A stretch of DNA of 64,000 nucleotides from Allobosea sp. (GTDB lineage: Bacteria > Pseudomonadota > Alphaproteobacteria > Rhizobiales > Beijerinckiaceae), in the NCBI RefSeq assembly GCF_017308075.1, contig NZ_JAFKFX010000036.1, forward strand, positions 1 to 64,000, read 5' to 3'. Below are positions 1 through 64,000 of this stretch, piece after piece. Made by a program: the position numbers and the translations under genes. Positions within the stretch are counted from its first letter, which is position 1; each line of letters begins with the position of its first letter. Below the pieces are notes generated by a model, which did not search any database, was not told the DNA's origin, and saw nothing but the letters and a program-made list of their open reading frames with translations.

Positions 1-330
1 AAGCTCGATCCGGAACTGGTCGATCTCGCCACCCACATCATCGACAAGAAGCAGGCGAAGTTCGATCCGAGCGGCTTCGAGGATCACTACGAGGAGGCGC
101 TGCTCGCGCTGATCGAGGCCAAGCGCAAGGGCAAGAAGCCGCCGGTCGCAAAGCCGGCGGAGCGTCCCAGCAATGTCGTCAACCTGTTCGAGGCGCTGAA
201 GAAGAGCCTCGGCGAGGAGAACTCGTCGCGCGAGCCGCCGCGCAAGAGCTCTTCGCAGCGCAAGGCTTCGCCCGGGGCCGGCAAGCCGACGAAGAAACCT
301 GCCGCTGCCAAGACCAGGAAGAGTGCCTGA
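1..330 (+). CDS. ku: Non-homologous end-joining protein Ku, C-terminal part (5' end outside window)
   Basis: The last 109 codons of a gene that begins before the window. The remaining peptide opens with a helix-rich stretch (DLATHIIDKKQAKFDP, then DHYEEALLALIEAK), which matches the end of the bacterial Ku core and its following helical region. It finishes in a tail rich in Lys, Ser, Pro and Ala. Bacterial Ku binds broken double-stranded DNA ends as a homodimer and recruits LigD. The basic tail fits the DNA-binding or LigD-contacting extension known in the family. ligD starts 18 bp downstream on the same strand, which supports the call. The ring-forming domain itself cannot be checked here. 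Confidence 0.85.
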   Translation, partial: KLDPELVDLATHIIDKKQAKFDPSGFEDHYEEALLALIEAKRKGKKPPVAKPAERPSNVVNLFEALKKSLGEENSSREPPRKSSSQRKASPGAGKPTKKPAAAKTRKSA

Positions 331-348
331 CCCGCCGCGGAGGGCGCC

Positions 349-2937
349 ATGGCCAATCTCGACCTCTACCGTTCGAAACGCGACTTTTCACGGACGCGGG
401 AGCCGAAAGGCGCGGCGAAACGCCGGAGCAGGGCGGAACAGGCCGGCGGCGTCTTCGTGATCCACAAGCACGCCGCACGCCGTCTCCATTACGATCTCAG
501 GCTCGAGCATGATGGCGCGCTCTGGTCCTGGGCGGTGACGCGCGGCCCGAGCCTCGACCCCGCCGAGAAGCGTCTCGCGGTCCATGTCGAGGACCATCCG
601 CTCGAATATGGCGGCTTCGAGGGCACGATTCCCGAAGGCGAATACGGCGCCGGCTCGGTCATCATCTGGGACGAGGGCAAGTGGCTGCCGGAGAGCGATC
701 CAGTCCGCGGCATGGAGAAAGGCCATCTCGCCTTCACGTTGGAAGGCCACAAGCTCGGCGGCCGCTGGCATCTGGTCAGGCTGAAACCGCGCCGGGGCGA
801 GAAGCGCGACAACTGGCTGCTGATCAAGGTCGACGACGATTTTGCCTGTGACGACGAGGATATCCTGGAAAGCGCGCGGGATTCGGTGAAGTCGGGCCGC
901 AGCGTCGCGGAGGTCGGCGAGGATCCCGCAGGCGACGTCTGGTCGACCGACGAGAAGCCTGCGAAAGGGCGTAAGCCCAAGAGTGCCAAGCTCAAGACCG
1001 CCAGGCCCAAGAGCGCCAAGCCCAAGACCGGCGAGCCCAGCGCAGCAAAGGCCAAGGCGGCCGGCCGTCCGGCCAAGGCCGAAGGCGAGGAACTGCCGCG
1101 CTTCGTCGAACCCTGCCTCGCGACCCTGCAAGACAAGCCGCCGAGCGGCGACAACTGGCTGCACGAGGTCAAGTTCGACGGCTACCGGCTGCAGGCGCGG
1201 ATATCCGGCGGAAAGGTCAAGCTGCTTACCCGGACCGGTCTCGACTGGAGCGAGCGCTTCGGCGCGCCGATCGCCGCGGCTCTCGCGGCGCTTCCCTGCG
1301 AGACGGCGCTGATCGACGGCGAAGTCGTGGCATTGGGCGAGAACGGCATTTCCTCCTTCTCGGCGCTTCAGGCCGCGCTGTCGGATGGCGAGACGGCCTA
1401 TCTTGTCTTCTATGCCTTCGACCTGCTCCATCTCGACGGCGAAGATCTGCGGGCGGAACCGCTGCTCGCGCGTAAGGAAAGGCTGGAGGAGCTGCTGCAG
1501 GCTGCGAAACCCGACGCAGCCCTGCGCTACAGCGAGCACTTCGTCGAGCCGGGCCAGACCATGCTCCGCCATGCCTGCCGCATGGGGCTCGAAGGCGTGA
1601 TCTCGAAGCGGGTGGACGCGCCCTATCGCAGTGGTCGGGGTCGCGACTGGATCAAGTCGAAATGCACGCAGCGCCAGGAATTCGTCATTGCCGGCTATGT
1701 CCCGTCCAAGGCCTCGCGCAACCAGCTCGGCTCGCTGGTCCTCGGCTATCATGAAGGCGGGGAACTGAAGCCGGCAGGCCGCGTCGGCACCGGCTTCACT
1801 CGCAAATCGGCCGCGGATCTCAAGAAGCGGCTCGACGCGATCGCCGCGAAAACCGCCCCTTTCGAGGGCGCCGCTGGACGCGAGCGTGGTATCGTCTGGG
1901 TGAGGCCCGAGCTCGTCGCCGAGATCGCCTTCGGCTCCTGGACGGCCTCGAAGACGCTGCGGCATTCGGCCTTCCTCGGCCTGCGCGAGGACAAGCCGGC
2001 TGATGAAGTGATCGAGGAGAAGCCGACCAAGGCTGCGGCGAGCAGGGGGCGGTCAGCGGCAAAGCCGGCGCCGCCGAGGGCATCCCGGCGGGAGACCACC
2101 GTGACGTTGAGCAATCCCGACAAGCCGCTCTGGCCCGATATCGGCTTCACCAAGCAGAACCTGCTCGACTACTACGCCAGTGTCTGGGAGCGCATGGCGC
2201 CCTTCGTCGTCGAACGGCCCCTGAGTCTGCTGCGCGCGCCCGATGGGATCGGCGGCCAGGTCTTCTTCCAGAAGCATGCCGGCGCCGGGCTGCACAAATC
2301 CGTCTCCCGGATGAAGGACAAGGATGGCGAGGAGCTGCTCTTCATCCGCGATTTCGACGGTCTCGCTGCCTTGGTCCAGCTCGGCACGGTCGAGATCCAT
2401 CTCTGGGGCGCGAAGGTGGATGCCGTCGAAACCCCGGATCAGGTGATCTTCGACCTCGACCCGGACAAGGGCGTGCCGATGGAGCGGGTGCGCGCGGCGG
2501 CGCTGACGGTCCGCAATCGCCTTGATGAGCTCGGTTTCGCGAGCTTCCTCAAGACTTCCGGCGGCAAGGGTTTCCATGTCGTCATGCCGCTGCAGCCGAA
2601 GTCCGGCTGGGCCGAGATCAAGGCGTTCGCCCGCGATTTCGCCAAGGCGATGGAGCAGGCGCAGCCGAAGCTCTACACCGCGACCTTGTCGAAGCAGGCG
2701 CGCAAGGGTCGGATCTTCGTCGACTATCTCCGCAATGGCCGCGGTGCGACTGCGATCGCCCCCTTCTCGACCCGCGCCCGTCCCGGCGCGGCCGTCGCCA
2801 TGCCGGTGGCTTGGGAGATGCTGGAAGAAGGCCTGGCGCCGGATGCCTTCAAGGCGCAGGAGATCATGGATAAGGGCCTCCCGGCGGATGCCTGGGCCGA
2901 ATTCTTTGCGCCGAAGCGGGCTCTCAAGGGCCGCTGA
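349..2937 (+). CDS. ligD: Multidomain ATP-dependent DNA ligase LigD
   Basis: An 862-residue end-joining enzyme with the Pseudomonas-type order phosphoesterase, ligase, polymerase. The 3'-phosphoesterase domain (about 25-190) keeps the metal-site pattern H41, H47, D49 and H83. A linker rich in Lys, Pro and Ala (about 203-245) follows. The adenylation motif KFDGYR lies at 275-280, making K275 the expected nucleotidyl lysine. After the OB fold (to about 545) a primase/polymerase domain contains the metal-binding motif FDLDPD. The start has a strong ribosome site (GGAGGG) 5 bases upstream. It sits just after ku, so the two form the usual Ku-LigD repair pair, which seals double-strand breaks without a homologous template. 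Confidence 0.95.
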   Translation: MANLDLYRSKRDFSRTREPKGAAKRRSRAEQAGGVFVIHKHAARRLHYDLRLEHDGALWSWAVTRGPSLDPAEKRLAVHVEDHPLEYGGFEGTIPEGEYGAGSVIIWDEGKWLPESDPVRGMEKGHLAFTLEGHKLGGRWHLVRLKPRRGEKRDNWLLIKVDDDFACDDEDILESARDSVKSGRSVAEVGEDPAGDVWSTDEKPAKGRKPKSAKLKTARPKSAKPKTGEPSAAKAKAAGRPAKAEGEELPRFVEPCLATLQDKPPSGDNWLHEVKFDGYRLQARISGGKVKLLTRTGLDWSERFGAPIAAALAALPCETALIDGEVVALGENGISSFSALQAALSDGETAYLVFYAFDLLHLDGEDLRAEPLLARKERLEELLQAAKPDAALRYSEHFVEPGQTMLRHACRMGLEGVISKRVDAPYRSGRGRDWIKSKCTQRQEFVIAGYVPSKASRNQLGSLVLGYHEGGELKPAGRVGTGFTRKSAADLKKRLDAIAAKTAPFEGAAGRERGIVWVRPELVAEIAFGSWTASKTLRHSAFLGLREDKPADEVIEEKPTKAAASRGRSAAKPAPPRASRRETTVTLSNPDKPLWPDIGFTKQNLLDYYASVWERMAPFVVERPLSLLRAPDGIGGQVFFQKHAGAGLHKSVSRMKDKDGEELLFIRDFDGLAALVQLGTVEIHLWGAKVDAVETPDQVIFDLDPDKGVPMERVRAAALTVRNRLDELGFASFLKTSGGKGFHVVMPLQPKSGWAEIKAFARDFAKAMEQAQPKLYTATLSKQARKGRIFVDYLRNGRGATAIAPFSTRARPGAAVAMPVAWEMLEEGLAPDAFKAQEIMDKGLPADAWAEFFAPKRALKGR

Positions 2938-3309
2938 TCAAGCGGCGACCTCGCCGCGGTCATAGCGCCGCTGCGCCTCCTCGACCTCACCGATATGGGC
3001 CTCGGCCCATTGCGTCAGCGCCTGCACGGTGCTGGCGAGCGTCCGCCCGAGCGGCGTCAGCGCATATTCGACGGTGACCGGCACCGTCGCGAAGGCGCGC
3101 CGGCTGATCAGCCCGTCGCGTTCCAGGCTCTTCAGCGTCTGCGACAGCATTTTCTGCGAGATGCTGTCGATCCGCCGGCGCAGTTCGTTGAAGCGCAGCG
3201 TCTCCCGCTCGAGCAGGATCAGGATCAGAACCGCCCATTTGTCGCCGATCCGGTCGAGCACGCGCCGGGTCGGGCATTGGGCGTTGAACGGATCGGGGCG
3301 CTGCAGCAT
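2938..3309 (-). CDS. HxlR-family winged-helix transcriptional regulator
   Basis: A 123-residue protein with the HxlR signature: an N-terminal Cys (C12) followed by CPTRRVLDRIGDKW, then the recognition-helix region ISQKMLSQTLKSLERDGLI and a wing near residue 80. Several family members sense electrophiles or quinones through this Cys; whether this one does is inference. It is convergent with ligD with no gap between the stop codons, and divergent from an NAD(P)-binding oxidoreductase. HxlR/oxidoreductase divergent pairs usually show the regulator repressing both genes. A 16-bp dyad in the 116-bp gap is the likely binding site. Confidence 0.9.
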   Translation of the reverse strand: MLQRPDPFNAQCPTRRVLDRIGDKWAVLILILLERETLRFNELRRRIDSISQKMLSQTLKSLERDGLISRRAFATVPVTVEYALTPLGRTLASTVQALTQWAEAHIGEVEEAQRRYDRGEVAA

Positions 3310-3377
3310 GGCGGTTTCCGGCAGGTGACCTTGTGCGGCGAAAGTGCCTTCTTGAGCGAAAATCGCACAGGCGCCAT

Positions 3378-3416
3378 CTGGTGTCCATCGGGATGCAGGT
3401 TCCCAATGGATACCAG
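3378..3416. promoter_or_regulatory. Large inverted repeat between the HxlR regulator and the oxidoreductase, probable operator
   Basis: Arms CTGGTGTCCATCGGGA (3378-3393) and TCCCAATGGATACCAG (3401-3416) are complementary at 14 of 16 positions, with a 7-base spacer. The right arm ends inside the ribosome site AGGAGA (3415-3420) of the oxidoreductase at 3426. A bound repressor would therefore cover the translation initiation region DNA, and the mRNA could also fold to partly hide the ribosome site. The dyad is seen directly. Its use by the neighbouring HxlR protein is inferred from the divergent arrangement. Confidence 0.65.
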
Positions 3417-3425
3417 GAGATCGAC

Positions 3426-4037
3426 ATGAATATCGCTTTGATCGGCGCGACCGGCTTCATCGGCTCGCGCCTGCTCGCCGAACTGACCCGCCGCGGCCAC
3501 CAGGTCACCGCCATCGTCCGCAATTCCGAGAAGGTGCCGGCAGGCCCAAGCGTCTCTGCGCGGAAGGGTGACGTCTTCGATCGCGATGGGCTCGCGGCCC
3601 TGATCGCCGGCCATGACGCCGTGATCAGCGCCGTTCACTTTTCCGCCAGCGACCCGGCCGGGCTGCTCGCGGCGGTGAAGCAGTCAGGCGTGAAGCGCTA
3701 TCTCGTCGTCGGGGGTGCGGGCAGTCTCGAGGTCGCGCCCGGCGTGAAGCTGTTCGACACGCGGGACTTCCCGGCGGTGTATCTCGACGAAGCCAGGAAG
3801 GGCGGCGTGTTCCTCGACCTGCTGAAGGCCGAGACGGCGCTCGACTGGAGCTTCCTCTCGCCTTCGGCGCTGATCCAGCCCGGCGAGCGCACCGGCAAAT
3901 TCCGCCTCGGCAAGGATCAGCTCCTCGTCGACGCGAACGGAAACAGCGCGATCTCTGCCGAGGACTATGCGATCGCGCTGGTCGACGAGCTGGAAAAGCC
4001 GGCGCATTCGCGCCAGCGCTTCACCGTCGGCTATTGA
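3426..4037 (+). CDS. NAD(P)-binding atypical short-chain oxidoreductase (NmrA/YwnB-like)
   Basis: A 203-residue single Rossmann-fold protein. The N-terminus MNIALIGATGFIGSRLLAEL has the GxxGxxG dinucleotide-binding pattern, and the rest matches the NAD(P)H-binding family that includes YwnB and flavin-reductase-like proteins. I chose the ATG at 3426 because AGGAGA lies 5 bases upstream and the Rossmann strand begins at residue 2; an upstream in-frame start would add residues unrelated to the fold. It is divergent from the HxlR regulator. The substrate is unknown; quinone or aldehyde detoxification is plausible from the regulator type but not shown by the sequence. Confidence 0.85.
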   Translation: MNIALIGATGFIGSRLLAELTRRGHQVTAIVRNSEKVPAGPSVSARKGDVFDRDGLAALIAGHDAVISAVHFSASDPAGLLAAVKQSGVKRYLVVGGAGSLEVAPGVKLFDTRDFPAVYLDEARKGGVFLDLLKAETALDWSFLSPSALIQPGERTGKFRLGKDQLLVDANGNSAISAEDYAIALVDELEKPAHSRQRFTVGY

Positions 4038-4064
4038 ACGCAGCCGTATTCTCTGGAAACCGCT

Positions 4065-4162
4065 GCGTCATCCCGGACAAGCCGCAAAGCGGCGCTGATC
4101 CGAGATCCATCGTAGGGCTGCTGAGCTTTACGATGGATTCCGGGGCAGGCCCGGGATGACGC
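4065..4162. repeat. Dispersed palindromic repeat (rhizobial REP/RIME-like), copy 1
   Basis: Outer arms GCGTCATCCCGG (4065-4076) and CCGGGATGACGC (4151-4162) are perfectly complementary. Inner arms GATCCATCGTA and TACGATGGATTC nest inside, so the unit can fold into one long hairpin. It lies between two convergent genes, where it may also act as a transcription end. Three more elements with the same CGTCAT outer motif occur at 7863, 10713 and 53814. Confidence 0.75.
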
Positions 4163-4194
4163 CAAGTCGGCAATGGCCAGTGGTCGCCCAGCGT

Positions 4195-5388
4195 TCAGAG
4201 CAGCCCGCGCTTGGCGAGGTTGCGCATCAGATGCGAGGCGCCGAAGCGCCAGGGCTCGCATTCGTCGGTACGGCGCATGCGGTTGATCAGCGCGCCGAGC
4301 TCGGGCGCGGCGATGGTGACGACGTCGCCGTATTTATGGGTGAAGCCGCCGCCCGGCGCGTCGCGATCCTGGATCGGGGCGAACATCGTGCCGAGATAGA
4401 GCGCCGCGCCGTCCGGATAGTGGTGGTGCGGGTTGAGCATCTGCGCGGTGAGATCGGCCGGGTCGCGGCTGATCTTGGCGATCGAGGACGCGCCTTCGAG
4501 CTTGAAGCCGTCATCGCCCGCGACGCTCAGCGTCACCGTGGTCCGGCGGACATGATCGAGCGAGAAGCCGGCATCGAAGAAGCGGATGAACGGGCCGATC
4601 GCCGCCGCGGCGTTGTTGTCCTTGGCCTTGCCGAGGAGCAGGGCCGAGCGGCCCTCGACATCGCGCAGGTTGACGTCGTTGCCGAGGCTGGCGCCGACGA
4701 TCCGGCCGTCCGAGGCGACGATCAGCACGATCTCGGGCTCGGGATTGTTCCAAGTCGAGCCCGGATGCAACCCGGCATCGGCGCCGGTGCCGACCGCCGA
4801 GAGCGGCTGGCCCTTGGTGAAGATCTCGGCATCCGGGCCGATGCCGACCTCGAGATACTGGCTCCAGGCGTTCTGGGCGATCAGCACCTCCTTCAGCCGC
4901 ATCGCCTCGGGCGAGCCCGGCTTCAGCTTGGAGAGGTCGTCGCCGATCAGCTTGCCGATCTCGCCGCGGATCGCGGCGGCGGCGGCCGGATTGCCACGGG
5001 CCTTTTCCTCGATGACCCGCTCCAGCATCGAGATTGCGAAGGTGACGCCGGCGGCCTTGACCGCCTGCAGGTCGACCGGGGCCAGCAGCCAGGGCTTGCT
5101 CGCGTCCCGGCCCTCGGCCGGGGTGTTGGCGAGGATCTCGGCGAGACTGCCGACCCGCTCGCCCTTCGCCGCGGCGAGCGCCGCTGCCGGATCCGTGCTC
5201 TCGCAGAGATCGCGCATCGTCGCGAAGGCCGAGCTGATGTCGACGAGGTCGTCGCCGCGCAGGACGACGACCGACGGCCCCCCGAGTTCGGGCCGCCAGA
5301 CGCGGCCGGCCAGCGCGGCGCGGGCGGCATCGGCCGGCAAGGTGTTGGCGGGCGTGAGCGAGAGCGTCGGCATCGGGATCGGATCCAT
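4195..5388 (-). CDS. Fumarylacetoacetate hydrolase family protein
   Basis: About 397 residues. The C-terminal two-thirds carry FAH-fold hallmarks: the metal-ligand stretch NNPEPEIVLIV, then SLGNDVNLRDVEG, and a downstream GTMFAPIQDRD and GDVV region. FAH-family enzymes hydrolyse or decarboxylate C-C bonds in acylpyruvates, or dehydrate 2-keto-3-deoxy sugar acids. The long N-terminal part (WRPELGGPSVVVLRGDDLVD) resembles the sugar-acid dehydratase-like subgroup, so a role in sugar-acid catabolism is possible but unproven. The start is uncertain: ATGs at 5460, 5388 and 5373 are all in frame and none has a clear ribosome site. It is divergent from the ugp operon. Confidence 0.8.
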   Translation of the reverse strand: MDPIPMPTLSLTPANTLPADAARAALAGRVWRPELGGPSVVVLRGDDLVDISSAFATMRDLCESTDPAAALAAAKGERVGSLAEILANTPAEGRDASKPWLLAPVDLQAVKAAGVTFAISMLERVIEEKARGNPAAAAAIRGEIGKLIGDDLSKLKPGSPEAMRLKEVLIAQNAWSQYLEVGIGPDAEIFTKGQPLSAVGTGADAGLHPGSTWNNPEPEIVLIVASDGRIVGASLGNDVNLRDVEGRSALLLGKAKDNNAAAAIGPFIRFFDAGFSLDHVRRTTVTLSVAGDDGFKLEGASSIAKISRDPADLTAQMLNPHHHYPDGAALYLGTMFAPIQDRDAPGGGFTHKYGDVVTIAAPELGALINRMRRTDECEPWRFGASHLMRNLAKRGLL

Positions 5389-5472
5389 CGAGAAGGGCGT
5401 ACTGGCCGGGCAGAACAGCCGCTTCCGCAGGATTGTGCAAGACCTGGGGGCTGCTTCCATCGCAGGGCGGCG

Positions 5473-5490
5473 ATGTCATCGTTTTGTCAT
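5473..5490 (+). promoter_or_regulatory. Pho box (PhoB binding site) upstream of ugpB
   Basis: ATGTCAT-CGTT-TTGTCAT matches the 18-bp Pho box (two CTGTCAT-like repeats with a 4-base spacer), with mismatches only at the first base of each repeat. A weaker third unit (ACGTCGC) follows with the same spacing. ugp operons are classic phosphate-starvation targets of PhoB, so the site both predicts regulation and supports the identity of the transporter. The site is about 88 bases before the ugpB start. Confidence 0.75.
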
Positions 5491-5577
5491 TGAAACGTCG
5501 CCCCGGCTTCATGCTAGCTTGCGCACCAACGACAAGAGCCGCCTGCACGCTGTGGCAGGGCGGGAAGGGAGAATGCC

Positions 5578-6900
5578 ATGACCGTGAAACTGACGACGCT
5601 TGCCTCGGTGGCTGCTTTTGCTCTGGCCGCGGCTTCGCCGGCCCTAGCCCAGACCGAGATCCAGTGGTGGCACGCGCTGACCGGCGCCAATAACGACGTG
5701 GTCGTCAAGCTCGCCGAGGAGTTCAACGCCTCGCAGAAGGACTACAAGGTCGTCGTCGCCTATAAGGGCTCCTATCCGGACACGCTGAACGCCGGCATTG
5801 CCGCCTTCCGCGCCGGCAACGCCCCGCACATCCTCCAGGTCTTCGAGGTCGGCACCGGCACGATGATGTCGGCCAAGGGCGCGGTTAAGCCTGTGCACGA
5901 GCTGATGAAGGACGCCGGCGAAGCCTTCGATCCCAAGGCCTATCTGCCGGCGATCACCGGCTATTACTCGACCCCAAAGGGCGAGATGCTCTCCATGCCG
6001 TTCAATTCGTCGAGCATGGTGATGTGGTACAACAGGGACGCCTTCAAGAAGGCCGGCCTCAACCCCGACGCGCCGCCCAAGACCTGGCCGGAAGTCTTCG
6101 AGGCCGGCAAGAAGCTGAAGGCCGCCGGCTTCGACAAATGCGGCTTCACCAATGCCTGGGCGACCTGGGCGAACATCGAGCAGTTCGGCGCCTGGCACAA
6201 CATTCCGCTGTCGACCAAGGTCAACGGCATGGAGGGTTTCGACGCCGTCCTCAACTTCAACAAGAGCCCGATCTTCCTGAAGCACTGGACCAATCTGGTC
6301 GAGCTGCAGAAGGACAAGACCTACGATTATTCCGGCCGCACCAACACCGGCGAGGGCCGCTTCACCTCGGGCGAATGCCCGATCATGCTGACCTCCTCGG
6401 GCTTCTTCGGCAACGTCAAGGCGAACGCCAAGTTCGACTGGGCCAATGCGCCGATGCCGTATTATCCGGAGGCCGCCGGCGCCCCGCAGAACTCGATCAT
6501 CGGTGGCGCCTCGCTCTGGGTGATGGGCGGCAAGAAGGCCGAGGAATACAAGGGCGTCGCCAAGTTCTTCACCTTCCTGTCGAATGTCGACCGCCAGGTG
6601 AAGCTGCACACCGAGTCCGGCTATCTGCCGATCACCAAGGCCGCCTATGAGAAGGTCAAGGCTTCGGGCTTCTACAAGGACAAGCCCTATCTCGAGACCC
6701 CGATCCTCGAGCTCAACAACAAGGAGCCGACCGACAACTCCAAGGGCCTGCGCTATGGCAGCCTCGTCCAGATCCGCGACATCTGGTCGGAGGAGCTGGA
6801 GGCCGCGCTGAACGGCCAGAAGTCGCCGCAGGCGGCGCTCGATGCCGCGGCCGAGCGTGGCAACCAGATGCTGCGCCAGTTCGAGCGCACGGCCAAGTAA
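5578..6900 (+). CDS. ugpB: ABC transporter periplasmic binding protein, UgpB type (glycerol-3-phosphate/glycerophosphodiester)
   Basis: A 440-residue extracellular solute-binding protein. A Sec signal peptide spans residues 1-24, cleaved after SPALA just before QTEIQWWHAL. The mature N-terminus, the phrases QVFEVGTGTMM and LSMPFNSSSMVMWYN, and the central CGFTNAWATWANIEQFGAWH are typical of UgpB. It captures phosphorylated glycerol compounds in the periplasm for UgpAEC. The ribosome site GGGAGA lies just upstream of the ATG. It heads the operon, preceded by a Pho box and followed by a hairpin that may raise its mRNA level over the membrane subunits. Confidence 0.93.
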   Translation: MTVKLTTLASVAAFALAAASPALAQTEIQWWHALTGANNDVVVKLAEEFNASQKDYKVVVAYKGSYPDTLNAGIAAFRAGNAPHILQVFEVGTGTMMSAKGAVKPVHELMKDAGEAFDPKAYLPAITGYYSTPKGEMLSMPFNSSSMVMWYNRDAFKKAGLNPDAPPKTWPEVFEAGKKLKAAGFDKCGFTNAWATWANIEQFGAWHNIPLSTKVNGMEGFDAVLNFNKSPIFLKHWTNLVELQKDKTYDYSGRTNTGEGRFTSGECPIMLTSSGFFGNVKANAKFDWANAPMPYYPEAAGAPQNSIIGGASLWVMGGKKAEEYKGVAKFFTFLSNVDRQVKLHTESGYLPITKAAYEKVKASGFYKDKPYLETPILELNNKEPTDNSKGLRYGSLVQIRDIWSEELEAALNGQKSPQAALDAAAERGNQMLRQFERTAK

Positions 6901-6914
6901 GGCCACTGACCGGA

Positions 6915-6936
6915 GGTCGGGACGCCCGTCCCGGCC
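6915..6936 (+). terminator. Intercistronic stem-loop between ugpB and ugpA
   Basis: GGTCGGGAC (6915-6923) and GTCCCGGCC (6928-6936) form a 9-bp stem with a 4-base loop, followed by a pyrimidine run TTCTTCTTCC. Binding-protein genes are often followed by such partial terminators or 3'-protecting hairpins, which give excess binding protein. The structure is seen; the function is inferred. Confidence 0.55.
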
Positions 6937-6960
6937 TTCTTCTTCCTGCCAGGGCGGCCG

Positions 6961-7842
6961 ATGCAGAAATACGCTCACTTCAAGGGCCTGACGATCCCGC
7001 TGCTTCTGCTCTTGCCGCAGCTCGCGATCACGCTCGTCTTCTTTTACTGGCCGGCGAGCCAGGCGGTCTGGCAGAGCTTCCTGCTGCAGGACGCCTTCGG
7101 CATCTCGACCGAATTCGTCTGGTTCGAGAATTATCGCCTGCTCTTCTCCAGCCCGGAATACTACAAGGCGCTGATCAATACCGCGATCTTCTCGGTCTTC
7201 GTCGCAGGCCTGTCGCTGTCGATCGCCCTGCTCTTCGCGGTGATGGCCGACCGGGCGATCCGTGGCGCCGAAATCTACAAGACTCTGCTGATCTGGCCCT
7301 ATGCGGTGGCGCCCGCCATTGCCGGCGTGCTCTGGATCTTCATGTTTGATCCCTCGCTCGGCATGCTGGCGCGTGGCCTGCGCAGCCTCGGCATCGCCTG
7401 GAATCCCAAGCTCGACGGCACCGACGCGATGACGCTGGTGATCATGGCGGCGACCTGGAAGCAGATCAGCTACAATTTCCTGTTCTTCCTCGCCGGCCTT
7501 CAGTCGATCCCGAAGAGCGTGATCGAGGCGGCGGTGATCGACGGCGCCCGGCCGATGCGCCGCTTCTGGACGATCATCTTCCCGCTGCTCTCGCCGACGA
7601 CCTTCTTCCTGCTGGTCGTCAACCTCGTCTACGTCTTCTTCGACACCTTCGGCATCATCGACACCGTCACCGGCGGCGGGCCTTCGGGCGCCACCACCAC
7701 CCTGGTCTACAAGGTCTTCTCCGACGGCAAGGGCGGCTCCGATCTCGGCGGCTCGGCCGCGCAGTCGGTCGTGCTGCTGATCATGGTGATCGCCATGACC
7801 GCCTTCCAGTTCCGCTTCATCGAGCGCAAGGTGAACTACTGA
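6961..7842 (+). CDS. ugpA: ABC transporter permease UgpA
   Basis: A 293-residue inner-membrane protein with six predicted membrane segments, starting with a hydrophobic helix at about 12-32 ([18 protein letters not shown]). The cytoplasmic EAA loop that docks on the ATPase is visible as [20 protein letters not shown]. Residues such as [20 protein letters not shown] are characteristic of UgpA. Its stop codon TGA (7840-7842) overlaps an ATG at 7842 that once must have started the next gene. A palindromic repeat now separates the two. Confidence 0.93.
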
Positions 7843-7982
7843 TGGCCTCCGTGCCTACCCTCCCGTCATGGTCGGGCTTGTCCCGACCATCCACGCCTTT
7901 GGTGGTCGAGGGCCGTGTTCAAGACGTGGATGCTCGCCACAAGGGCGAGCATGACGGCTGGACGAGCGGAGGCGCGCGCTGA
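7842..7982 (+). other. 46-codon relay reading frame created by the repeat insertion
   Basis: The ATG at 7842, which overlaps the ugpA stop, opens a frame of 46 codons with no stop until TGA at 7980-7982. That TGA again overlaps the ATG of the creatininase gene (7982). A ribosome finishing ugpA could thus reinitiate, cross the repeat and reach the next gene by the same TGATG coupling. The segment also carries GGAGG (7968-7972) 9 bases before the ATG at 7982. It is unlikely to be a functional peptide, because most of it is palindromic repeat DNA. Confidence 0.5.
7863..7957. repeat. Dispersed palindromic repeat, copy 2 (inside the ugp operon)
   Basis: Ends CCGTCAT (7863-7869) and ATGACGG (7951-7957) are complementary. 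Two perfect 9-bp hairpins nest within: ATGGTCGGG/CCCGACCAT (7868-7876, 7882-7890) and ATGCTCGCC/GGCGAGCAT (7930-7938, 7944-7952). ATCCACG (7889-7895) and CGTGGAT (7925-7931) also pair. The two-palindrome mosaic layout recalls RIME-type elements of rhizobia. Confidence 0.8.
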
Positions 7983-8740
7983 TGGCCTCCGTGCTCTGGC
8001 AGGAACTCACCGCCGAGGAATTGCGGGCCAAGGCGGCGAGCGACGCCGTCGTCGTGCTCCCCGTCGCCTCGATGGAGCAGCACGGGCCGCATCTCGCCGT
8101 TGGCGTCGACACCGTGCTCTGCGGCGCCGTCTGCAAGCTCGCGGCCGAGCGCGCCGGGGATCTCGAGGTCGTGGTGGCGCCGACGCTCTGGTGCGGCATG
8201 GCCGAGCACCACATGGCCTTCGGCGGCACCTTCACCTTCGACATCCCGACCTATCGCGCCGTGCTGCTCTCGCTGCTGAAGAGCCTGGAGCGGCACGGCT
8301 TCCACCGCGTCGTGATCGTCAACGGCCATGGCGGCAACATCGCTGCGCTCTCGGCCTTCCTGCCGGATTTCGCCCGCGAGACCTCGCTCTCGATCCGGGC
8401 GACGACCTACTTCTTGCTGGCGCAGCAGGAGATGGCGCCGTTCATGGAAGACCAGACCAGCGTGATGCATGCCTGCGAGGTCGAAAGCGCGATGATGATG
8501 GCGATCGCCCCCGACCTTGTCCGCAACGAGCGGCTGCCCGAGGCCTTCGGCATGCGCGATGCCGACCCGGCGGCGCTGATGCGGCCGACGGTGGCGCGCT
8601 ATCGCCCCTTTCGCGAGATGACCGAGACCGGCGTGATCGGCGATGCCCGCAGGGCGACGCCGGAGAAGGGCCGCGCCTTCCTGGATGCGGCGGCGGACGC
8701 GCTGGTGCGCCTGCTGCGCGAGCGTGGAGACCACGCCTGA
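7982..8740 (+). CDS. Creatininase-family amidohydrolase embedded in the ugp operon
   Basis: 252 residues. Creatininase-fold motifs are intact: VASMEQHGPHL (E32, H34), VGVDT (D43), IVNGHGGN (H116) and HACEVESA (E166 and E168 region). This pattern gives a binuclear metal site. Family members hydrolyse creatinine or other cyclic or linear amides such as mycofactocin precursors and FAPy intermediates, so the substrate cannot be named. It lies between ugpA and ugpE, with its stop (8738-8740) overlapping the ugpE start as TGATG, and it was once coupled to ugpA in the same way. It is therefore a true operon member and probably acts on something the transporter imports or on a related phosphorus or nitrogen source. 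Confidence 0.85.
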   Translation: MASVLWQELTAEELRAKAASDAVVVLPVASMEQHGPHLAVGVDTVLCGAVCKLAAERAGDLEVVVAPTLWCGMAEHHMAFGGTFTFDIPTYRAVLLSLLKSLERHGFHRVVIVNGHGGNIAALSAFLPDFARETSLSIRATTYFLLAQQEMAPFMEDQTSVMHACEVESAMMMAIAPDLVRNERLPEAFGMRDADPAALMRPTVARYRPFREMTETGVIGDARRATPEKGRAFLDAAADALVRLLRERGDHA

Positions 8741-9588
8741 TGGTCGAGGACCGCCGCCTTGGCGATGCGATCGCCTATACGATCCTGACGATCGGTGTTC
8801 TGATCGTCGCCTTCCCGGTCTGGCTGACCTTCGTCGCCTCGACCTGGGACAACGCCACCATCATCAACGGTCAGTTGCCGCTCTATCCCGGGCCTTATCT
8901 GTTCGAGAACTATTACCGGATCCTCTTCGTCGGCACGTCGGGCACGACCCGCGAGCCGGTGATCGGGATGATGTTCAACTCCTTCGTGATGGCGATGGCG
9001 ATCGCGCTCGGCAAGATCTTCATCTCCGTGCTCTCGGCCTATGCCATCGTCTATTACCGCTTCCCGTTTCGGATGGCGGCGTTCTGGATCATCTTCGTCA
9101 CGCTGATGCTGCCGGTCGAGGTCCGCATCTTCCCGACCTTCAAGGTCGTCTCCGATCTGCGCATGCTCGACAGCTATCAGGGCCTCGCCGTGCCGCTGAT
9201 CGCCTCGGCGACCGGCACGCTGCTGTTCCGCCAGTTCTTCATGACCATCCCGGACGAATTGCTCGAAGCCTCGAAGATCGACGGTGCCGGTCCGTTCAAA
9301 TTCTTCAAGGACACGGTCTGGCCGCTCTCGCTGACCACCATCGCCGCGCTGTTCGTCATCCAGTTCATCTATGGCTGGAACCAGTATCTCTGGCCGCTCT
9401 TGGTCACCACCAAGGATTCGATGCAGACCATCGTCATCGGCATCCGCAAGATGATCGTCACCTCCGACGCCCTGACCGAATGGCAGCTCGCCATGGCCAC
9501 CGCCATGCTGGCCATGCTGCCGCCGGTCCTCGTCGTCATCGCCATGCAGAGGCTCTTCGTGAAGGGCCTCGTGGAAACCGAGAAGTAA
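8740..9588 (+). CDS. ugpE: ABC transporter permease UgpE
   Basis: 282 residues with six membrane segments. I place the start at the ATG at 8740, overlapping the creatininase stop (TGATG), because the first helix ([20 protein letters not shown]) begins about 10 residues later. A longer in-frame extension overlaps the creatininase gene and is not credible. The EAA loop reads [20 protein letters not shown]. It pairs with UgpA to form the translocation pore. Confidence 0.93.
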
Positions 9589-9595
9589 GCCGCCA

Positions 9596-10675
9596 ATGGC
9601 TCAGGTCACGCTCAGCAACGTCAAGAAAGTCTATGCCGGCGGCGTCGAGGCGGTTAAGGGCGTCTCCTTCGACATCCCGGATGGCGGCTTCTGCGTCCTC
9701 GTCGGCCCCTCGGGCTGCGGCAAGTCGACCCTTCTGCGCATGGTCGCCGGGCTCGAGACGATCTCGGCCGGCGAGGTCGCGATCGGCGAGCGTGTCGTCA
9801 ACCAGGTCGAGCCGGCCGACCGCGACATCGCCATGGTCTTCCAGAATTACGCGCTCTATCCGCATATGAGCGTCTACGACAACATGGCCTATGGCCTGCG
9901 CAATCGCGGCACGCCCAAGGACGAGATCGAGAAGCGCGTCGCCGAGGCGGCCCGCATCCTGGCCATCGAGCCTTTCCTGCAGCGCCGGCCGCGCCAGCTC
10001 TCCGGCGGCCAGCGCCAGCGCGTCGCCATGGGCCGCGCCATCGTGCGCAAGCCGCAGGTCTTCCTGTTCGACGAGCCGCTCTCCAATCTCGACGCCAAAT
10101 TGCGCGTCCAGATGCGTGTCGAGATCAAGAAGCTGCAGCGCGCGCTGGGCGTCACCGCGATCTACGTCACCCATGACCAGGTCGAGGCGATGACGCTCTC
10201 CGACAAGCTCGTGGTGATGAATGGCGGCCAGGTCGAGCAGATCGGCGTGCCCTCCGAGGTCTATCGCAAGCCGGCGAGCCGCTTCGTCGCGACCTTCATC
10301 GGCTCGCCGCCGATGAACCTTCTGCCCGGCAAGGTCGACGGCCCCGGCATCGTCGCGCTCGGCGAGGCGATCCTCCAGGCCCGCGACCTGCGCGAGGATC
10401 TGCCGGCCGGCACCGCGGTTGAGGTGGGCTTAAGGCCGGAGGATGTCGAGATCGCCTCGGAAGGCGCCGCCGGCTCGCTGCCCTTCGATGTCGATTTCGT
10501 CGAGGAGCTCGGCGCGACGCAGCTCTTTCATGGCCGGCTCGCCGAGCATGGCTTCGTCATGCAGGCGGCGACCGGCGATGTCGCGGCGCAGCCGGGCCGG
10601 CTCTGGATCACCGTCGATCCCGATCGCGTCCATGTCTTCGACGCAGCCACCGGCTTGCGGCTCGGCCGGGCCTGA
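9596..10675 (+). CDS. ugpC: ABC transporter ATP-binding protein UgpC
   Basis: 359 residues, the MalK/UgpC type ATPase. Walker A is GPSGCGKST (37-45), the signature motif is [13 protein letters not shown], Walker B is [12 protein letters not shown], and the switch His is in [11 protein letters not shown]-terminal regulatory TOBE/OB region (about 240-359) follows, including [12 protein letters not shown]. It energises uptake through UgpAE and begins 7 bases after ugpE. No ugpQ phosphodiesterase gene follows; the next feature is an intergenic repeat. Confidence 0.95.
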
Positions 10676-10683
10676 GCGCACCC

Positions 10684-10755
10684 AGGGCGCCTGCTTTCAG
10701 CGGGCGCCATCGCGTCATTCCGGGCCACTCGCTTTCGCGAAGCCCCGGCATGATG
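10684..10755. repeat. Palindromic repeat, copy 3, with adjacent hairpin after ugpC
   Basis: CGTCATTCCGGG (10713-10724) pairs imperfectly with CCCCGGCATGATG (10743-10755) around a TTTCGCGAA centre, giving a short member of the same repeat family. Just before it, two GGCGCC blocks (10686-10691 and 10703-10708) can pair as a hairpin that may end the ugp transcript; there is no U run. The rest of 10756-10955 shows no gene I can support. Confidence 0.55.
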
Positions 10756-10955
10756 GCGGAGCTCGGACAAAACATGGGAGACGCCAACCGGTCGCGGCGC
10801 GACGGCGGAAACCATTCTCCCGATTTGCTCTTTACAAGCGCCCGCGCCGGGCTTTCCCTGAGGTCAAGGCCGGAGCTGCCCGCATGAGGTCGTTCGACCC
10901 GTCTGGCGCGGCAAGCAGAGAGCCGTCTCGGGTAGCGTCATTCGGGAGTAGCGTC

Positions 10956-11636
10956 ATGTCCCGCCTTCTCGGCATTCTGGCCTTCATCTTTGCCGCACTC
11001 GCCGGCCTCGGCACGGCGCAGGCCGGCGTCAATGTCCGGATCGACCTCGCCGCCCAGCGCATGACCGTCAAAACCAGCGACGGCGAGGTCCACAACTGGG
11101 CGATTTCCTCCGGCCGCAAGGGGTTCCGCTCGCCGAACGGCGTCTATCGGCCGACCCGGCTCGAACGCAGCTGGTACTCGCGCAAATATGGCGGTGCGAT
11201 GCCCCATTCGGTCTTCTTCCGCGGCGGCTATGCCATCCATGGCACGACGGCCGTCGGCGCGCTCGGCCGGCCGGCCTCGCATGGCTGCATCCGGCTCCAC
11301 CCGGCCAATGCCGCCAAGCTGTTCGCGCTGGTCAAGAAGCACGGAGCCGGCGCGACCCGCATCGCGCTCAACGGTGCAGTCACCGACAACTACTCGCGCT
11401 TCGCCAGCGCCTCGGGCGGCAGCAAGGTCGCCAAGGCCAAGCTGAAGAGCAGCAAGAGCCAGGTCGTCCGGGCCAAGGCCAAGGCGGAGAAGGCGCAATT
11501 TGCGGCCAGGCAGCGCAAAGCACCGGGCTGGGGCGAGGCGCGCGAGCAGATCCTGCTACGACCGGGCCTGCCGCCGGGCGCCTATGGCTACCAGCCCTAT
11601 GGCGGCGGAGGTTATGGCGGTTCGGGCTGGCGCTGA
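10956..11636 (+). CDS. L,D-transpeptidase (YkuD domain)
   Basis: 226 residues. A signal peptide (1-23, MSRLLGILAFIFAAL to AQA) leads to a YkuD domain. The catalytic motif has H95 (HGT) and SHGCIR with nucleophile C111. Enzymes of this family make 3-3 cross-links in peptidoglycan or attach proteins to it, acting in the periplasm. The C-terminal third is low-complexity: a Lys/Ala-rich coil (about 145-195) and a Gly/Tyr-rich end. I chose the ATG at 10956 because GGGAG precedes it at good distance and the signal peptide starts there. It is convergent with the aldose epimerase gene, with 8 bases between them. Confidence 0.9.
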   Translation: MSRLLGILAFIFAALAGLGTAQAGVNVRIDLAAQRMTVKTSDGEVHNWAISSGRKGFRSPNGVYRPTRLERSWYSRKYGGAMPHSVFFRGGYAIHGTTAVGALGRPASHGCIRLHPANAAKLFALVKKHGAGATRIALNGAVTDNYSRFASASGGSKVAKAKLKSSKSQVVRAKAKAEKAQFAARQRKAPGWGEAREQILLRPGLPPGAYGYQPYGGGGYGGSGWR

Positions 11637-11644
11637 GGTCCTCC

Positions 11645-12529
11645 TCAGAGCGCCGCGGCCGAGACCCGCATCCAGCCTTCGAGCGTCTCGCCGGGCTGAA
11701 GCCGCCTGAGCGGTGAGGCGGCGCGGACCACGGCCTCGCTTGGAGCTCCGGCGGCGTGGCTCTGCGGCTCGACGCAGAGGAAATCGGCGCCGGCCGGCGC
11801 CCAGACCACCGGGCAGCGCAGACTCTCGCTCGCGCTGATCGTGATCGCAAGCCCGGCGGAGGGCGTCTCGATCCGTGCCGAGCCGTCCCAGCCGAGGAAG
11901 CTCCAGGCCGTCTCGGCCCCGGTGGCGAAGACTGGTTTGCCGGCATAGGGGCCGCCCGCCGGGAGTGCCTGCGTCCCGGTCGCGCGGAACTTCTCGCCGA
12001 AGATCAGCGCGCCGCTCGCGGTCATACCGAGCCGCGTATCGGGCGCGCAGGGAAACCAGGGATGCAGCCCCATGCCGAAGGGTAGGGCCGTGTCCGACTC
12101 GTTGGTGAGCGAAAGTGCGATGGTCATACCGCCTTCGCCGAGCCGGATGTCCTGCCTTGCGCGGTAGCGATAGGGGTCGGGGCCGGCACTACGGCGGTGG
12201 AGCAGCGCGGTATGGCCGGTGCTCTGTTCCGCGACCTCCCAGGCTGCCTGCCAGCCGAAGCCATGAATCGTGCCGGAAGGATCGTTAGCCGGCACGGTGA
12301 AGCGGCTCTCGCCATCGTCGACGAGGCTGTCGAAGGCGCGGTTGGCGAAGGGCAGCATCGCCCAGCAGCCGAACTTGTTCGGTGCGTTCGTCCATGGCGC
12401 GAGAGCCTCCGGCGCATGCAGCAGCCTGTGAGAACGACCATCGGGTCCGCGCCATTCCAGCGCGGCGACGATGCCGCCATGCGCGGGCGAGATCCGGGCG
12501 GCATAGGGGCCGGCTGCGAGGGCGAGCAT
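11645..12529 (-). CDS. Aldose 1-epimerase family protein
   Basis: 294 residues of galactose-mutarotase fold. The visible active-site elements are IHGFGW (first His), FGMGLHPWFP (second His) and CVEPQSH (acid Glu near residue 260). The enzyme interconverts alpha and beta anomers of hexoses or related sugars in the cytoplasm. It lies upstream of the IclR regulator on the other side of a 14-base gap and in the same direction, so it may share the regulator's transcript. A role in sugar use together with dgoK and ribokinase downstream is possible, but they are not in one operon. Confidence 0.85.
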   Translation of the reverse strand: MLALAAGPYAARISPAHGGIVAALEWRGPDGRSHRLLHAPEALAPWTNAPNKFGCWAMLPFANRAFDSLVDDGESRFTVPANDPSGTIHGFGWQAAWEVAEQSTGHTALLHRRSAGPDPYRYRARQDIRLGEGGMTIALSLTNESDTALPFGMGLHPWFPCAPDTRLGMTASGALIFGEKFRATGTQALPAGGPYAGKPVFATGAETAWSFLGWDGSARIETPSAGLAITISASESLRCPVVWAPAGADFLCVEPQSHAAGAPSEAVVRAASPLRRLQPGETLEGWMRVSAAAL

Positions 12530-12543
12530 GGGGATGGCTCCGT

Positions 12544-13332
12544 TCAGGCGATCAGGGGCTGCAGCAGCTTCTGCATTGCGCGCATGCGCGGCAGCAGATT
12601 GGTCTCGATCTCGTCGCCGGCGACGCGCTGCGACTGGACCGAGAGGTTGAAGGCGGCGGCGACCTGACCGCGGCCGTTGACCAGCGGCATGGCGAGTGAG
12701 ACCAGGCCGAGCTCGAGCTCCTGGTCGACGATCGCATGGCCCTCAGTCCGCACTTGCGCGAGGATCTCCATCAGCTTGCCGATTTCGGTCACCGTATGCG
12801 GCGTCAGCGCGTTGGGCTTGCCGGCGAGGATGCGGGCGCGTGCCTCCTCCGGATCGAGCGCGGCGAGCAGCACGCGGCCCATCGAAGTGCAGAAGGCCGG
12901 CAGGCGTGAGCCGGTCGAAAGCCCGACCGACATGATCCGGCGCTGGGCCGAACGGGCGATGTAGACGATCTCGTGCCCGTCGAGCAGGCTGGCCGAGCAG
13001 GATTCGTGGGTCTCTTCCGAGAGGCGTTCGAGGAAGGGCTGAACGAGCTTCGGCAGCGCCGTCGAGGACAGCCAGGCATAGCCGAGCCGCAACACGCGCG
13101 GCGTCAGCCGGAAGAATTTTCCGTCGAACTCGGCATAGCCGATGCGTGTCAGGGTGAGCAGGCAGCGGCGGGCGGCGGCGCGCGAGAGATCGGTGGCGCG
13201 GGCGACTTCGGCGATGGTCAGCCGGTCATGCCCGGCATCGAAGCACTCGATCACCGCCAGGCCCTTTTCGAGCGCCGCCATGTGATCGGGCGAGGCCGGC
13301 AGCCGACCTGCTTCGCTGCTTGACCCTGCCAA
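12544..13332 (-). CDS. pcaR: IclR-family regulator, PcaR/PcaU type
   Basis: About 262 residues. An N-terminal winged helix (ALEKGLAVIECF, LTIAEVARATDLSRAAARR) is followed by an IclR effector domain with the PcaR/PobR-like segment LRLGYAWLSS and the loop IMSVGLSTGSRLPAFCTSMG. I propose the TTG at 13332 as start because the first ATG (13281) would cut into helix 1; this is uncertain. It is divergent from pcaIJHG, and a 15-bp PcaR-like operator lies in the gap. In known systems the activator responds to beta-ketoadipate or protocatechuate. The aldose epimerase gene follows in the same direction. Confidence 0.85.
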   Translation of the reverse strand: MAGSSSEAGRLPASPDHMAALEKGLAVIECFDAGHDRLTIAEVARATDLSRAAARRCLLTLTRIGYAEFDGKFFRLTPRVLRLGYAWLSSTALPKLVQPFLERLSEETHESCSASLLDGHEIVYIARSAQRRIMSVGLSTGSRLPAFCTSMGRVLLAALDPEEARARILAGKPNALTPHTVTEIGKLMEILAQVRTEGHAIVDQELELGLVSLAMPLVNGRGQVAAAFNLSVQSQRVAGDEIETNLLPRMRAMQKLLQPLIA

Positions 13333-13364
13333 GACCTGTCCGTAAAGTTCGAAAATGAGAACGA

Positions 13365-13381
13365 TGTGCGATAAACGCACA
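13365..13381. promoter_or_regulatory. PcaR-type operator in the pcaR-pcaI gap
   Basis: TGTGCG-ATAAA-CGCACA is a perfect inverted repeat. Its core 15-mer GTGCGATAAACGCAC agrees at 13 of 15 bases with the PcaR site I remember from Pseudomonas putida (GTTCGATAATCGCAC). A second, weaker dyad GTTC-N8-GAAC lies next to it at 13348-13363. The sites are 20-50 bases before the pcaI start. Confidence 0.7.
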
Positions 13382-13401
13382 ACTGGTGAGGAGATGTCAA
13401 G

Positions 13402-14262
13402 GTGGCGAAATTCGTCTCCCTGCAGGAGGGGATCGAGGAGGTCCTGCGCGATGGCGACCAGGTCTCGATGGAGGGTTTCACCCATCTGATCCCGCATGCC
13501 GCCGGCCATGAGGCGATCCGCCAGGGCCGCAAGCGGCTGACCCTGATCCGGATGACGCCGGACCTGATCTACGATCAGATGATCGGCACCGGCTGCGCCG
13601 AGAAGCTGATCTTCTCCTGGGGCGGCAATCCCGGCGTCGGCTCGCTGCACCGCCTGCGCGACGCGATCGAGAATGGCTGGCCGCATCGGCTGGAGATCGA
13701 GGAGCATAGCCACGCGGCCATGGCCAACGCCTATGAGGCGGGCGCCGCCAACCTGCCTTTCGCCGTGTTCCGCGGCTACAAGGGTGTCGACCTGCCCAAG
13801 GTCAATCCAAATATCCGCTCGGTGACCTGCCCCTATACCGGCGAGGTGCTGGCGACCGTGCCGGCGCTGCGTCCGGATGCGGCGGTGATCCACGCGCTGC
13901 GCGCCGATCGCGAGGGCAATGTCCTGCTCGAGGGCATTGTCGGCGTGCAGAAGGAGGCGGTGCTGGCGGCGAAGCGCTCGCTGGTCACGGTCGAGGAGAT
14001 CGTCGAGGATTTCGGGCCGCGCAACGCCAATGCGGTGATCCTGCCGTCCTGGACGGTCACCGCCATCGCCCATGTCCCGGGCGGCGCCTACCCGTCCTAT
14101 GCGCATGGCTATTACAAGCGCGCCAACGAGTTCTACATCGGCTGGGACAAGATCGCGCGCGAGCGCGACAGCTTCTTGTCATGGATCAAGGCGAACGTCC
14201 TGGAAAAGGGCCCTGATGCGTTCGCGCAATATGCCCGGCCCCGGCGTCAGGCGGCGGAGTAA
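13402..14262 (+). CDS. pcaI: 3-oxoadipate CoA-transferase subunit A
   Basis: 286 residues, starting at GTG (13402) with GAGGAG 8 bases upstream. The sequence matches the long alpha subunit of class I CoA-transferases: DGDQVSMEGFTHLIPHAAGHEAIRQG near the N-terminus, FSWGGNPGVGSLHR and CPYTGEVLATVPALRPD later. With PcaJ it moves CoA from succinyl-CoA to beta-ketoadipate, the penultimate step of protocatechuate breakdown. First gene of the pcaIJHG operon. Confidence 0.92.
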   Translation: MAKFVSLQEGIEEVLRDGDQVSMEGFTHLIPHAAGHEAIRQGRKRLTLIRMTPDLIYDQMIGTGCAEKLIFSWGGNPGVGSLHRLRDAIENGWPHRLEIEEHSHAAMANAYEAGAANLPFAVFRGYKGVDLPKVNPNIRSVTCPYTGEVLATVPALRPDAAVIHALRADREGNVLLEGIVGVQKEAVLAAKRSLVTVEEIVEDFGPRNANAVILPSWTVTAIAHVPGGAYPSYAHGYYKRANEFYIGWDKIARERDSFLSWIKANVLEKGPDAFAQYARPRRQAAE

Positions 14263-14267
14263 GCGTC

Positions 14268-15038
14268 ATGAGCCATACTCCAACCGAGATGATGACCATC
14301 GCAGCATCCCGGCTGCTGACCAATGACGATATCTGCTTCGTCGGCATCGGCGCCCCCTCGGCCGCCTGCAACCTCGCCCGGCTGACCCATGCGCCCGGCA
14401 TCACGCTGATCTATGAATCCGGCACGCTCTCGACGCGGCCGAGCGTGCTGCCGCTCTCGATCGGCGATGGCGAGCTCTGCGACACCGCGCTAACCACCGT
14501 GCCGGTGCCGGAGATGTTCCGCTACTGGCTGCAGGGGGGGCGGATCACCATCGGCTTCCTCGGCGGAGCCCAGATCGACCGCTTCGCCAATCTCAACACC
14601 ACCGTGGTCGGCGACTATGACGCGCCCAAGGTCCGCCTGCCGGGCGGCGGCGGCGCGCCGGAAATCGCCAGCAATTGCGGGCAGATCTTCATCACCATGG
14701 CGATGGGTTCGCGCGCCTTCGTCGAGACGCTGCCCTTCATCACCTCTTTCGGCCACGGCACCGGCAAGGGCGATCGCGAGAAGCTCGGCCTCAGGACCAA
14801 GGGGCCGACCCGGGTGATCACCGATCTTTGCGTCATGGCGCCGGATCCGGAGACGGCCGAGCTCAGCGTGATCTCGCTGCATCCCGGCGTGACCCGCGAG
14901 CAGGTCCAGGCCGGTTGTGGCTGGCCCCTGCGCTTCGCCGCCGATCTCACCGAGACCCCGGCGCCGAGCGCCGAGGAACTCGAGGTGCTGCGCGGCCTGC
15001 ATGCGCGCACCAGGCAAGCCCATGGAGTGGCGGCATGA
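14268..15038 (+). CDS. pcaJ: 3-oxoadipate CoA-transferase subunit B
   Basis: 256 residues. The catalytic glutamate of CoA-transferases is visible as E50 in LIYESGTLS. The downstream GFLGGAQIDRFANLNTTVVG and KVRLPGGGGAPEIAS are diagnostic of beta subunits. It forms a heterodimer with PcaI. GGAG precedes the ATG, and the stop overlaps the pcaH start (ATGA), so translation is coupled. Confidence 0.92.
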   Translation: MSHTPTEMMTIAASRLLTNDDICFVGIGAPSAACNLARLTHAPGITLIYESGTLSTRPSVLPLSIGDGELCDTALTTVPVPEMFRYWLQGGRITIGFLGGAQIDRFANLNTTVVGDYDAPKVRLPGGGGAPEIASNCGQIFITMAMGSRAFVETLPFITSFGHGTGKGDREKLGLRTKGPTRVITDLCVMAPDPETAELSVISLHPGVTREQVQAGCGWPLRFAADLTETPAPSAEELEVLRGLHARTRQAHGVAA

Positions 15039-15745
15039 GCCTGATCTTCCCGCGCAGCGGCCTGAAAGCCCATCCGCTCAACAACTCGCCGGAGTACAAG
15101 AGCACACTGAAGCGGGCGCCCTCGCAGCCGCTGATCCTGCTGCCGCACACGTTGTCGGAGATCAGCGGGCCGGTCTTCGGCCATAGGGCGGTCGCCGAAG
15201 GCGATTCCGATCTCACCCGCCAGCATGCCGGCGAGCCGCTCGGCGAGCGCATCATCGTCAGCGGCCGCGTGCTCGACGAGGATGGCCGGCCGGTGCCGCA
15301 TACGCTGATCGAGATCTGGCAGGCCAATGCCGGCGGGCGCTATGTCCACGTCAAGGACCAGCATCCGGCGCCGCTCGACCCGAATTTCACTGGCGCCGGC
15401 CGGGCCCTGACCGATGCCGAAGGGCGCTATCGCTTCGTCACCATCAAGCCCGGCGCCTATCCTTGGCGCAACCACCACAATGCCTGGCGCCCGGCCCATA
15501 TCCATTTCTCGCTGTTCGGGCCGAGCTTTCTGTCGCGCGTGATCACCCAGATGTATTTCCCCGGCGATCCGCTCTTCCCCTTCGACCCGATCTTCCAGTC
15601 GATCACCGATGCGAAAGCGCGCGAGCGTTTGATCTCGCGCTTCGACCTCGACACCACCGAGCCGGAATGGGCGCTCGGCTACCAGTTCGACATCGTGCTG
15701 CGCGGCCGCGAGATGACGCCGACGGAGGAGCCGCATGAGCACTGA
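15035..15745 (+). CDS. pcaH: Protocatechuate 3,4-dioxygenase beta subunit
   Basis: 236 residues. The iron ligands of intradiol dioxygenases are all present: Y103, Y142 (GAYPW), H155 and H157 (AHIHFS). The N-terminal dioxygenase region (about 15-60) and the LIEIWQANAGGRY motif are typical. With PcaG it opens the ring of protocatechuate to 3-carboxy-cis,cis-muconate using O2. The start is the ATG at 15035, overlapping the pcaJ stop by 4 bases. pcaG overlaps its end by 11 bases. Confidence 0.95.
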   Translation: MSLIFPRSGLKAHPLNNSPEYKSTLKRAPSQPLILLPHTLSEISGPVFGHRAVAEGDSDLTRQHAGEPLGERIIVSGRVLDEDGRPVPHTLIEIWQANAGGRYVHVKDQHPAPLDPNFTGAGRALTDAEGRYRFVTIKPGAYPWRNHHNAWRPAHIHFSLFGPSFLSRVITQMYFPGDPLFPFDPIFQSITDAKARERLISRFDLDTTEPEWALGYQFDIVLRGREMTPTEEPHEH

Positions 15746-16316
15746 CCGCAAGGCCCCGCTCGCACTCACGCCCTCGCAGACGATCGGGCCGTTCTTCGCC
15801 TATGCCCTGACGCCGCGTGCCTATGGCGGCAAGGAGCTCGCCACCGAGCAGGTCGCGGCCGAAGGCGTCGCCGGCGAGCGCATCCGCATCGAGGGCACCG
15901 TCTATGACGGCGACGGCGTACCGGTCGGAGACGCCATGATCGAGACCTGGCAGGCCGATGCCGAAGGGCGCTTCAACGCCGCCGGCAATGCCGGTTTCAC
16001 CGGCTTCGGCCGGGCCGAGACCAGCGCCGAGGGCGCCTATTTCGTCGAGACCGTGCGTCCCGGTGCCCTGCCGGGGCCGAACGGCGCGATGCAGGCCCCG
16101 CATCTCGCGGTTTCGGTCTTCGCGCGCGGCCTGCTGGTCCGGTTGGCGACACGGATCTATTTCGACGATGAGCCCGGCAATGCCGGGGATCCGGTGCTGG
16201 CCCTGGTGCCGGAAGCGCGGCGCGCGACCTTGATCGCCAAGCGTGGCCCCGGCGGTGTCTTCCGCTTCGACATCCGGCTCCAGGGTGAGGGCGAGACGGT
16301 CTTCTTCGACCTCTGA
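15735..16316 (+). CDS. pcaG: Protocatechuate 3,4-dioxygenase alpha subunit
   Basis: 193 residues with the motifs TPSQTIGPFFAYAL and MIETWQADAEGRFN of the alpha subunit. It lacks the full iron-ligand set, as expected, because iron is held by the beta subunit. It is translationally tied to pcaH by an 11-base overlap. The pathway steps between the dioxygenase and the CoA-transferase (pcaB, pcaC, pcaD) and the thiolase pcaF are not in this window, so they must be encoded elsewhere. Confidence 0.93.
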   Translation: MSTDRKAPLALTPSQTIGPFFAYALTPRAYGGKELATEQVAAEGVAGERIRIEGTVYDGDGVPVGDAMIETWQADAEGRFNAAGNAGFTGFGRAETSAEGAYFVETVRPGALPGPNGAMQAPHLAVSVFARGLLVRLATRIYFDDEPGNAGDPVLALVPEARRATLIAKRGPGGVFRFDIRLQGEGETVFFDL

Positions 16317-16472
16317 CCGGCGCTCCACCATTGCTCCGGCGAGGGTTGGTAGCGAAATGGCCTGCATGCCCATCGACGCATACGGATCACGATTGATCCG
16401 GCGCCCTGCTTGGGGCATCGCTCACACGGTCATTCGCCTTAACCCCTGCCCATCCCATGATGCGGGGGGCTC

Positions 16473-17384
16473 ATGCCGGAGCCTGTCATGCCCTCACCCC
16501 TGATCGCGCTCGACTGGGGCACGACCCGCGCCCGCGCCTTCCTGATCGGCGAGGACGGCGATGTGCTGGACAAGCGCAGCGCCGATCGCGGTATCCAGTC
16601 GGTGCCGGCAGGCGGCTTCCCCGCCGCCTTCGAGGCGATCGCCGGTGATCTGCGCCGGGCCAACCCGGAGGCCGCCATTCTGCTCGCCGGCATGGTCGGC
16701 AGCCGCAATGGCTGGATCGAGGCGCCCTATGTCGCCTGCCCGGCGAGCCCGGCTGAGATCGCCGCCGCAGGCCTGCGCGTGACGCTTGACGACGGCACCG
16801 CCGCGACCGTGCTGCCCGGCCTCTCCTGTGACGAGGGCGCCTTCGACGTGATGCGCGGCGAGGAGACGCTGGTCGTCGGGCTCGGCCTCGGCGACGGCAT
16901 CGCCTGCCTGCCGGGCACGCATTCGAAATGGGCGCAGGTCGAGGGCGGCCGCATCACCCGCTTCGCCAGCTTCATGACCGGCGAGGTCTATGGCCTCCTG
17001 CGCGAGCATTCGATCCTGTCGCGGCTCGCGGTGGAACCAGCTGAGGAAGACGCCGTCGAAGGCGCGCGCCGCGGCCTCGCCGCCGCCGCGCGGCCGGGAG
17101 GTCTGCTCAATGCGGCCTTCGCCGCCCGCTCCGAGGTGCTGGCCGGGCGGATGAGTGGCGGCGCCGTCGGCCCCTATCTCTCCGCGCTTCTGGTCGCGCA
17201 GGAGATCGCCGGAGCCCGCGCCCTGTTCGGTGGCCTCGACAACCTGCACCTCGTCGCCGACGGCGTCCTTGCCCGGAGCTATGGCCGGGCGCTCGCAGCC
17301 GCGGGGCTCGATCATCAGCTCGTCACGCCGGAAGCCGCCTTCGTCGCCGGCGTGGCGCGCCTCGCTGCGGATCTGCCGGCGTGA
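16473..17384 (+). CDS. dgoK: 2-dehydro-3-deoxygalactonokinase
   Basis: 303 residues. Typical DgoK features are ALDWGTTRARAFLIGEDG at the N-terminus (phosphate-binding loop of the ASKHA fold), LLAGMVGSRNGW and CLPGTHSKWAQV. It phosphorylates 2-keto-3-deoxygalactonate in the De Ley-Doudoroff galactose route. An ATG at 16488 is an alternative start with GGAG in front. No dgoA or dgoD lies nearby; the next gene is a ribokinase joined by a GTGA overlap, so here DgoK is paired with a second sugar kinase. 16317-16472 contains no gene I can support. Confidence 0.9.
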   Translation: MPEPVMPSPLIALDWGTTRARAFLIGEDGDVLDKRSADRGIQSVPAGGFPAAFEAIAGDLRRANPEAAILLAGMVGSRNGWIEAPYVACPASPAEIAAAGLRVTLDDGTAATVLPGLSCDEGAFDVMRGEETLVVGLGLGDGIACLPGTHSKWAQVEGGRITRFASFMTGEVYGLLREHSILSRLAVEPAEEDAVEGARRGLAAAARPGGLLNAAFAARSEVLAGRMSGGAVGPYLSALLVAQEIAGARALFGGLDNLHLVADGVLARSYGRALAAAGLDHQLVTPEAAFVAGVARLAADLPA

Positions 17385-18289
17385 TCGTCGTCTTCGGATC
17401 GCTCAATCTCGATTTGGTGACGCCGGTCGAGCGTCTGCCTGGCCCCGGCGAGACCGTGCTCGGCCCGGGCTATGCCCTCCATCCCGGCGGCAAGGGCGCC
17501 AACCAGGCACTGGCTGCGCGCCGGGCCGGTTCCACGGTCGTGCTCGTCGGTGCCGTCGGCCGCGACGCCTTCGCCGATCTCGCTGTGGACTTGCTCGCCG
17601 CCGACGGCGTCGACCTGACTCATCTCGCCCGCGTCGCCGCGCCGACCGGCGCCGCCTTCATCGCTGTCGATGCGCAGGGCCAGAACCAGATCGTCGTCGC
17701 TGCCGGGGCCAACGCGCAGGCGAGCGCCGACGCGGTGGCGGCGATGGCATTGGGCGAGGGCGACCTCCTGCTGCTCCAGCGCGAGGTGCCCGAGCCGGAA
17801 TGTGTTCGCGCGGCACAGGCCATGCGCGCAGCCGGCGGGCGCGTGATCCTCAATCTCGCCCCGGCCGGCGTGCCGGCTCAGGAGCTGCTCGGCCTGACCG
17901 ATATCCTGATCGCCAACGAGCACGAGGCGGCGCTGCTGTCGCAGGGCCTCGGCTGGGAGGAGAGCGAGCCGGACGCGATCGCGCAGCGGCTCGATGCCGA
18001 GCGCGGCATCGCCTGTATCGTCACGCTCGGAGCCGACGGCGCCGTCGGCTGGTATGGCGGGGTTCGCCGCCGGCTCGCGGCACCGGAGGTCGCGGTGGTC
18101 GACACCGTCGCCGCCGGGGATAGTTTCGTCGGCGCCTTCGCCGCGGCACTGCAGGCCGGTTTCGGCTTTTCGGGCGCATTGCAGCGTGGCCTCGCCGCCG
18201 GCTCGCTCGCCTGTACGGTCGCCGGCGCCCAGCCCAGCGTGCCGCGCCGCGAAGCGATCGAGGCGCTGGTCGGGCAGGGCTTCCTGTAG
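17381..18289 (+). CDS. rbsK: Ribokinase
   Basis: 302 residues of the PfkB family, GTG start overlapping the dgoK stop (GTGA). The family signatures are HPGGKGANQALAARR near residue 38 and DTVAAGDSFVGAF with catalytic base D247. LNLAPAG and TLGADG are also in place. The length and motif set favour ribokinase, which makes ribose-5-phosphate, but other PfkB sugar kinases share them. It could help use the ribose freed by nucleoside breakdown, although the nucleoside operon is far away. Confidence 0.85.
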   Translation: MIVVFGSLNLDLVTPVERLPGPGETVLGPGYALHPGGKGANQALAARRAGSTVVLVGAVGRDAFADLAVDLLAADGVDLTHLARVAAPTGAAFIAVDAQGQNQIVVAAGANAQASADAVAAMALGEGDLLLLQREVPEPECVRAAQAMRAAGGRVILNLAPAGVPAQELLGLTDILIANEHEAALLSQGLGWEESEPDAIAQRLDAERGIACIVTLGADGAVGWYGGVRRRLAAPEVAVVDTVAAGDSFVGAFAAALQAGFGFSGALQRGLAAGSLACTVAGAQPSVPRREAIEALVGQGFL

Positions 18290-18429
18290 ATTCGTCGCGA
18301 TCGGCTTCCGCGACGGTTAAGCCTGTCGCACCGTCAAGGGCCCTGAAGGGTGCCGTGGCCCGCCGGATTCATGCTTCGTCAGCACTCTGCGCGGCTATCT
18401 CGCCCGGGAAACGCGCGAAAGGATGTTGG

Positions 18430-18957
18430 ATGGCGCCGCGGCCGATCTTCTGGTCCCTGGGCATGGCCGGCGCCGCCGGATTGCTGGCGCTGAACTACGC
18501 CGGTGATCTCGACCAGATGTCACGGGCCGAGCCGCTGCTCGCCGCCGCCGCCGCTCCGGAGCGCCCGGCTGCCAGCGCCGGTGAGCGCCGCTCGCTGGCG
18601 ATCAATGCCGATTATCGCGGCCACTACATCGTCCATCCCTCGATCGACAACTACCGCGTCAAGATGATGGTCGATACCGGCGCGAGCTTCATCGCGCTGA
18701 CCGATGCCGATGCGCGGGCGCTGGGCGTCAAGCCGGAGCGCTCGGCCTATACCTACGCTCTCAGCACCGCCAATGGCGTCGTCCGGGGCGCGCAGGTCAG
18801 GCTGCGCGAGGTCCGGCTCGGCGAGATCATGGTCCGCGATGTCGAGGCGGTGGTGCTGCCGGCGGGTGCGCTCCGCATGAGCCTGCTCGGCACCTCCTTC
18901 CTCCGCAGGCTTTCGGGCTACGAAGTCCAGGGCGGCCGGATGGTCCTGCGCGGTTGA
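18430..18957 (+). CDS. Retropepsin-like aspartic protease (TIGR02281-type, clan AA), membrane-anchored
   Basis: 175 residues. One hydrophobic segment near the N-terminus (IFWSLGMAGAAGLLALNYAG) should anchor it with the protease domain in the periplasm. The catalytic motif is VDTGAS (D82-T83-G84), followed by the second conserved region LSTANG and the closing LLGTSFL. One active site per chain implies a homodimer like retroviral proteases. The ATG at 18430 has AAAGGA upstream and gives a tidy anchor; an in-frame start at 18355 is possible. The function of these alphaproteobacterial proteases is not well known. Confidence 0.82.
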   Translation: MAPRPIFWSLGMAGAAGLLALNYAGDLDQMSRAEPLLAAAAAPERPAASAGERRSLAINADYRGHYIVHPSIDNYRVKMMVDTGASFIALTDADARALGVKPERSAYTYALSTANGVVRGAQVRLREVRLGEIMVRDVEAVVLPAGALRMSLLGTSFLRRLSGYEVQGGRMVLRG

Positions 18958-19113
18958 GAGTACCGGTTTCCATCGCCATTCCGTTAGGCTATGCCCGGCT
19001 TGCGTCCCTGCCCTGTCATGCTCAGGCTGCATTCATGTAGCCTGTGGCCTTTCCGCTCAGCATGTCTCCTGCGGGCTCTGCCTGGCCCGCTTTCCTCGAA
19101 GATGGATGGCCCG

Positions 19114-20613
19114 ATGTTTCCGAAGCCGCTGCCCGAGCTTTTCCCGAACACCTTCGACTATGAATCGCTGCCGATGGTGAAGCCGACCGGCTTCCGCGAA
19201 TACGATGCACGCTGGTTCTTCGGGAAAGAGCTCAACCTGATGGGCGTCCAGGCCGTCGGCATGGGGCTCGGCACGCTGATCAGGCGCATGGGCGTCAAGC
19301 CCGAGATCGTTACCGCGCATGATTTCCGCAGCTATTCCTCCTCGATCAAGATGGCGCTGGTCACCGGCCTGATGGCGGCTGGCTGCAAGGTCCATGATAT
19401 CGGCCTCGCCATGTCGCCCATGGCCTATTTCGCCCAGTTCGAGCTCGACGTGCCCTGCGTCGCCATGGTCACCGCCTCGCATAACGACAATGGCTGGACC
19501 GGCATCAAGATGGGCGCCCAGCGTCCTGTCACCTTCGGCCCGGACGAGATGGGCCAGCTGCGCGACATCGTCCTCGCCGGCGACTTCGACCTGCCGGGCG
19601 GCGGCTCCTACCAGTTCGTGCCGGATTTTCCGGCACGCTACATCGCCGACCTGACCAACCGTCCGAAGATCAAGCGCAAGCTCAAGGTCATCGCCGCCTG
19701 CGGCAACGGCACCGCGGGCGCCTTCGCGCCGCAGATCCTGGAGGCGCTCGGTTGCGAGGTCATCCCGATGGATGCCGAGCTCGACCACACCTTCCCGCGC
19801 TATAATCCGAACCCCGAAGACATGAAGATGCTCCACGCCATGGCCGACGCCGTGAAGCAGCACGGCGCCGATGTCGCGCTCGGCTTCGATGGCGACGGCG
19901 ACCGCTGCGGCGTCGTCGACAATCATGGCGAGGAAATCTTCGCCGACAAGATCGGCGTGATGCTGGCGCGCGATCTCGGCAAGCTCAATCCGGGCGCGCA
20001 ATTCGTCGTCGACGTCAAGTCGACCGGCCTGTTCTCGACCGATCCGGAGCTGCAGAAGCTCGGCGTCAAGACCGATTACTGGAAGACCGGCCACTCCTAT
20101 ATCAAGCGCCGGGTCCGCGATCTCAACGCACTCGCCGGCTTCGAGAAGTCGGGCCACTTCTTCTTCAACGCGCCGGTCGGCCGCGGCTATGACGACGGCG
20201 TCGTCACCGCCATCGCCGTGATCGACATGCTCGACCGCAATCCGGGCAAGTCGATGGCCGAGCTCTACGCCGCCGTGCCCAAGACCTGGGGCACGCCGAC
20301 CATGGCGGCGAAATGCGCCGACGAGATCAAGTACGGTGTCAGCGACAAGATCACCCAGCGAATCCAGGCGATGCAGGCGGCGGGCGAGAAGATCGCCGGG
20401 CAGAAGATCGTCGACGTCGTCACCGTCAACGGCGTTCGCGTCGTCAACGAGGACGGGACCTGGGGCCTGATCCGCGCCTCCTCGAACAAGCCCGAGCTGG
20501 TCGTCGTCTGTGAGAGCCCGGTCTCGGAAGCGCGGATGCGCGAAATGTTCAAGGCGATCGACGGCGTGCTGCGCGAGAATCCGGAAGTCGGCGCCTATAA
20601 CCAGACGATCTGA
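19114..20613 (+). CDS. Phosphomannomutase/phosphoglucomutase
   Basis: 499 residues of the alpha-D-phosphohexomutase superfamily. The phosphoserine loop is TASHNDNGW with S122. The metal-binding loop is DGDGDR (259-264). The sugar-binding region (FEKSGHFFFN) and the C-terminal phosphate-binding RASSNKPELVVV are all present. It interconverts hexose-1- and -6-phosphates for surface polysaccharide or glycogen precursors. The start is not certain: ATGs at 19102 and 19114 are adjacent and neither has a strong ribosome site. It stands alone. Confidence 0.9.
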   Translation: MFPKPLPELFPNTFDYESLPMVKPTGFREYDARWFFGKELNLMGVQAVGMGLGTLIRRMGVKPEIVTAHDFRSYSSSIKMALVTGLMAAGCKVHDIGLAMSPMAYFAQFELDVPCVAMVTASHNDNGWTGIKMGAQRPVTFGPDEMGQLRDIVLAGDFDLPGGGSYQFVPDFPARYIADLTNRPKIKRKLKVIAACGNGTAGAFAPQILEALGCEVIPMDAELDHTFPRYNPNPEDMKMLHAMADAVKQHGADVALGFDGDGDRCGVVDNHGEEIFADKIGVMLARDLGKLNPGAQFVVDVKSTGLFSTDPELQKLGVKTDYWKTGHSYIKRRVRDLNALAGFEKSGHFFFNAPVGRGYDDGVVTAIAVIDMLDRNPGKSMAELYAAVPKTWGTPTMAAKCADEIKYGVSDKITQRIQAMQAAGEKIAGQKIVDVVTVNGVRVVNEDGTWGLIRASSNKPELVVVCESPVSEARMREMFKAIDGVLRENPEVGAYNQTI

Positions 20614-20819
20614 GCGGCCTCGCCGCTTGCTCTCCCGCAGATCCGCTGAAAAGCCGGTCTGCGGGCACGGCGCTACGACCGGGCGGGCCTTTGAGCCCGT
20701 CCGAGCTAGAATAACGAACCCGAGCATTCCAGCGCTTCAACGGATGCGGACATGTCTTGGCGCGGCTCTCGCCGCCCGGTGCGTGCTTCGGGAACGCGCC
20801 TCTCCCGGAAGCCGAGGAT
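20614..20819. other. Intergenic stretch without a recognisable gene
   Basis: I see no open frame with a credible start or conserved content here. It separates the phosphohexomutase gene from the palindromic repeat at 20825. Confidence 0.5.
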
Positions 20820-20824
20820 TCCTA

Positions 20825-20928
20825 TAGGATCGGACCGAAAAGTGGACTCCACTTCTCGGAAAGCTCCGATGCGACAACACTGAGATAGATCACCGTGACC
20901 GCGTCCGAACGGACGCGCGGCGCTCTAG
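20825..20928. repeat. Second type of palindromic intergenic repeat (rhizobiales style), ends at a gene stop
   Basis: The unit holds CCGAAAAGTGGA/TCCACTTCTCGG (20834-20858), a hairpin with one mismatch, and GCGTCC-GAAC-GGACGC (20901-20916), then ends GGCGCTCTAG. I recognise this layout (paired GTGGA/TCCAC, a degenerate middle, a GCGTCC-like hairpin, then CTCTAG) as a common dispersed intergenic repeat in Hyphomicrobiales; this is from memory and not searched. On the minus strand the terminal CTAG supplies the stop codon of the neighbouring pilus gene (20925). Confidence 0.55.
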
Positions 20929-21440
20929 CGCTTATCGTCCGTCGCCGCGGCGTTGCGGGCCTTGTTCTGACCGCCGACCTCGTCGAAGAAGCGCTTGACG
21001 TCGCCGAGTTGCGCCGCAGGCTGGCATTCCGGCGTGCAGGAATAGCTTTCGCGCTCGAGGCCGCGCTGCACGGTCAGGATCGAATCCGAGGCCGCACGGA
21101 CCCGCACGAAGGATTCCGCCAGCAAGGTGCCATTGGCATCGAGCGCGATCAGATTGGTCACGCCGAAGCTCTTGCCGGTGACCACCATCACGCCATTGCG
21201 CTGGACCGTGACATCCGCGATCGCGGGATTGCCGACGATCACGGTCTGCGCCTTTTCGGGCAGGCGGACCACTTTGGCGTGATCGACGGTGACGACTACC
21301 GCGCCCTGCTGGCTCTCGGCGGGGGCTGCGGCCGGGGCCGGGGCGGGACGAGTCTGTGCGATCGCGGTGGAGAAGACGGCGCCGCCGGCCGCGATGGCGG
21401 CGATGAGGACAAGCCGCGAGGCGGTCATCGCAATCAACAT
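20925..21440 (-). CDS. Pilus assembly protein N-terminal domain protein (CpaC-N/BON-like), exported
   Basis: 171 residues. A signal peptide (LVLIAAIAAGGAVFSTAIA) leads to a domain about 45-125 that resembles the N-terminal domain of type II/III secretion and tad secretins: VVVTVDHAKVVRLPEKAQTVIVGNPAIADV and MVVTGKSFGVTNLIALD. The full secretin cpaC in the locus has the same kind of domain. A C-terminal part has two cysteines (CTPEC), perhaps a disulfide. It is divergent from flp and at the edge of the tad locus, so a role in pilus or secretin assembly is inferred. Confidence 0.8.
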   Translation of the reverse strand: MLIAMTASRLVLIAAIAAGGAVFSTAIAQTRPAPAPAAAPAESQQGAVVVTVDHAKVVRLPEKAQTVIVGNPAIADVTVQRNGVMVVTGKSFGVTNLIALDANGTLLAESFVRVRAASDSILTVQRGLERESYSCTPECQPAAQLGDVKRFFDEVGGQNKARNAAATDDKR

Positions 21441-21853
21441 GGTGGCGCCCCAAGGTTTCCAACGGGTCGAGCAAAGCCGAAAATGATGAATCAATCCCTA
21501 AAAGGGCGATCTGGCGCGGGCGGATAGGCCCCATTCCTGAGGCAAGGCTTTGGACAATGTGCCAGAATTGGGAGAGACGCCCCCCGAATGGAGGCAGAAA
21601 TAAAGTTGTCAGCTTGAGTGATGGTACGCAAATACTGTAATAAGTAAAATTATAGCAATATTTATACGCATATTTAACCGTCGAGTTGGGATAGGGCTGT
21701 GTTAACCATCCAAGAAGCGTCCGGAAAATTTGCCGAATTCTTGAGTCACTTTAACCGATCAGCAATGCGAGCTGTGTAGCTTCGCAATTGTCGCTGACCG
21801 AAGCCGATCCAGAGCAAGGCAGCAGTCAAACCGTGGTGCAAAAGGAGACTACC
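21441..21853. promoter_or_regulatory. AT-rich intergenic region driving flp and the divergent pilus gene
   Basis: This 413-base gap is much richer in A and T than its surroundings, most clearly at 21597-21740, for example ACTGTAATAAGTAAAATTAT. An imperfect hairpin sits in the probable flp leader at 21764-21789 (AATGCGAGC ... GCTTCGCAATT). I cannot fix -35 and -10 boxes with confidence. No gene is visible. Confidence 0.5.
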
Positions 21854-22018
21854 ATGACCAAGTTTTTCGCTCGCTTCGCCAAGGACGAGTCCGGCGCGAC
21901 CGCCATCGAGTACGGCCTGATCGCCGCCCTGATCGCCGTCGTCGCCATCGCCGGCATGGAAGTGGTCGGTACCAACCTGCTCGCCAAGTTCCAGGAAATC
22001 GCGGCCAAGCTCGTCTGA
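21854..22018 (+). CDS. flp: Flp/Fap type IVb pilin
   Basis: 54 residues. Leader MTKFFARFAKDESG is followed by the mature start ATAIEYGLIAALIAVV, with the class IVb Glu at +5 and Tyr at +6. CpaA should cleave after the Gly. The hydrophobic helix drives fibre packing. Start at 21854 chosen because AAAGGAG lies 6 bases upstream. It is separated from cpaA by a strong terminator, so flp is probably transcribed at much higher level than the assembly genes, as is usual for this pilus. Confidence 0.95.
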   Translation: MTKFFARFAKDESGATAIEYGLIAALIAVVAIAGMEVVGTNLLAKFQEIAAKLV

Positions 22019-22057
22019 CACTGTCGGGCTGACAGGTCCGGCCAGTTACGATCTGTC

Positions 22058-22094
22058 GAGACGCCCCGGAGAAATTCCGGGGCGTTCTCATTTT
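22058..22094 (+). terminator. Rho-independent terminator after flp
   Basis: GAGACGCCCCGGA (22058-22070) and TCCGGGGCGTTCTC (22076-22089) form a stem of about 13 pairs with a 5-base loop, followed by ATTTT. It is the best canonical terminator in the window. Confidence 0.85.
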
Positions 22095-22179
22095 AAGAAC
22101 CTCTGCGACGCCGGCGGTAAGCCTTTGGTCAGCCCGTTGCCGCAGTATCCCAGCCGAACGCTGAAACCGGGTGGATGCC

Positions 22180-22692
22180 ATGTCGCTGCCGCTGATCGCC
22201 GTCCTCGTCATCTTCCCCGCCGCGATGGCCTATGCCGCGGCTAGCGACATCGTCACGATGACGATCTCAAACCGGCTCTGCCTGCTGCTGGTCGCGGCCT
22301 TCGCGCTCTGCGCCGCCAGCCTCGGTCTGAGCTGGTCCCAGATCGGCTCGCACGTCGCCGCCGGGCTTCTCGTACTCTTGTTCGGCATCGGCCTGTTCGC
22401 GGCCGGCTGGGTCGGTGGCGGCGACGCCAAGCTCGTCGCCGCCACGGCGCTCTGGTTCGGCTTCGAACCATTGCTGTCCTATCTGCTGGTGACGGCGATC
22501 GCCGGGGGGGTGCTGACACTCCTTCTGCACCAGCTGCGGCAGGCGCCGCTGCCGGGCCGGGCCGAGAACTGGGCCTGGGCGAAGCGACTGCACGGCGTTC
22601 AGCAAGGCGTGCCCTATGGCGTGGCGCTGGCGTTCGGCGCACTCGCGGTTCTCCCGCAAACCGCGATCTGGCGGGCTGCGATCGGTGTTTGA
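22180..22692 (+). CDS. cpaA: Prepilin peptidase CpaA (TadV)
   Basis: 170 residues, polytopic. The two catalytic aspartates of type IV prepilin peptidases are D23 (AASDIVTMTISNR) and D82 in GWVGGGDAKLVA. It is a minimal TadV-type enzyme without the methylase domain. It cleaves the Flp leader at the inner membrane. I chose the ATG at 22180; an upstream in-frame GTG (22171) is possible. Confidence 0.9.
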   Translation: MSLPLIAVLVIFPAAMAYAAASDIVTMTISNRLCLLLVAAFALCAASLGLSWSQIGSHVAAGLLVLLFGIGLFAAGWVGGGDAKLVAATALWFGFEPLLSYLLVTAIAGGVLTLLLHQLRQAPLPGRAENWAWAKRLHGVQQGVPYGVALAFGALAVLPQTAIWRAAIGV

Positions 22693-22817
22693 CCGGGGAT
22701 CGACGGCTTCCAGCCGAAGGTGTCGGCAAAAAGATACGTTGGGTTAACCATAAGTTGACGATTCCGGCGGCACGATCGGTCTGAGGGCTGGCTCGTGCTG
22801 GCCGAGGATCGCCAGCC

Positions 22818-23597
22818 ATGAGTCCCGCCAGAATCGTCATCCTCGCAGTCGCGCTGGTCGCCGGGCTGGGCGCTGCGTTGCTGATCAATCGCCCCCCCAA
22901 GATCACCAGCCCGTCGGTGACCAAATACGAACCGGCGCCGACGGTCGAGGTTCTGGTCGCAGCCGCGGATGTTCCGCTCGGCAATCGGCTGGCCGCCAGC
23001 GATCTGCGCTGGATCGCCTGGCCGCTGGCCAGTCTGCCGACCGGCGTGATCCGGCGTCAGGATGCACCCGAGGGCGAGGCGGAGTTCGTCGGCCAGGTCG
23101 CGCGGGCACAGCTCTTCGGCGCCGAGCCGATCCGCCGCGAAAAGCTGATCCGCACCGATGGCTCGGGTTTTCTCTCCGCCATCCTCCCCGCCGGCAAGCG
23201 CGCCATCGCCATCACCACCGAGCGCAGCGGCGCCAACACCGCCGGCGGCTTCATCCTGCCCAATGATCGCGTCGATGTGATCCGCACCAGCCGCGACGAC
23301 AGCAACAACAGAGACGGCTCGGCGCCCATCAGCGAGGCCGTTCTGGTCAATGTCCGTGTTCTGGCGATCGGCCAGAACGTCCAGGAAAAGAACGGCGAGA
23401 AGGTCGTGGTGGGCGAGACCGCGACCCTGGAGCTCGACCCGCATCAGGTCGACATCGTCGCGCTCGCCCAGAAGACGAGTTCGCTCTCACTGGCGCTGCG
23501 CAGCCTCCAGGATGCGGGCGAACTGAGCCCCCCGACCACCGAAGGCGGGATGACCCTCGTGCGCTACGGCGTCACCAGCAAGGGCGTGAAGCCATGA
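22818..23597 (+). CDS. cpaB: Flp pilus assembly protein CpaB (RcpC)
   Basis: 259 residues. A membrane anchor (about 3-20) precedes a SAF domain (VEVLVAAADVPLGNRLAASDLRW) and the RcpC-type region ILPAGKRAIAITTERSG and GGFILPNDRVDVI. It sits in the periplasm and works with the secretin. Its stop overlaps the cpaC start (ATGA at 23594). Confidence 0.92.
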   Translation: MSPARIVILAVALVAGLGAALLINRPPKITSPSVTKYEPAPTVEVLVAAADVPLGNRLAASDLRWIAWPLASLPTGVIRRQDAPEGEAEFVGQVARAQLFGAEPIRREKLIRTDGSGFLSAILPAGKRAIAITTERSGANTAGGFILPNDRVDVIRTSRDDSNNRDGSAPISEAVLVNVRVLAIGQNVQEKNGEKVVVGETATLELDPHQVDIVALAQKTSSLSLALRSLQDAGELSPPTTEGGMTLVRYGVTSKGVKP

Positions 23598-25078
23598 TCC
23601 CCGCCAGCACCGATTTTCGTCTCCGTCGCCCCGCCTTGCCGCGGCGGCGTTTCGCCCTGGCCTTGCTGCCGCTCGGCGCGCTGATCGCGGCCCCGGCGGC
23701 GCTGGCGCAGAGCAAGGGCGCCGCCCCGGTGCTCAATGTCGGGGCCAGCGAGCATGCGATCTCGCGCCGGCTCGACCTTTCGATCGGACGCTCGTTGATC
23801 GTGGAGCTGCCGCGCGACGCCAAGGAAGTCTTCGTCGCCAATCCCAAGGTCGCCAACGCCGTCGTGCGTTCGGCCCGCAAGCTCTTCGTGATCGGGATGG
23901 CCGATGGCTCGACCTCGATGTTCGTCATGGATGCCGAGGGCAGGCAGATCACGGCGCTCGAGATCGAGGTGGGGCGCGATCTCAACGTGCTGCGGCAGAC
24001 CCTGCGCTCGGCGATGCCGCAGGCGCAGATCCAGGTGAAGCCGGCCGGCAACTCGATCCTCCTGGTCGGCAATGTCGCCAGCGCCTCCGAAGCGACGCAG
24101 GCCATGGACATCGCCAACGCCTTCGTCGGTATCTCCGGCGAGGGCACCAATGCCACCAGGGGCGCGGTCATCAATTCGCTGACCATTCGCGGCCGCGACC
24201 AGGTCATGGTCAAGGTCGTCGTTTCCGAGGTGTCGCGCAAGGCGATCAAGCAGCTCGGCATCAACTCGACGGGTGAATGGAAGCTCGGCAAGTTCAGCAT
24301 CACGCCGTCGATCGACACGCCTTTCTCCTTGCAGCCGCAGCAACTCGCGGCGACCGCGATCGGAGCCGGCGTCGGCAACTCCACCAATTTCACGCTGCGG
24401 GCGCTGGAGCGCGCCGGATTGTCGCGCGTGCTCGCCGAGCCGACCGTCACGGCGATCTCGGGCGAGAGTGCCAAGTTCACCGCGGGCGGCGAGGTGCCGA
24501 TCCCGAACGGCTATTCCTGCGACACGACCAATCGCTGCGTTCTGAACATCACCTACAAGCCGGTCGGGGTCTCCCTGAACTTCACCCCGATCGTGATGTC
24601 GGAAGGCAAGATCTCGATGCGGATCGCCACCGAGGTCACCGAGCTCGACTTCGAGAACCAGCTTCGCCTCAACCCGACCGAGACCACCGCGGTCAACGCC
24701 CCGGGCTTCCGGGTCCGCAAATCCGACACCACGGTCGAGCTGCCTTCCGGCGGCACGTTGGCGACGGCGGGCCTGATTCAGCGGGTTTCACGCCAGGCGA
24801 TCAACGGCCTGCCCGGCCTGATGAACATTCCGATCATCGGCACGCTGTTCCGTTCGCGCGACTATCAGCGCGAGGAGACCGAGCTGATGATCGCGGTGAC
24901 GCCCTACATCGTGAAGCCGGTCGACCCCGGACAGCTCAACCGGCCGGATGACGGCTTCGTCGAGGCGCACGATGCCCAGACCGTGCTGATGGGACGGCTC
25001 AACAAGATCTACGGAACGACCAGTGGCGGACCTGTGCCTCAGGCCTATCGCGGCCGTGTCGGCTTCATCGCCGACTGA
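23594..25078 (+). CDS. cpaC: Flp pilus outer-membrane secretin CpaC (RcpA)
   Basis: 494 residues. An Arg-rich n-region and signal helix (FALALLPLGALIAAPAALAQ) are followed by a pilus-N domain (RSLIVELPRDAKEVFVANPKVAN), a BON-like domain and the secretin core. Diagnostic segments are VRKSDTTVELPSGGTLATAG and NGLPGLMNIPIIGTLFRSRD. It forms the pore for the pilus in the outer membrane. Coupled to cpaB by a 4-base overlap. Confidence 0.95.
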   Translation: MIPASTDFRLRRPALPRRRFALALLPLGALIAAPAALAQSKGAAPVLNVGASEHAISRRLDLSIGRSLIVELPRDAKEVFVANPKVANAVVRSARKLFVIGMADGSTSMFVMDAEGRQITALEIEVGRDLNVLRQTLRSAMPQAQIQVKPAGNSILLVGNVASASEATQAMDIANAFVGISGEGTNATRGAVINSLTIRGRDQVMVKVVVSEVSRKAIKQLGINSTGEWKLGKFSITPSIDTPFSLQPQQLAATAIGAGVGNSTNFTLRALERAGLSRVLAEPTVTAISGESAKFTAGGEVPIPNGYSCDTTNRCVLNITYKPVGVSLNFTPIVMSEGKISMRIATEVTELDFENQLRLNPTETTAVNAPGFRVRKSDTTVELPSGGTLATAGLIQRVSRQAINGLPGLMNIPIIGTLFRSRDYQREETELMIAVTPYIVKPVDPGQLNRPDDGFVEAHDAQTVLMGRLNKIYGTTSGGPVPQAYRGRVGFIAD

Positions 25079-25089
25079 GGGCGGCGGCC

Positions 25090-25854
25090 ATGCATCTGCA
25101 AGGGATGGTGAGCGTGACGACAGAGGACAGAACCAGGATGTGCCGCCGCAGCCCGGCAGGTCTGCTTTCCGTGCTCGCGACCGTGCTCGCCCTCGGGGCC
25201 TGCGCCAAGGGCGACCTGACGGCGGGCGGCGCTCCTTTCGATACGCGCGAGCGCCATCCGATCGTGCTGCGCGACGCTCCGCGCTCGCTCGATGTCTTCG
25301 TCGGCCGCGCCGGCGGCGGGCTCGATCCGCGTCAGGCCGATGATGTTACCCGCTTCGGCCAGGACTATCGTCGCAGTGGCCGCGGCGGCCTAGTCGCCGA
25401 AGTGCCGACCGGCTCCGGGCGCGAGCTCGCCGCGCGTGACACGCTCGACGGCATTCGCCGCTCGCTGGCGCAGGCTGGCGTGTCCCAGGGGGCGCTCCAG
25501 GTCAGGACTTATCCGGTTGTCGATCCCGGCCTCGCCTCGCCGATCCGCCTGACCTATGCCTCGCTGCAGGCCGGGCTGCCGCATGCCTGTGGGCAATGGC
25601 CGGAGGATGCCGGCGTCTCGAGCTACAAGACCGACGCCTCGAACGAGCCGCTGTGGAATTTCGGCTGCTCGACGCAGGCCAATCTCGCCGCGCAGGTCGC
25701 CGACCCGCTCGACCTCGTCCGCGCCCGCGGCGAAGGTCGGCTCGACACCCAGAAGCGCATGGAAGCGATCAAGAAGCTGCGCGAAGGCAAGGATCCCTCG
25801 ACCCTTTATCGCCAGGAGCAGACTGCGATCAGCACAGCCGTCGGAGGCAAGTGA
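25090..25854 (+). CDS. cpaD: Pilus assembly lipoprotein CpaD
   Basis: 254 residues from the ATG at 25090; an ATG at 25138 would give a more compact lipoprotein signal. The lipobox LALGAC predicts lipidation of the Cys near residue 38. The CpaD-family region includes ERHPIVLRDAPRSLDVFVG, then YPVVDPGLASPIRLTYASLQA and NFGCSTQANLAAQVADP. It probably helps the secretin reach the outer membrane. Its stop overlaps the cpaE start (TGATG). Confidence 0.88.
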   Translation: MHLQGMVSVTTEDRTRMCRRSPAGLLSVLATVLALGACAKGDLTAGGAPFDTRERHPIVLRDAPRSLDVFVGRAGGGLDPRQADDVTRFGQDYRRSGRGGLVAEVPTGSGRELAARDTLDGIRRSLAQAGVSQGALQVRTYPVVDPGLASPIRLTYASLQAGLPHACGQWPEDAGVSSYKTDASNEPLWNFGCSTQANLAAQVADPLDLVRARGEGRLDTQKRMEAIKKLREGKDPSTLYRQEQTAISTAVGGK

Positions 25855-27110
25855 TGGCAGCTGGACCGCTTCATGAGACGGAAATGCCCGGCGAGGAGAT
25901 CATCGCACCGCTGCCGCGCATCACCTTGCAGGCCTTCTGCGAGACGCAGGAAGTCGCTGCCGCGATGCAGGCGGTGACGGCCGACCGGCGTATGGACAAG
26001 GCGCAGACCCGCATTCAGATGGGCGGGCCGGCTGCGGCCGTGGAAGCGTTCCGCGCCGCGCCTACGCCGAACGTCATCGTCCTGGAGACGGTCACCGAGC
26101 CGGGGCGGCTGATCGCCAGCCTCGATGCGCTTGCCGAAAGCTGCGATCCGGGCACCAAGGTCGTCGTCATCGGCCATGTCAACGATGTCCAGCTCTATCG
26201 CGACCTGATCCGCCGTGGCGTCAGCGACTATCTGATCGCCCCGCTCGGCGTGCTCGACGTGCTGCGGACCTTGTCCGAGCTCTACGCCACGCCCGGCGCC
26301 CAGACGCTCGGGCGCACCATCGCCGTGGTCGGGGCCAAGGGCGGCGTCGGCTCGTCGACCGTGGCGCATAACCTCGCCTGGGCGATCGGCCGCAATCTCA
26401 GCGCCTCGACCGTGATCGCCGACCTCGACATCGCCTTCGGTACGGCCGGGCTCGATTTCAATCAGGATCCGCCGCAGGGGGTTGCCGAGGCGGTCTTCGC
26501 GCCCGAGCGCCTCGACGCGAACATGCTCGACCGGTTGCTCTCGCGCTGCAGCGAGAATCTCGCTCTGCTCGCCGCGCCCGCCGTGCTCGATCGTACCGTC
26601 GATCTCGGCGAGGATGCGCTCGACCTGTTGCTCGACCTGCTGCGCGCCAGCGTTCCCTGCATCGTGCTCGACGTGCCGCATCTCTGGACGGGTTGGGCAA
26701 AACGCACCCTGATCGGGGCCGATGAGGTCGTGATCGTCGCGGCTCCGGAGCTGGCTTCGCTGCGCAACGCCAAGAACATGATGGATCTGCTGCGCGCCGC
26801 ACGGCCGAACGATTCCGTGCCGCGGCTGATCCTCAACCAGGTCGGTATCGCCAAGCGGCCGGAGATCGATGCCGCCGAATTCGCCAAGGCGCTCGGCGTC
26901 GAGGTGCTGAGCGCGATTCCCTTCGACGCGCAGCTCTTCGGCACCGCCGCCAATAACGGCCAGATGGTCGCGGAGGTCCAGTCCGGCGGCAAGGCCGCCG
27001 AGGCCTTCATCCAGATCGCGATGGCGCTGACCGGGCGCGGCGAGGCCAAACGCAGCAAGCGCAGCCTGCTCGAGCCGCTGGTTGCCAAGCTGATGCGCCG
27101 GAAGGCCTGA
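25854..27110 (+). CDS. cpaE: Pilus assembly ATPase-like protein CpaE (TadZ)
   Basis: 418 residues. A receiver-like domain (about 25-140) precedes a MinD/ParA-type ATPase with deviant Walker A GAKGGVGSST (160-169). The receiver-like domain need not be phosphorylated. CpaE/TadZ proteins mark the cell pole for pilus assembly. The ATG at 25854 overlaps the cpaD stop; a longer in-frame extension runs over cpaD and is rejected. Confidence 0.92.
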   Translation: MAAGPLHETEMPGEEIIAPLPRITLQAFCETQEVAAAMQAVTADRRMDKAQTRIQMGGPAAAVEAFRAAPTPNVIVLETVTEPGRLIASLDALAESCDPGTKVVVIGHVNDVQLYRDLIRRGVSDYLIAPLGVLDVLRTLSELYATPGAQTLGRTIAVVGAKGGVGSSTVAHNLAWAIGRNLSASTVIADLDIAFGTAGLDFNQDPPQGVAEAVFAPERLDANMLDRLLSRCSENLALLAAPAVLDRTVDLGEDALDLLLDLLRASVPCIVLDVPHLWTGWAKRTLIGADEVVIVAAPELASLRNAKNMMDLLRAARPNDSVPRLILNQVGIAKRPEIDAAEFAKALGVEVLSAIPFDAQLFGTAANNGQMVAEVQSGGKAAEAFIQIAMALTGRGEAKRSKRSLLEPLVAKLMRRKA

Positions 27111-27111
27111 G

Positions 27112-28551
27112 ATGTTCGGCAAGAGAACCGCGATCCAGCCGGTTACCTCGGCCAAGGCGGCTCCCACCGCGACGGCTGTCCGGATGGCCGAGGCTCGGCC
27201 TGGGACGGTCGAGGCCCGCCGGCCGCCGCCGCCGGCCCCGGTCGAGTCGGTCAAGTCCGACGAATACTACCAGATGAAGAGCATGATCTTCGGTGCTCTC
27301 ATCGAGGCGATCGATCTCTCCCAGCTTGCCAAGCTCGACGGCGAATCGGCGCGCGAGGAAATCCGCGACATCATCAACGAGATCATCTCGCTGAAGAACG
27401 TCGTGCTTTCGATCGCCGAGCAGGAGGAGTTGCTCGACGACATCTGCAACGACGTCCTCGGCTATGGGCCGCTGGAGCCGCTGCTGGCACGCGACGACAT
27501 CGCCGACATCATGGTCAATGGCGCGAGCCGGACCTTCATCGAGACCGAAGGCAAGATCCAGCTCACCAATATCCGCTTTCGCGACAATGCGCAGTTGATG
27601 AACATCTGCCAGCGCATCGTCAGCCAGGTCGGCCGGCGCGTCGACGAGAGCTCGCCGATCTGCGATGCCCGTCTCGCCGATGGCTCGCGCGTCAATGTCA
27701 TCGCGCCGCCGCTCGCCATTGACGGGCCGGCGCTGACCATCCGCAAGTTCAAGAAGGACAAGCTGACCCTGGACCAGCTGGTCCGCTTCGGCGCGATCGC
27801 GCCGCCCGGCGCCGAGATTCTCAAGATCATCGGCAGGGTCCGTTGCAATCTGGTGATCTCGGGCGGCACCGGCTCGGGCAAGACGACGCTGCTGAACTGC
27901 CTGACCAACTATATCGAACATGACGAGCGCGTGATCACCTGCGAGGACGCGGCCGAGCTCCAGCTCCAGCAGCCGCATGTCGTGCGTCTCGAGACCCGCC
28001 CGCCCAATCTCGAGGGCACCGGTGCGGTCACCATGCGCGATCTCGTCAAGAACTGCCTGCGCATGCGGCCCGAGCGCATCATCGTCGGCGAGGTGCGCGG
28101 GCCCGAGGCCTTCGACCTGTTGCAGGCGATGAACACTGGTCATGACGGCTCGATGGGCACGCTGCACGCCAACACGCCGCGCGAATGCCTGAGCCGTATC
28201 GAATCGATGATCACCATGGGCGGCTTCAGCCTGCCCTCGAAGACCCTGCGCGAGATGATCTGCTCCTCGATCGACGTGATCATCCAGGCGCAGCGCATGC
28301 GCGACGGTTCACGCCGGATCACCCATATCACCGAGGTGATGGGCATGGAGGGCGACGTCATCATCACCCAGGACCTCATGGTCTTCGACGTGCTGGGCGA
28401 GGACCCGAACGGCAAGCTGATCGGCCGCCACCGCTCGACCGGGATCGGCCGGCCGCGCTTCTGGGAGAGGGCACGCTATTTCGGCGAGGAGCAACGCCTG
28501 GCCGCGGCCCTCGATGAACTCGAGGGCCAGAACGACGCCGGCATGGCGTAA
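27112..28551 (+). CDS. cpaF: Flp pilus secretion ATPase CpaF (TadA)
   Basis: 479 residues. A Pro-rich start and helical N-domain lead to the GspE/PilT-type ATPase: Walker [10 protein letters not shown] (251-259), the Asp box region, Walker [18 protein letters not shown] and the His box [13 protein letters not shown]. It powers both extension and retraction in tad systems. It begins one base after the cpaE stop. Confidence 0.95.
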
Positions 28552-28572
28552 CCGGGGGAGCGGGGCAACGCC

Positions 28573-29553
28573 ATGGATCTTGGGCTGATCGCTGCCGTCA
28601 TCCTCGCCGCCATCTCGGCGGGCGGCGTTGCCTATGCGTTGTTCTACCCCTCGCTCAGCGGCCAGGCCCGGGTCGAGCGGCGGCTCAAGGAGTTTGCGAC
28701 TCCGGTGATCACGCGCAGCGCAGCAGAGCGCGAAGCGCAGAATCGCGCCAAACGCGGCCAGGTGGCGCAGAGCCTGAAGGATATCGAAAACCGCGAGAAA
28801 GCCCGCAACAAGGCGACGCTCGAAGTCAGAATTCAGCAGGCAGGGCTGAGCTGGTCGCGCCGGCAATACTTCATCTTCGCCGCCGTGACGGGCCTTGTCT
28901 GCGGCCTGCTCGCGCTGGTCGCGTCCGGCAAGGGGGTGCTCGGTGTCGTCGGCCTGTTCGTCGGCCTTTTCGGCGTGCCTTCCTTCTTCCTGAGCCAGCG
29001 TCGCAAGAAGCGCCTGAAACGCTTCTCGAACGAGTTTCCCAATGCGATCGACGTCATCGTGCGCGGCATCAAATCGGGCCTGCCTCTGAACGACTGCCTG
29101 CGCATCATCGCCAATGAAGCGCAGGAGCCGGTCAAGACCGAGTTTCGCCTGATCGTCGAGGCGCAGGCGCTGGGCCTCGCCCTGAGCGATGCCGCCGCCA
29201 AGCTGTTCGAGCGCATGCCCTGCCCCGAGGCCAATTTCTTCGGCATCGTGCTGGCGATCCAGCAGAAGACCGGTGGCAACCTTGCCGAGACCCTGGCCAA
29301 TCTCTCCCGCGTCATTCGCGAGCGCCGCAAGATGCGCGACAAGATCGCGGCGGTCTCGATGGAGGCCAAGGCTTCGGCGGCGATCATCGGCAGCCTGCCG
29401 GTCGTCGTCGCGCTGCTCGTCTATGTGACGAGCCCCCGTTACATCGAGCAGCTCTGGCTGACCTCGACCGGCCAGGTTGCGCTGCTCGGTGCGGCGGTCT
29501 GGATGACGATCGGGATCCTGGTGATGAAGAAAATGATCAATTTCGACATCTGA
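28573..29553 (+). CDS. tadB: Inner-membrane platform protein TadB
   Basis: 326 residues with a type II secretion F-domain (about 165-300, FPNAIDVIVRGIKSGLPLNDC) flanked by membrane helices near 3-25, 105-145 and the C-terminus. TadB and TadC form the membrane base on which CpaF acts. It starts 21 bases after cpaF with GGGGAGCGGGG upstream. Confidence 0.92.
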   Translation: MDLGLIAAVILAAISAGGVAYALFYPSLSGQARVERRLKEFATPVITRSAAEREAQNRAKRGQVAQSLKDIENREKARNKATLEVRIQQAGLSWSRRQYFIFAAVTGLVCGLLALVASGKGVLGVVGLFVGLFGVPSFFLSQRRKKRLKRFSNEFPNAIDVIVRGIKSGLPLNDCLRIIANEAQEPVKTEFRLIVEAQALGLALSDAAAKLFERMPCPEANFFGIVLAIQQKTGGNLAETLANLSRVIRERRKMRDKIAAVSMEAKASAAIIGSLPVVVALLVYVTSPRYIEQLWLTSTGQVALLGAAVWMTIGILVMKKMINFDI

Positions 29554-29564
29554 GGCGACAGAAC

Positions 29565-30542
29565 ATGCTTGCGCTCCTCATCGAAAAGGTCACCGACCTC
29601 AACTTCATGCTGGCCCTGCTGGGCGGGCTCGCCGTGGCCGCGACGGTCGTCATGGTCGGCACCCCCCTGGTCGAGGGCAATGCTCTGGGCAAGCGGATGA
29701 AGAGTGTCGCGACCGAGCGTGACAAGATCCGGGCCCGCGAACGCGATCGACTGGCGCGCCAAGGCGACAAGGTCTCGCTGCGGCAGGAGCCGAAGGAGTT
29801 CATGCGCCGCACGGTGGAGCAGTTCAAGCTCGGCGATTGGCTCGGCACGGAGCATGCCAAGAGGCAGCTCGCCATGGCCGGCTTTCGCGGCCAGCAGGCG
29901 GAGATCGGCTTCCTGTTCTTCCGGGCGGTCACGCCGGTAGGGCTCTTCCTGTTCGCACTCTTCTATATCTCCTTCGTCAATGATTTCGGGCTGTCGCAGG
30001 TCAACCGGATCGCGGTTGCGATCGGTGCGGCCTATCTCGGCATCAAGGCCCCGGAGATCTATCTCTCCAATGCGACCAGCAAGCGTCAGTTCTCGATGCG
30101 GCGGGCCTTTCCGGACGCGCTCGACCTGCTGCTGATCTGCGTCGAATCCGGCATGTCGATCGAGCTCGCCTTTCGCAAGGTCTCGACCGAGATCGGAGGC
30201 CAGTCGGTGCCGCTGGCCGAGGAGTTCGCGCTGTGCACGGCGGAGCTCTCCTATCTCGCCGAACGTCGCCAGGCCTATGAGAATCTGGCGGCGCGCACCG
30301 GGCTCGAAACGGTGAAATCGGTCTGCACGGCCCTGATCCAGGCCGAGCGCTACGGCACGCCGCTCGGTACGGCCCTGCGGACGCTGGCCCAGGAGGGCCG
30401 CGACCAGCGCATGAACGAGGCCGAGAAGAAGGCTGCGGCGCTGCCGCCGAAGCTGACCGTGCCGATGATCCTGTTCTTCTTGCCGGTGCTGTTCATCGTG
30501 ATCATGACCCCGGCCTTCATCAAGCTGGTCACCATGATGTGA
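29565..30542 (+). CDS. tadC: Inner-membrane platform protein TadC
   Basis: 325 residues, again with a T2SSF domain (FPDALDLLLICVESGMSIELAFRK) and membrane helices at about 13-33, 115-160 and the C-terminus (LTVPMILFFLPVLFIVIMTP). It ends the operon here. No tadE, tadF or tadG minor pseudopilin genes follow, so they must lie elsewhere. TadD-like protein is encoded at 50134. Confidence 0.92.
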   Translation: MLALLIEKVTDLNFMLALLGGLAVAATVVMVGTPLVEGNALGKRMKSVATERDKIRARERDRLARQGDKVSLRQEPKEFMRRTVEQFKLGDWLGTEHAKRQLAMAGFRGQQAEIGFLFFRAVTPVGLFLFALFYISFVNDFGLSQVNRIAVAIGAAYLGIKAPEIYLSNATSKRQFSMRRAFPDALDLLLICVESGMSIELAFRKVSTEIGGQSVPLAEEFALCTAELSYLAERRQAYENLAARTGLETVKSVCTALIQAERYGTPLGTALRTLAQEGRDQRMNEAEKKAAALPPKLTVPMILFFLPVLFIVIMTPAFIKLVTMM

Positions 30543-30552
30543 GCCGGGCGGT

Positions 30553-30576
30553 GGTCGACGCCGTTTCACGTCGACC
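30553..30576 (+). terminator. Stem-loop after tadC
   Basis: GGTCGACG (30553-30560) and CGTCGACC (30569-30576) form a perfect 8-bp stem with an 8-base loop just after the tadC stop. There is no U run, so it may be an mRNA 3' end or factor-dependent stop. The rest of the gap to 30740 shows no gene I can support. Confidence 0.5.
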
Positions 30577-30740
30577 CCGTTCAAGGTGAGGCTGGCGCCG
30601 AGCCGGGACGCGCGGATGTTTTGAGCCGCCCTGGCTTTCGGCCCGGCTCTTCGCGAGGGCGCGGACCATGAAACCCAGCCGCTCCCCGCAATGATCGGAT
30701 GGCCATCGGCAATGGCGCCGCAGGCCCGGATCGCGATCGG

Positions 30741-31293
30741 CTATGGTGACCGCCGCAGCGCACGCGCATAGCCCGCCGGCCTGAAGCGGCAGGCGAGGAT
30801 GGCGACCAGGCCGATGGCCCCGGCGTGAACGAGCCAGCCGAACGAGAGACCGCCGGCTCGTTCGCCCAGGACGGCGATGATCCACGGAAAGCTGCCGGCG
30901 ATCAGGAAACCACCGCCCTGCATGAAGGCCGAAAGGGCGCCTGCGTCGACCGGGTTCTCCAGATGGTCCAGCGCCACGACCATGAACAGCGAGAACGCGC
31001 CGCCCATGCCGATGCCGAGCACGATCGCCCAGAAGGCCGGGTTGAGCTCGGGGCGGAATGCGAGCCCGCAGAAACCCAGCAGCTGCAGTCCGAGCGACAG
31101 GCCGATCGAGGGGCGCCGATCCAATCTGCTGGAGGCCAGGACGGGGATCGCGAGCGCGGCGATCGCCTGGCTGGTCGCCAGCGCAGCGAGAAGGCTGCCG
31201 CTGTCGGTGCTGCTCCAGCCCATCCGCTGATAATAGGGCGCGAGCCAGGCGACGATCGAGGCATAGCTGCCATTGACGATGCCGAATCCGCCT
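30741..31293 (-). pseudogene. MFS transporter remnant, C-terminal half (CynX/NimT-like)
   Basis: About 180 residues remain, covering what look like membrane segments 7 to 12: GFGIVNGSYASIVAWLAPYY, then SLGLQLLGFCGLAF, MGGAFSLFMVVALDHL and the final helices. The only ATG (31223) would start inside the protein. Upstream of about 31290 the frame turns into the antisense of the next operon, so the first half of the gene is gone. The family call (cyanate/nitroimidazole-type MFS exporters) is tentative. Confidence 0.75.
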
Positions 31294-31358
31294 ACGCCTT
31301 CCTGACCGAAGCCGAACGCGCCACGCTGCCCGCCCCGCGCGCCTCGCGGCCCAGGTGA
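31281..31358 (+). pseudogene. Last ~25 codons of a lost gene upstream of the ABC permeases
   Basis: The plus-strand frame reading ESAYAFLTEAERATLPAPR ends in TGA at 31356-31358. That stop overlaps the GTG start of the permease gene as GTGA, the usual sign of a coupled preceding gene. Upstream of about 31280 the frame is only antisense of the MFS remnant. In this operon type the missing gene would most likely be the periplasmic binding protein; that identity is inference. Confidence 0.5.
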
Positions 31359-32545
31359 GCGCGTCGGAGCGAAAGCATCGGCTCAAGATGCTGGCGCTGC
31401 TCGCTCCGAGCGTGATGTTCACCGCGCTGTTCTTCGTGCTGCCCCTCGCGCTCTTCATGTTCAGGAGCGTCGACAATCCCGAGATCCAGACCCATTTGCC
31501 GCGTACGGCGCAGGTCATGCAGGGTTGGTCGGGGAAAGGCGAGCCCGACGAGGCGGCCTTCGCCGCCATCGCCGCGGATCTCGGCGCGCTCCGCGGCCAA
31601 CCTTCGCTCGGACTGATCGGGCGGCGGCTCAACTATGCCCTGCCCGGTGCGCGCGGCCTTCTCACCAAGACGGCCCGGCGTCTGCCGATCGCGGAAGGAG
31701 CGTCCGCGAAGGAAGCGCTGATCGCGATCGACAAGCAATGGGGCGACCCGGCCCTCTGGGGCGTGCTGCATCAGCAATCCGGGCGCCTGACCGACTTCTA
31801 TCTCCTCACGGCGCTCGACCTGCGAAAATCACCCGAGGGCGAGCTGCAGCGCGTCGCCCCGGACCAGCGCATCTTCATCGACCTCTACGGCCGGACCTTG
31901 TCGGTCAGCCTGACCGTCACCGCCCTGTGCCTGCTCATCGGCTTTCCGGTCGCGGCGGTGATGGCGAGGGCCGGAAAGCGGGCCGCCAGCTGGATGCTGA
32001 TGCTCGTCCTGGTGCCGTTCTGGACCTCGCTGCTGGTGCGCAGCACCGCCTGGGTCATCCTCCTCCAGAACGAGGGGCTGGTGAACAAGACGCTGATGGC
32101 GCTCGGCATCATCAGCTCGCCTTTGCCGCTGGTGTTCAACCGGGCGGGCGTGATCATCGCCATGGTCCACGTCCTGCTCCCCTATGCGATCCTGCCGATC
32201 TACAGCGTGATGAAGGGGATCTCCGGCAACCATCTGCGCGCGGCCGCCTCGCTCGGCGCCTCGCCGCTGCGCGTCTTCCGGACGGTCTACCTGCCCTTGA
32301 CGCTGCCCGGCGTGGCGGCCGGCGGGACGCTGGTCTTCGTCCTGTCCGTCGGCTTCTACGTCACGCCGGCGCTCGTCGGCGGCCCGGGCGACCAGATGAT
32401 CGGCTATTTCATCGCCTACTTCACCAATTCGGCGGTGAACTGGGGCCTCGCCTCGGCGCTCGGCGCCTTCCTGCTGATCGTGGTCGCAGCGATCTACCTG
32501 GCCCTGGGCAAGCTCGTCGGCTTCAACCGTCTGCGGGTGCGCTGA
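31355..32545 (+). CDS. ABC transporter permease, PotB-like with long periplasmic insert
   Basis: 396 residues, GTG start overlapping the stop of the eroded upstream gene. Membrane segment 1 is at about 12-35. A soluble stretch of roughly 125 residues (about 40-165) then precedes the remaining helices. The EAA loop reads HLRAAASLGASPLRVFRTVY. Permeases with this long insert occur in spermidine/putrescine-type (PotB-like) systems of alphaproteobacteria. The gene looks intact although its ATPase partner is not. Confidence 0.85.
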   Translation: MSASERKHRLKMLALLAPSVMFTALFFVLPLALFMFRSVDNPEIQTHLPRTAQVMQGWSGKGEPDEAAFAAIAADLGALRGQPSLGLIGRRLNYALPGARGLLTKTARRLPIAEGASAKEALIAIDKQWGDPALWGVLHQQSGRLTDFYLLTALDLRKSPEGELQRVAPDQRIFIDLYGRTLSVSLTVTALCLLIGFPVAAVMARAGKRAASWMLMLVLVPFWTSLLVRSTAWVILLQNEGLVNKTLMALGIISSPLPLVFNRAGVIIAMVHVLLPYAILPIYSVMKGISGNHLRAAASLGASPLRVFRTVYLPLTLPGVAAGGTLVFVLSVGFYVTPALVGGPGDQMIGYFIAYFTNSAVNWGLASALGAFLLIVVAAIYLALGKLVGFNRLRVR

Positions 32546-32546
32546 G

Positions 32547-33383
32547 ATGAGATCCGGTTCTTCCACCCCCTTCATCGAGCGGCTGGCTCTCGGCGGGATT
32601 CGCGCCTTCGCCGTCGCGGTCCTGGTCTTCCTGGTCGCGCCGATCTTCGTCGTGTTCCCGCTGTCCTTCACGGCGGGCCAGCTCCTGGTCTTTCCGCTCC
32701 CGGGCTGGTCCCTGCAATGGTACCGCGAGTTCTTCACCAGCCCGCTCTGGACCGGTGCGCTGCTCAACAGCCTGTTCGTCGGTATCGTGACGACGATCGT
32801 CGCGACCTTGCTCGGCACGATGGCAGCGCTCGGGCTTCATGGCGCGCGGTTCCGGCTCAAGCCCCTCGTCATGGCGCTGCTGGTCACGCCGATCGCCGTG
32901 CCGGTCGTCATCATTGCGGTCTCGGCCTTCTATTTCTTCGCGGCGGTCAACCTCGTCGGCACCTATATCGGCCTGATCCTGGCCCATGTCGCGCTGGCGC
33001 TGCCCTTCGTGGTGATCACCGTCTCGGCGACGCTGCAGAGCTTCGACCCCAATCTGCCGCGGGCCGCCGCGAGCCTGGGGGCCTCGCCTCTGCGCACGTT
33101 CCGGACGGTGACCTTGCCGATCATCGCGCCCGGCGTGGCCTCGGGCAGCGTCTTCGCCTTCGTCACATCGTTCGACGAGCTCGTCATCGCCCTGTTCATC
33201 ACCAGCCCGCAACAGCGCACGCTGCCGCGGCAGATCTTCAGCGGCGTCAGCGAGAACATCTCCCCCACGATCACCGCTGCGGCCGTCGTGCTGCTGCTGG
33301 TCTCGGTCGTCCTGATGCTGGTGATGGAATGGCTCCGGGCCCGCTCGGAGCGGATGCGGCGTCCGGCAGGAGCAGAGCAATGA
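32547..33383 (+). CDS. ABC transporter permease, PotC-like
   Basis: 278 residues, six membrane segments, EAA loop NLPRAAASLGASPLRTFRTV. The second pore subunit of a polyamine/opine-type importer. It begins one base after the first permease stop region (TGAGATG). Its own stop overlaps the ATG (33380) of the broken ATPase gene as ATGA. Confidence 0.87.
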   Translation: MRSGSSTPFIERLALGGIRAFAVAVLVFLVAPIFVVFPLSFTAGQLLVFPLPGWSLQWYREFFTSPLWTGALLNSLFVGIVTTIVATLLGTMAALGLHGARFRLKPLVMALLVTPIAVPVVIIAVSAFYFFAAVNLVGTYIGLILAHVALALPFVVITVSATLQSFDPNLPRAAASLGASPLRTFRTVTLPIIAPGVASGSVFAFVTSFDELVIALFITSPQQRTLPRQIFSGVSENISPTITAAAVVLLLVSVVLMLVMEWLRARSERMRRPAGAEQ

Positions 33384-33975
33384 CCGTAGAGATCGCAGAC
33401 CTCGTCATCTCCGGAGGCCTGGTCGTCGCGAGCTCAAGCAGATCCACGAGCGCCTCGGCGTCACCATGGTCTATGTCACGCATGATCAGGAAGAGGCCCT
33501 GACCATGTCCGACCGGATCGCCGTTTTCGACCAGGGCCGGATCCAGCAGCTCGCGCCCCCCGAAGAGCTCTACGAAAGCTCCGCAAACGCCTTCGTCGCC
33601 GGCTTCATCGGCGAGAACAACACGCTGGAAGGGGAAATCGTCGGGAGCGCGCAGCGCATCGTCACGGTTCGCCTGGCCCCGGACGTCCTCGTGACGGCGA
33701 CCGCGATCGATCCGCTCGCGGTCGGCGATCGCGCGGTGCTCTGCCTGCGTCCGGAGCGGATCAGCCTGGCTCCCGAGGCGGCAGACAATGCCTTCACGCT
33801 CAAGGTCGAACGGCTGGTCTATCTCGGCGAAGCCACGCGCGTCGTCTTCAGCCTCGGCGGCCAGGAGCTGATCGCGAAGGGCGACCCGATGAAGGTGCCG
33901 GTCAGCCTCGCCCGCGACGCTTTGGTGCAGGTCGGATGGCGAACCGCCGATTGCCGGGCCTTTCGTAGGGAATGA
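33380..33975 (+). pseudogene. ABC transporter ATP-binding subunit with catalytic core deleted
   Basis: The normal start is present: ATG at 33380 reads MTVEIADLVIS, a typical PotA-like N-terminus, coupled to the permease stop. After about a dozen codons the sequence jumps, in another frame, to RRELKQIHERLGVTMVYVTHD, which normally lies after Walker B. About 450 bases carrying Walker A, the signature and Walker B are missing. The C-terminal part (switch His, TOBE domain) survives as an open frame of 169 codons from the ATG at 33466. As it stands it cannot hydrolyse ATP. Its stop overlaps the next gene (ATGA). Confidence 0.85.
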
Positions 33976-35552
33976 CGGGCATGTCGTCGCAGGAACGGGC
34001 GGACCACGCCGGCCCGGTGATCGTGCGCGGGCGGCATATCCTGTGCGGTATCGACGGCGACGACCGGGCGGAACTGCATGCGGGCGGCGCGCTGCTGGTC
34101 ACAGGCGGCCACATTGCCGGGTTCGGCTCCTTCGAGCAGCTGTCGACCGCCCATCCCGCGGCGCAGGTCTTCGGATCGGCCGGCGACATCGTGATGCCGG
34201 GGCTGGTGAACGCCCACCACCATACCGGGCTCACCCCGCTCCAGCATGGCACGCCCTTCCTGCCGCTCGAGCTCTGGCTGCCGCGCTTCATCGGCTGGCG
34301 AACGGTCGACCCGTATCTCGATACGCTCTACTCGGCCATCGAGATGGTCGAGTCCGGCGTCACCGCCGTCCAGCACATCCATGGCGGGCCGACGGGGCCG
34401 CGCGAGGGCTGGCTTGCTGCGCCCGACGCCATCATGCGCGCCTATCGCGACATCGGCATGCGCGCCTCCTACTCCTTCATGTGGCGCGACCGGAACAGGT
34501 TCGTCTACGGCGCGCAGGAGGCCTTTCTCGGGTCGTTGCCTCCCGAGCTTCGCGCACCTCTCGAGGGCATGATCTCCACGACGCCAAGCGCGGTCGGGGA
34601 GCTCGCGGCGCATTTCGAGGCCCTGCATGACCGCTTCGGCATGGCCGAGGACGGGCTGAGTTGCGTGCAGCTCGCGCCGGCGAACCTGCAATGGTGCACG
34701 CTCGAAAGCCTCGTCGCCCAGCGCAAGCTGGCGGAGCACTATGATGTCGGCCTGCGCATGCATCTGCTGGAGACACCCTATCAGCGGCATTTCGCGGCGA
34801 TGGACACCGGCGGCAGCGCGGTCCGGCACCTGTCCGATCTCGGCCTGCTCGGCCCGAAGATGACGATCGGCCACGGCATCTGGTGCACCGAAGCCGATAT
34901 CGATCTGCTGGCGAGCACCGGAACCTGCGTCTGCCATAATGCCAGCTCGGGCCTGCGCCTGCGCAGCGGTGTCGCGCCGGTGAAGGAGTTCCAGCAGGCC
35001 GGCATCACGGTGGCGCTGGGCATCGACCAGGCCGGCATCAACGATGACCGCGACATGGTGCAGGAGATGCGCGTCGCCTGGAATCTCCAGCGTTCGCCGG
35101 GCCATGATTTCGAGCCGCTGTCGGAGCGCCAGATCTTCCGGATGGCGACCGAGAACGGCGCCGCGACCACCGGGTTCGGCGCGTTGATCGGCCGGCTGGA
35201 AGTCGGCCGGGCCGCTGACATCGTCATCGTCGATGGCGCCTTGCTGTCGCGACCCTATCTCGATGGCGATACCGACATCGTCTCGGCTCTGGTCCAGAGA
35301 GCCAAATGCGGCATGATCCGCGATGTCCTGATCGATGGAAGGGCGGTGCTGCGCGACGGCAAGCTCGCCGCGATCGACAAGGAGGCGGTGCTCGCCGAAC
35401 TCGAGACCGCGCTGCAGCGCCCGCCGACCGAAGCGGAACAGGCTCGCCGCGCTCTGGCGACTGCTCTGCACCCTTATCTGCAGGCCTTCTATCGGGACTG
35501 GCCGATGCCCGCGCCCGAAACGGGCTTCCGCAGCTTCAATGCGAGATATTGA
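33972..35552 (+). CDS. Amidohydrolase family protein (aminohydrolase/deaminase type)
   Basis: 526 residues of the metal-dependent TIM-barrel amidohydrolases. Metal ligands visible are the HxH of VNAHHHTG, a middle His (RMHLLETPYQRH), IGHGIWCT and the Asp in ALGIDQAG. The profile resembles the TrzN/AtzA/guanine-deaminase group (cog SsnA), which removes amino or chloro groups from purine-, pyrimidine- or triazine-like rings. The C-terminal extension after about 460 (PPTEAEQARRALATALHPYL) is helical. Start overlaps the ATPase pseudogene stop. Confidence 0.8.
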   Translation: MTGMSSQERADHAGPVIVRGRHILCGIDGDDRAELHAGGALLVTGGHIAGFGSFEQLSTAHPAAQVFGSAGDIVMPGLVNAHHHTGLTPLQHGTPFLPLELWLPRFIGWRTVDPYLDTLYSAIEMVESGVTAVQHIHGGPTGPREGWLAAPDAIMRAYRDIGMRASYSFMWRDRNRFVYGAQEAFLGSLPPELRAPLEGMISTTPSAVGELAAHFEALHDRFGMAEDGLSCVQLAPANLQWCTLESLVAQRKLAEHYDVGLRMHLLETPYQRHFAAMDTGGSAVRHLSDLGLLGPKMTIGHGIWCTEADIDLLASTGTCVCHNASSGLRLRSGVAPVKEFQQAGITVALGIDQAGINDDRDMVQEMRVAWNLQRSPGHDFEPLSERQIFRMATENGAATTGFGALIGRLEVGRAADIVIVDGALLSRPYLDGDTDIVSALVQRAKCGMIRDVLIDGRAVLRDGKLAAIDKEAVLAELETALQRPPTEAEQARRALATALHPYLQAFYRDWPMPAPETGFRSFNARY

Positions 35553-36733
35553 TGAGCGCGACCTCCGACCTGACCCTCAATCGAGCCCGGCTTGCAGACG
35601 GCCGTCTGGTTTCCATCGATATCTCCGGCGGCAGGATCGCTGCCCTGCGTCCCGCCGGCGATCCCGTGCGGCGTGGCCGGGAGTTGGACCTCGGTGGCCA
35701 GTTGGTGCTGCCGGGCCTGACCGACGGCCATGTCCATCTCGACAAGACCCTGCTGGCCATGCCCTGGCGACCGCATTGCTCCGCCCCTTCGATCCGAGCG
35801 CGTATCGAAGACGAGAAGGCGCATCGCCGCGCCAATCCGGCCTCGCTTGTGGAGCGTGGCGCCGAGAAGCTGCTCGAGACCGCGCTGCGCCTCGGCACGA
35901 CCAGCCTTCGGACCCATGTCGACATCGACGAGGTCTCAAAGCTCGATACGCTGAAGGAGGTGCTTGAGCTGCGCGAGCGCTGGGCGGATCGGGTTCAGAT
36001 CCAGATCGTCGCCTTTCCCCAGAGCGGTGTCGTGACCTGCCCGGTCGCCGCCGGATACCTGGAGGAAGCCCTGCGCATGGGCGCCGATTTCATCGGCGGG
36101 CTCGATCCCGTCGGCATCGATGGCGACCAGAAGGGTCAGCTGGACGTCATCTTCGGCCTGGCGGAACGCTATGGGCGCGGGCTCGACATCCATATGCACG
36201 ATGGTGGCGAGATCGGCCTTGCCGAGATCGACGATATCGTGGCCCGCACGCGCGCCGCCGGCCTGGAGGGGCGCACGACGATCAGCCACGCCTTTGCCCT
36301 CGCCGATGCCGACCCCGCCCGGCTGGACGCGACCGCGAAGGGCCTGCGCGAGGCAAAGGTCTCGATCCTGTCCAGCGTTCCGGGTGGGGATCGCTGCCCG
36401 CCGATCCCGAAGCTGCGCGAACTGGGCGTCGACGTCTTCTTCGGCTCCGACAATATCCGCGACTGCTGGAACCCCTCCTCCGTCATCGGCATGGTCGATC
36501 GGGCCATGCTCGCGAGCTACCGCTTCGGGCTGCGGCGCGACGAGGACATCGCCGCGCTGCTCGACCATGTCACGACGATCCCGGCGCAGGTCGCCGGGCT
36601 GGGAGAGGGCGGGGTCGAGGTTGGCGCACGCGCCGACCTGATCGCCTTCGACGCGGCGCATCCGCCGCAGATCATCGTCGAGCGCCAGCTACCGAACATC
36701 GTGATCGCAAAGGGAGCGATCATGCATTCCTGA
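35552..36733 (+). CDS. Cytosine deaminase-like amidohydrolase (CodA/AtzC group)
   Basis: 393 residues. Motifs: LPGLTDGHVHLDKTL (metal HxH), the long RTHVDIDE strand, GLDIHMHDGGE, TISHAFALAD and FGSDNIRDCWNP (catalytic Asp). The last is the CodA-type signature. It should deaminate cytosine-like rings or N-alkylated triazine derivatives. It overlaps the previous amidohydrolase by TGATG, so both work in one pathway. I favour catabolism of an imported N-heterocycle, but no exact substrate can be read from the sequence. Confidence 0.82.
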   Translation: MSATSDLTLNRARLADGRLVSIDISGGRIAALRPAGDPVRRGRELDLGGQLVLPGLTDGHVHLDKTLLAMPWRPHCSAPSIRARIEDEKAHRRANPASLVERGAEKLLETALRLGTTSLRTHVDIDEVSKLDTLKEVLELRERWADRVQIQIVAFPQSGVVTCPVAAGYLEEALRMGADFIGGLDPVGIDGDQKGQLDVIFGLAERYGRGLDIHMHDGGEIGLAEIDDIVARTRAAGLEGRTTISHAFALADADPARLDATAKGLREAKVSILSSVPGGDRCPPIPKLRELGVDVFFGSDNIRDCWNPSSVIGMVDRAMLASYRFGLRRDEDIAALLDHVTTIPAQVAGLGEGGVEVGARADLIAFDAAHPPQIIVERQLPNIVIAKGAIMHS

Positions 36734-36781
36734 GGCCGGCAACCGCAGCAGCGCGCGGCTTGCCCCGGTCCGCCCGCGGCT

Positions 36782-39214
36782 TCAATAGAGCCCCCCGGAG
36801 CCGGAGGTCAGCGCCGCGCGGTCCTGCTGCCCGGCCGGCAGGCTGTCCGAGAAGCGCGGAAGGGCGGTTTCGGCAGGCGCTGTGCCCGGCTTGAAGGCTT
36901 CGAGAATGCCGCCATCGCTGGTGCGCAGGCCGGAGCCCGGATCGACGCGGATCAACTTGATCCCGGTCGGGACCCGGAACGGGACGCCGGGCTTGCCGTG
37001 CAGGGCAGCGCTCATGAAATCGCGGAAGATCGGCGCGGCATACCGGCTGCCCCAGGCGGAGGCGCCGAGCGGGGTCGGGTTGTCATGGCCGATATAGACC
37101 CCGACGGCCAGGTCCGGCGAGAAGCCGATGAACCAGAGATCCTTGGCGCCGTTCGTCGTGCCGGTCTTGCCGCCCAGCGGCTTGCCGACCGATTGCACGA
37201 CCCTTGCCGTACCGGCCCGCACCGTGCCTTCGAGGATCGAGACCATCTGATAGGCCGTCAGGGGATCGATGACCCGGTCGGAGCGGTCCGTCAGCTTCGG
37301 CTCGGCCTGGCCTGCCCAGCGCGTCGCCGCGCAGCCCGGGCAGCTCCGGCGATCATGCCGGAAAATCGTCCTGCCGTGCCTGTCCTGGATCCGGTCGACC
37401 AGTGTCGGGCGAATACGCTTGCCGCCGTTCACCAGCATGGCGTAGGCGGCGGTCATGCGCATCACCGTCGTCTCGACCGCGCCCAGGGCGCCCGAAAGCA
37501 CGAAAGGCATGTCGTCATAGACGCCGAAGCGCCGGGCATATTCGCCGACTAGCGGCATGCCGATATCCCTGGCGAGCCGCACCGTCATGAAATTCTTGGA
37601 ACGCTGGATTCCGTTTCGCAGGGTCTGCGGACCGGTGCCGCCGGCCCGTCCGGCATTTCTCGGCCGCCAGGTGCCGAGACCAGCGCCCTGTTCGATTGCG
37701 ACGGGCTCGTCCGGGATCAGGCTCGTGGGCGTGTAGCCATTGTCGAGCGCTGCCGCGTAGACGAAGGGCTTGAACACCGATCCCGGCTGACGAAGCGCCT
37801 GGGTCGCCCGGTTGAACTCGGACTGGTCGTGAGAGAACCCGCCGACCATTGCGAGAACCCGGCCGGAGAAGGGCTCCATCGCCACGATTGCACCATTGAT
37901 CTGCGGAATTTGCCGTAGCCGGACGCGGGCCGGATCTTTCGCACCGGGCTCGACATAGACGACATCACCCACCGACAGGAGCTGCGAGACGCGCGCGCGC
38001 CTGGTCCAGCGGATCCCATCCCTTGCGAGGGTGACGATACGGCGCTCGGCGCGCAGGTTTCCGGCGGCGTCGAGCAGGGGATGAAGTCCGATGCGGGCCG
38101 CATCGCCGGCGACCTTCAACACCACACCCAGCCGCCAGGGCGCCACGTCGCCCAGGACCTTGAGCGCGCCCAACGCCTGCCCCCAATCGCCATCGCCGAG
38201 ATCGAGCTTCTGAACCGGCCCACGCCAGCCCTTCGTCTCGTCATAGCGCACCAGCCCGTCGACCAGCGCCTTTCGCGCCATCAGCTGCAGCTCGGGGTCG
38301 ACGGTGGCCCGGATCGACAGGCCGCCTTCGATGAGCTTCTTCTCGCCATAGCGATCCTGCACCTCGCGCCGGATTTCCTCGACGAAGTAACCGGCGGCGA
38401 TGTTGTTCGGCGAAACCGTATAGGGGGTGACGCCCAGGGGCTGCCGTTTGGCCTCCTCGCCAGCCGCATGCTGGACGTATCCGTTCTCCACCATCCGATC
38501 GATGACGTAGTTGCGCCGCTCGATCGCGCGCTCGGGATTGCGGAAAGGGTGCAGGTCCGTCGGCGCCTTCGGCAGGGCGGCGAGATAGGCGGCCTCGCGA
38601 AGCTCGAGCTCGTGCACGGACTTGTTGAAGTAGTTCAATGCCGCAGCCGCGATGCCATAGCTGCCGCGGCCCGGGGTCGGCGCGCCGAGATAGATCGAGT
38701 TCAGATAGAGCTCGAGGATCTTCTCCTTCGAGTAGGCGCCTTCGATCCGCTGGGCGACGAGCGCCTCGCGGATCTTGCGCTCCAGGCTGGCCTGCGTTCC
38801 GACGAGAAAGTTCTTCGCGACCTGCTGCGTGATCGTCGAGGCGCCCTGCGGCCTTCGCCCGGAGCCGAAATTGCGCAGATTCGAGAGCGCGGCCCGGGCG
38901 AGACCGGTGAAGTCGATGCCGGAATGCCGGTAGAAATTCTTGTCCTCGGCCGAGATATAGGCCTCGATCACGCTTCGGGGGACAGCGGAGATCGGCAGAT
39001 AGAGCCGCCATTCACGGGCGAACTCACCGATGAGACGTCCGTCGGCGGCGTGAACCCGCGAGGTAACCGGAGGCTCGTAATCCTGCAGTTTTTCGAAGCC
39101 GGGTAAATCTCTAGAGTAATGCCAGATTATAAGCCCGGTCGACGCAAAGCATGAGACTGCTATAATTGATATAGAAGATGCTATACCGGCGATGAATCGA
39201 AGAATAATACGCAT
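36782..39214 (-). CDS. Class A penicillin-binding protein (PBP1A-like)
   Basis: 810 residues. One N-terminal membrane helix (about 5-32). The glycosyltransferase domain GT51 has ISAEDKNFYRHSGID (E90) and QGASTITQQVAKNF. The transpeptidase domain has S479 in RQPGSVFKPF, SKN in QRSKNFM and KTGTTNGAKD. It polymerises and cross-links peptidoglycan. The first 40 codons are clearly AT-richer than the rest. A middle region (about 330-440) looks like an OB/insert domain. It converges with the amidohydrolase operon. Confidence 0.92.
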   Translation of the reverse strand: MRIILRFIAGIASSISIIAVSCFASTGLIIWHYSRDLPGFEKLQDYEPPVTSRVHAADGRLIGEFAREWRLYLPISAVPRSVIEAYISAEDKNFYRHSGIDFTGLARAALSNLRNFGSGRRPQGASTITQQVAKNFLVGTQASLERKIREALVAQRIEGAYSKEKILELYLNSIYLGAPTPGRGSYGIAAAALNYFNKSVHELELREAAYLAALPKAPTDLHPFRNPERAIERRNYVIDRMVENGYVQHAAGEEAKRQPLGVTPYTVSPNNIAAGYFVEEIRREVQDRYGEKKLIEGGLSIRATVDPELQLMARKALVDGLVRYDETKGWRGPVQKLDLGDGDWGQALGALKVLGDVAPWRLGVVLKVAGDAARIGLHPLLDAAGNLRAERRIVTLARDGIRWTRRARVSQLLSVGDVVYVEPGAKDPARVRLRQIPQINGAIVAMEPFSGRVLAMVGGFSHDQSEFNRATQALRQPGSVFKPFVYAAALDNGYTPTSLIPDEPVAIEQGAGLGTWRPRNAGRAGGTGPQTLRNGIQRSKNFMTVRLARDIGMPLVGEYARRFGVYDDMPFVLSGALGAVETTVMRMTAAYAMLVNGGKRIRPTLVDRIQDRHGRTIFRHDRRSCPGCAATRWAGQAEPKLTDRSDRVIDPLTAYQMVSILEGTVRAGTARVVQSVGKPLGGKTGTTNGAKDLWFIGFSPDLAVGVYIGHDNPTPLGASAWGSRYAAPIFRDFMSAALHGKPGVPFRVPTGIKLIRVDPGSGLRTSDGGILEAFKPGTAPAETALPRFSDSLPAGQQDRAALTSGSGGLY

Positions 39215-39300
39215 GATGCGGGGTTGATGTAAATAAAATGCGGCATAAATTTGAAGAAAAGAAAAAAATTGCTATCTTATATTATGTGTCGATTGGATGA
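39100..39300. promoter_or_regulatory. AT-rich block covering the PBP start and its upstream region
   Basis: This stretch has a base composition unlike its neighbours, for instance ATAATTGATATAGAAGATG inside the gene start and AAGAAAAGAAAAAAATTGCT upstream. It should contain the promoter of the PBP gene on the minus strand. The gap 39215-39381 has no gene. Confidence 0.4.
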
Positions 39301-39381
39301 CGAAGCCTTCGTGGGCGGCTGGGCTCGAACCGGTTTACGCTCGCAATGCCGTCGAAGCCGGCCATCTGCGGCCCGGCCTTC

Positions 39382-40587
39382 TCATTGCTGGCCCAGGCCG
39401 GAGGGGCGCGGCGCAGGGGAGGGCGAAGAGGTCGCCAAGGCTGAGCGCCGCGTGCGGATCGTCCAGGTTCTGGGCGCGATCGGCGCGCCCAGGAGGCTGG
39501 CGTGTCCGCGCTGTCCCATCGGATAGAGCTTTCTTTGCCGCCGTTCATAGGCCGCGGCCTGCGGGCCGCAGAGCCTGGCGCGCAGATCTTCGGGCCTGGA
39601 GGCTGTCTGGTTCGGCAGCGCCCGCAGCGCGGTCCGCCTGCCGCCCTCCGTTTTCGTGAAGCCGTGTTGCAGGAGCTGGGCGATACGCTCGCTGCGTTCC
39701 CTCTCGGTCGTCGCGCCGAGCACGACCGCGACCAGACGCTTTTCGCCGCGGACGGCGAGCGAGACGAGATTTCGCCCCGATGCGCAGACGAAGCCGGTCT
39801 TGAGCCCGATCGCGCCCGGAAAGCGGGTAAGGACCTCGTCGCTCGACTTCAGGACGCGGCCGTCGATGCTGACTTCGGAACGATCGAAGAAGCGCAGATA
39901 GTCCGGGAAATTGCGATCGATGGCGACCCCGAGCAGGGCCAGGTCCCTGGCGGTGGTGACCTGCCTGCGGTCGAAGAGGCCGTCCGGATTGACGAAGCGC
40001 GTGCCCGTCATTCCCAGGCGCCGGGCGGCATCGTTCATCATCGTAACGAACTCGGCCTCGCTGCCCGCGATGGTTTCGGCGATGGCAGCCGCAGCCTCGT
40101 TGGCCGACACCGCCAGCATCGCGTAGAGCGCGTCCTCGAGCGACATCGTGCTGCCCGGCGCCAGGCCTGACTGCACGGATTCCCGGGCGAGGGCCTTGTG
40201 TGAAAAGACCACGTCCTGGCCGAGCGCGACGCGCCCCGCGCGCAAGTGCTCGAATGTGACGAAGGCCGTCATCAGCTTGGTCGTCGAGGCTGGATACCAG
40301 GCGCGGCCGGCCTCCTCGGACCGGAGGACCTGGAGACTGTCGGCATCGACGAGGAGGGACGGTGTCGCTTGGGCGGAAGAGGCGAGCGCAATCAGAAGGC
40401 CGATGACGGCACTGCGGGCAAAGATCGAGGGACAGGGCAATTCTATACCGAGGCTTGGACGATAGTGTTGTCGACTGGCTTCGAGGTCAGCTTCGCGCAG
40501 ATCAGATCCGCATGGCGAAGCAGCCTTGCCGTCTCGTCTGGCGAGAGCGGCAAGCAGGACCGCGAAGTGCTTGTTCGGTTCCGACAT
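39382..40587 (-). CDS. D-alanyl-D-alanine carboxypeptidase (peptidase S11)
   Basis: Active-site motifs are PASTTKLMT (SxxK), SANEAA (SxN) and GLKTGF (KTG). A signal peptide (FARSAVIGLLIALASSAQA) appears near position 55-75 counted from the ATG at 40587, which suggests that translation may instead start nearer, for example the TTG at 40440. The enzyme trims D-Ala from stem peptides in the periplasm. It has no PBP5 C-terminal beta domain; the last 90 residues are a basic low-complexity tail. Same strand as the PBP gene. Confidence 0.85.
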   Translation of the reverse strand: MSEPNKHFAVLLAALARRDGKAASPCGSDLREADLEASRQHYRPSLGIELPCPSIFARSAVIGLLIALASSAQATPSLLVDADSLQVLRSEEAGRAWYPASTTKLMTAFVTFEHLRAGRVALGQDVVFSHKALARESVQSGLAPGSTMSLEDALYAMLAVSANEAAAAIAETIAGSEAEFVTMMNDAARRLGMTGTRFVNPDGLFDRRQVTTARDLALLGVAIDRNFPDYLRFFDRSEVSIDGRVLKSSDEVLTRFPGAIGLKTGFVCASGRNLVSLAVRGEKRLVAVVLGATTERERSERIAQLLQHGFTKTEGGRRTALRALPNQTASRPEDLRARLCGPQAAAYERRQRKLYPMGQRGHASLLGAPIAPRTWTIRTRRSALATSSPSPAPRPSGLGQQ

Positions 40588-40739
40588 TGGCTTGCGAAAT
40601 GCGGCCGCTTGATGAAACAGCCCATGCCTGATCGCGAACGGTGCTGGGCTGTTACTTTCGAGCAACAGCGGATCTCGCGCGCTGTTCGAGGAGGAGCGCC
40701 GTCTTCAACGACGCTTCGCAGGGGCTTCCGATCCGCCGC

Positions 40740-42026
40740 TCAGCTCGCCGAGCGGCGCTTCCACAGCGTCGTGCGGGAGATGCCGAGCAGCTTCGCGGCC
40801 TCGCCGAGATTGCCGTTCGTCTGCACCAATGCCTTCGCGATCTGATCGGCGTCGGCATCGAGCCGGGCGCGGGTGAGGTTGGGCCTCGGCAGCTCGGACA
40901 GGCGCATTTCCGGAAACAGATCGGCGGGCCCCAGCAGATCCTGCTCGGCCATCAGCCGGGCTCGCTCGATGCGATTGCGCAGCTCGCGGATATTGCCAGG
41001 CCAGTCATGGCCCAGCATCGCCAGACGTGCCTCGTCGGTGAACCCTCCCGGCGTGCTTCCGCCGGCCTGTTCCAGAAGGCGCAAGGCGAGCGGCAGGATC
41101 TCGTCGACCCGCTCGCGCAGCGGCGGGATGGCGAAACTCAAGACGGAGAGGCGAAAGTACAGATCGTCACGGAAACGCCCGTCGCGGCGCATCGCGTCGA
41201 GATCGGCATTGGTGGCTGCGACGATGCGCCCCCGGAACGCGCTGTCCTGTGCGGCCCCGACCGCTCGGAAACGCCCATCCTGGAGCACGCGCAGCAGTGC
41301 AGTCTGCAGGCGGGCATCCAGCTCGCCGATCTCGTCGAGGAAGAGCGTGCCGCCACGCGCCTCCTCGAAATGCCCGATATGGGTCTGCGCCGCGCCGGTG
41401 AAGGCGCCGCGCTGATGGCCGAAGAACTGGCTTTCGAGCAGCTCCTTCGGGATTGCCCCGCAGTTGACGGCGACGAACGGCTCCTCGGACCAGGGCGATT
41501 CCTCATGCAGGCGCCGGGCGGCGACCTCCTTGCCGACGCCGGTCTCACCGACGATCAGCACGGGAAGGCGCGATCCGGCGGCACGCTGCAATTGCCGCGC
41601 GAGCACGGCCATTGCGTCCGAGGGCGGCTCGACCTCGACGGGCCCGGCCACTGCGCCGCGCCCCCGCAGCCTGTCCCGGATGCGTACGACCAGCTCGTCG
41701 ACATCGTAGGGCTTCGTCAGATAGTCGTCGGCTCCGGCCTTCACGAGGCGGACGGCCTGTTCGACCTCGCCGAAGGCGGTGACGAACATGATCGGCGTCG
41801 TCCCGAGGAAGCTCTGGGCCTGCCGATAGCAGTCCTCGCCGGAGCCGTCCGGCAGGCGAATATCGCAGAGTATGAAGGCCGGGCTGCGACGCCGCATCGC
41901 CACCAGCGCCGAGCGCACGTCCCGGGCCCAGACCGGCTCGAAGCCTTCCAGCTTCAGGCGCTGCTCGATGGCGCCACCCAGGACCTGATCGTCCTCGACG
42001 ACGAGGATGACGGGGCGTTCCGTCAT
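40740..42026 (-). CDS. Sigma-54-dependent response regulator (NtrC family)
   Basis: 428 residues. Receiver domain with D55 as phosphoacceptor and K105. The AAA+ domain has Walker A GETGVGKE (160-167), the sigma-54 contact motif GAFTGA (207-212) and Walker B GGTLFLDEIGEL. The C-terminal Fis-type helix-turn-helix is GNLGEAAKLLGISRTTLWKR. It activates sigma-54 promoters from upstream enhancers. It overlaps the kinase gene by ATGA and lies at the end of the mnh operon; I propose mnhA as its target. Confidence 0.93.
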   Translation of the reverse strand: MTERPVILVVEDDQVLGGAIEQRLKLEGFEPVWARDVRSALVAMRRRSPAFILCDIRLPDGSGEDCYRQAQSFLGTTPIMFVTAFGEVEQAVRLVKAGADDYLTKPYDVDELVVRIRDRLRGRGAVAGPVEVEPPSDAMAVLARQLQRAAGSRLPVLIVGETGVGKEVAARRLHEESPWSEEPFVAVNCGAIPKELLESQFFGHQRGAFTGAAQTHIGHFEEARGGTLFLDEIGELDARLQTALLRVLQDGRFRAVGAAQDSAFRGRIVAATNADLDAMRRDGRFRDDLYFRLSVLSFAIPPLRERVDEILPLALRLLEQAGGSTPGGFTDEARLAMLGHDWPGNIRELRNRIERARLMAEQDLLGPADLFPEMRLSELPRPNLTRARLDADADQIAKALVQTNGNLGEAAKLLGISRTTLWKRRSAS

Positions 42027-43453
42027 GGCTTCTGCTCCTCGGGTTGAAGCGGAAGGGTCAGCGTGACGGTCGTCCCGGCGCGCGGCGATGCCTCGATGCC
42101 GATGCGGCCGTTCAGGCGCTCGACGAGCCGGATCACGATGCCGATTCCAAGGCCGGGCCCCCCGGGCTCGTCCAATCCGGCCTCGTAGGCGCGTATCACG
42201 GAGCGCGTCATGCCCTCGCCGGTATCCGAGACCTTGAGCACCAGAGAGGCCTGCTCCAATCGTGCCGAAAGCCCGACTTGTCCATCCCGCGGCGTCGCAC
42301 GAATGGCGTTCAGCAGAAGATTCAACAGCACCTGTCGGACCTCGAGGGCCGGCACCGGCACATTCTCCGGCAGGTCGATCTCGACCATCAGCCTGACGCC
42401 CCGCGCTCGGCTGTCGGCTTCCACGAGCAGGCGCAGATCGTCGAGATCCTGCCGCGTGAGCTGGCGCCAGTCGGCCTGCGGGCGATAGCTCGCCAGGGTC
42501 GCGTCAACGACCTGCCCGAGCGCATCGACGCCGCGCGCCAGAAAGCCGAGGGTCTCCTCGCGCACCGAGGCCTGATCGCCGAAATGCCGCAGCGTCGATA
42601 CCGCCGTCCGCATGCCGCCGAGCGGATTGCGGACCTCATGCGCGATCACCGCGGCAAGCTGGCCGAGATCGGCCTTGCGCTGCTGCTCGGCCATATGCGC
42701 GAGCATATCCTCGCGCTCCCGACTGGCATGGACCATGGCGTTGAAGGCGTGGAACATCAGCCTGGAGGGCTTGTCGACCGGCATGGCCGCGGCCTCGATC
42801 GGCTTCGGGAGCCCGAGAGCCGCCTCGTATAGTCGTTGCGCGATCAGGGCAATCGGCTGCTGGATGCGGCGCACCATGAAGAAGCCCGCTACCGCGCAGA
42901 GACCGGAAAAGGCGAGATCGGCCGCCAGCAGCAGCCAGCGCAATCGCTCCCGGTCGCGCTGGAAACCGGATACGTCGAGCCGCGCCACCACCGTGCCATA
43001 GGCTTCGCTGCCCGTCTGCAATGGCCGCCAGAACCAGGCACTTCCGTCGCGCCCGCTGATCGTGCCTGCGGCACGGGTTGCGACCTCGCTCGGAATGGCC
43101 TGGGATGCGACTTTCTCACCGCGCGCGGCCACGACCATGGCCGACCGGGCATCGACGAAGGCGACCTGACGCTCGACGATGCCCTCATGGAACGAGAGCG
43201 CGTTATGCAGCGCCGCGCGGGCGGCTTCCGAATCGCCCGCCCGGACATGTGGCAGCAGCACGGCCGACAGACCGTCGAGATAGATCTGCCCAAGCAGTTC
43301 GGTCTGCTGCGCGGTTTGCCGCGCCATGACCGAGAGCGCGACCTGGGTCGAGGCCACGGCCGCAAAGAAGATCATGCCGGCGGCGGCGAGCGGCAGCCGG
43401 ATCGCGACCGGCAACGCGGCGATGGAGAATCTCAGGGCCAGCTCCCGAACCAT
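42023..43453 (-). CDS. Sensor histidine kinase, partner of the NtrC-type regulator
   Basis: 476 residues. Membrane helices at about 20-45 and 172-195 enclose a periplasmic sensor domain (about 46-170). HAMP-like linker, then H272 in AVIAHEVRNPLGGM, N box NLLLNAIRAT, and G boxes VSDTGEGM and GPGLGIGI. A start 26 bases after the mnhG stop suggests read-through from the antiporter operon. The signal sensed is unknown; salt, pH or membrane energy would fit the context. Confidence 0.9.
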   Translation of the reverse strand: MVRELALRFSIAALPVAIRLPLAAAGMIFFAAVASTQVALSVMARQTAQQTELLGQIYLDGLSAVLLPHVRAGDSEAARAALHNALSFHEGIVERQVAFVDARSAMVVAARGEKVASQAIPSEVATRAAGTISGRDGSAWFWRPLQTGSEAYGTVVARLDVSGFQRDRERLRWLLLAADLAFSGLCAVAGFFMVRRIQQPIALIAQRLYEAALGLPKPIEAAAMPVDKPSRLMFHAFNAMVHASREREDMLAHMAEQQRKADLGQLAAVIAHEVRNPLGGMRTAVSTLRHFGDQASVREETLGFLARGVDALGQVVDATLASYRPQADWRQLTRQDLDDLRLLVEADSRARGVRLMVEIDLPENVPVPALEVRQVLLNLLLNAIRATPRDGQVGLSARLEQASLVLKVSDTGEGMTRSVIRAYEAGLDEPGGPGLGIGIVIRLVERLNGRIGIEASPRAGTTVTLTLPLQPEEQKP

Positions 43454-43479
43454 TGTCAGAGAGTGGAAATCTGGTCGTC

Positions 43480-44646
43480 TCAGCCGAAGATGACAATCGG
43501 CGCGGAGCGCGCGATGCCGCCGGCGCGCCGTGCCTGATTGATCCAGCCCGGATGGCCCTGGTTGCCGTGCACGATGACATGCGCAGCCAGAAGTTCCTGC
43601 GTCTTGTCGGCCGCCGGCACCGAGCCCCGGCCGCGTCGCGCGGTCAAGGCCGATGCGCGCGCGATCTCCGCCTCATGGGCGCCCTCCTCGCAGTGCAGGA
43701 CGAGTTCCGCCTCCGGCCACGGATCATTGGCCAGGAACCAGGTGAGCCTGCGCTCGCTATGCGGCGAGCCGTCATGCAGGAACACGATCCGTTCGATCGC
43801 CTCCGGCGAGGATGCGACGGCCGCAAGCGGAAAGACGCCCCGCGCGACCAGATGGCCGAGCGGGTCCCCGACACCGTCGCCGGTGCCGTGATCGAACCAG
43901 CCCTGGCCGTCGATCAGCAGGAGCCCTCGTTGCGGCAGATGCGCTCCGAGCAGCGCTGCTGGATCGCCTTCTTCGAGCTGCAATGCATAAGAGAGACCGG
44001 CATGGCTGGCCGCCGCCTCGAAGCGCTCGACGCTCGCCGCAAGCTGGCGCCTCGCCTCCTCGAGGCGTGATGCGCGCATACGCGCGGCATAATGGTTGCC
44101 GCCATTGGGCACCGGGCCGATCTTGGCGATCTGCTTGGCGTCGATGATGGCGAGCGCCAGAAGTTCCGCGTCGCTCGCTTTCGCCAGTGCGATCGCCTGG
44201 GCCGCGACAGCCTCGCCGCCCGGACCGGCGGACAGCGCGACGACCACGCGAAAACGCACCGAGGCGGCATCAGCACCGGCCGGGCGCGGCATGCGCTGCG
44301 CGAAGGGACCATCGAAGGAGCCGCGCTTCAGGGTTCCCGCCAGCTCGTCGCTGCTCGTGCCGCTCCATAGCGGCACCCCCGCGACATAGCCGGCGCGCGC
44401 CAGCAGATGGCCGGCGATCGGCGTCGTCACGAGCAGGAAGCCGACCCCGATCGCGACCTTTACCCAGACGTCGGGCGAGGGGTAGGCGAAGCCGACGCCG
44501 ATCAGGACGAGACCGCAGCCGGCAACGCCGGCTTCGGTCGCCGCATGCATACGCATGAAGAAATCCGGCAGGCGCAGCACGCCGGCCGCGGCGATCAGGC
44601 AGATCGCGGCGCCGGCGACGAGGAAGAGCGAGGACAGCCAGAGCAT
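43480..44646 (-). CDS. mnhG: Monovalent cation/proton antiporter subunit G fused to a tandem Usp-like module
   Basis: 388 residues. Residues 1 to about 95 are a normal MnhG/PhaG: three membrane helices and the motif GVLRLPDFFMRMHAATEAG. After a linker the protein continues for about 255 residues with two alpha/beta repeats like universal stress proteins: FRVVVALSAGPGGEAVAAQA, then ERIVFLHDGSPHSERRL, ending AHVIVHGNQGHPGW. Typical MnhG proteins are only 100-130 residues. A stop or start between the halves is absent, so it is a true fusion. The soluble part should face the cytoplasm. Confidence 0.85.
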   Translation of the reverse strand: MLWLSSLFLVAGAAICLIAAAGVLRLPDFFMRMHAATEAGVAGCGLVLIGVGFAYPSPDVWVKVAIGVGFLLVTTPIAGHLLARAGYVAGVPLWSGTSSDELAGTLKRGSFDGPFAQRMPRPAGADAASVRFRVVVALSAGPGGEAVAAQAIALAKASDAELLALAIIDAKQIAKIGPVPNGGNHYAARMRASRLEEARRQLAASVERFEAAASHAGLSYALQLEEGDPAALLGAHLPQRGLLLIDGQGWFDHGTGDGVGDPLGHLVARGVFPLAAVASSPEAIERIVFLHDGSPHSERRLTWFLANDPWPEAELVLHCEEGAHEAEIARASALTARRGRGSVPAADKTQELLAAHVIVHGNQGHPGWINQARRAGGIARSAPIVIFG

Positions 44647-44648
44647 GG

Positions 44649-44942
44649 TCAGCGCTCCTCCTCGTTGATCGAGCCGCGCTCGATGAAGCTCGCAAAGGCG
44701 ACGGTGGTCAGGAAGCCGACCAGCGCAACGCCGAGCGCGATGTCGATGAACGCCGTCGATCCGGCCGCCACGACGGCGATCCCTGTGGCGGAGACGCCGA
44801 GCAGGCTCAACATGTCGAGCGCCACCACACGATCGGGCCCGCCCGGGCCGCGCACGATGCGCATGCCGGCGCAGATCAGCGCGGCCAGCACCAGCGCCGC
44901 CGCGAGGACGACGGAGGCCTGGTGGACGGTTTCGGCAGTCAT
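44649..44942 (-). CDS. mnhF: Monovalent cation/proton antiporter subunit F
   Basis: 97 residues with three membrane helices. Diagnostic motif RIVRGPGGPDRVVALDMLS between helices 1 and 2. The ATG at 44942 overlaps the mnhE stop by 4 bases. A longer in-frame reading upstream overlaps mnhE and is not used. Confidence 0.92.
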   Translation of the reverse strand: MTAETVHQASVVLAAALVLAALICAGMRIVRGPGGPDRVVALDMLSLLGVSATGIAVVAAGSTAFIDIALGVALVGFLTTVAFASFIERGSINEEER

Positions 44943-45271
44943 GGCAGCACCTCCTTCACGCTCCGCTCGAAGCCGTCCTTGATCTGGCGGACGCTGTCGT
45001 CGGAGACGTTCATGACGTGGACATAGAGGGTCGAGCGATCCTGGCTGACATGCAGGCTGGTGGTTCCCGGGGTCAGCGTGATCATGTTGGCGAGCAGGGT
45101 GATGCCGGCATCGCCCTTCAGGCCGAGCGGAACGGCGACGATGGCCGAGCGGTTCGCGCGCTTCGGGTCGAGCACGGTCAGCGTCACCTCTCTCACCGAC
45201 AAGGCGAGCTCCTTGAGGAACAGGCCGCCGAGCCGGCTCCAGGCGAGAGGTGCGTTCACGAGAAGCTTCAT
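44939..45271 (-). CDS. mnhE: Monovalent cation/proton antiporter subunit E, short form
   Basis: 110 residues. The C-terminal half of MnhE is conserved: ANMITLTPGTTSLHVSQD and STLYVHVMNVSD. The usual N-terminal membrane helices (about 50 residues in typical MnhE of about 160) are missing. The frame upstream of the ATG at 45271 is antisense-like and overlaps mnhD, so the shortening is native rather than a wrong start. It is coupled to both neighbours by ATGA overlaps. Confidence 0.85.
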   Translation of the reverse strand: MKLLVNAPLAWSRLGGLFLKELALSVREVTLTVLDPKRANRSAIVAVPLGLKGDAGITLLANMITLTPGTTSLHVSQDRSTLYVHVMNVSDDSVRQIKDGFERSVKEVLP

Positions 45272-46806
45272 GGCTGCCACTCCGCGCTGCGCTGCGGGCC
45301 GGGGCCGAGCACGGCCTCGACATAGGCGCTCTTGTCGAGCAGCTGCTCGCCGGCGCGCAACGAGAACGCGATGAACGGCTCCGCCACCACGCCGATCGTC
45401 ATCGTGATCGCCGCCAGGATGATGATCGGGGTGAGCATGGCGCGCCGCGTGCCGGTGTCGGCAAGCCAGCGCTCGGTCGCGGCCGTGCTGGCGGCGGGGG
45501 CCGCCTTCCAGAACGCCTCGTTCCAGATCTTCAGCATCGAGTAGAGCGTCAGCACGCCGACGGCGAGCGCGGTTGCCGCGAGCAGGGCATGGCCGGCGTC
45601 GAGGCTCGCCTTCACGACGACGAATTTCGACCAGAAGCCCGAGAGCGGCGGCAGGCCGGCAAGCGACAGTGCCGGCACCAGAAAGAGCACTCCGAGCCAG
45701 GGCAGCGTCTTGTAGAGGCCGCCGACCTCCTTGAGCTCGAACGAGCCGCCGGCCCTGTTGATCACGCCGGCCAGCAGGAACAGGTTCGCCTTCACGATGA
45801 TGTGGTGGATCACATAGAGGATCGCCCCGCCGATCGCGAGCGGTGTCGCGACGGCGATCCCGAGCAGCATGTAGCCGATCTGGCTGATGATGTGGAACGA
45901 CAGGATCTTGCGGACGTCGAAATGCGCGGCGGCGCCGAGCACGCCGGTGACCATGGTCAGCGCCGCGACGATGCCGATGACCGGTGCGGTGAAGCCGAGC
46001 GAGAGATCGAAGATCAGGGTGAAGCTGCGCAGGATCGCGTAGACCCCGACCTTGGTCAGCAGCGCGGCAAAGATGGCGACGATCGGTGCCGAGGCGGTGT
46101 GGTAGGAGGCCGGCAGCCAGAAGAAGAGCGGGAACACCGCGGCCTTCGAGCCGAAGGCGACCAGGAAGAGCACGGCGATCGTCGTCACCAGCCCCTGATT
46201 GTCGATCGTCGGCAGGATCCGCGCGAGATCGGCCATGTTGAGGCTGCCGGTCAGCCCGTAGAGGAAGGCCACGCAGATCAGGAAGAGCGTCGTCGCGACG
46301 AGGTTCAGCGTCACATATTTCACGCCGGCGTCGAGCTGCTCGCGGGTGCCGCCGAGGGCCAGCAGGCCGAAGGACGAGATCAGCATGACCTCGAACCAGA
46401 CATAGAGGTTGAAGATGTCGCCGGTCAGGAAGGCGCCGGTCACGCCGAGCAGCAGGCCCTGATAGAGCGGATGGTAGAAGGCCGCTTCGCGCGCTTCGGC
46501 ATCGCCCGCGAGCCCGTAGATTCCGACGGCGACCGCCATCAGCCCGGTGATGACCACCATCGCCGCCGAGAGCATGTCGCCGACGAAGCTGATGCCGAAG
46601 GGCGCAGCCCAGCCGCCGAACTGCGTAGCGAGCACGGTGCCGTCCCAGGTCGCGGCGAGGAGTGCGAGGGATGAAAGCAGGAGGCCGGCGCTGACGACGA
46701 GGCTCGTGATCCTCTGGGCGCGTGGCCTGCTCCACAGCATGCAGCAGAGCGCGACGCCCAGCAGCGGCCAGATGATCGGCAGCGACAAAAGCAGATGGGC
46801 GTTCAT
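45268..46806 (-). CDS. mnhD: Monovalent cation/proton antiporter subunit D
   Basis: 512 residues, about 14 membrane helices, homologous to proton-pumping subunits of complex I (proton_antipo_M domain about 125-420). Features: LYVWFEVMLISSFGLLALGG with its membrane Glu, VFPLFFWLPASYHTASAPIVA and IIVKANLFLLAGVINRAGG. With MnhA it forms the ion-translocating part of the Mrp complex. Confidence 0.94.
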   Translation of the reverse strand: MNAHLLLSLPIIWPLLGVALCCMLWSRPRAQRITSLVVSAGLLLSSLALLAATWDGTVLATQFGGWAAPFGISFVGDMLSAAMVVITGLMAVAVGIYGLAGDAEAREAAFYHPLYQGLLLGVTGAFLTGDIFNLYVWFEVMLISSFGLLALGGTREQLDAGVKYVTLNLVATTLFLICVAFLYGLTGSLNMADLARILPTIDNQGLVTTIAVLFLVAFGSKAAVFPLFFWLPASYHTASAPIVAIFAALLTKVGVYAILRSFTLIFDLSLGFTAPVIGIVAALTMVTGVLGAAAHFDVRKILSFHIISQIGYMLLGIAVATPLAIGGAILYVIHHIIVKANLFLLAGVINRAGGSFELKEVGGLYKTLPWLGVLFLVPALSLAGLPPLSGFWSKFVVVKASLDAGHALLAATALAVGVLTLYSMLKIWNEAFWKAAPAASTAATERWLADTGTRRAMLTPIIILAAITMTIGVVAEPFIAFSLRAGEQLLDKSAYVEAVLGPGPQRSAEWQP

Positions 46807-47225
46807 CGAACCGTCTCCGCGGCAGGAACGTCGCCGGCGACCGGCGCGGCGGCGGCAGCCGGGGCCGGCTTGGGGCCAGGCTTCGGCTCCGCGTCCCGCA
46901 GCGCCTCGGTGTCGAGGGTGCCAAAGCGGCGATGCGCGCTCTCGAACAGGATCACGGTGAAGGCGATCAGGGCGAAGGAGATCACGATCGCGGTCAGGAT
47001 CAGCGCCTGGGGCAAGGGATTGGCGCCCCCGACGAGCGTCGTGGCCCCTTCGGGAACCAGCGGCGGCGTTCGCGTTCCCATCCGCCCCGCCAGGAAGATC
47101 GAAAGATTGGCCGCGTTGCCGAGCACCAGCAGCCCGAGCACGATCCGCAGGACATTGCGCGACATGATCAGATAGGTCGACGCCGCGACGAGGACGCCGA
47201 ACGCCAGAGCGAAGACGGGTTCCAT
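46803..47225 (-). CDS. mnhC: Monovalent cation/proton antiporter subunit C
   Basis: 140 residues, NuoK-like with three helices: LAFGVLVAASTYLIMSRNVL, IVLGLLVLGNAANLSIF and LILTAIVISFALIAFTVILF. The Ala/Pro-rich C-terminal tail (PKPGPKPAPAAAAAP) is unusual but common in related species as far as I recall. GGAGG precedes the ATG at 47225; 4-base overlap with mnhD. Confidence 0.92.
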   Translation of the reverse strand: MEPVFALAFGVLVAASTYLIMSRNVLRIVLGLLVLGNAANLSIFLAGRMGTRTPPLVPEGATTLVGGANPLPQALILTAIVISFALIAFTVILFESAHRRFGTLDTEALRDAEPKPGPKPAPAAAAAPVAGDVPAAETVR

Positions 47226-47227
47226 CG

Positions 47228-47626
47228 TCACTCCTCCAGATAATAGGCGAGGAAGGTCAGCACCGCGCCGACGACGGACAGATAGACGCCGATGTCGAAG
47301 ATCAGAGTGGTGCTCAGCGGCAGGCCGCCCGGAAAGGCCCATTGGTGCTTCAGATAGGGCTCGGCCAGCAGCAGTCCCGGCAGGCCCGACAGCAAGGCCA
47401 GCGCCAGCCCGGCGCCGATCAACGTCTTGGGCGAGACCTTGAGCAGGCGCAGCAGCGCGCTGCGCCCCCGCGGCAGGCTGTGCACCGCGATGCCGGCCGC
47501 GGCGATCAGCCCGCCGACGAAGCCTCCGCCCGGCTCGTTGTGCCCGCGCAGCAGGACATAGACCGAGAACAGCATCGCAACCGGCAGGACGATCCGGCTG
47601 CTGGTCAACAGGATGAGGGAGTTCAT
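47228..47626 (-). CDS. mnhB: Monovalent cation/proton antiporter subunit B
   Basis: 132 residues, four helices. The MnhB signature [20 protein letters not shown] is present. It is a separate gene here, whereas in many rhizobia subunits A and B are one fused protein (PhaAB). Overlaps the mnhA stop by 4 bases. Confidence 0.92.
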
Positions 47627-49923
47627 CGGGCATCTCCAGCGGTCGCGCGCCTGAGGCCGGCGATCACCGCGGCCGCGGCGATCGCGGCCAGGCCGAGCAC
47701 GGTGATCTCGCCGAGCGTGTCGAGCGCGCGGAAGTCGACGATGATGACATTGACGAGATTGCGCCCATGGGCCTGCGGCAGGCTCTCGGCGCGGAAGAAA
47801 TCCGAAATGCGGGCGTCGAAGGGCTGGGCCAGCACGCTGAGCATCACCAGGGTCGCCATGATGCCGGCCGCGAGCGCGATCGCCCCGTCGCGCAGCCGCT
47901 CGCCGCGCCGGCGGTAATCGCTGTCGCGGAACGGCAGCCGTCCGATGATGGCGAGCAGGATCACGATCGAGAGCGCCTCGACCGAGAATTGCGTGAAGGC
48001 GAGGTCGGGTGCGCCCTGGAACAGGAACAGCAGCGCGACCGCAAAGCCGACCAGACCGGCCGCCGCGATGCCGGCGACGAAATTGCGGGCGCGCAGCACG
48101 GCAAAGGTGGAGGCTGCGAGCAGGGCGGCGATGACGAGCTCCGGCTGCCGGCTCGCCGCGAAGTCCGGCCATGCCATGCCGCCCTGCGAGATCAGCGCCG
48201 AAAGTCCGGCCAGCGCTGCGACGGCGACGGTGTAGCCGGTATAGGTCCGCAGGCTGCCGGATTGGATCATGCGCGTCTGCCACGCGGCCAGCTGCTGCAG
48301 GCCCTGTATCAGGCGGTCATAGGCGCGATCGGGTCCCCAGCGGGGGATCGCCTCGACCATGGCGAGCCTGAGCCGGATCCCGGTCCCGTTCCGGAAGACG
48401 GCGATCCCGAGTGCCAGGGTGACGACGCTGAGCAGCAGCATCGGCGTGAAGCCGTGCCAGAGCGACAGGGTGTAGTCGATCGGGCGCCCGGCGATGGCTG
48501 CGGCGGCCGGCAGGATCAGCGCGTCGCTGACCAGCCACGGCGCCAGCCCGAAGACGAGGCCGAGTGCGGCGAGAACGAGAGGCCCGGCGAGCATGGCGAG
48601 GCCGGGGTCGTGCGGCGTCTTGGGGGTCTCGACGCGCGGACCCGCGAAGCAGCGCAGCGATAGGATGCAGGCGACCACGACCATGGCGATATTGGCGAGG
48701 AGCGCGATGCCGACGACCAGCCCGGACGCCGACGCCGCCAGGCCGGTCTCATAGACCAGCTCCTTCGCGGCGAAGCCGATGAAGGGCGGCAATCCGGCCA
48801 TGGACAGGCTGCCCGCGAGCGCAGCGAGCGCCGTCAGCGGCATCGCCTGGCGCAAGCCGCCCAGCGCCGAGGAATCGCGCGTGCCGGTCTGCTGATCGAT
48901 GATGCCGGCGACGAGGAAGAGGCAGGCCTTGTAGAGCGCATGGACCACGAGGAAGGTCACGATCGCCATGGCCGAGAGCTCGCCCGGAATGCCGATCATC
49001 AGCACGAGCGTGCCGAGCGAGATGATCGTCGAATAGGCCAGGACGCGCTTGAGGTCGCTTTCGCGCAAGGCGAGCACGGCACCGACCAGCATGGTCAGGC
49101 CGCCGAAGCCGGTCAGCAGCAGCACCCAGGTGGCGTGCCCTTCGAAGACCGGGCTCAACCGTGCCAGCAGGTACACGCCGAGCTTCACCATGGTGGCGGA
49201 ATGCAGAAAGGCCGAGACCGGCGTCGGCGCGACCATGGCATTGGCGAGCCAGGGATGCAGCGGGGACTGGGCGGATTTCGCGAAGGCCCCGGCCGCGAGC
49301 AGGCAGATGATCGTCGGCGCCAGGGCGTGGGCCGCGACCTCGTCCTTGCGGGCGATCAGTCCCGAGAGCGAATAGCTGCCGGTGATCTGGCCGAGCAGGA
49401 TCACGCCCGCCAGCATGGCGAGGCCGCCGCCGACCGTGACCAGCAGGCCCTGCTGGGCGGCGCGGCGCGACATCGCCTGCTCCGGCGAGAAGCCGATCAG
49501 CAGGAAGGAGGTCAGGCTGGTCAGCTCCCAGAAGACGACGAGCAGCAACAGGTCATCGGCGAGCACGGCGCCGAGCATCGCCGCCATGAACAGCGTCAGC
49601 ACGGCATAGAAGCGCGGCAGGCGCGGATATTTCTTCAGATAGAGCGAGGCGTACAGAAACACCGCCGTACCGATGCCGGTGATCAACAGCGCGAAGAGGA
49701 GCGAGAGCCCGTCCGCCCGGAACGCCGCGGCGACGCCCAGCGACGGAATCCAGCTATAGGCCGTGCTGACCGCGGCGCCGGACGCCACCGGCGGTACGAT
49801 TGCGAGGAAGCATAGCGCCAGCGCCAGGGGCACGAGCGCGACCAGGGCCGATGAGCGGCCGCCGAGCCAGGCGGCGAGCGGGGCCAGCCCAAAGGCGATG
49901 ACGATGAGAAATGCGAGATCCAT
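47623..49923 (-). CDS. mnhA: Monovalent cation/proton antiporter subunit A
   Basis: 766 residues, about 20 membrane helices, NuoL-like core ([20 protein letters not shown] and [20 protein letters not shown]) plus a C-terminal DUF4040/MbhD-like part ([17 protein letters not shown]) and a final helix pair. It is the largest subunit of the Mrp sodium or potassium/proton antiporter. The ATG at 49923 starts the first helix; an earlier TTG at 50001 adds residues with no family match. It heads the mnhABCDEFG operon. Confidence 0.93.
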
Positions 49924-49950
49924 TGCGACCCGGTCCAGTTCGGGCCGGGG

Positions 49951-49970
49951 AATAGAAAGAACCGTGCCAA
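49951..49970 (-). promoter_or_regulatory. Putative sigma-54 promoter of the mnh operon
   Basis: On the minus strand TTGGCACG-GTTC-TTTCT matches the sigma-54 consensus TGGCACG-N4-TTGCT with a single change (GC to TC at the -12 doublet). The -24 GG lies at 49968/49967 and the spacing is exact. Expected transcript start near 49943, about 20 bases before the mnhA ATG. Seen as sequence; activity is inference. Confidence 0.55.
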
Positions 49971-50057
49971 GGTCCGCGCCGGGAAGAAAAGTCAACCACA
50001 ACAGCGGGTTGGCGTCTCAGACATGGGAATGCGAAGCGCCTGCGCGTTCAGTTTCCT

Positions 50058-50080
50058 GAACATTGGCGGCCGGAATGTTC
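50058..50080. promoter_or_regulatory. Perfect dyad upstream of mnhA, candidate enhancer site
   Basis: GAACATT (50058-50064), 9 bases, AATGTTC (50074-50080). The centre is about 126 bp before the predicted sigma-54 transcript start, the usual range for NtrC-family activator sites. Otherwise the gap 49924-50133 only shows a GC-rich hairpin GGCCC-GGCT-GGGCC (50102-50115) after the TPR gene. Confidence 0.5.
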
Positions 50081-50133
50081 CGATCATGCGACATCCAGCC
50101 CGGCCCGGCTGGGCCCCGGTGGCGCCTCGTCGG

Positions 50134-50943
50134 CTAGCCCGCGCGCTGGGGCTTCGCCTTGCCGCCGCGCAGCATCTCCCAGCTATTGGGCTGGCTGACC
50201 GAGCGACGCAGATAGGCGACGGTCGCCGTCGCTTCGGCCGGGCTCATATCCTGGCGGGCGAGCTGTTCGGCCTCGGCAAAGCGCCCCTGCAGGCCCAGCA
50301 CCAGGACGAGGTTCTGGCGCACGCGGGCGTCGCTGCCGGGCGCGGCTACGGCCTCGCGCAGCACGCGCTCGGCCTCCGGCAGGCGCTTCGTGAGGGCGAG
50401 CGACAGGCCGAGATTGGACATGATCGTCGGCTCGTTCGGCGCCAGCCTGAGCGCGGTCTGGTAGATCTGCTGGGCGCGCTCGTGCTCGCCGAGCTGGTCG
50501 GCGACCGTGCCCTGGGCCGAGAGCACGCGCCAATCCGGCTTCTCCGGCGTGTGGGCGCGGCTGAGCACGTCGTCAGCCTCCTTCAGCCGGCCATTATCGG
50601 CGAGCGAGCGGCCATAGGCGCCGAGCAGCTCGAGATCCTTGGTGTGGACCAGCACCGCACCCTGCAGGATGGCGAGCGCCTGGGCGTTCTTGTCGAGCGC
50701 GCGCAGCGCCCTGGCGTAATAGAAGGCGGCGTTGCGGTCCTTGGCATTGGCCTCGTAACGCGCGGCCCATTGCGCCTCCTCGGCGCGCCACTGCTCCGGC
50801 CCGCGCGGCTGGCTGGCGGCGCTGCCGATCGAGCCGGTGACGTCGCCCGGTCCGCCGCGCATCTGGCAGGCGGAGAGGGCGAGGCAGGCCAGGTAAACCG
50901 CGGCGAAACGGCGAAGACGGGGACGGAACATGGGCTTGGACAT
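50134..50943 (-). CDS. TPR-repeat lipoprotein, TadD-like
   Basis: About 269 residues. Signal peptide with lipobox LALSAC, then four or more tetratricopeptide repeats, for example QIYQTALRLAPNEPTIMSNL, LVLVLGLQGRFAEAEQLA. This layout is that of TadD, an outer-membrane lipoprotein needed to build the Flp pilus secretin. It lies 20 kb from the tad locus. The start could also be the ATG at 50931. TadD identity is likely but generic TPR lipoproteins look similar. Confidence 0.75.
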   Translation of the reverse strand: MSKPMFRPRLRRFAAVYLACLALSACQMRGGPGDVTGSIGSAASQPRGPEQWRAEEAQWAARYEANAKDRNAAFYYARALRALDKNAQALAILQGAVLVHTKDLELLGAYGRSLADNGRLKEADDVLSRAHTPEKPDWRVLSAQGTVADQLGEHERAQQIYQTALRLAPNEPTIMSNLGLSLALTKRLPEAERVLREAVAAPGSDARVRQNLVLVLGLQGRFAEAEQLARQDMSPAEATATVAYLRRSVSQPNSWEMLRGGKAKPQRAG

Positions 50944-51078
50944 CGGCCGGATCGCCTCGCCGGTTACGGAAAGCTGTTGCCAGCGGTGATAAAACGTTAA
51001 CCCTAACGGACTGTTAACCCGCTGGATTCGCGCCGCCTGCAAGGGCGGCCCGGGTCCCTAGCAAGAGGTTCTGCGCCC

Positions 51079-52464
51079 GTGCACGCTCTGCTCCTGCCCG
51101 CCGGCTCACCGGCCATTCCCGTCCATTGCGTCGCCGCCGGCGACTGGCCGGAGCTCGGGCAAGCCTTGGCGCCGCTGGCGCGTGCTTTCGCCCGGGCGCA
51201 GGGTTTCGAGGCACGCCCCGGCCAGCATGTGCTCCTGCCGGCGGCCGATGGTTCGCTCGCCGCGGTCCTGCTCGGCGTCGAGCCGGCAACGATGCGCCGG
51301 CGCGATCCCTTCGCGCCCGGACGCCTCGCCGCCAGCCTGCCGGCCGGCGACTATGCGCTCACCGGGGATGTCGGCGAGCCCGGTCTCGCTGCGCTCGGCT
51401 GGCTGCTCTCGGCCTACCGTTTCGAGCGCTATCGCAAGCCGAAGCCCGTGCCGGGCCGCCTCGTTCTGCCGGTCGGCGTCGATGGCGAGGAATTGACCAA
51501 TCTGGCGGAGTCGACCGCGCTCGCCCGCGACCTCGTCAACACGCCGGCGAACGATCTCGGTCCGGCCGAGATCGAAGCGGCGGTGCGGGCGCTCGGCGAG
51601 GCCTTCGGTGCCGAGGTGACCAGCATCGTCGGCGACGATCTGCTCGCCGGTAATTTCCCGATGATCCATGCGGTCGGGCGCGCTTCGCCGCGGGCGCCGC
51701 GCCTGATCGATCTGCGCTGGGGGCAGGAAGGCGATCCCCTTCTGACCCTGGTCGGCAAGGGTGTCGCCTTCGACACGGGCGGGCTCAATCTCAAGCCCGA
51801 CGCCAGCATGCTCCTGATGAAGAAGGACATGGGGGGCGCCGCCGCCGCGATCGCCGCGGCGCGGATGATCATGCAGGCGAAGCTGCGGGTCAGGCTGCGC
51901 CTGCTCGTCCCGGCGGTCGAGAATGCGGTCTCCGGCTCGGCCTTCCGGCCCGGCGACGTGCTGGCGAGCCGCAAGGGGCTGAGGATCGAGATCGGCAACA
52001 CCGATGCCGAGGGACGCCTGATCCTCGCTGACGCGCTGGCGCTGGCCGATGAGGAGGCGCCCGAGCTGCTGATCGACTACGCCACGCTGACCGGCGCCGC
52101 CCGTGTCGCGCTCGGTCCGGACCTGCCACCCTTCTACACCCATGACGAGGGTCTCGCGGCCGAGATCGCCCGCCTCGGAATGGCGATGAACGACCCGGTC
52201 TGGCGCTTGCCGCTCTGGCCGGCCTATGACGCCCTGCTGGATTCCAAGGTGGCCGAGCTCAACCATATCTCCGGCGGCCCCTTCGCCGGCTCGGTCACCG
52301 CGGCGCTCTTCCTCAACCGCTTCGTCGAGAAGGCGACCTCCTACGCCCATTTCGACATCTATGGCTGGAATCCCTCGGCCAAGCCCGGCCGGCCTGAGGG
52401 CGGCGAATGCCAGGGCGCCCGGCTGACCTATGCGCTCGCTCGGCAGCTCTACCCGGCGCGTTAA
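51079..52464 (+). CDS. Leucyl aminopeptidase family protein (M17)
   Basis: 461 residues, GTG start with AAGAGG upstream. The M17 signature NTDAEGRLILADALA is present, with metal-site stretches GKGVAFDTGGLNLKPD and MKKDMGGAA. The N-terminal domain is divergent, as in the alphaproteobacterial PepB-like group. It removes N-terminal residues from peptides in the cytoplasm. The downstream MarR and NlpC/P60 genes follow in the same direction, an arrangement I recall as recurring in Hyphomicrobiales. Confidence 0.92.
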   Translation: MHALLLPAGSPAIPVHCVAAGDWPELGQALAPLARAFARAQGFEARPGQHVLLPAADGSLAAVLLGVEPATMRRRDPFAPGRLAASLPAGDYALTGDVGEPGLAALGWLLSAYRFERYRKPKPVPGRLVLPVGVDGEELTNLAESTALARDLVNTPANDLGPAEIEAAVRALGEAFGAEVTSIVGDDLLAGNFPMIHAVGRASPRAPRLIDLRWGQEGDPLLTLVGKGVAFDTGGLNLKPDASMLLMKKDMGGAAAAIAAARMIMQAKLRVRLRLLVPAVENAVSGSAFRPGDVLASRKGLRIEIGNTDAEGRLILADALALADEEAPELLIDYATLTGAARVALGPDLPPFYTHDEGLAAEIARLGMAMNDPVWRLPLWPAYDALLDSKVAELNHISGGPFAGSVTAALFLNRFVEKATSYAHFDIYGWNPSAKPGRPEGGECQGARLTYALARQLYPAR

Positions 52465-52545
52465 GCCTGTCTCGCGTCAGCTGTTGCGCGGCCCTGGCGC
52501 TGCGATAATGATACGGCCCCGTAACGATCGGGGGAACGGGCGCTC

Positions 52546-52899
52546 ATGGCGCTGGAGATCAAACCGTCTCAGGCGCTCAAGCTCTGGCGCCAGGTCCATC
52601 TCGACCTGGTCCAGGACGCGCATTCCGATCTGTCGGTGCGCCAGACCGCGATCCTTTTGACGATCTATCTGGAACTGCCGCCGCATACGGTACGTGGCCT
52701 CGCCAGCCGGCTCGGCGTCACCAAGCCGGTGATCACCCGTGCGCTCGATTCGATGGGCAAGCTCGGCCTGGTGTCGCGCCGCCGCGACGAGACGGACAAG
52801 CGCAATGTCGTGATCCAGCGGACGGTCGCCGGTGCGCTCGCCGTCGAGCATCTCGCCGATCTGGTGACGGCGCGGGCGCGCGAGCTCGGCCCGGCGTAA
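52546..52899 (+). CDS. MarR-type winged-helix regulator
   Basis: 117 residues. The winged helix spans about 25-100: LSVRQTAILLTIYLELPPHT, RGLASRLGVTKPVITRALDS and the wing LVSRRRDETDKRNVVIQRT. It is shorter than typical MarR proteins, with reduced dimerisation helices. It sits between the aminopeptidase and a cell-wall peptidase gene. Target unknown. Confidence 0.85.
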   Translation: MALEIKPSQALKLWRQVHLDLVQDAHSDLSVRQTAILLTIYLELPPHTVRGLASRLGVTKPVITRALDSMGKLGLVSRRRDETDKRNVVIQRTVAGALAVEHLADLVTARARELGPA

Positions 52900-52942
52900 G
52901 AGGCATCTTCGCGCATCGACCGCTCGGCGCTAGACTGGTGCC

Positions 52943-53800
52943 ATGACAGAGATTCTCGACCGCCGTCTCACCCCTGCAAGGCCCGATCTCGCCGCTCGCC
53001 ATCTCGATGGCCGGGTCGAGGCGCTGGCCTTTGCCGATCCCGTGCCGATGCGCGTGGTGGCGCCTTCCGCGCCGCTGCGGCGTGAGCCGCGCCCGGATGC
53101 CGCGCTCGATACCGAGGCCCTGGCGGGCGAGGCGGTGCGGGTCTATGAGAGCCATGAGGGCTGGGCCTGGGTCCAGCTCGCCGGCGATTCCTATGTCGGC
53201 TACCTCCCGGACGAGGCGCTCGCCGGCGATGCGGCGGTGCCGACGCATCGCGTCCGGGCACTGCGGACCTTCGTCTATCCCGGCCCGTCGATCAAAATGC
53301 CGCCTCTGGCGGATCTCTCGCTCGGCGCCATGCTCGCCGTCACCGGCGAAAGCGGCGACTTCTTCGTCACTGAACGCGGCGGCCATGTCTTCAAGCCGCA
53401 TCTCTGCACCCGCGACCTGCACGAGCCGGATTTCGTCGGCGTCGCCGAACGCTTCCTCGAAGTGCCCTATCTCTGGGGCGGCAAGACCAGCCTCGGCCTC
53501 GATTGCTCGGCGCTGGTCCAGCTCGCGCTGGCGGCCGCCGGCCGCGCCGTGCCGCGCGATTCCGACATGCAGGAGAAGGGGCTCGGTGAGCCCGTCGCCT
53601 TCGACGAGGGCCTCGCCGATCTGCAGCGCGGTGATCTCGTCTTCTGGAAGGGCCATGTCGGGATCATGACCGACCCCGAGACCCTGCTGCACGCCACCGC
53701 CTTTTCGATGAATGTGATCCGCGAGCCGCTGCGTCCGGCGCGCGATCGCATCCTCGCTCGCAATGGCGGACCGATCACCGCGATCAAGCGGCTGGGCTGA
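52943..53800 (+). CDS. NlpC/P60 family peptidase with SH3-like domains (C40)
   Basis: 285 residues. The C-terminal NlpC/P60 domain has the nucleophile C188 in LGLDCSALVQLAL and H238 in WKGHVGIM. Two bacterial SH3-like stretches precede it (about 35-95 and 100-150). No signal peptide is visible, so it may act in the cytoplasm on recycled muropeptides, fitting the neighbouring aminopeptidase. The gamma-D-glutamyl-diamino acid endopeptidase activity is inferred from family. Confidence 0.9.
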   Translation: MTEILDRRLTPARPDLAARHLDGRVEALAFADPVPMRVVAPSAPLRREPRPDAALDTEALAGEAVRVYESHEGWAWVQLAGDSYVGYLPDEALAGDAAVPTHRVRALRTFVYPGPSIKMPPLADLSLGAMLAVTGESGDFFVTERGGHVFKPHLCTRDLHEPDFVGVAERFLEVPYLWGGKTSLGLDCSALVQLALAAAGRAVPRDSDMQEKGLGEPVAFDEGLADLQRGDLVFWKGHVGIMTDPETLLHATAFSMNVIREPLRPARDRILARNGGPITAIKRLG

Positions 53801-53813
53801 GGCTAATCCGTTT

Positions 53814-53955
53814 GTCATTCCGGGGCAGGCCGAAGACCTGAGCCCGGAACCCATGAACACGAGCTATCCCCGATCGGCGCCGAGACAGCCCGTCCCTGGC
53901 TGGGGCGTGGCCATGGGTTCCGGGCGCTTCGCTTTGCGAACCCCCGGAAGACGAC
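53814..53955. repeat. Dispersed palindromic repeat, copy 4
   Basis: Inner arms GCCCGGAACCCATG (53842-53855) and CATGGGTTCCGGGC (53912-53925) are perfectly complementary over 14 bp. Outer ends GTCATTCCGGGG and CCCCCGGAAGAC also pair with one gap. It lies between convergent genes. Confidence 0.75.
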
Positions 53956-53958
53956 CCT

Positions 53959-54903
53959 TCAGTACCCCCGCGCGGGGTCGACGATGTGCTCGAGCGCTTC
54001 GCCCGCCTCGAGCCGCCTGATCTGTGCCGCGATCTGGGCCGCGACCGTCTCCGGCGCCGACATCGCCGCATTATGCGGGGTCACCGTCACCGCAGGATGG
54101 GTCCAGAGCGGCGAATCCTGCGGCAGCGGCTCGGTCTCGAACACGTCGAGCACCGCCGCCTTGAGCTCGCCGGCGGCGAGCGCGGCGAGAATGTCGGCCT
54201 CGACCTGGAGTCCGCCGCGCCCGGCATTGATCAGCACCGGTCCGCCGAGGCGCCCATTGCGCGCCAGTCCGGCGAACAGAGCGCGGTTCAGCATGCCGCG
54301 CGTGTCGGGCGTCAGCGGCACGAGGCAGACCAGGATGTCGGTGCGCGCCAGGAATTCGGCCATGCCGGCTTCGCCGGAATAGGTCGGCACGCCCTCGATC
54401 GCCTTGGGCGAGCGGCTCCAGCCGGCGACGTCGAAGCCGATGAGGCGCAGCTTGGCGACCGCATCGAGCCCGAGCTCGCCCAGCCCCATCACGCCGACGC
54501 GGACGTCGCGCGCCGCCGGCTGGTTGCGGTCATCCTCCCAGATGCCCGCGCGCTGCTGGGCCATGTAGCGCGGCAGCTGGCGCAATTGCGACAGGCAGTG
54601 CAGCACGACATATTCGCTCATCCGCGTCGTCAGATCGGGGTCGACGACCCGTGCGATCGGCACCTGCGGCAGCCGGGAATCGGCGAAGAGATGGTCGACG
54701 CCGGCGCCGAGCGAGAAGATCGCCGCGAGATTTGGCAGGCCGGCGAGGCTGCCCTCCGGGTGCTTCCAGCTCGCGACATAGTGCACGGCGCGCCGGTCGA
54801 ACGGCTCGCCGAGCGTCACCACCGGCAGCTCCGGCAGCAGGGCCGCGAAACGCGCGCGCCAATCCTCGACATGCCAGACGGTCATTGCCACCAACAGGCT
54901 CAT
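53959..54903 (-). CDS. ghrA: Glyoxylate/hydroxypyruvate reductase A (D-2-hydroxyacid dehydrogenase)
   Basis: 314 residues. NAD(P)-binding motif GVMGLGELGLDAVAKL. Catalytic Arg in INAGRGGLQ, Glu in FETEPLPQDS and His in VTPHNAAMS. Closest in layout to GhrA, which reduces glyoxylate and hydroxypyruvate with NADPH. It overlaps the deoA start-stop region by 4 bases and so is the last gene of the nucleoside operon. A role in handling two-carbon aldehydes or acids made from deoxyribose breakdown is an inference. Confidence 0.88.
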   Translation of the reverse strand: MSLLVAMTVWHVEDWRARFAALLPELPVVTLGEPFDRRAVHYVASWKHPEGSLAGLPNLAAIFSLGAGVDHLFADSRLPQVPIARVVDPDLTTRMSEYVVLHCLSQLRQLPRYMAQQRAGIWEDDRNQPAARDVRVGVMGLGELGLDAVAKLRLIGFDVAGWSRSPKAIEGVPTYSGEAGMAEFLARTDILVCLVPLTPDTRGMLNRALFAGLARNGRLGGPVLINAGRGGLQVEADILAALAAGELKAAVLDVFETEPLPQDSPLWTHPAVTVTPHNAAMSAPETVAAQIAAQIRRLEAGEALEHIVDPARGY

Positions 54904-56225
54904 GGCTGGGATGCCTCCGTAACGGGAATGATCAAGGGGCCGCGCGCGACCGGGCCGTCGCCGAGCCGGTAGGCGGCGCGCAGGCGCGACTGCGCCGCCG
55001 AGAAACCGGCCTCGTCGCGCGCATGGACGATGCCGAGCGGATGGTCTGGGCCGACCGTATCGCCGATGCCGGCGAGTTCGACGATGCCGACGGCATGGTC
55101 GATCGCATCCTGCGGCCGAGTCCGGCCGCCGCCGAGCGCGACCACCGCGAGCCCGACGGCGCGCGTGTCGATCTTCGTGACGATGCCGGCACGTTCCGGC
55201 AGCACCGGCCGGACCAGCGGCGCCGCGGCGAGACGCGCCTGTGGCCGCTCCAGAAGATCGGCCGGGCCGCCCAGCGCCACGACCATGCGCGCGAAGCGCT
55301 CGGCCGCCGCGCCGCTGGCGAAGGCGGCCTCGATCTTCGCCGTCGCGTCATCGAGCGAGCTTGCGAGCTTGCCGAGCAGCAGCATCTGCGCGCCGAGCGC
55401 CACCGTCACCTCATGGAAGCGCGGCTCGCGCCGGCGCCCGGTAAGATGGTCGAGCGCATAGGCGACTTCGACCCCGTTGCCGGCGGCGGAGGCGAGCGGC
55501 TCGTCCATGTCGGTCAAAAGCGCCGTGGTCGGCAGGCCTGCGCCATTGGCGACGCTGACCAGTGCCGCGGCGAGCTCGCGCGCCTTCTCCAGCGGCGGCA
55601 GGAAGGCGCCGGAGCCGAACTTCACGTCCATTGCGAGCCCGTGCAGCCCGGCGGCGAGCTTCTTCGACAGGATCGAGGAGGTCAGCAACGGGATGGTCTC
55701 GACCGTGCCGGTGACGTCGCGGATGGCGTAGAGGCGGCGGTCGGCCGGGGCGAGATCGGCGGTCTGCCCGATGATGGCGCAGCCGACCTCGCGCACCACC
55801 TTGCGGAAGAGTGCGAGCCCGGGCTGGGTAACATAGCCCGGCACCGCGTCGAGCTTGTCGAGCGTGCCGCCGGTATGGCCGAGGCCGCGCCCCGAGATCA
55901 TCGGCACATGGCCGCCGCAGGCCGCGACCGCCGCCGCCAGCGGCAGGCTGACCGTGTCGCCGACGCCGCCGGTCGAATGCTTGTCGAGCGCCGGGCCCGG
56001 GAGGTCGCTCCAGTCGAGCACCGTGCCGGAATCGCGCATCGCCAGCGTCATCGCGACGCGTTCCTCGGCATCCATGCCGCTAAAGAAGATCGCCATGGCG
56101 AAGGCCGCCGCCTGGCCCTCGCTGATGCCGCCATTGGTGAGACCGGCGACCATCTGGCGGATATCGGCGGCGGCAAGCTTTTGGCCGTCGCGCTTGGCGG
56201 TGATGATTTCCTGAGGCAGGCGCAT
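54900..56225 (-). CDS. deoA: Thymidine phosphorylase
   Basis: 441 residues. Glycosyltransferase family 3 features: DKHSTGGVGDT at 81-91 (phosphate site), ISGRGLGHTGGTLDKLD and VKFGSGAFL. It splits thymidine or deoxyuridine into base and deoxyribose-1-phosphate. The ATG at 56225 overlaps the deoC stop (TGATG). An extension further upstream in frame only overlaps deoC. Confidence 0.94.
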   Translation of the reverse strand: MRLPQEIITAKRDGQKLAAADIRQMVAGLTNGGISEGQAAAFAMAIFFSGMDAEERVAMTLAMRDSGTVLDWSDLPGPALDKHSTGGVGDTVSLPLAAAVAACGGHVPMISGRGLGHTGGTLDKLDAVPGYVTQPGLALFRKVVREVGCAIIGQTADLAPADRRLYAIRDVTGTVETIPLLTSSILSKKLAAGLHGLAMDVKFGSGAFLPPLEKARELAAALVSVANGAGLPTTALLTDMDEPLASAAGNGVEVAYALDHLTGRRREPRFHEVTVALGAQMLLLGKLASSLDDATAKIEAAFASGAAAERFARMVVALGGPADLLERPQARLAAAPLVRPVLPERAGIVTKIDTRAVGLAVVALGGGRTRPQDAIDHAVGIVELAGIGDTVGPDHPLGIVHARDEAGFSAAQSRLRAAYRLGDGPVARGPLIIPVTEASQP

Positions 56226-56989
56226 CAATAGGCTCCGTCGCTGCGTTCGCCCGCGACGGTGCCGGCGATGATGTCGGCGAGCACGCCATAGAGTCCGCTG
56301 GCGCCGAAGCGGAAGGTTCTCGGCGTCGCCCAGCCCGGCCCCATCACCTCGTCGGCGAGATCGAGATAGGTTCGCGCATCGGCGAGCGTCCGCAGACCGC
56401 CGGATGGCTTCAGCCCGACCGGGCGGCCCGATGCCTTGATCGCCTCCAGCATGGTCCGCGCCGCATCTGGCGTCGCCGAAATCGCGGTCTTGCCGGTCGA
56501 GGTCTTGATGAAGTCGGCGCCGGCGGCGATGGCGAGCTCGGAAGCGGCGCGCACGGCGTCCTGGTCGGGGTACTCGCCGGTTTCGAGGATCACCTTCAGG
56601 GTCTTGTCGCCGCAGCGCGCCCTGGCCTCGACGACCATGTCGCGGGCGCTGGCGAGATCGCCGGCGAGGAAGGCGCGCCAGGGCAGGACGAGATCGATCT
56701 CGTCGGCGCCGTCGGCGAGCGCTTCGGAGAGATCGTTCTCGATCAGGCTGCAATTGCTGCCGCCGGCCGGAAAATTGATCACGGTCGCGATCCTGACGGG
56801 CTGCGCACGCAGTGCCCGGCGTGCGGTCTCGACGAATTGCGGCCACAGGCAGACCGCCGCCACCGGGCCGGGCGCCGCCACCGCGCGGGCGCAGAGCTGC
56901 AGCGCGCCGGTCTCCGTCGCCCGCTCCGAGAGATCGGTCAGGTCGAGCAGCCTGAGGGCGCGCAGCGCGAGTTCGGCGTCACCAGTCAC
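56225..56989 (-). CDS. deoC: Deoxyribose-phosphate aldolase
   Basis: 254 residues. Schiff-base lysine K162 in GADFIKTSTGKT; second Lys in GRPVGLKPSGG. It cleaves 2-deoxyribose-5-phosphate to acetaldehyde and glyceraldehyde-3-phosphate. A phosphopentomutase (deoB) that would link it to DeoA and the purine phosphorylase is absent from this window. One base lies between its start codon and the punA stop. Confidence 0.94.
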   Translation of the reverse strand: MTGDAELALRALRLLDLTDLSERATETGALQLCARAVAAPGPVAAVCLWPQFVETARRALRAQPVRIATVINFPAGGSNCSLIENDLSEALADGADEIDLVLPWRAFLAGDLASARDMVVEARARCGDKTLKVILETGEYPDQDAVRAASELAIAAGADFIKTSTGKTAISATPDAARTMLEAIKASGRPVGLKPSGGLRTLADARTYLDLADEVMGPGWATPRTFRFGASGLYGVLADIIAGTVAGERSDGAY

Positions 56990-56990
56990 G

Positions 56991-57803
56991 TCAGAGATCC
57001 GTCAGGAAGGACCGCAGCACGCGGCGCAGGCCGGTGGTCGCGGCGGCGGCGACGTCGCGGGTCTCGCCATGGCTCGGTGCGCCGCCGAGCATGCCGGCGG
57101 CCATGTTGGTGACGATGGAGATGCCGGCGACGCGCAGTCCGTGGCGCCGCGCCAGGATCACCTCCGGCACGGTCGACATGCCGACGAGGTCGGCGCCGAG
57201 CAGCTTCGCCATCCTGATCTCGGCCGGCGTCTCGAAGCTCGGTCCGCTGAACCACATATAGACGCCCTCGCCCATATTGGCGCCGCTCGTCGCGGCCGCC
57301 TTCTTCAGCCGGGCGCGCAGATGCGGGTCATAGGCGTCGACCATCGGCACGAAACGGCCGTCGCCGGTATCGCCGACCAAAGGGTTCGGACCGTTGAGAT
57401 TGATGTGGTCGGTGATCAGCGCCAGGCTGCCCGGCCGCAGATCCGGCCGCAGCGAGCCGGCGGCATTGGTCAGCACCAAGGGCGGCGAGCCGAAGGCGGC
57501 GAGCATGCCGAGCGGCACGCGCATGATCGCCGGGTCGCCGGTCTCGTAGAAATGCGCCCGACCCTCGAAGACCAGCACCTTCTTGCCGTGGAGCAGGCCA
57601 TAGCTGACTTGCCTGGCATGGCCGGAGACTGCGCCCTGAGGAAAGCCGGGAACCTCCGCGAACGGAATCGAGACCGTATCGGTCATGTCGTCGACGATGC
57701 GCCCGAGCCCGGTGCCGAGGACGATCGCGCAGTCGATGCCGCCATCGATGCCACGGTCGATCAGGACCGATGCCGCTTGGTCGAAAAGCGGATCCGCCGC
57801 CAT
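56991..57803 (-). CDS. punA: Purine-nucleoside phosphorylase
   Basis: 270 residues of the trimeric PNP family: phosphate loop IVLGTGLG, FEGRAHFYE, LTNAAGSLRPDLRPGSLALI, DHINLNGPNPLVG and MWFSGPSFETPAE. It frees purine bases from inosine, guanosine or deoxy forms. The family length fits. It stands in the salvage operon between cdd and deoC. Confidence 0.92.
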   Translation of the reverse strand: MAADPLFDQAASVLIDRGIDGGIDCAIVLGTGLGRIVDDMTDTVSIPFAEVPGFPQGAVSGHARQVSYGLLHGKKVLVFEGRAHFYETGDPAIMRVPLGMLAAFGSPPLVLTNAAGSLRPDLRPGSLALITDHINLNGPNPLVGDTGDGRFVPMVDAYDPHLRARLKKAAATSGANMGEGVYMWFSGPSFETPAEIRMAKLLGADLVGMSTVPEVILARRHGLRVAGISIVTNMAAGMLGGAPSHGETRDVAAAATTGLRRVLRSFLTDL

Positions 57804-57863
57804 GTTGTACGCTCCATCGGCGCGTCGCGCGCGCCGTCTCAGGCGGCTCTCGGGCGCCGCAAA

Positions 57864-58277
57864 TCACGTCGGCAAATTGGCCGGTCCGAACGAGGCTGGC
57901 AACAGCTCGGCGAGCGAAAAACGCGCGCGCACCCCGTCTGTCCCGGCGATCACCACCGGCGTCTCCGGCGCGGCGAATTCGCGGATGCGCTGGCGGCAGG
58001 CGCCGCAGGGCGTCACCAGTTCCTCGCCCGGGCCGACGACCAGGATGGCCCGGATCGCGCGGGCGCCGCCTGCGACCATCGCCGAGATCGCCCCGGCCTC
58101 GGCACAGGCGCCGACCGGATAGGCAGCGTTCTCGACATTGCAGCCGGGATAGACCGCCCCGTCATCGGCGAGGATCGCCGCGCCGACCCGAAAGCGCGAA
58201 TAGGGTGCGTAGGCGCGGGCCTGCGCGGCCGTCGCGGCGGCGAAGAGGGTGTCGATTTCGGTTGTCGCAGGGCCCAT
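57864..58277 (-). CDS. cdd: Cytidine deaminase
   Basis: 137 residues from the ATG at 58277, which aligns with the usual length; an ATG at 58301 would overlap the permease gene by 17 bases. Zinc ligands C58, C91 and C94 and the catalytic E60 (PVGACAE and TPCGACRQ) are present. It converts cytidine and deoxycytidine to uridine forms. DeoA can then split deoxyuridine. Confidence 0.93.
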   Translation of the reverse strand: MGPATTEIDTLFAAATAAQARAYAPYSRFRVGAAILADDGAVYPGCNVENAAYPVGACAEAGAISAMVAGGARAIRAILVVGPGEELVTPCGACRQRIREFAAPETPVVIAGTDGVRARFSLAELLPASFGPANLPT

Positions 58278-58284
58278 GGCGGCT

Positions 58285-59256
58285 TCAACGTTCCTTGACA
58301 TAGGGCAGGCCGGAGGCCTTGGGCGGCACCGCCTTGCCGATGAAGCCGGCGAGGAGCACCACCGTCATCACATAGGGCAAGGCCTGAATCGCCTGCACCG
58401 GTACCTGGCCGATGCCGGGCAATGCAACGCCCTGGAGGCGGATCGCGATCGCGTCGAGCAGGCCGAAGAGCAGACAGGCGAAGAGCGCCGGCCAGGGCCG
58501 CCAATTGGCGAAGATCACCGCGGCGAGCGCGATGAAGCCCTTGCCGGCGGTCATCTGCGGCAGGAAGCCGGCCGATTGCGAGACGGCGAGATAGGTTCCG
58601 CCAAGGCCGCAGAGCGCGCCGCAGATGATCACGGCGACATAGCGCAGCCCGGCGACCGAGACGCCGGCCGTGTCGACTGCCGCCGGGTTCTCGCCGACGG
58701 CGCGCAGGCGCAGGCCGAAGCGGGTGTGCTTCAGCACCAGCGCCGTCAGCACGACGCAGAGCAAGGCGAGATAGACCGGGGCGGCATGGCCGGAGACGGC
58801 GATGTCATAGAGCGGTCCGAGGATGGGGATCGATTTCAGCGTCTCGACCAGCGGCAATTCGATCTCGCCGAAGCGGGCGGCGCCTTCGAGCGGCGGCGTT
58901 CGTCCGCCCTGGCCGAACCAGGCATTGCCGAGGATCACGGTCAGTCCCGCTGCCAGCATGTTGATGGCGACGCCGGAGACGATCTGGTTGCCGCGCCAGG
59001 TGATCGCGGCGAAGCCGTGGACCAGCGAGAGCGCGACCGAGGCGGCGATGCCGGCGCAAAGCCCCGCCCAGGCCGAGCCGGTCTTGTAGGCGATCACCGC
59101 CGAGGCGAAGGCGGCGATCAGCATCTTGCCTTCGAGGCCGATATCGACGACGCCGGCCCGCTCCGACCAGAGCCCGGCCATGGCGGCGCAGAGCAGCGGC
59201 ACCGAGAGCCTGATCGTCGAATCGAGGATGACGGCGAGGGTCTGGACGAGCTCCAT
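58285..59256 (-). CDS. Nucleoside ABC transporter permease (NupQ/YufQ-like)
   Basis: 323 residues, around 9 membrane segments, BPD_transp_2 (branched-chain type) fold. Conserved phrases: ERAGVVDIGLEGKMLIAAF and GNQIVSGVAINMLAAG. It pairs with the next permease. The neighbouring deaminase and phosphorylase genes and the BMP binding protein point to nucleoside uptake. Confidence 0.9.
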   Translation of the reverse strand: MELVQTLAVILDSTIRLSVPLLCAAMAGLWSERAGVVDIGLEGKMLIAAFASAVIAYKTGSAWAGLCAGIAASVALSLVHGFAAITWRGNQIVSGVAINMLAAGLTVILGNAWFGQGGRTPPLEGAARFGEIELPLVETLKSIPILGPLYDIAVSGHAAPVYLALLCVVLTALVLKHTRFGLRLRAVGENPAAVDTAGVSVAGLRYVAVIICGALCGLGGTYLAVSQSAGFLPQMTAGKGFIALAAVIFANWRPWPALFACLLFGLLDAIAIRLQGVALPGIGQVPVQAIQALPYVMTVVLLAGFIGKAVPPKASGLPYVKER

Positions 59257-59259
59257 CGC

Positions 59260-60360
59260 CTAGCCCCCACGCCCGAGCCGCAGCGTGCCCGCGACCAGTC
59301 GCCGGAACAGCCCCTCCAGCGCCCCCGCGAACAGGATCACCACGCCGCCGATCACCACCACCATGTCGCGGGTGATGGTCGGCTTGTCGAAGGAGAGTTC
59401 GGCGCCGCCCTGGTAGAGCGCCCCGAAGAGCAATGCCGCGAGCCCGACGCCGACCGGGTGGCCGCGCCCCATCAGCGCCACCGCGACGCCGACGAAGCCG
59501 TAGCCGGCGGTGAAATCGAGCACCAGCCGGTGCTGCACGCCCATCACCTCGTTGACCGCGAGCCCGCCGGCGAGCGCGCCCGAAAGCGCCATCGCCACCA
59601 TGGTGATCCTGGCCGGCGAGATGCCGGCATAGGCGGCGGCGCGCGGATTGGCGCCGACGGTGCGGATCGCATAGCCGAGGCGGGAGCGGTAGATCAGCAG
59701 CCAGACCGCGACGAGGGCGGCGAGCGCCAGCAGGAAGGCGCTGTTCAGGGGCGTCTTCGGCAGTTTGAGGCCGAGCGGCGCCAGGAGCTGATGCATCGGC
59801 GTCAGCGTCGCATGCTTGGCGAAGTCGGCGGTCTCGGGCTGCATCGAGCCCGGCTTCCCGATCACCTCGACCAGCAGGTAGACGATCAGCGTCGCGGCGA
59901 TGAAGTTGAACATGATCGTGGTGATCACGACATGGCTGCCGCGCACCGCCTGAAGATAGCCAGGGATGAAGGCCCAGGCCGCGCCGCCCACGGCTGCGGC
60001 GAGGATGGCGAGCGGCACCAGCAGGATGCCGGGCAAAGGCGCGAGCCAGAGGCAGGCCAGCGCCGCGAAGATGCCGGCGACCGTCGCCTGGCCCTCGCCG
60101 CCGATATTGAACAGCCCGGCATGGAAGGCGACGGCGACGGCAAGCCCGGTGAAGACGAAATTGGTGGCGTAATAGAGCGTGAAGCCCAGCCCTTCGAGGC
60201 TGCCGAGCGAGCCTTTCAGCAGGAGTGCGGTCGCCTCCAGCGGGCTTTCGCCGATGCCGAGCACGACGAGCCCGGCGACCAGCAGCGCGGCGACGACCGA
60301 GACCAGCGGCACCAGCGCGGTATCGGCCCAGCGCGGCAGCTCGATCGGTGTGGCGCTCAT
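59260..60360 (-). CDS. Nucleoside ABC transporter permease (NupP/YufP-like)
   Basis: 366 residues, BPD_transp_2 family. Phrases FNIGGEGQATVAGIFAAL and YGFVGVAVALMGRGHPVG are typical. An N-terminal helix is followed by about 9 more. It overlaps the ATPase gene stop by 4 bases and is followed after 3 bases by the second permease. Confidence 0.9.
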   Translation of the reverse strand: MSATPIELPRWADTALVPLVSVVAALLVAGLVVLGIGESPLEATALLLKGSLGSLEGLGFTLYYATNFVFTGLAVAVAFHAGLFNIGGEGQATVAGIFAALACLWLAPLPGILLVPLAILAAAVGGAAWAFIPGYLQAVRGSHVVITTIMFNFIAATLIVYLLVEVIGKPGSMQPETADFAKHATLTPMHQLLAPLGLKLPKTPLNSAFLLALAALVAVWLLIYRSRLGYAIRTVGANPRAAAYAGISPARITMVAMALSGALAGGLAVNEVMGVQHRLVLDFTAGYGFVGVAVALMGRGHPVGVGLAALLFGALYQGGAELSFDKPTITRDMVVVIGGVVILFAGALEGLFRRLVAGTLRLGRGG

Positions 60361-61892
60361 GCCGCGCGCTCGCTGACGCCGGCCATCAGCAGGCCGAGAT
60401 CGCGCTCATCCGCCTCCTCGGCGGCGCGCTCGCCGGTGATCCTCCCGCCGCAGAGGGCGAGGATCCGATCGGACAGCGCCATCACCTCCTCGAGCTCGAC
60501 CGAGACCAGCAGGATCGCGACTCCGGCATCGCGGAGCGCGATCAGCCGGCGGTGGATGAACTCGATCGCGCCGATATCGACGCCGCGCGTCGGCTGTCCA
60601 ACCAGCAGCACCTTCGGCGCCCGTTCGATCTCGCGGGCGAGCACGAGCTTCTGCTGGTTGCCGCCGGAGAATTTCGCCGTCTTCAGGGTGGGGTCGGCGG
60701 GGCGGACGTCATAGGCCTGCATGCCGGCGAGCGCATGGCAGCGGATTGCCGAAGGTGCGAGCAGCGGGCCCGGGCCGAAGGCCGGATCGTCGTGATAGCC
60801 GAGGATCATGTTCTCGGCCGCGGCGAAGGCGGTGACGAGGCCGGTCTTCTGCCGATCCTCCGGGATATGCATCAGCCCGAGCCGGCGCAGATTGGCCGGG
60901 CTGCGGTCGGCGGTGGTGAGGATCCGGCCGTCGAGGCGGATCACCCCGCGCGTCGGCTGGACGAGCCCGGCGAGCACTTCGAGCAATTCGCTCTGGCCGT
61001 TGCCGGCGACGCCGGCGATGCCGACGATCTCGCCTTCGTACAGGGTGAGGCTGGCCTCGCGCAGCGTCTCATGCCCGCGCGCATCGACCACGCTGAGCCC
61101 GGCCGCCTCCAGCACCGGCGCACCGCGCTGGCGCGGCGCCTTCTCGACCCGCAGCAGCACGCGCCGGCCGACCATCGCCTCGGCGAGCGCGGCCGGCGAG
61201 GTGCTGATCGTCTCGACATGGGCGACCATCTCGCCGCGCCGCATCACCGAGACCCGGTCGGTCACCGCCATGATCTCGCGCAGCTTGTGGGTGATCAGGA
61301 TCACCGTCTTGCCCTGCGCCTTGAGCGCCCTCAGCAGTTCGAAGAGCTGGTCGGCCTCGGCCGGGGTCAGCACCGCGGTCGGCTCGTCGAGGATCAGCAC
61401 TTCGGCGCCGCGATAGAGCGCCTTCAGGATCTCGACGCGCTGCTGCAGCCCGACCGAGAGCGAGGCGACCGTCGCGTCGGGGTCGATGGCGAGACCGTAT
61501 TGCGCCGAAAGCCTGGCCAGCTCGGCCCGCGCTTTGGCGATGCCGCGCTTCAGCCAGGTCCCGCCCTCGGCGCCGAGCACCACGTTCTCGACCACCGAAA
61601 GCGGCTCGACCAGCATGAAATGCTGGTGGACCATGCCGATGCCGGTGGCGATCGCCTCGGCCGGGGAGCTGATCGTGCGCTTCTCGCCGCCCACCCGGAT
61701 CTCGCCGGAATCCGCCTCGTAGAAGCCGTAGAGGATCGACATCAGCGTGGATTTTCCGGCGCCGTTCTCGCCGACGATGCCGTGGATCGAGCCGGCGGCG
61801 ACCGTGAGCGAGACGTTCCGGTTGGCGGCGACCGGGCCGAAGGATTTCGAGATGCTGTACAGTTCGATCGCGGCAGGCGCGGTGCCGGTCAT
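60357..61892 (-). CDS. Nucleoside ABC transporter ATPase with two ABC domains (NupO/YufO-like)
   Basis: 511 residues. First domain: Walker A GENGAGKST, signature LSVGLQQRVEI, Walker B VLILDEPTAVL. Second domain: degenerate Walker A AGVAGNGQSELLE, signature FSGGNQQKLVLARE, typical of sugar/nucleoside tandem ATPases. Coupled by 4 bases to the hydrolase gene upstream and the permease downstream. Confidence 0.93.
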   Translation of the reverse strand: MTGTAPAAIELYSISKSFGPVAANRNVSLTVAAGSIHGIVGENGAGKSTLMSILYGFYEADSGEIRVGGEKRTISSPAEAIATGIGMVHQHFMLVEPLSVVENVVLGAEGGTWLKRGIAKARAELARLSAQYGLAIDPDATVASLSVGLQQRVEILKALYRGAEVLILDEPTAVLTPAEADQLFELLRALKAQGKTVILITHKLREIMAVTDRVSVMRRGEMVAHVETISTSPAALAEAMVGRRVLLRVEKAPRQRGAPVLEAAGLSVVDARGHETLREASLTLYEGEIVGIAGVAGNGQSELLEVLAGLVQPTRGVIRLDGRILTTADRSPANLRRLGLMHIPEDRQKTGLVTAFAAAENMILGYHDDPAFGPGPLLAPSAIRCHALAGMQAYDVRPADPTLKTAKFSGGNQQKLVLAREIERAPKVLLVGQPTRGVDIGAIEFIHRRLIALRDAGVAILLVSVELEEVMALSDRILALCGGRITGERAAEEADERDLGLLMAGVSERAA

Positions 61893-62626
61893 AGGCAGAG
61901 CACCATGCCGTCATGCGCGCGCGTTTCGGGCAGGGCCTCGCCATGGGCCAGCATGTCCGGCCCCATATGGGTCAGGATGATGCGCGGCGTGTCGAGATCG
62001 TCCCGGTGTGCCGCGAGCGACCGGTAGTCGAGATGGTTGGCCAGAACCCGGTCGTAGGTGTAGCACTCGACCAGAAGCGCGTCGGCGCCGGCGGCGAGTG
62101 GGATCAGCGCCTCTGTCCAGGCGGTGTCGCCGGAATAGGCGAAGCTCTTGCCGCCTTGCGTCAGCCGGTAGCCCTGGCAGGGGCCGGCGCGCTCGTCATG
62201 CACCATCGGGAAGGCCTCGATCGCGATGCCGGCAAGCTCCGCCGGCGCCTCCGGGGTGATTTCGACGAAGCTGATCGGAAAACGCCAGCGATTGCTCGAG
62301 GCGCCGGGAAAATCGGCTTCGAGCGCATGCCGGGTACGGTGTTCGATGCCGATCGGGCCGGCGATGGTCAGGGGTTCGCGGCGGCGCGAGACGAACTGCG
62401 CATCGAGCAGGAAGGCGGGCAGGCCGCCGAAATGGTCGCCGTGGAAATGCGTGAACAGCAGGGTCGAGAGGCCGCTGCGCGCGACCCTGGCCTTGTTGAG
62501 TGCGACCATGCTGGACGAGCCGCAATCGAGCAGCAGCTTCTCGTCGCCGGCCTCGATCTGGAGGCAGGTGTTGAAGCGGCCGCCGGAGCCGAACGCGTCG
62601 CCCGAGCCGTGGATGGTGATCTTCAT
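61889..62626 (-). CDS. Metallo-beta-lactamase-fold hydrolase (RNase Z/phosphodiesterase-like)
   Basis: 245 residues. Zinc motif THFHGDHFGGL (H60, H62, D64, H65) plus a later His in MVHDERAG, Asp in YSGDTAW and C-terminal HMGPD. The fold is nearest to ElaC-like or cyclic phosphodiesterase-like enzymes. Placed between the binding protein and the ATPase and overlapping the ATPase by 4 bases, it is part of the operon. I suspect it hydrolyses phosphoester bonds of nucleotides or their analogues, but no substrate is shown. Confidence 0.85.
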   Translation of the reverse strand: MKITIHGSGDAFGSGGRFNTCLQIEAGDEKLLLDCGSSSMVALNKARVARSGLSTLLFTHFHGDHFGGLPAFLLDAQFVSRRREPLTIAGPIGIEHRTRHALEADFPGASSNRWRFPISFVEITPEAPAELAGIAIEAFPMVHDERAGPCQGYRLTQGGKSFAYSGDTAWTEALIPLAAGADALLVECYTYDRVLANHLDYRSLAAHRDDLDTPRIILTHMGPDMLAHGEALPETRAHDGMVLCL

Positions 62627-62651
62627 CGCGCCGCTGCGGCGGTGTGAGCGG

Positions 62652-63653
62652 TCACATCGTGCACTTGGAGTCGGACATGTAGTCGTGGACCTTGACCGCG
62701 CCGGCGATGATGTCGGCCCTCGCCTTGTCGGCGGCAGCCTTCATCTCCGGGGTGATCAGCGCCTTGTTGTTGTCGTCGAGCGCCCAGCCCACACCGTCCT
62801 CCTTCAGCCCGAGCACCGAGACGCCCGGCTTCCAGCTGCCCTCGCGCGCCGCCTTGAAGGAGTTGTAGGCGGCGACGTCGACGCGCTTCAGCATCGAGGT
62901 CAGCACCTTGCCGGGATGCAGCATGTTCTGGTTCGAATCGACGCCGATGCCGAGCTTGCCGGCGTCCGCCGCGGCGCGCAGCACGCCGATGCCGGTGCCG
63001 CCGGCGGCGTGGTAGACCACGTCGGCGCCGCGGTCGATCTGCGATTTGGCGAGTTCGCCGCCCTTGACCGGGTCGTTCCAGGCGGCCGGGGTCGAGCCGG
63101 TCATGTTCTGGAAGATCTCAGCCTCCTTCTTCGCCGCCTTGACGCCCTGGACATAGCCGCAGGCGAATTTGCGGATCAGCGGGATGTCCATGCCGCCGAC
63201 GAAGCCGACCTTTCCGGTCTTCGAGGCGAGGCCGGCGAGCAGGCCGACGAGATAGGAGCCCTCATGCTCCTTGAACACGACCGACTGCACGTTCGGCAAT
63301 TCGACCACCATGTCGATGATGGTGAACTTCAGGTCCGGGAACTCGGACGCGACCTTCTGCAGCGCGGTCGCCTGCGAGAAACCGACCGCGATGATCGGCG
63401 AATGGCCGTCGCGCGCGAAGCGGCGCAGCGCCTGCTCGATCTGGGCATCGTTGGTCGGCTCGAAATCGCGGAACTCGACGCCGGTGTCGGTCTTGAACTT
63501 CTCGGCGCCGATGAAGACGCCCTCATTGAAGGATTTGTCGAATTTCCCGCCCTTGTCATAGACGATGGCCGGTTTGATCGCGGTCTGGGCGCTGGCGGCG
63601 AGCGCCGAAAGGGCGGCGCCGACCAGCGCCAAAGCGAGGGATGTCAGGCGCAT
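62652..63653 (-). CDS. BMP-family substrate-binding protein of the nucleoside transporter
   Basis: 333 residues. Signal peptide 1-22 (ALVGAALSALAASA before QTAIK). Mature motif AIVYDKGGKFDKSFNEG is the Bmp/PnrA/Med signature, with later GMDIPLIRKFACGYVQGV. PnrA-type proteins bind purine and pyrimidine nucleosides. It lacks a lipobox, so it is a soluble periplasmic protein. First gene of the operon. Confidence 0.93.
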   Translation of the reverse strand: MRLTSLALALVGAALSALAASAQTAIKPAIVYDKGGKFDKSFNEGVFIGAEKFKTDTGVEFRDFEPTNDAQIEQALRRFARDGHSPIIAVGFSQATALQKVASEFPDLKFTIIDMVVELPNVQSVVFKEHEGSYLVGLLAGLASKTGKVGFVGGMDIPLIRKFACGYVQGVKAAKKEAEIFQNMTGSTPAAWNDPVKGGELAKSQIDRGADVVYHAAGGTGIGVLRAAADAGKLGIGVDSNQNMLHPGKVLTSMLKRVDVAAYNSFKAAREGSWKPGVSVLGLKEDGVGWALDDNNKALITPEMKAAADKARADIIAGAVKVHDYMSDSKCTM

Positions 63654-63667
63654 GCAACCGTTCCCCT

Positions 63668-63707
63668 GTCACGCATGGAGCAGTTCCGCTGCCCCTCTAT
63701 GCGTCAC
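63668..63707. promoter_or_regulatory. Long hairpin in the leader of the nucleoside operon
   Basis: On the minus strand GTGACGCAT-AGA-GGGGCAG pairs with CTGCTCCATGCGTGAC around the loop CGGAA, with one mismatch, a wobble and a 3-base bulge. It ends 15 bases before the binding-protein ATG. It could be a regulator site or an RNA control element; I do not recognise a known riboswitch in it. Confidence 0.45.
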
Positions 63708-63788
63708 GATGGCACGGCTTCTTAAAAGGGCCAAGCGGCTGCGCGAGAGGTAAGCCGCCCGGCGTTTCGCAGGCGCGTCCGGGCTCCG

Positions 63789-64000
63789 TCAGCCGCGCTG
63801 GATCGAGACCCCGCCATCGGCGAGGAAGGCCGTGCCGGTGACGAAACTCGATGCGTCCGAGGCCAGGAAAAGCGCGGCCCTCGCGATCTCCTCCGGCCGC
63901 GCCATGCGCTTCAGGGCGTGCAGCTCCTCGACGAAGGCCAGCACCTGCGGCCCGGCATCGGGCGCGTTGGTGAAGCTCGCCGGCGTGTCGGTGCCGCCCG
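63789..64000 (-). CDS. Short-chain dehydrogenase/reductase, C-terminal part (runs off the window)
   Basis: The last 70 codons. The peptide has GGTDTPAS, LKRMARPEEIARAALFLASD and SFVTGTAFLADGG, the standard C-terminal end of classical SDR enzymes (substrate-side helix then the VTG-x-DGG strand). The N-terminal cofactor motif and catalytic YxxxK lie outside. It is upstream of and in line with the nucleoside operon, but 135 bases separate them. Confidence 0.85.
   Translation of the reverse strand, partial: GGTDTPASFTNAPDAGPQVLAFVEELHALKRMARPEEIARAALFLASDASSFVTGTAFLADGGVSIQRG

Follow-up and report, generated by a model that had tools for sequence, protein, structure and literature searches.

The locus described here lies within a stretch of 64,000 nucleotides of Allobosea sp. 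(hereafter the window), where two operator-like palindromes, a -24/-12 element, the genes mnhABCDEFG, a histidine kinase gene and a response regulator gene succeed one another on the minus strand from 50092 to 40740:

50077-50092, minus: weak distal candidate operator GTCGCATGATCGGAAC, with 2 mismatches in 8, 31 bp upstream of the proximal operator
50058-50080, no strand: dyad GAACATT-N9-AATGTTC, made of the right half of the distal and the left half of the proximal operator
50046-50061, minus: proximal candidate operator GTTCAGGAAACTGAAC, a 16-bp palindrome GTTC-N8-GAAC, conserved across cassettes and of the AioR-footprint form
49954-49969, minus: predicted -24/-12 element TGGCACG-N4-TTTCT (TGGCACGGTTCTTTCT), recognised from its sequence, 46 bp 5' of mnhA
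47623-49923, minus: mnhA, 766 aa; Pfam Proton_antipo_M/N, MbhD and MbhE
47228-47626, minus: mnhB, 132 aa; Pfam MnhB
46803-47225, minus: mnhC, 140 aa; Pfam Oxidored_q2
45268-46806, minus: mnhD, 512 aa; Pfam Proton_antipo_M, and NCBIfam NF009306 above its cut-off
44939-45271, minus: mnhE, 110 aa, with a short N-terminus; Pfam MNHE, positions 42-145 of 145
44649-44942, minus: mnhF, 97 aa; Pfam MrpF_PhaF
43480-44646, minus: mnhG with a fused C-terminal universal-stress-like region, 388 aa; Pfam PhaG_MnhG_YufB at 8-87 and Usp at 133-231
42023-43453, minus: AioS-like histidine kinase, 476 aa; HisKA and HATPase_c domains, and position in a tree
40740-42026, minus: AioR-like NtrC-type response regulator with GAFTGA, 428 aa; Pfam Response_reg, Sigma54_activat and HTH_8

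All seven subunit genes A-G of a Mrp/Mnh antiporter are present, the intergenic gaps within the operon ranging from -4 to +26 bp, and about the first 41 Pfam model positions are missing from MnhE. The kinase begins 26 bp past mnhG and overlaps the regulator gene by 4 bp, so that the open reading frames and Pfam matches bear out the initial annotation, which had placed a kinase and a GAFTGA-containing NtrC-type regulator 26 bases past the operon on the same strand. The regulator combines a receiver, an AAA+ domain with GAFTGA and a Fis-type HTH, as is typical of receiver-group bEBPs. For the sensor part of the kinase, the matches listed in a search of solved structures at E up to 1e-8 gave no relative, as all of those listed for the kinase profile cover position 242 onward only. 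The Usp match of MnhG is marginal in the window protein, to which the domain scan of the extension was applied (24.4 bits for a cut-off of 24); a plasmid search with this extension gave no match at 1e-25. The same genome also holds a second mnhA copy (L123, G000:C3:116353-118611), which is 39% identical and has neither linked pair nor operator.

Relatives of the kinase were sought at increasing taxonomic distance. In the genus, 2 of 67 genomes matched at high identity (the genome itself and G213, 73%) and nine more at 32-33%, while the order search at E up to 1e-90 returned the genome itself and G132 only, out of 397 genomes. At the level of the class, 6 of 385 genomes reached 1e-72, namely the genome itself, G494, G553, G640, G774, and G673; the cassette is present in G494, G553, G640, and G774, and no mnh genes occur within the 19 kb fetched from G673. 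The family of G640 provided two further cassettes (3 of 4 genomes) and its order no further one (3 of 43 genomes, all already known), and the new matches of the phylum search, G353, G077, and G034, are aio loci. Besides, two plasmid records, both from Skermanella, matched the kinase, and a scan of the genome contigs detected remote kinases only, the best being 41% identical over a segment. Since the searches sample each group and their thresholds are strict, these cassette counts are lower bounds.

Nine cassettes, each consisting of mnhA-G, kinase and regulator, were fetched (the window, L102, L103, L142, L143, L144, L145, L153, and L154), all from Alphaproteobacteria. In all nine, MnhG carries a C-terminal extension (388-436 aa from the aligned start) and the kinase and regulator genes lie downstream of their putative target genes, within 80 bp or overlapping in eight. 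In L154, the pair stands 4,474 bp from mnhG and no site was found before the kinase, so autoregulation via the antiporter promoter is not a given at this locus; three open reading frames tested in the intervening 4.5 kb or so (L154:5021-9496) gave no Pfam match. Two related loci lie outside this set. A Pseudoroseomonas cervicalis plasmid (L124:7556-17049) bears a related kinase/regulator pair followed by a PTS IIA-like gene and a fused-A Mrp operon, and neither an operator nor a good promoter was found beside this pair and its fused-type operon. At L141, mnh genes are missing next to the pair, a single operator, with one mismatch, is placed at -42 from the kinase, and nothing there matches the promoter.

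Upstream of mnhA, the initial annotation had seen a sigma-54-like element, and it is indeed there: TGGCACGGTTCTTTCT differs at one position from TGGCACG-N4-TTGCW, with exact spacing, and no other site of the window comes that close to the consensus. The base that is lost is the G of the usual -12 GC, where the window reads TC, and the transcription start predicted from the element is at about 49943. As loose matches (at most 3 mismatches) are common, numbering 65 in the window where shuffles average 94.8, a lone match of such quality is weak evidence and not decisive, and the promoter case therefore rests on comparison. In all nine cassettes a -24 element lies 44-62 bp 5' of mnhA, the start of which was positioned by alignment at six of the loci; it reads TGGCAC at the corresponding place in eight and TGGCGC in L144 (TGGCGCA). 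The GG at -24 and the spacing are fixed throughout. The -12 elements read TTTCT, TTCCA, TTTCA, TTGCG, GTGAA, TTGAA, TTGTG, TTGAG, and TTGAA, so that a full TTGCW is found in none and a complete -12 GC in L142 only. The RpoN DNA-binding domain has one match in the genome. A scan of the minus strand from 40300 to 50300 detected four terminator-like sites, as many as chance predicts (4.0).

Further upstream, GTTCA-N6-TGAAC was found in the window, L102, and L103 at -138, -136, and -149 from mnhA, respectively; in the window, the proximal operator is 92 bp from the -24 element, start to start. As the motif was first seen in these three cassettes, the other six serve as an independent test of its relaxed form GTTC-N8-GAAC, which is perfect in five of them and has a single mismatch in L142; this makes eight perfect proximal operators out of nine. 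A second operator with 0-2 mismatches stands 30-33 bp away in eight cassettes, and in L154 one stands 22 bp away. It is perfect in L103, L143, L144, and L153 and has a single mismatch in L102; the copies of the window, L142, and L145, with two mismatches each, are individually weak candidates. The operator and the -24 element are thus found in every cassette (one operator being mismatched and one -24 weak), and the combination anticipated at the outset, of a -24 element, an activator site at enhancer distance and a regulatory pair at the operon end, recurs in 9/9.

The operator-promoter combination is absent from all 18 mnhA upstream regions lacking the pair. Fifteen of these controls come from Bosea genomes without a linked pair, the genome's own second copy L123 included, any kinase match being on another contig or more than 2 Mb away, and three from closer relatives (L188-L190, about 46-47% MnhA identity). 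Dinucleotide shuffles of the nine regions gave the combination, defined as an operator with at most 1 mismatch plus a promoter with at most 3, in 3-20 of 3000 per locus. A genome-wide regulon hunt with the combined pattern was abandoned, as it stayed at chance level with no enrichment over the backward pattern: the looser version occurs in 47 of the 67 genomes of the genus, with about 64 matches for 87 of the backward pattern (hand count), which corresponds to about one per genome by chance, at or below the backward rate. Position, and not rarity, therefore carries the argument. The operator-promoter distances of the nine cassettes also look non-random in their helical phasing (at 10.5 bp R is 0.71, a value reached by 0.76% of random sets); we give this signal little weight, since the distances were entered by hand, the proximal site was picked by eye (a 2-mismatch site for L142, and for L154 a perfect site over a nearer 1-mismatch one) and kinship is uncorrected.

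The kinase and the regulator resemble AioS and AioR, the regulators of arsenite oxidation. Identity between the regulator and AioR of strain NT-26 is 46.7%, and the best of the 393 records in a plasmid search shares 49.9% with the regulator. The HTH motif SRTTLW is found in 13 of 16 aligned rows, NT-26 AioR included, the other three having M or I for L. AioR-type sites upstream of mnhA and an AioR-like HTH in the regulator are both known here at the level of sequence. In the kinase tree, eight aio-linked kinases, all with aioX, separate with full support from 13 others that comprise those of all nine cassettes; as the root is midpoint, whether the two sets are sister groups depends on how the tree is drawn. 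For eight cassettes the regulator tree gives the same picture, the regulators of L142 and L124 falling on the AioR side. No match to aioX or aioA turned up across the 64-kb window or the DNA fetched around the other eight cassettes, and aioX is present in 8/8 aio loci. AioR is reported to protect GTTCGGATTTCCGAAC (PMC5335332). In another study, all 12 aioXSR-linked aioBA operons have tandem palindromes 100-200 nt before aioB together with a -24/-12 element, both being reported absent from aioBA operons without aioXSR (PMC3834237), and a review mentions RpoN dependence of aioBA (PMC7533571). Among the seven aio loci scanned here, L105 being left out of the scan, six show an operator/promoter geometry like that of the cassettes and L155 does not. 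AioX and AioS/AioR-type genes are also present in some Bosea genomes (L105, L106), and in Bosea strain F3-2 such genes lie on a plasmid, adjoining arsenite oxidase genes with tandem operators.

Several other readings of these elements have to be weighed. The initial annotation had taken the dyad GAACATT-N9-AATGTTC as the enhancer. The dyad is perfect and has no other match in the window even with 3 mismatches allowed (shuffles expect 0.41), but each arm can be put down to the inward half-site of one of the two operators (GAAC at 50077-50080 and GTTC at 50058-50061), and it is missing from L102 and L103, where GTTC-N8-GAAC is present. With its own register not kept, it was rejected as the operator, and that the enhancer is the dyad as written seems most improbable; the candidate activator site is corrected to GTTC-N8-GAAC at 50046-50061 with its weak copy at 50077-50092. 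What was sought in relatives was accordingly found in part, in that the -24 element and the 16-bp palindrome overlapping the dyad recur and the dyad itself does not. It is also conceivable that the -24-like element is a coincidence, mnhA being transcribed from a sigma-70-type or other promoter and the palindromes binding the regulator as a conventional factor. The imperfect -12 in all nine cassettes speaks for it, as does the fact that a single-site match is not rare by chance. Against it stand the recurrence of TGGCAC (8/9) or TGGCGC (1/9) at a similar place, the GAFTGA and Sigma54_activat domain that the regulator retains, and a consensus scan of the minus strand from 40300 to 50300, limited to sigma-70-like sites among promoter types, that detected none before mnhA. 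We regard such a coincidence as unlikely.

Since NtrC-type activators abound and recognise short sites, the promoter and operators could be real and serve another activator of this type, the linked pair acting elsewhere. GTTCA-N6-TGAAC occurs six times in the genome, which leaves five further perfect sites for such a protein; yet none of these five has a promoter-like match on the right side and at the right distance, as the copy of the window does. Besides, operator and pair occur together in all nine cassettes, the operator is absent from the 18 mnhA regions without the pair, its form is that of the AioR footprint, and the HTH of the linked regulator matches that of AioR. Control by another activator is consequently quite unlikely in our eyes, a little more so than a fortuitous -24 element.

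The reading that we hold with good confidence is that of a self-contained ion-homeostasis cassette, in which an AioSR-type pair would drive sigma-54 transcription of the antiporter and of itself via tandem operators. An AioS-type membrane kinase, working without AioX, would sense a cue and, by analogy with AioSR, pass a phosphoryl group to the AioR-type regulator, which would bind the tandem GTTC-N8-GAAC operators some 70-105 bp upstream of the -24/-12 element. The bound regulator would then contact the sigma-54 polymerase by DNA looping, giving rise to a transcript from mnhA through the regulator gene, and the co-transcribed kinase and regulator would provide positive feedback. Operator binding, sigma-54 dependence, a single transcript and positive autoregulation are what we infer for the cassette, while its gene order, its domains and the conservation of operator and -24 element can be read from the DNA itself. 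A signalling role of the universal-stress-like domain of MnhG is plausible, as in Skermanella, too, the pair has a USP gene ahead of it. In both Skermanella plasmids (L125:6477-10308 and L139:6452-10302), a USP-kinase-regulator operon is preceded by tandem operators and a -24/-12 element of the same geometry, and a sodium:solute symporter and a DUF294 protein are encoded nearby. More tentatively, a branch of AioSR may have been recruited without AioX for Alphaproteobacterial Mrp antiporters, the MnhG extension feeding back on the kinase and the antiporter being part of the sensor. If so, arsenite oxidisers would possess, with their AioSR, one branch of a larger regulator family for ion stress.

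The regulation of Mrp operons appears little described in the sources consulted: in the accessible part of a 2017 Mrp review, regulation terms were found in its reference list only, and the literature searched, which mostly excludes subscription papers, turned up no account of such an operon under sigma-54 or AioR-like control, in agreement with the initial annotation, which knew of none. A cassette with its own sensor, activator and operators would offer a testable and movable control module, would place AioSR in a wider family sharing one DNA code, and would give a lead on what AioSR-family sensors detect in the absence of AioX.

In comparison with known systems, the cassette shares its general design with NtrBC and other bEBP two-component systems, namely the receiver-AAA+-Fis HTH architecture, GAFTGA and paired upstream sites, but its regulator stays below the NCBIfam equivalog cut-offs of the 25 families listed, the best being ntrC with 328.8 bits for a cut-off of 558.6. 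With the Mrp/Mnh/Pha antiporters (CPA3), it has in common the seven subunits A-G in canonical order, whereas the universal-stress-like extension of MnhG and a predicted sigma-54-type control of its own set it apart; the Sinorhizobium meliloti pSymB relative, for instance, has a 116-aa MnhG and no kinase/regulator pair. The closest likeness is to AioXSR-aioBA of Agrobacterium, Rhizobium NT-26 and Herminiimonas, which likewise pairs a kinase with an NtrC-type regulator, both of the same family as here, and has tandem GTTC-N8-GAAC about 33 bp apart and a -24/-12 promoter. The cassette nevertheless differs from it in having no aioX beside its kinase, no aioA in its stretches and its pair downstream of the target genes, and the target itself would be the Mrp antiporter mnhA-G instead of the arsenite oxidase aioBA.
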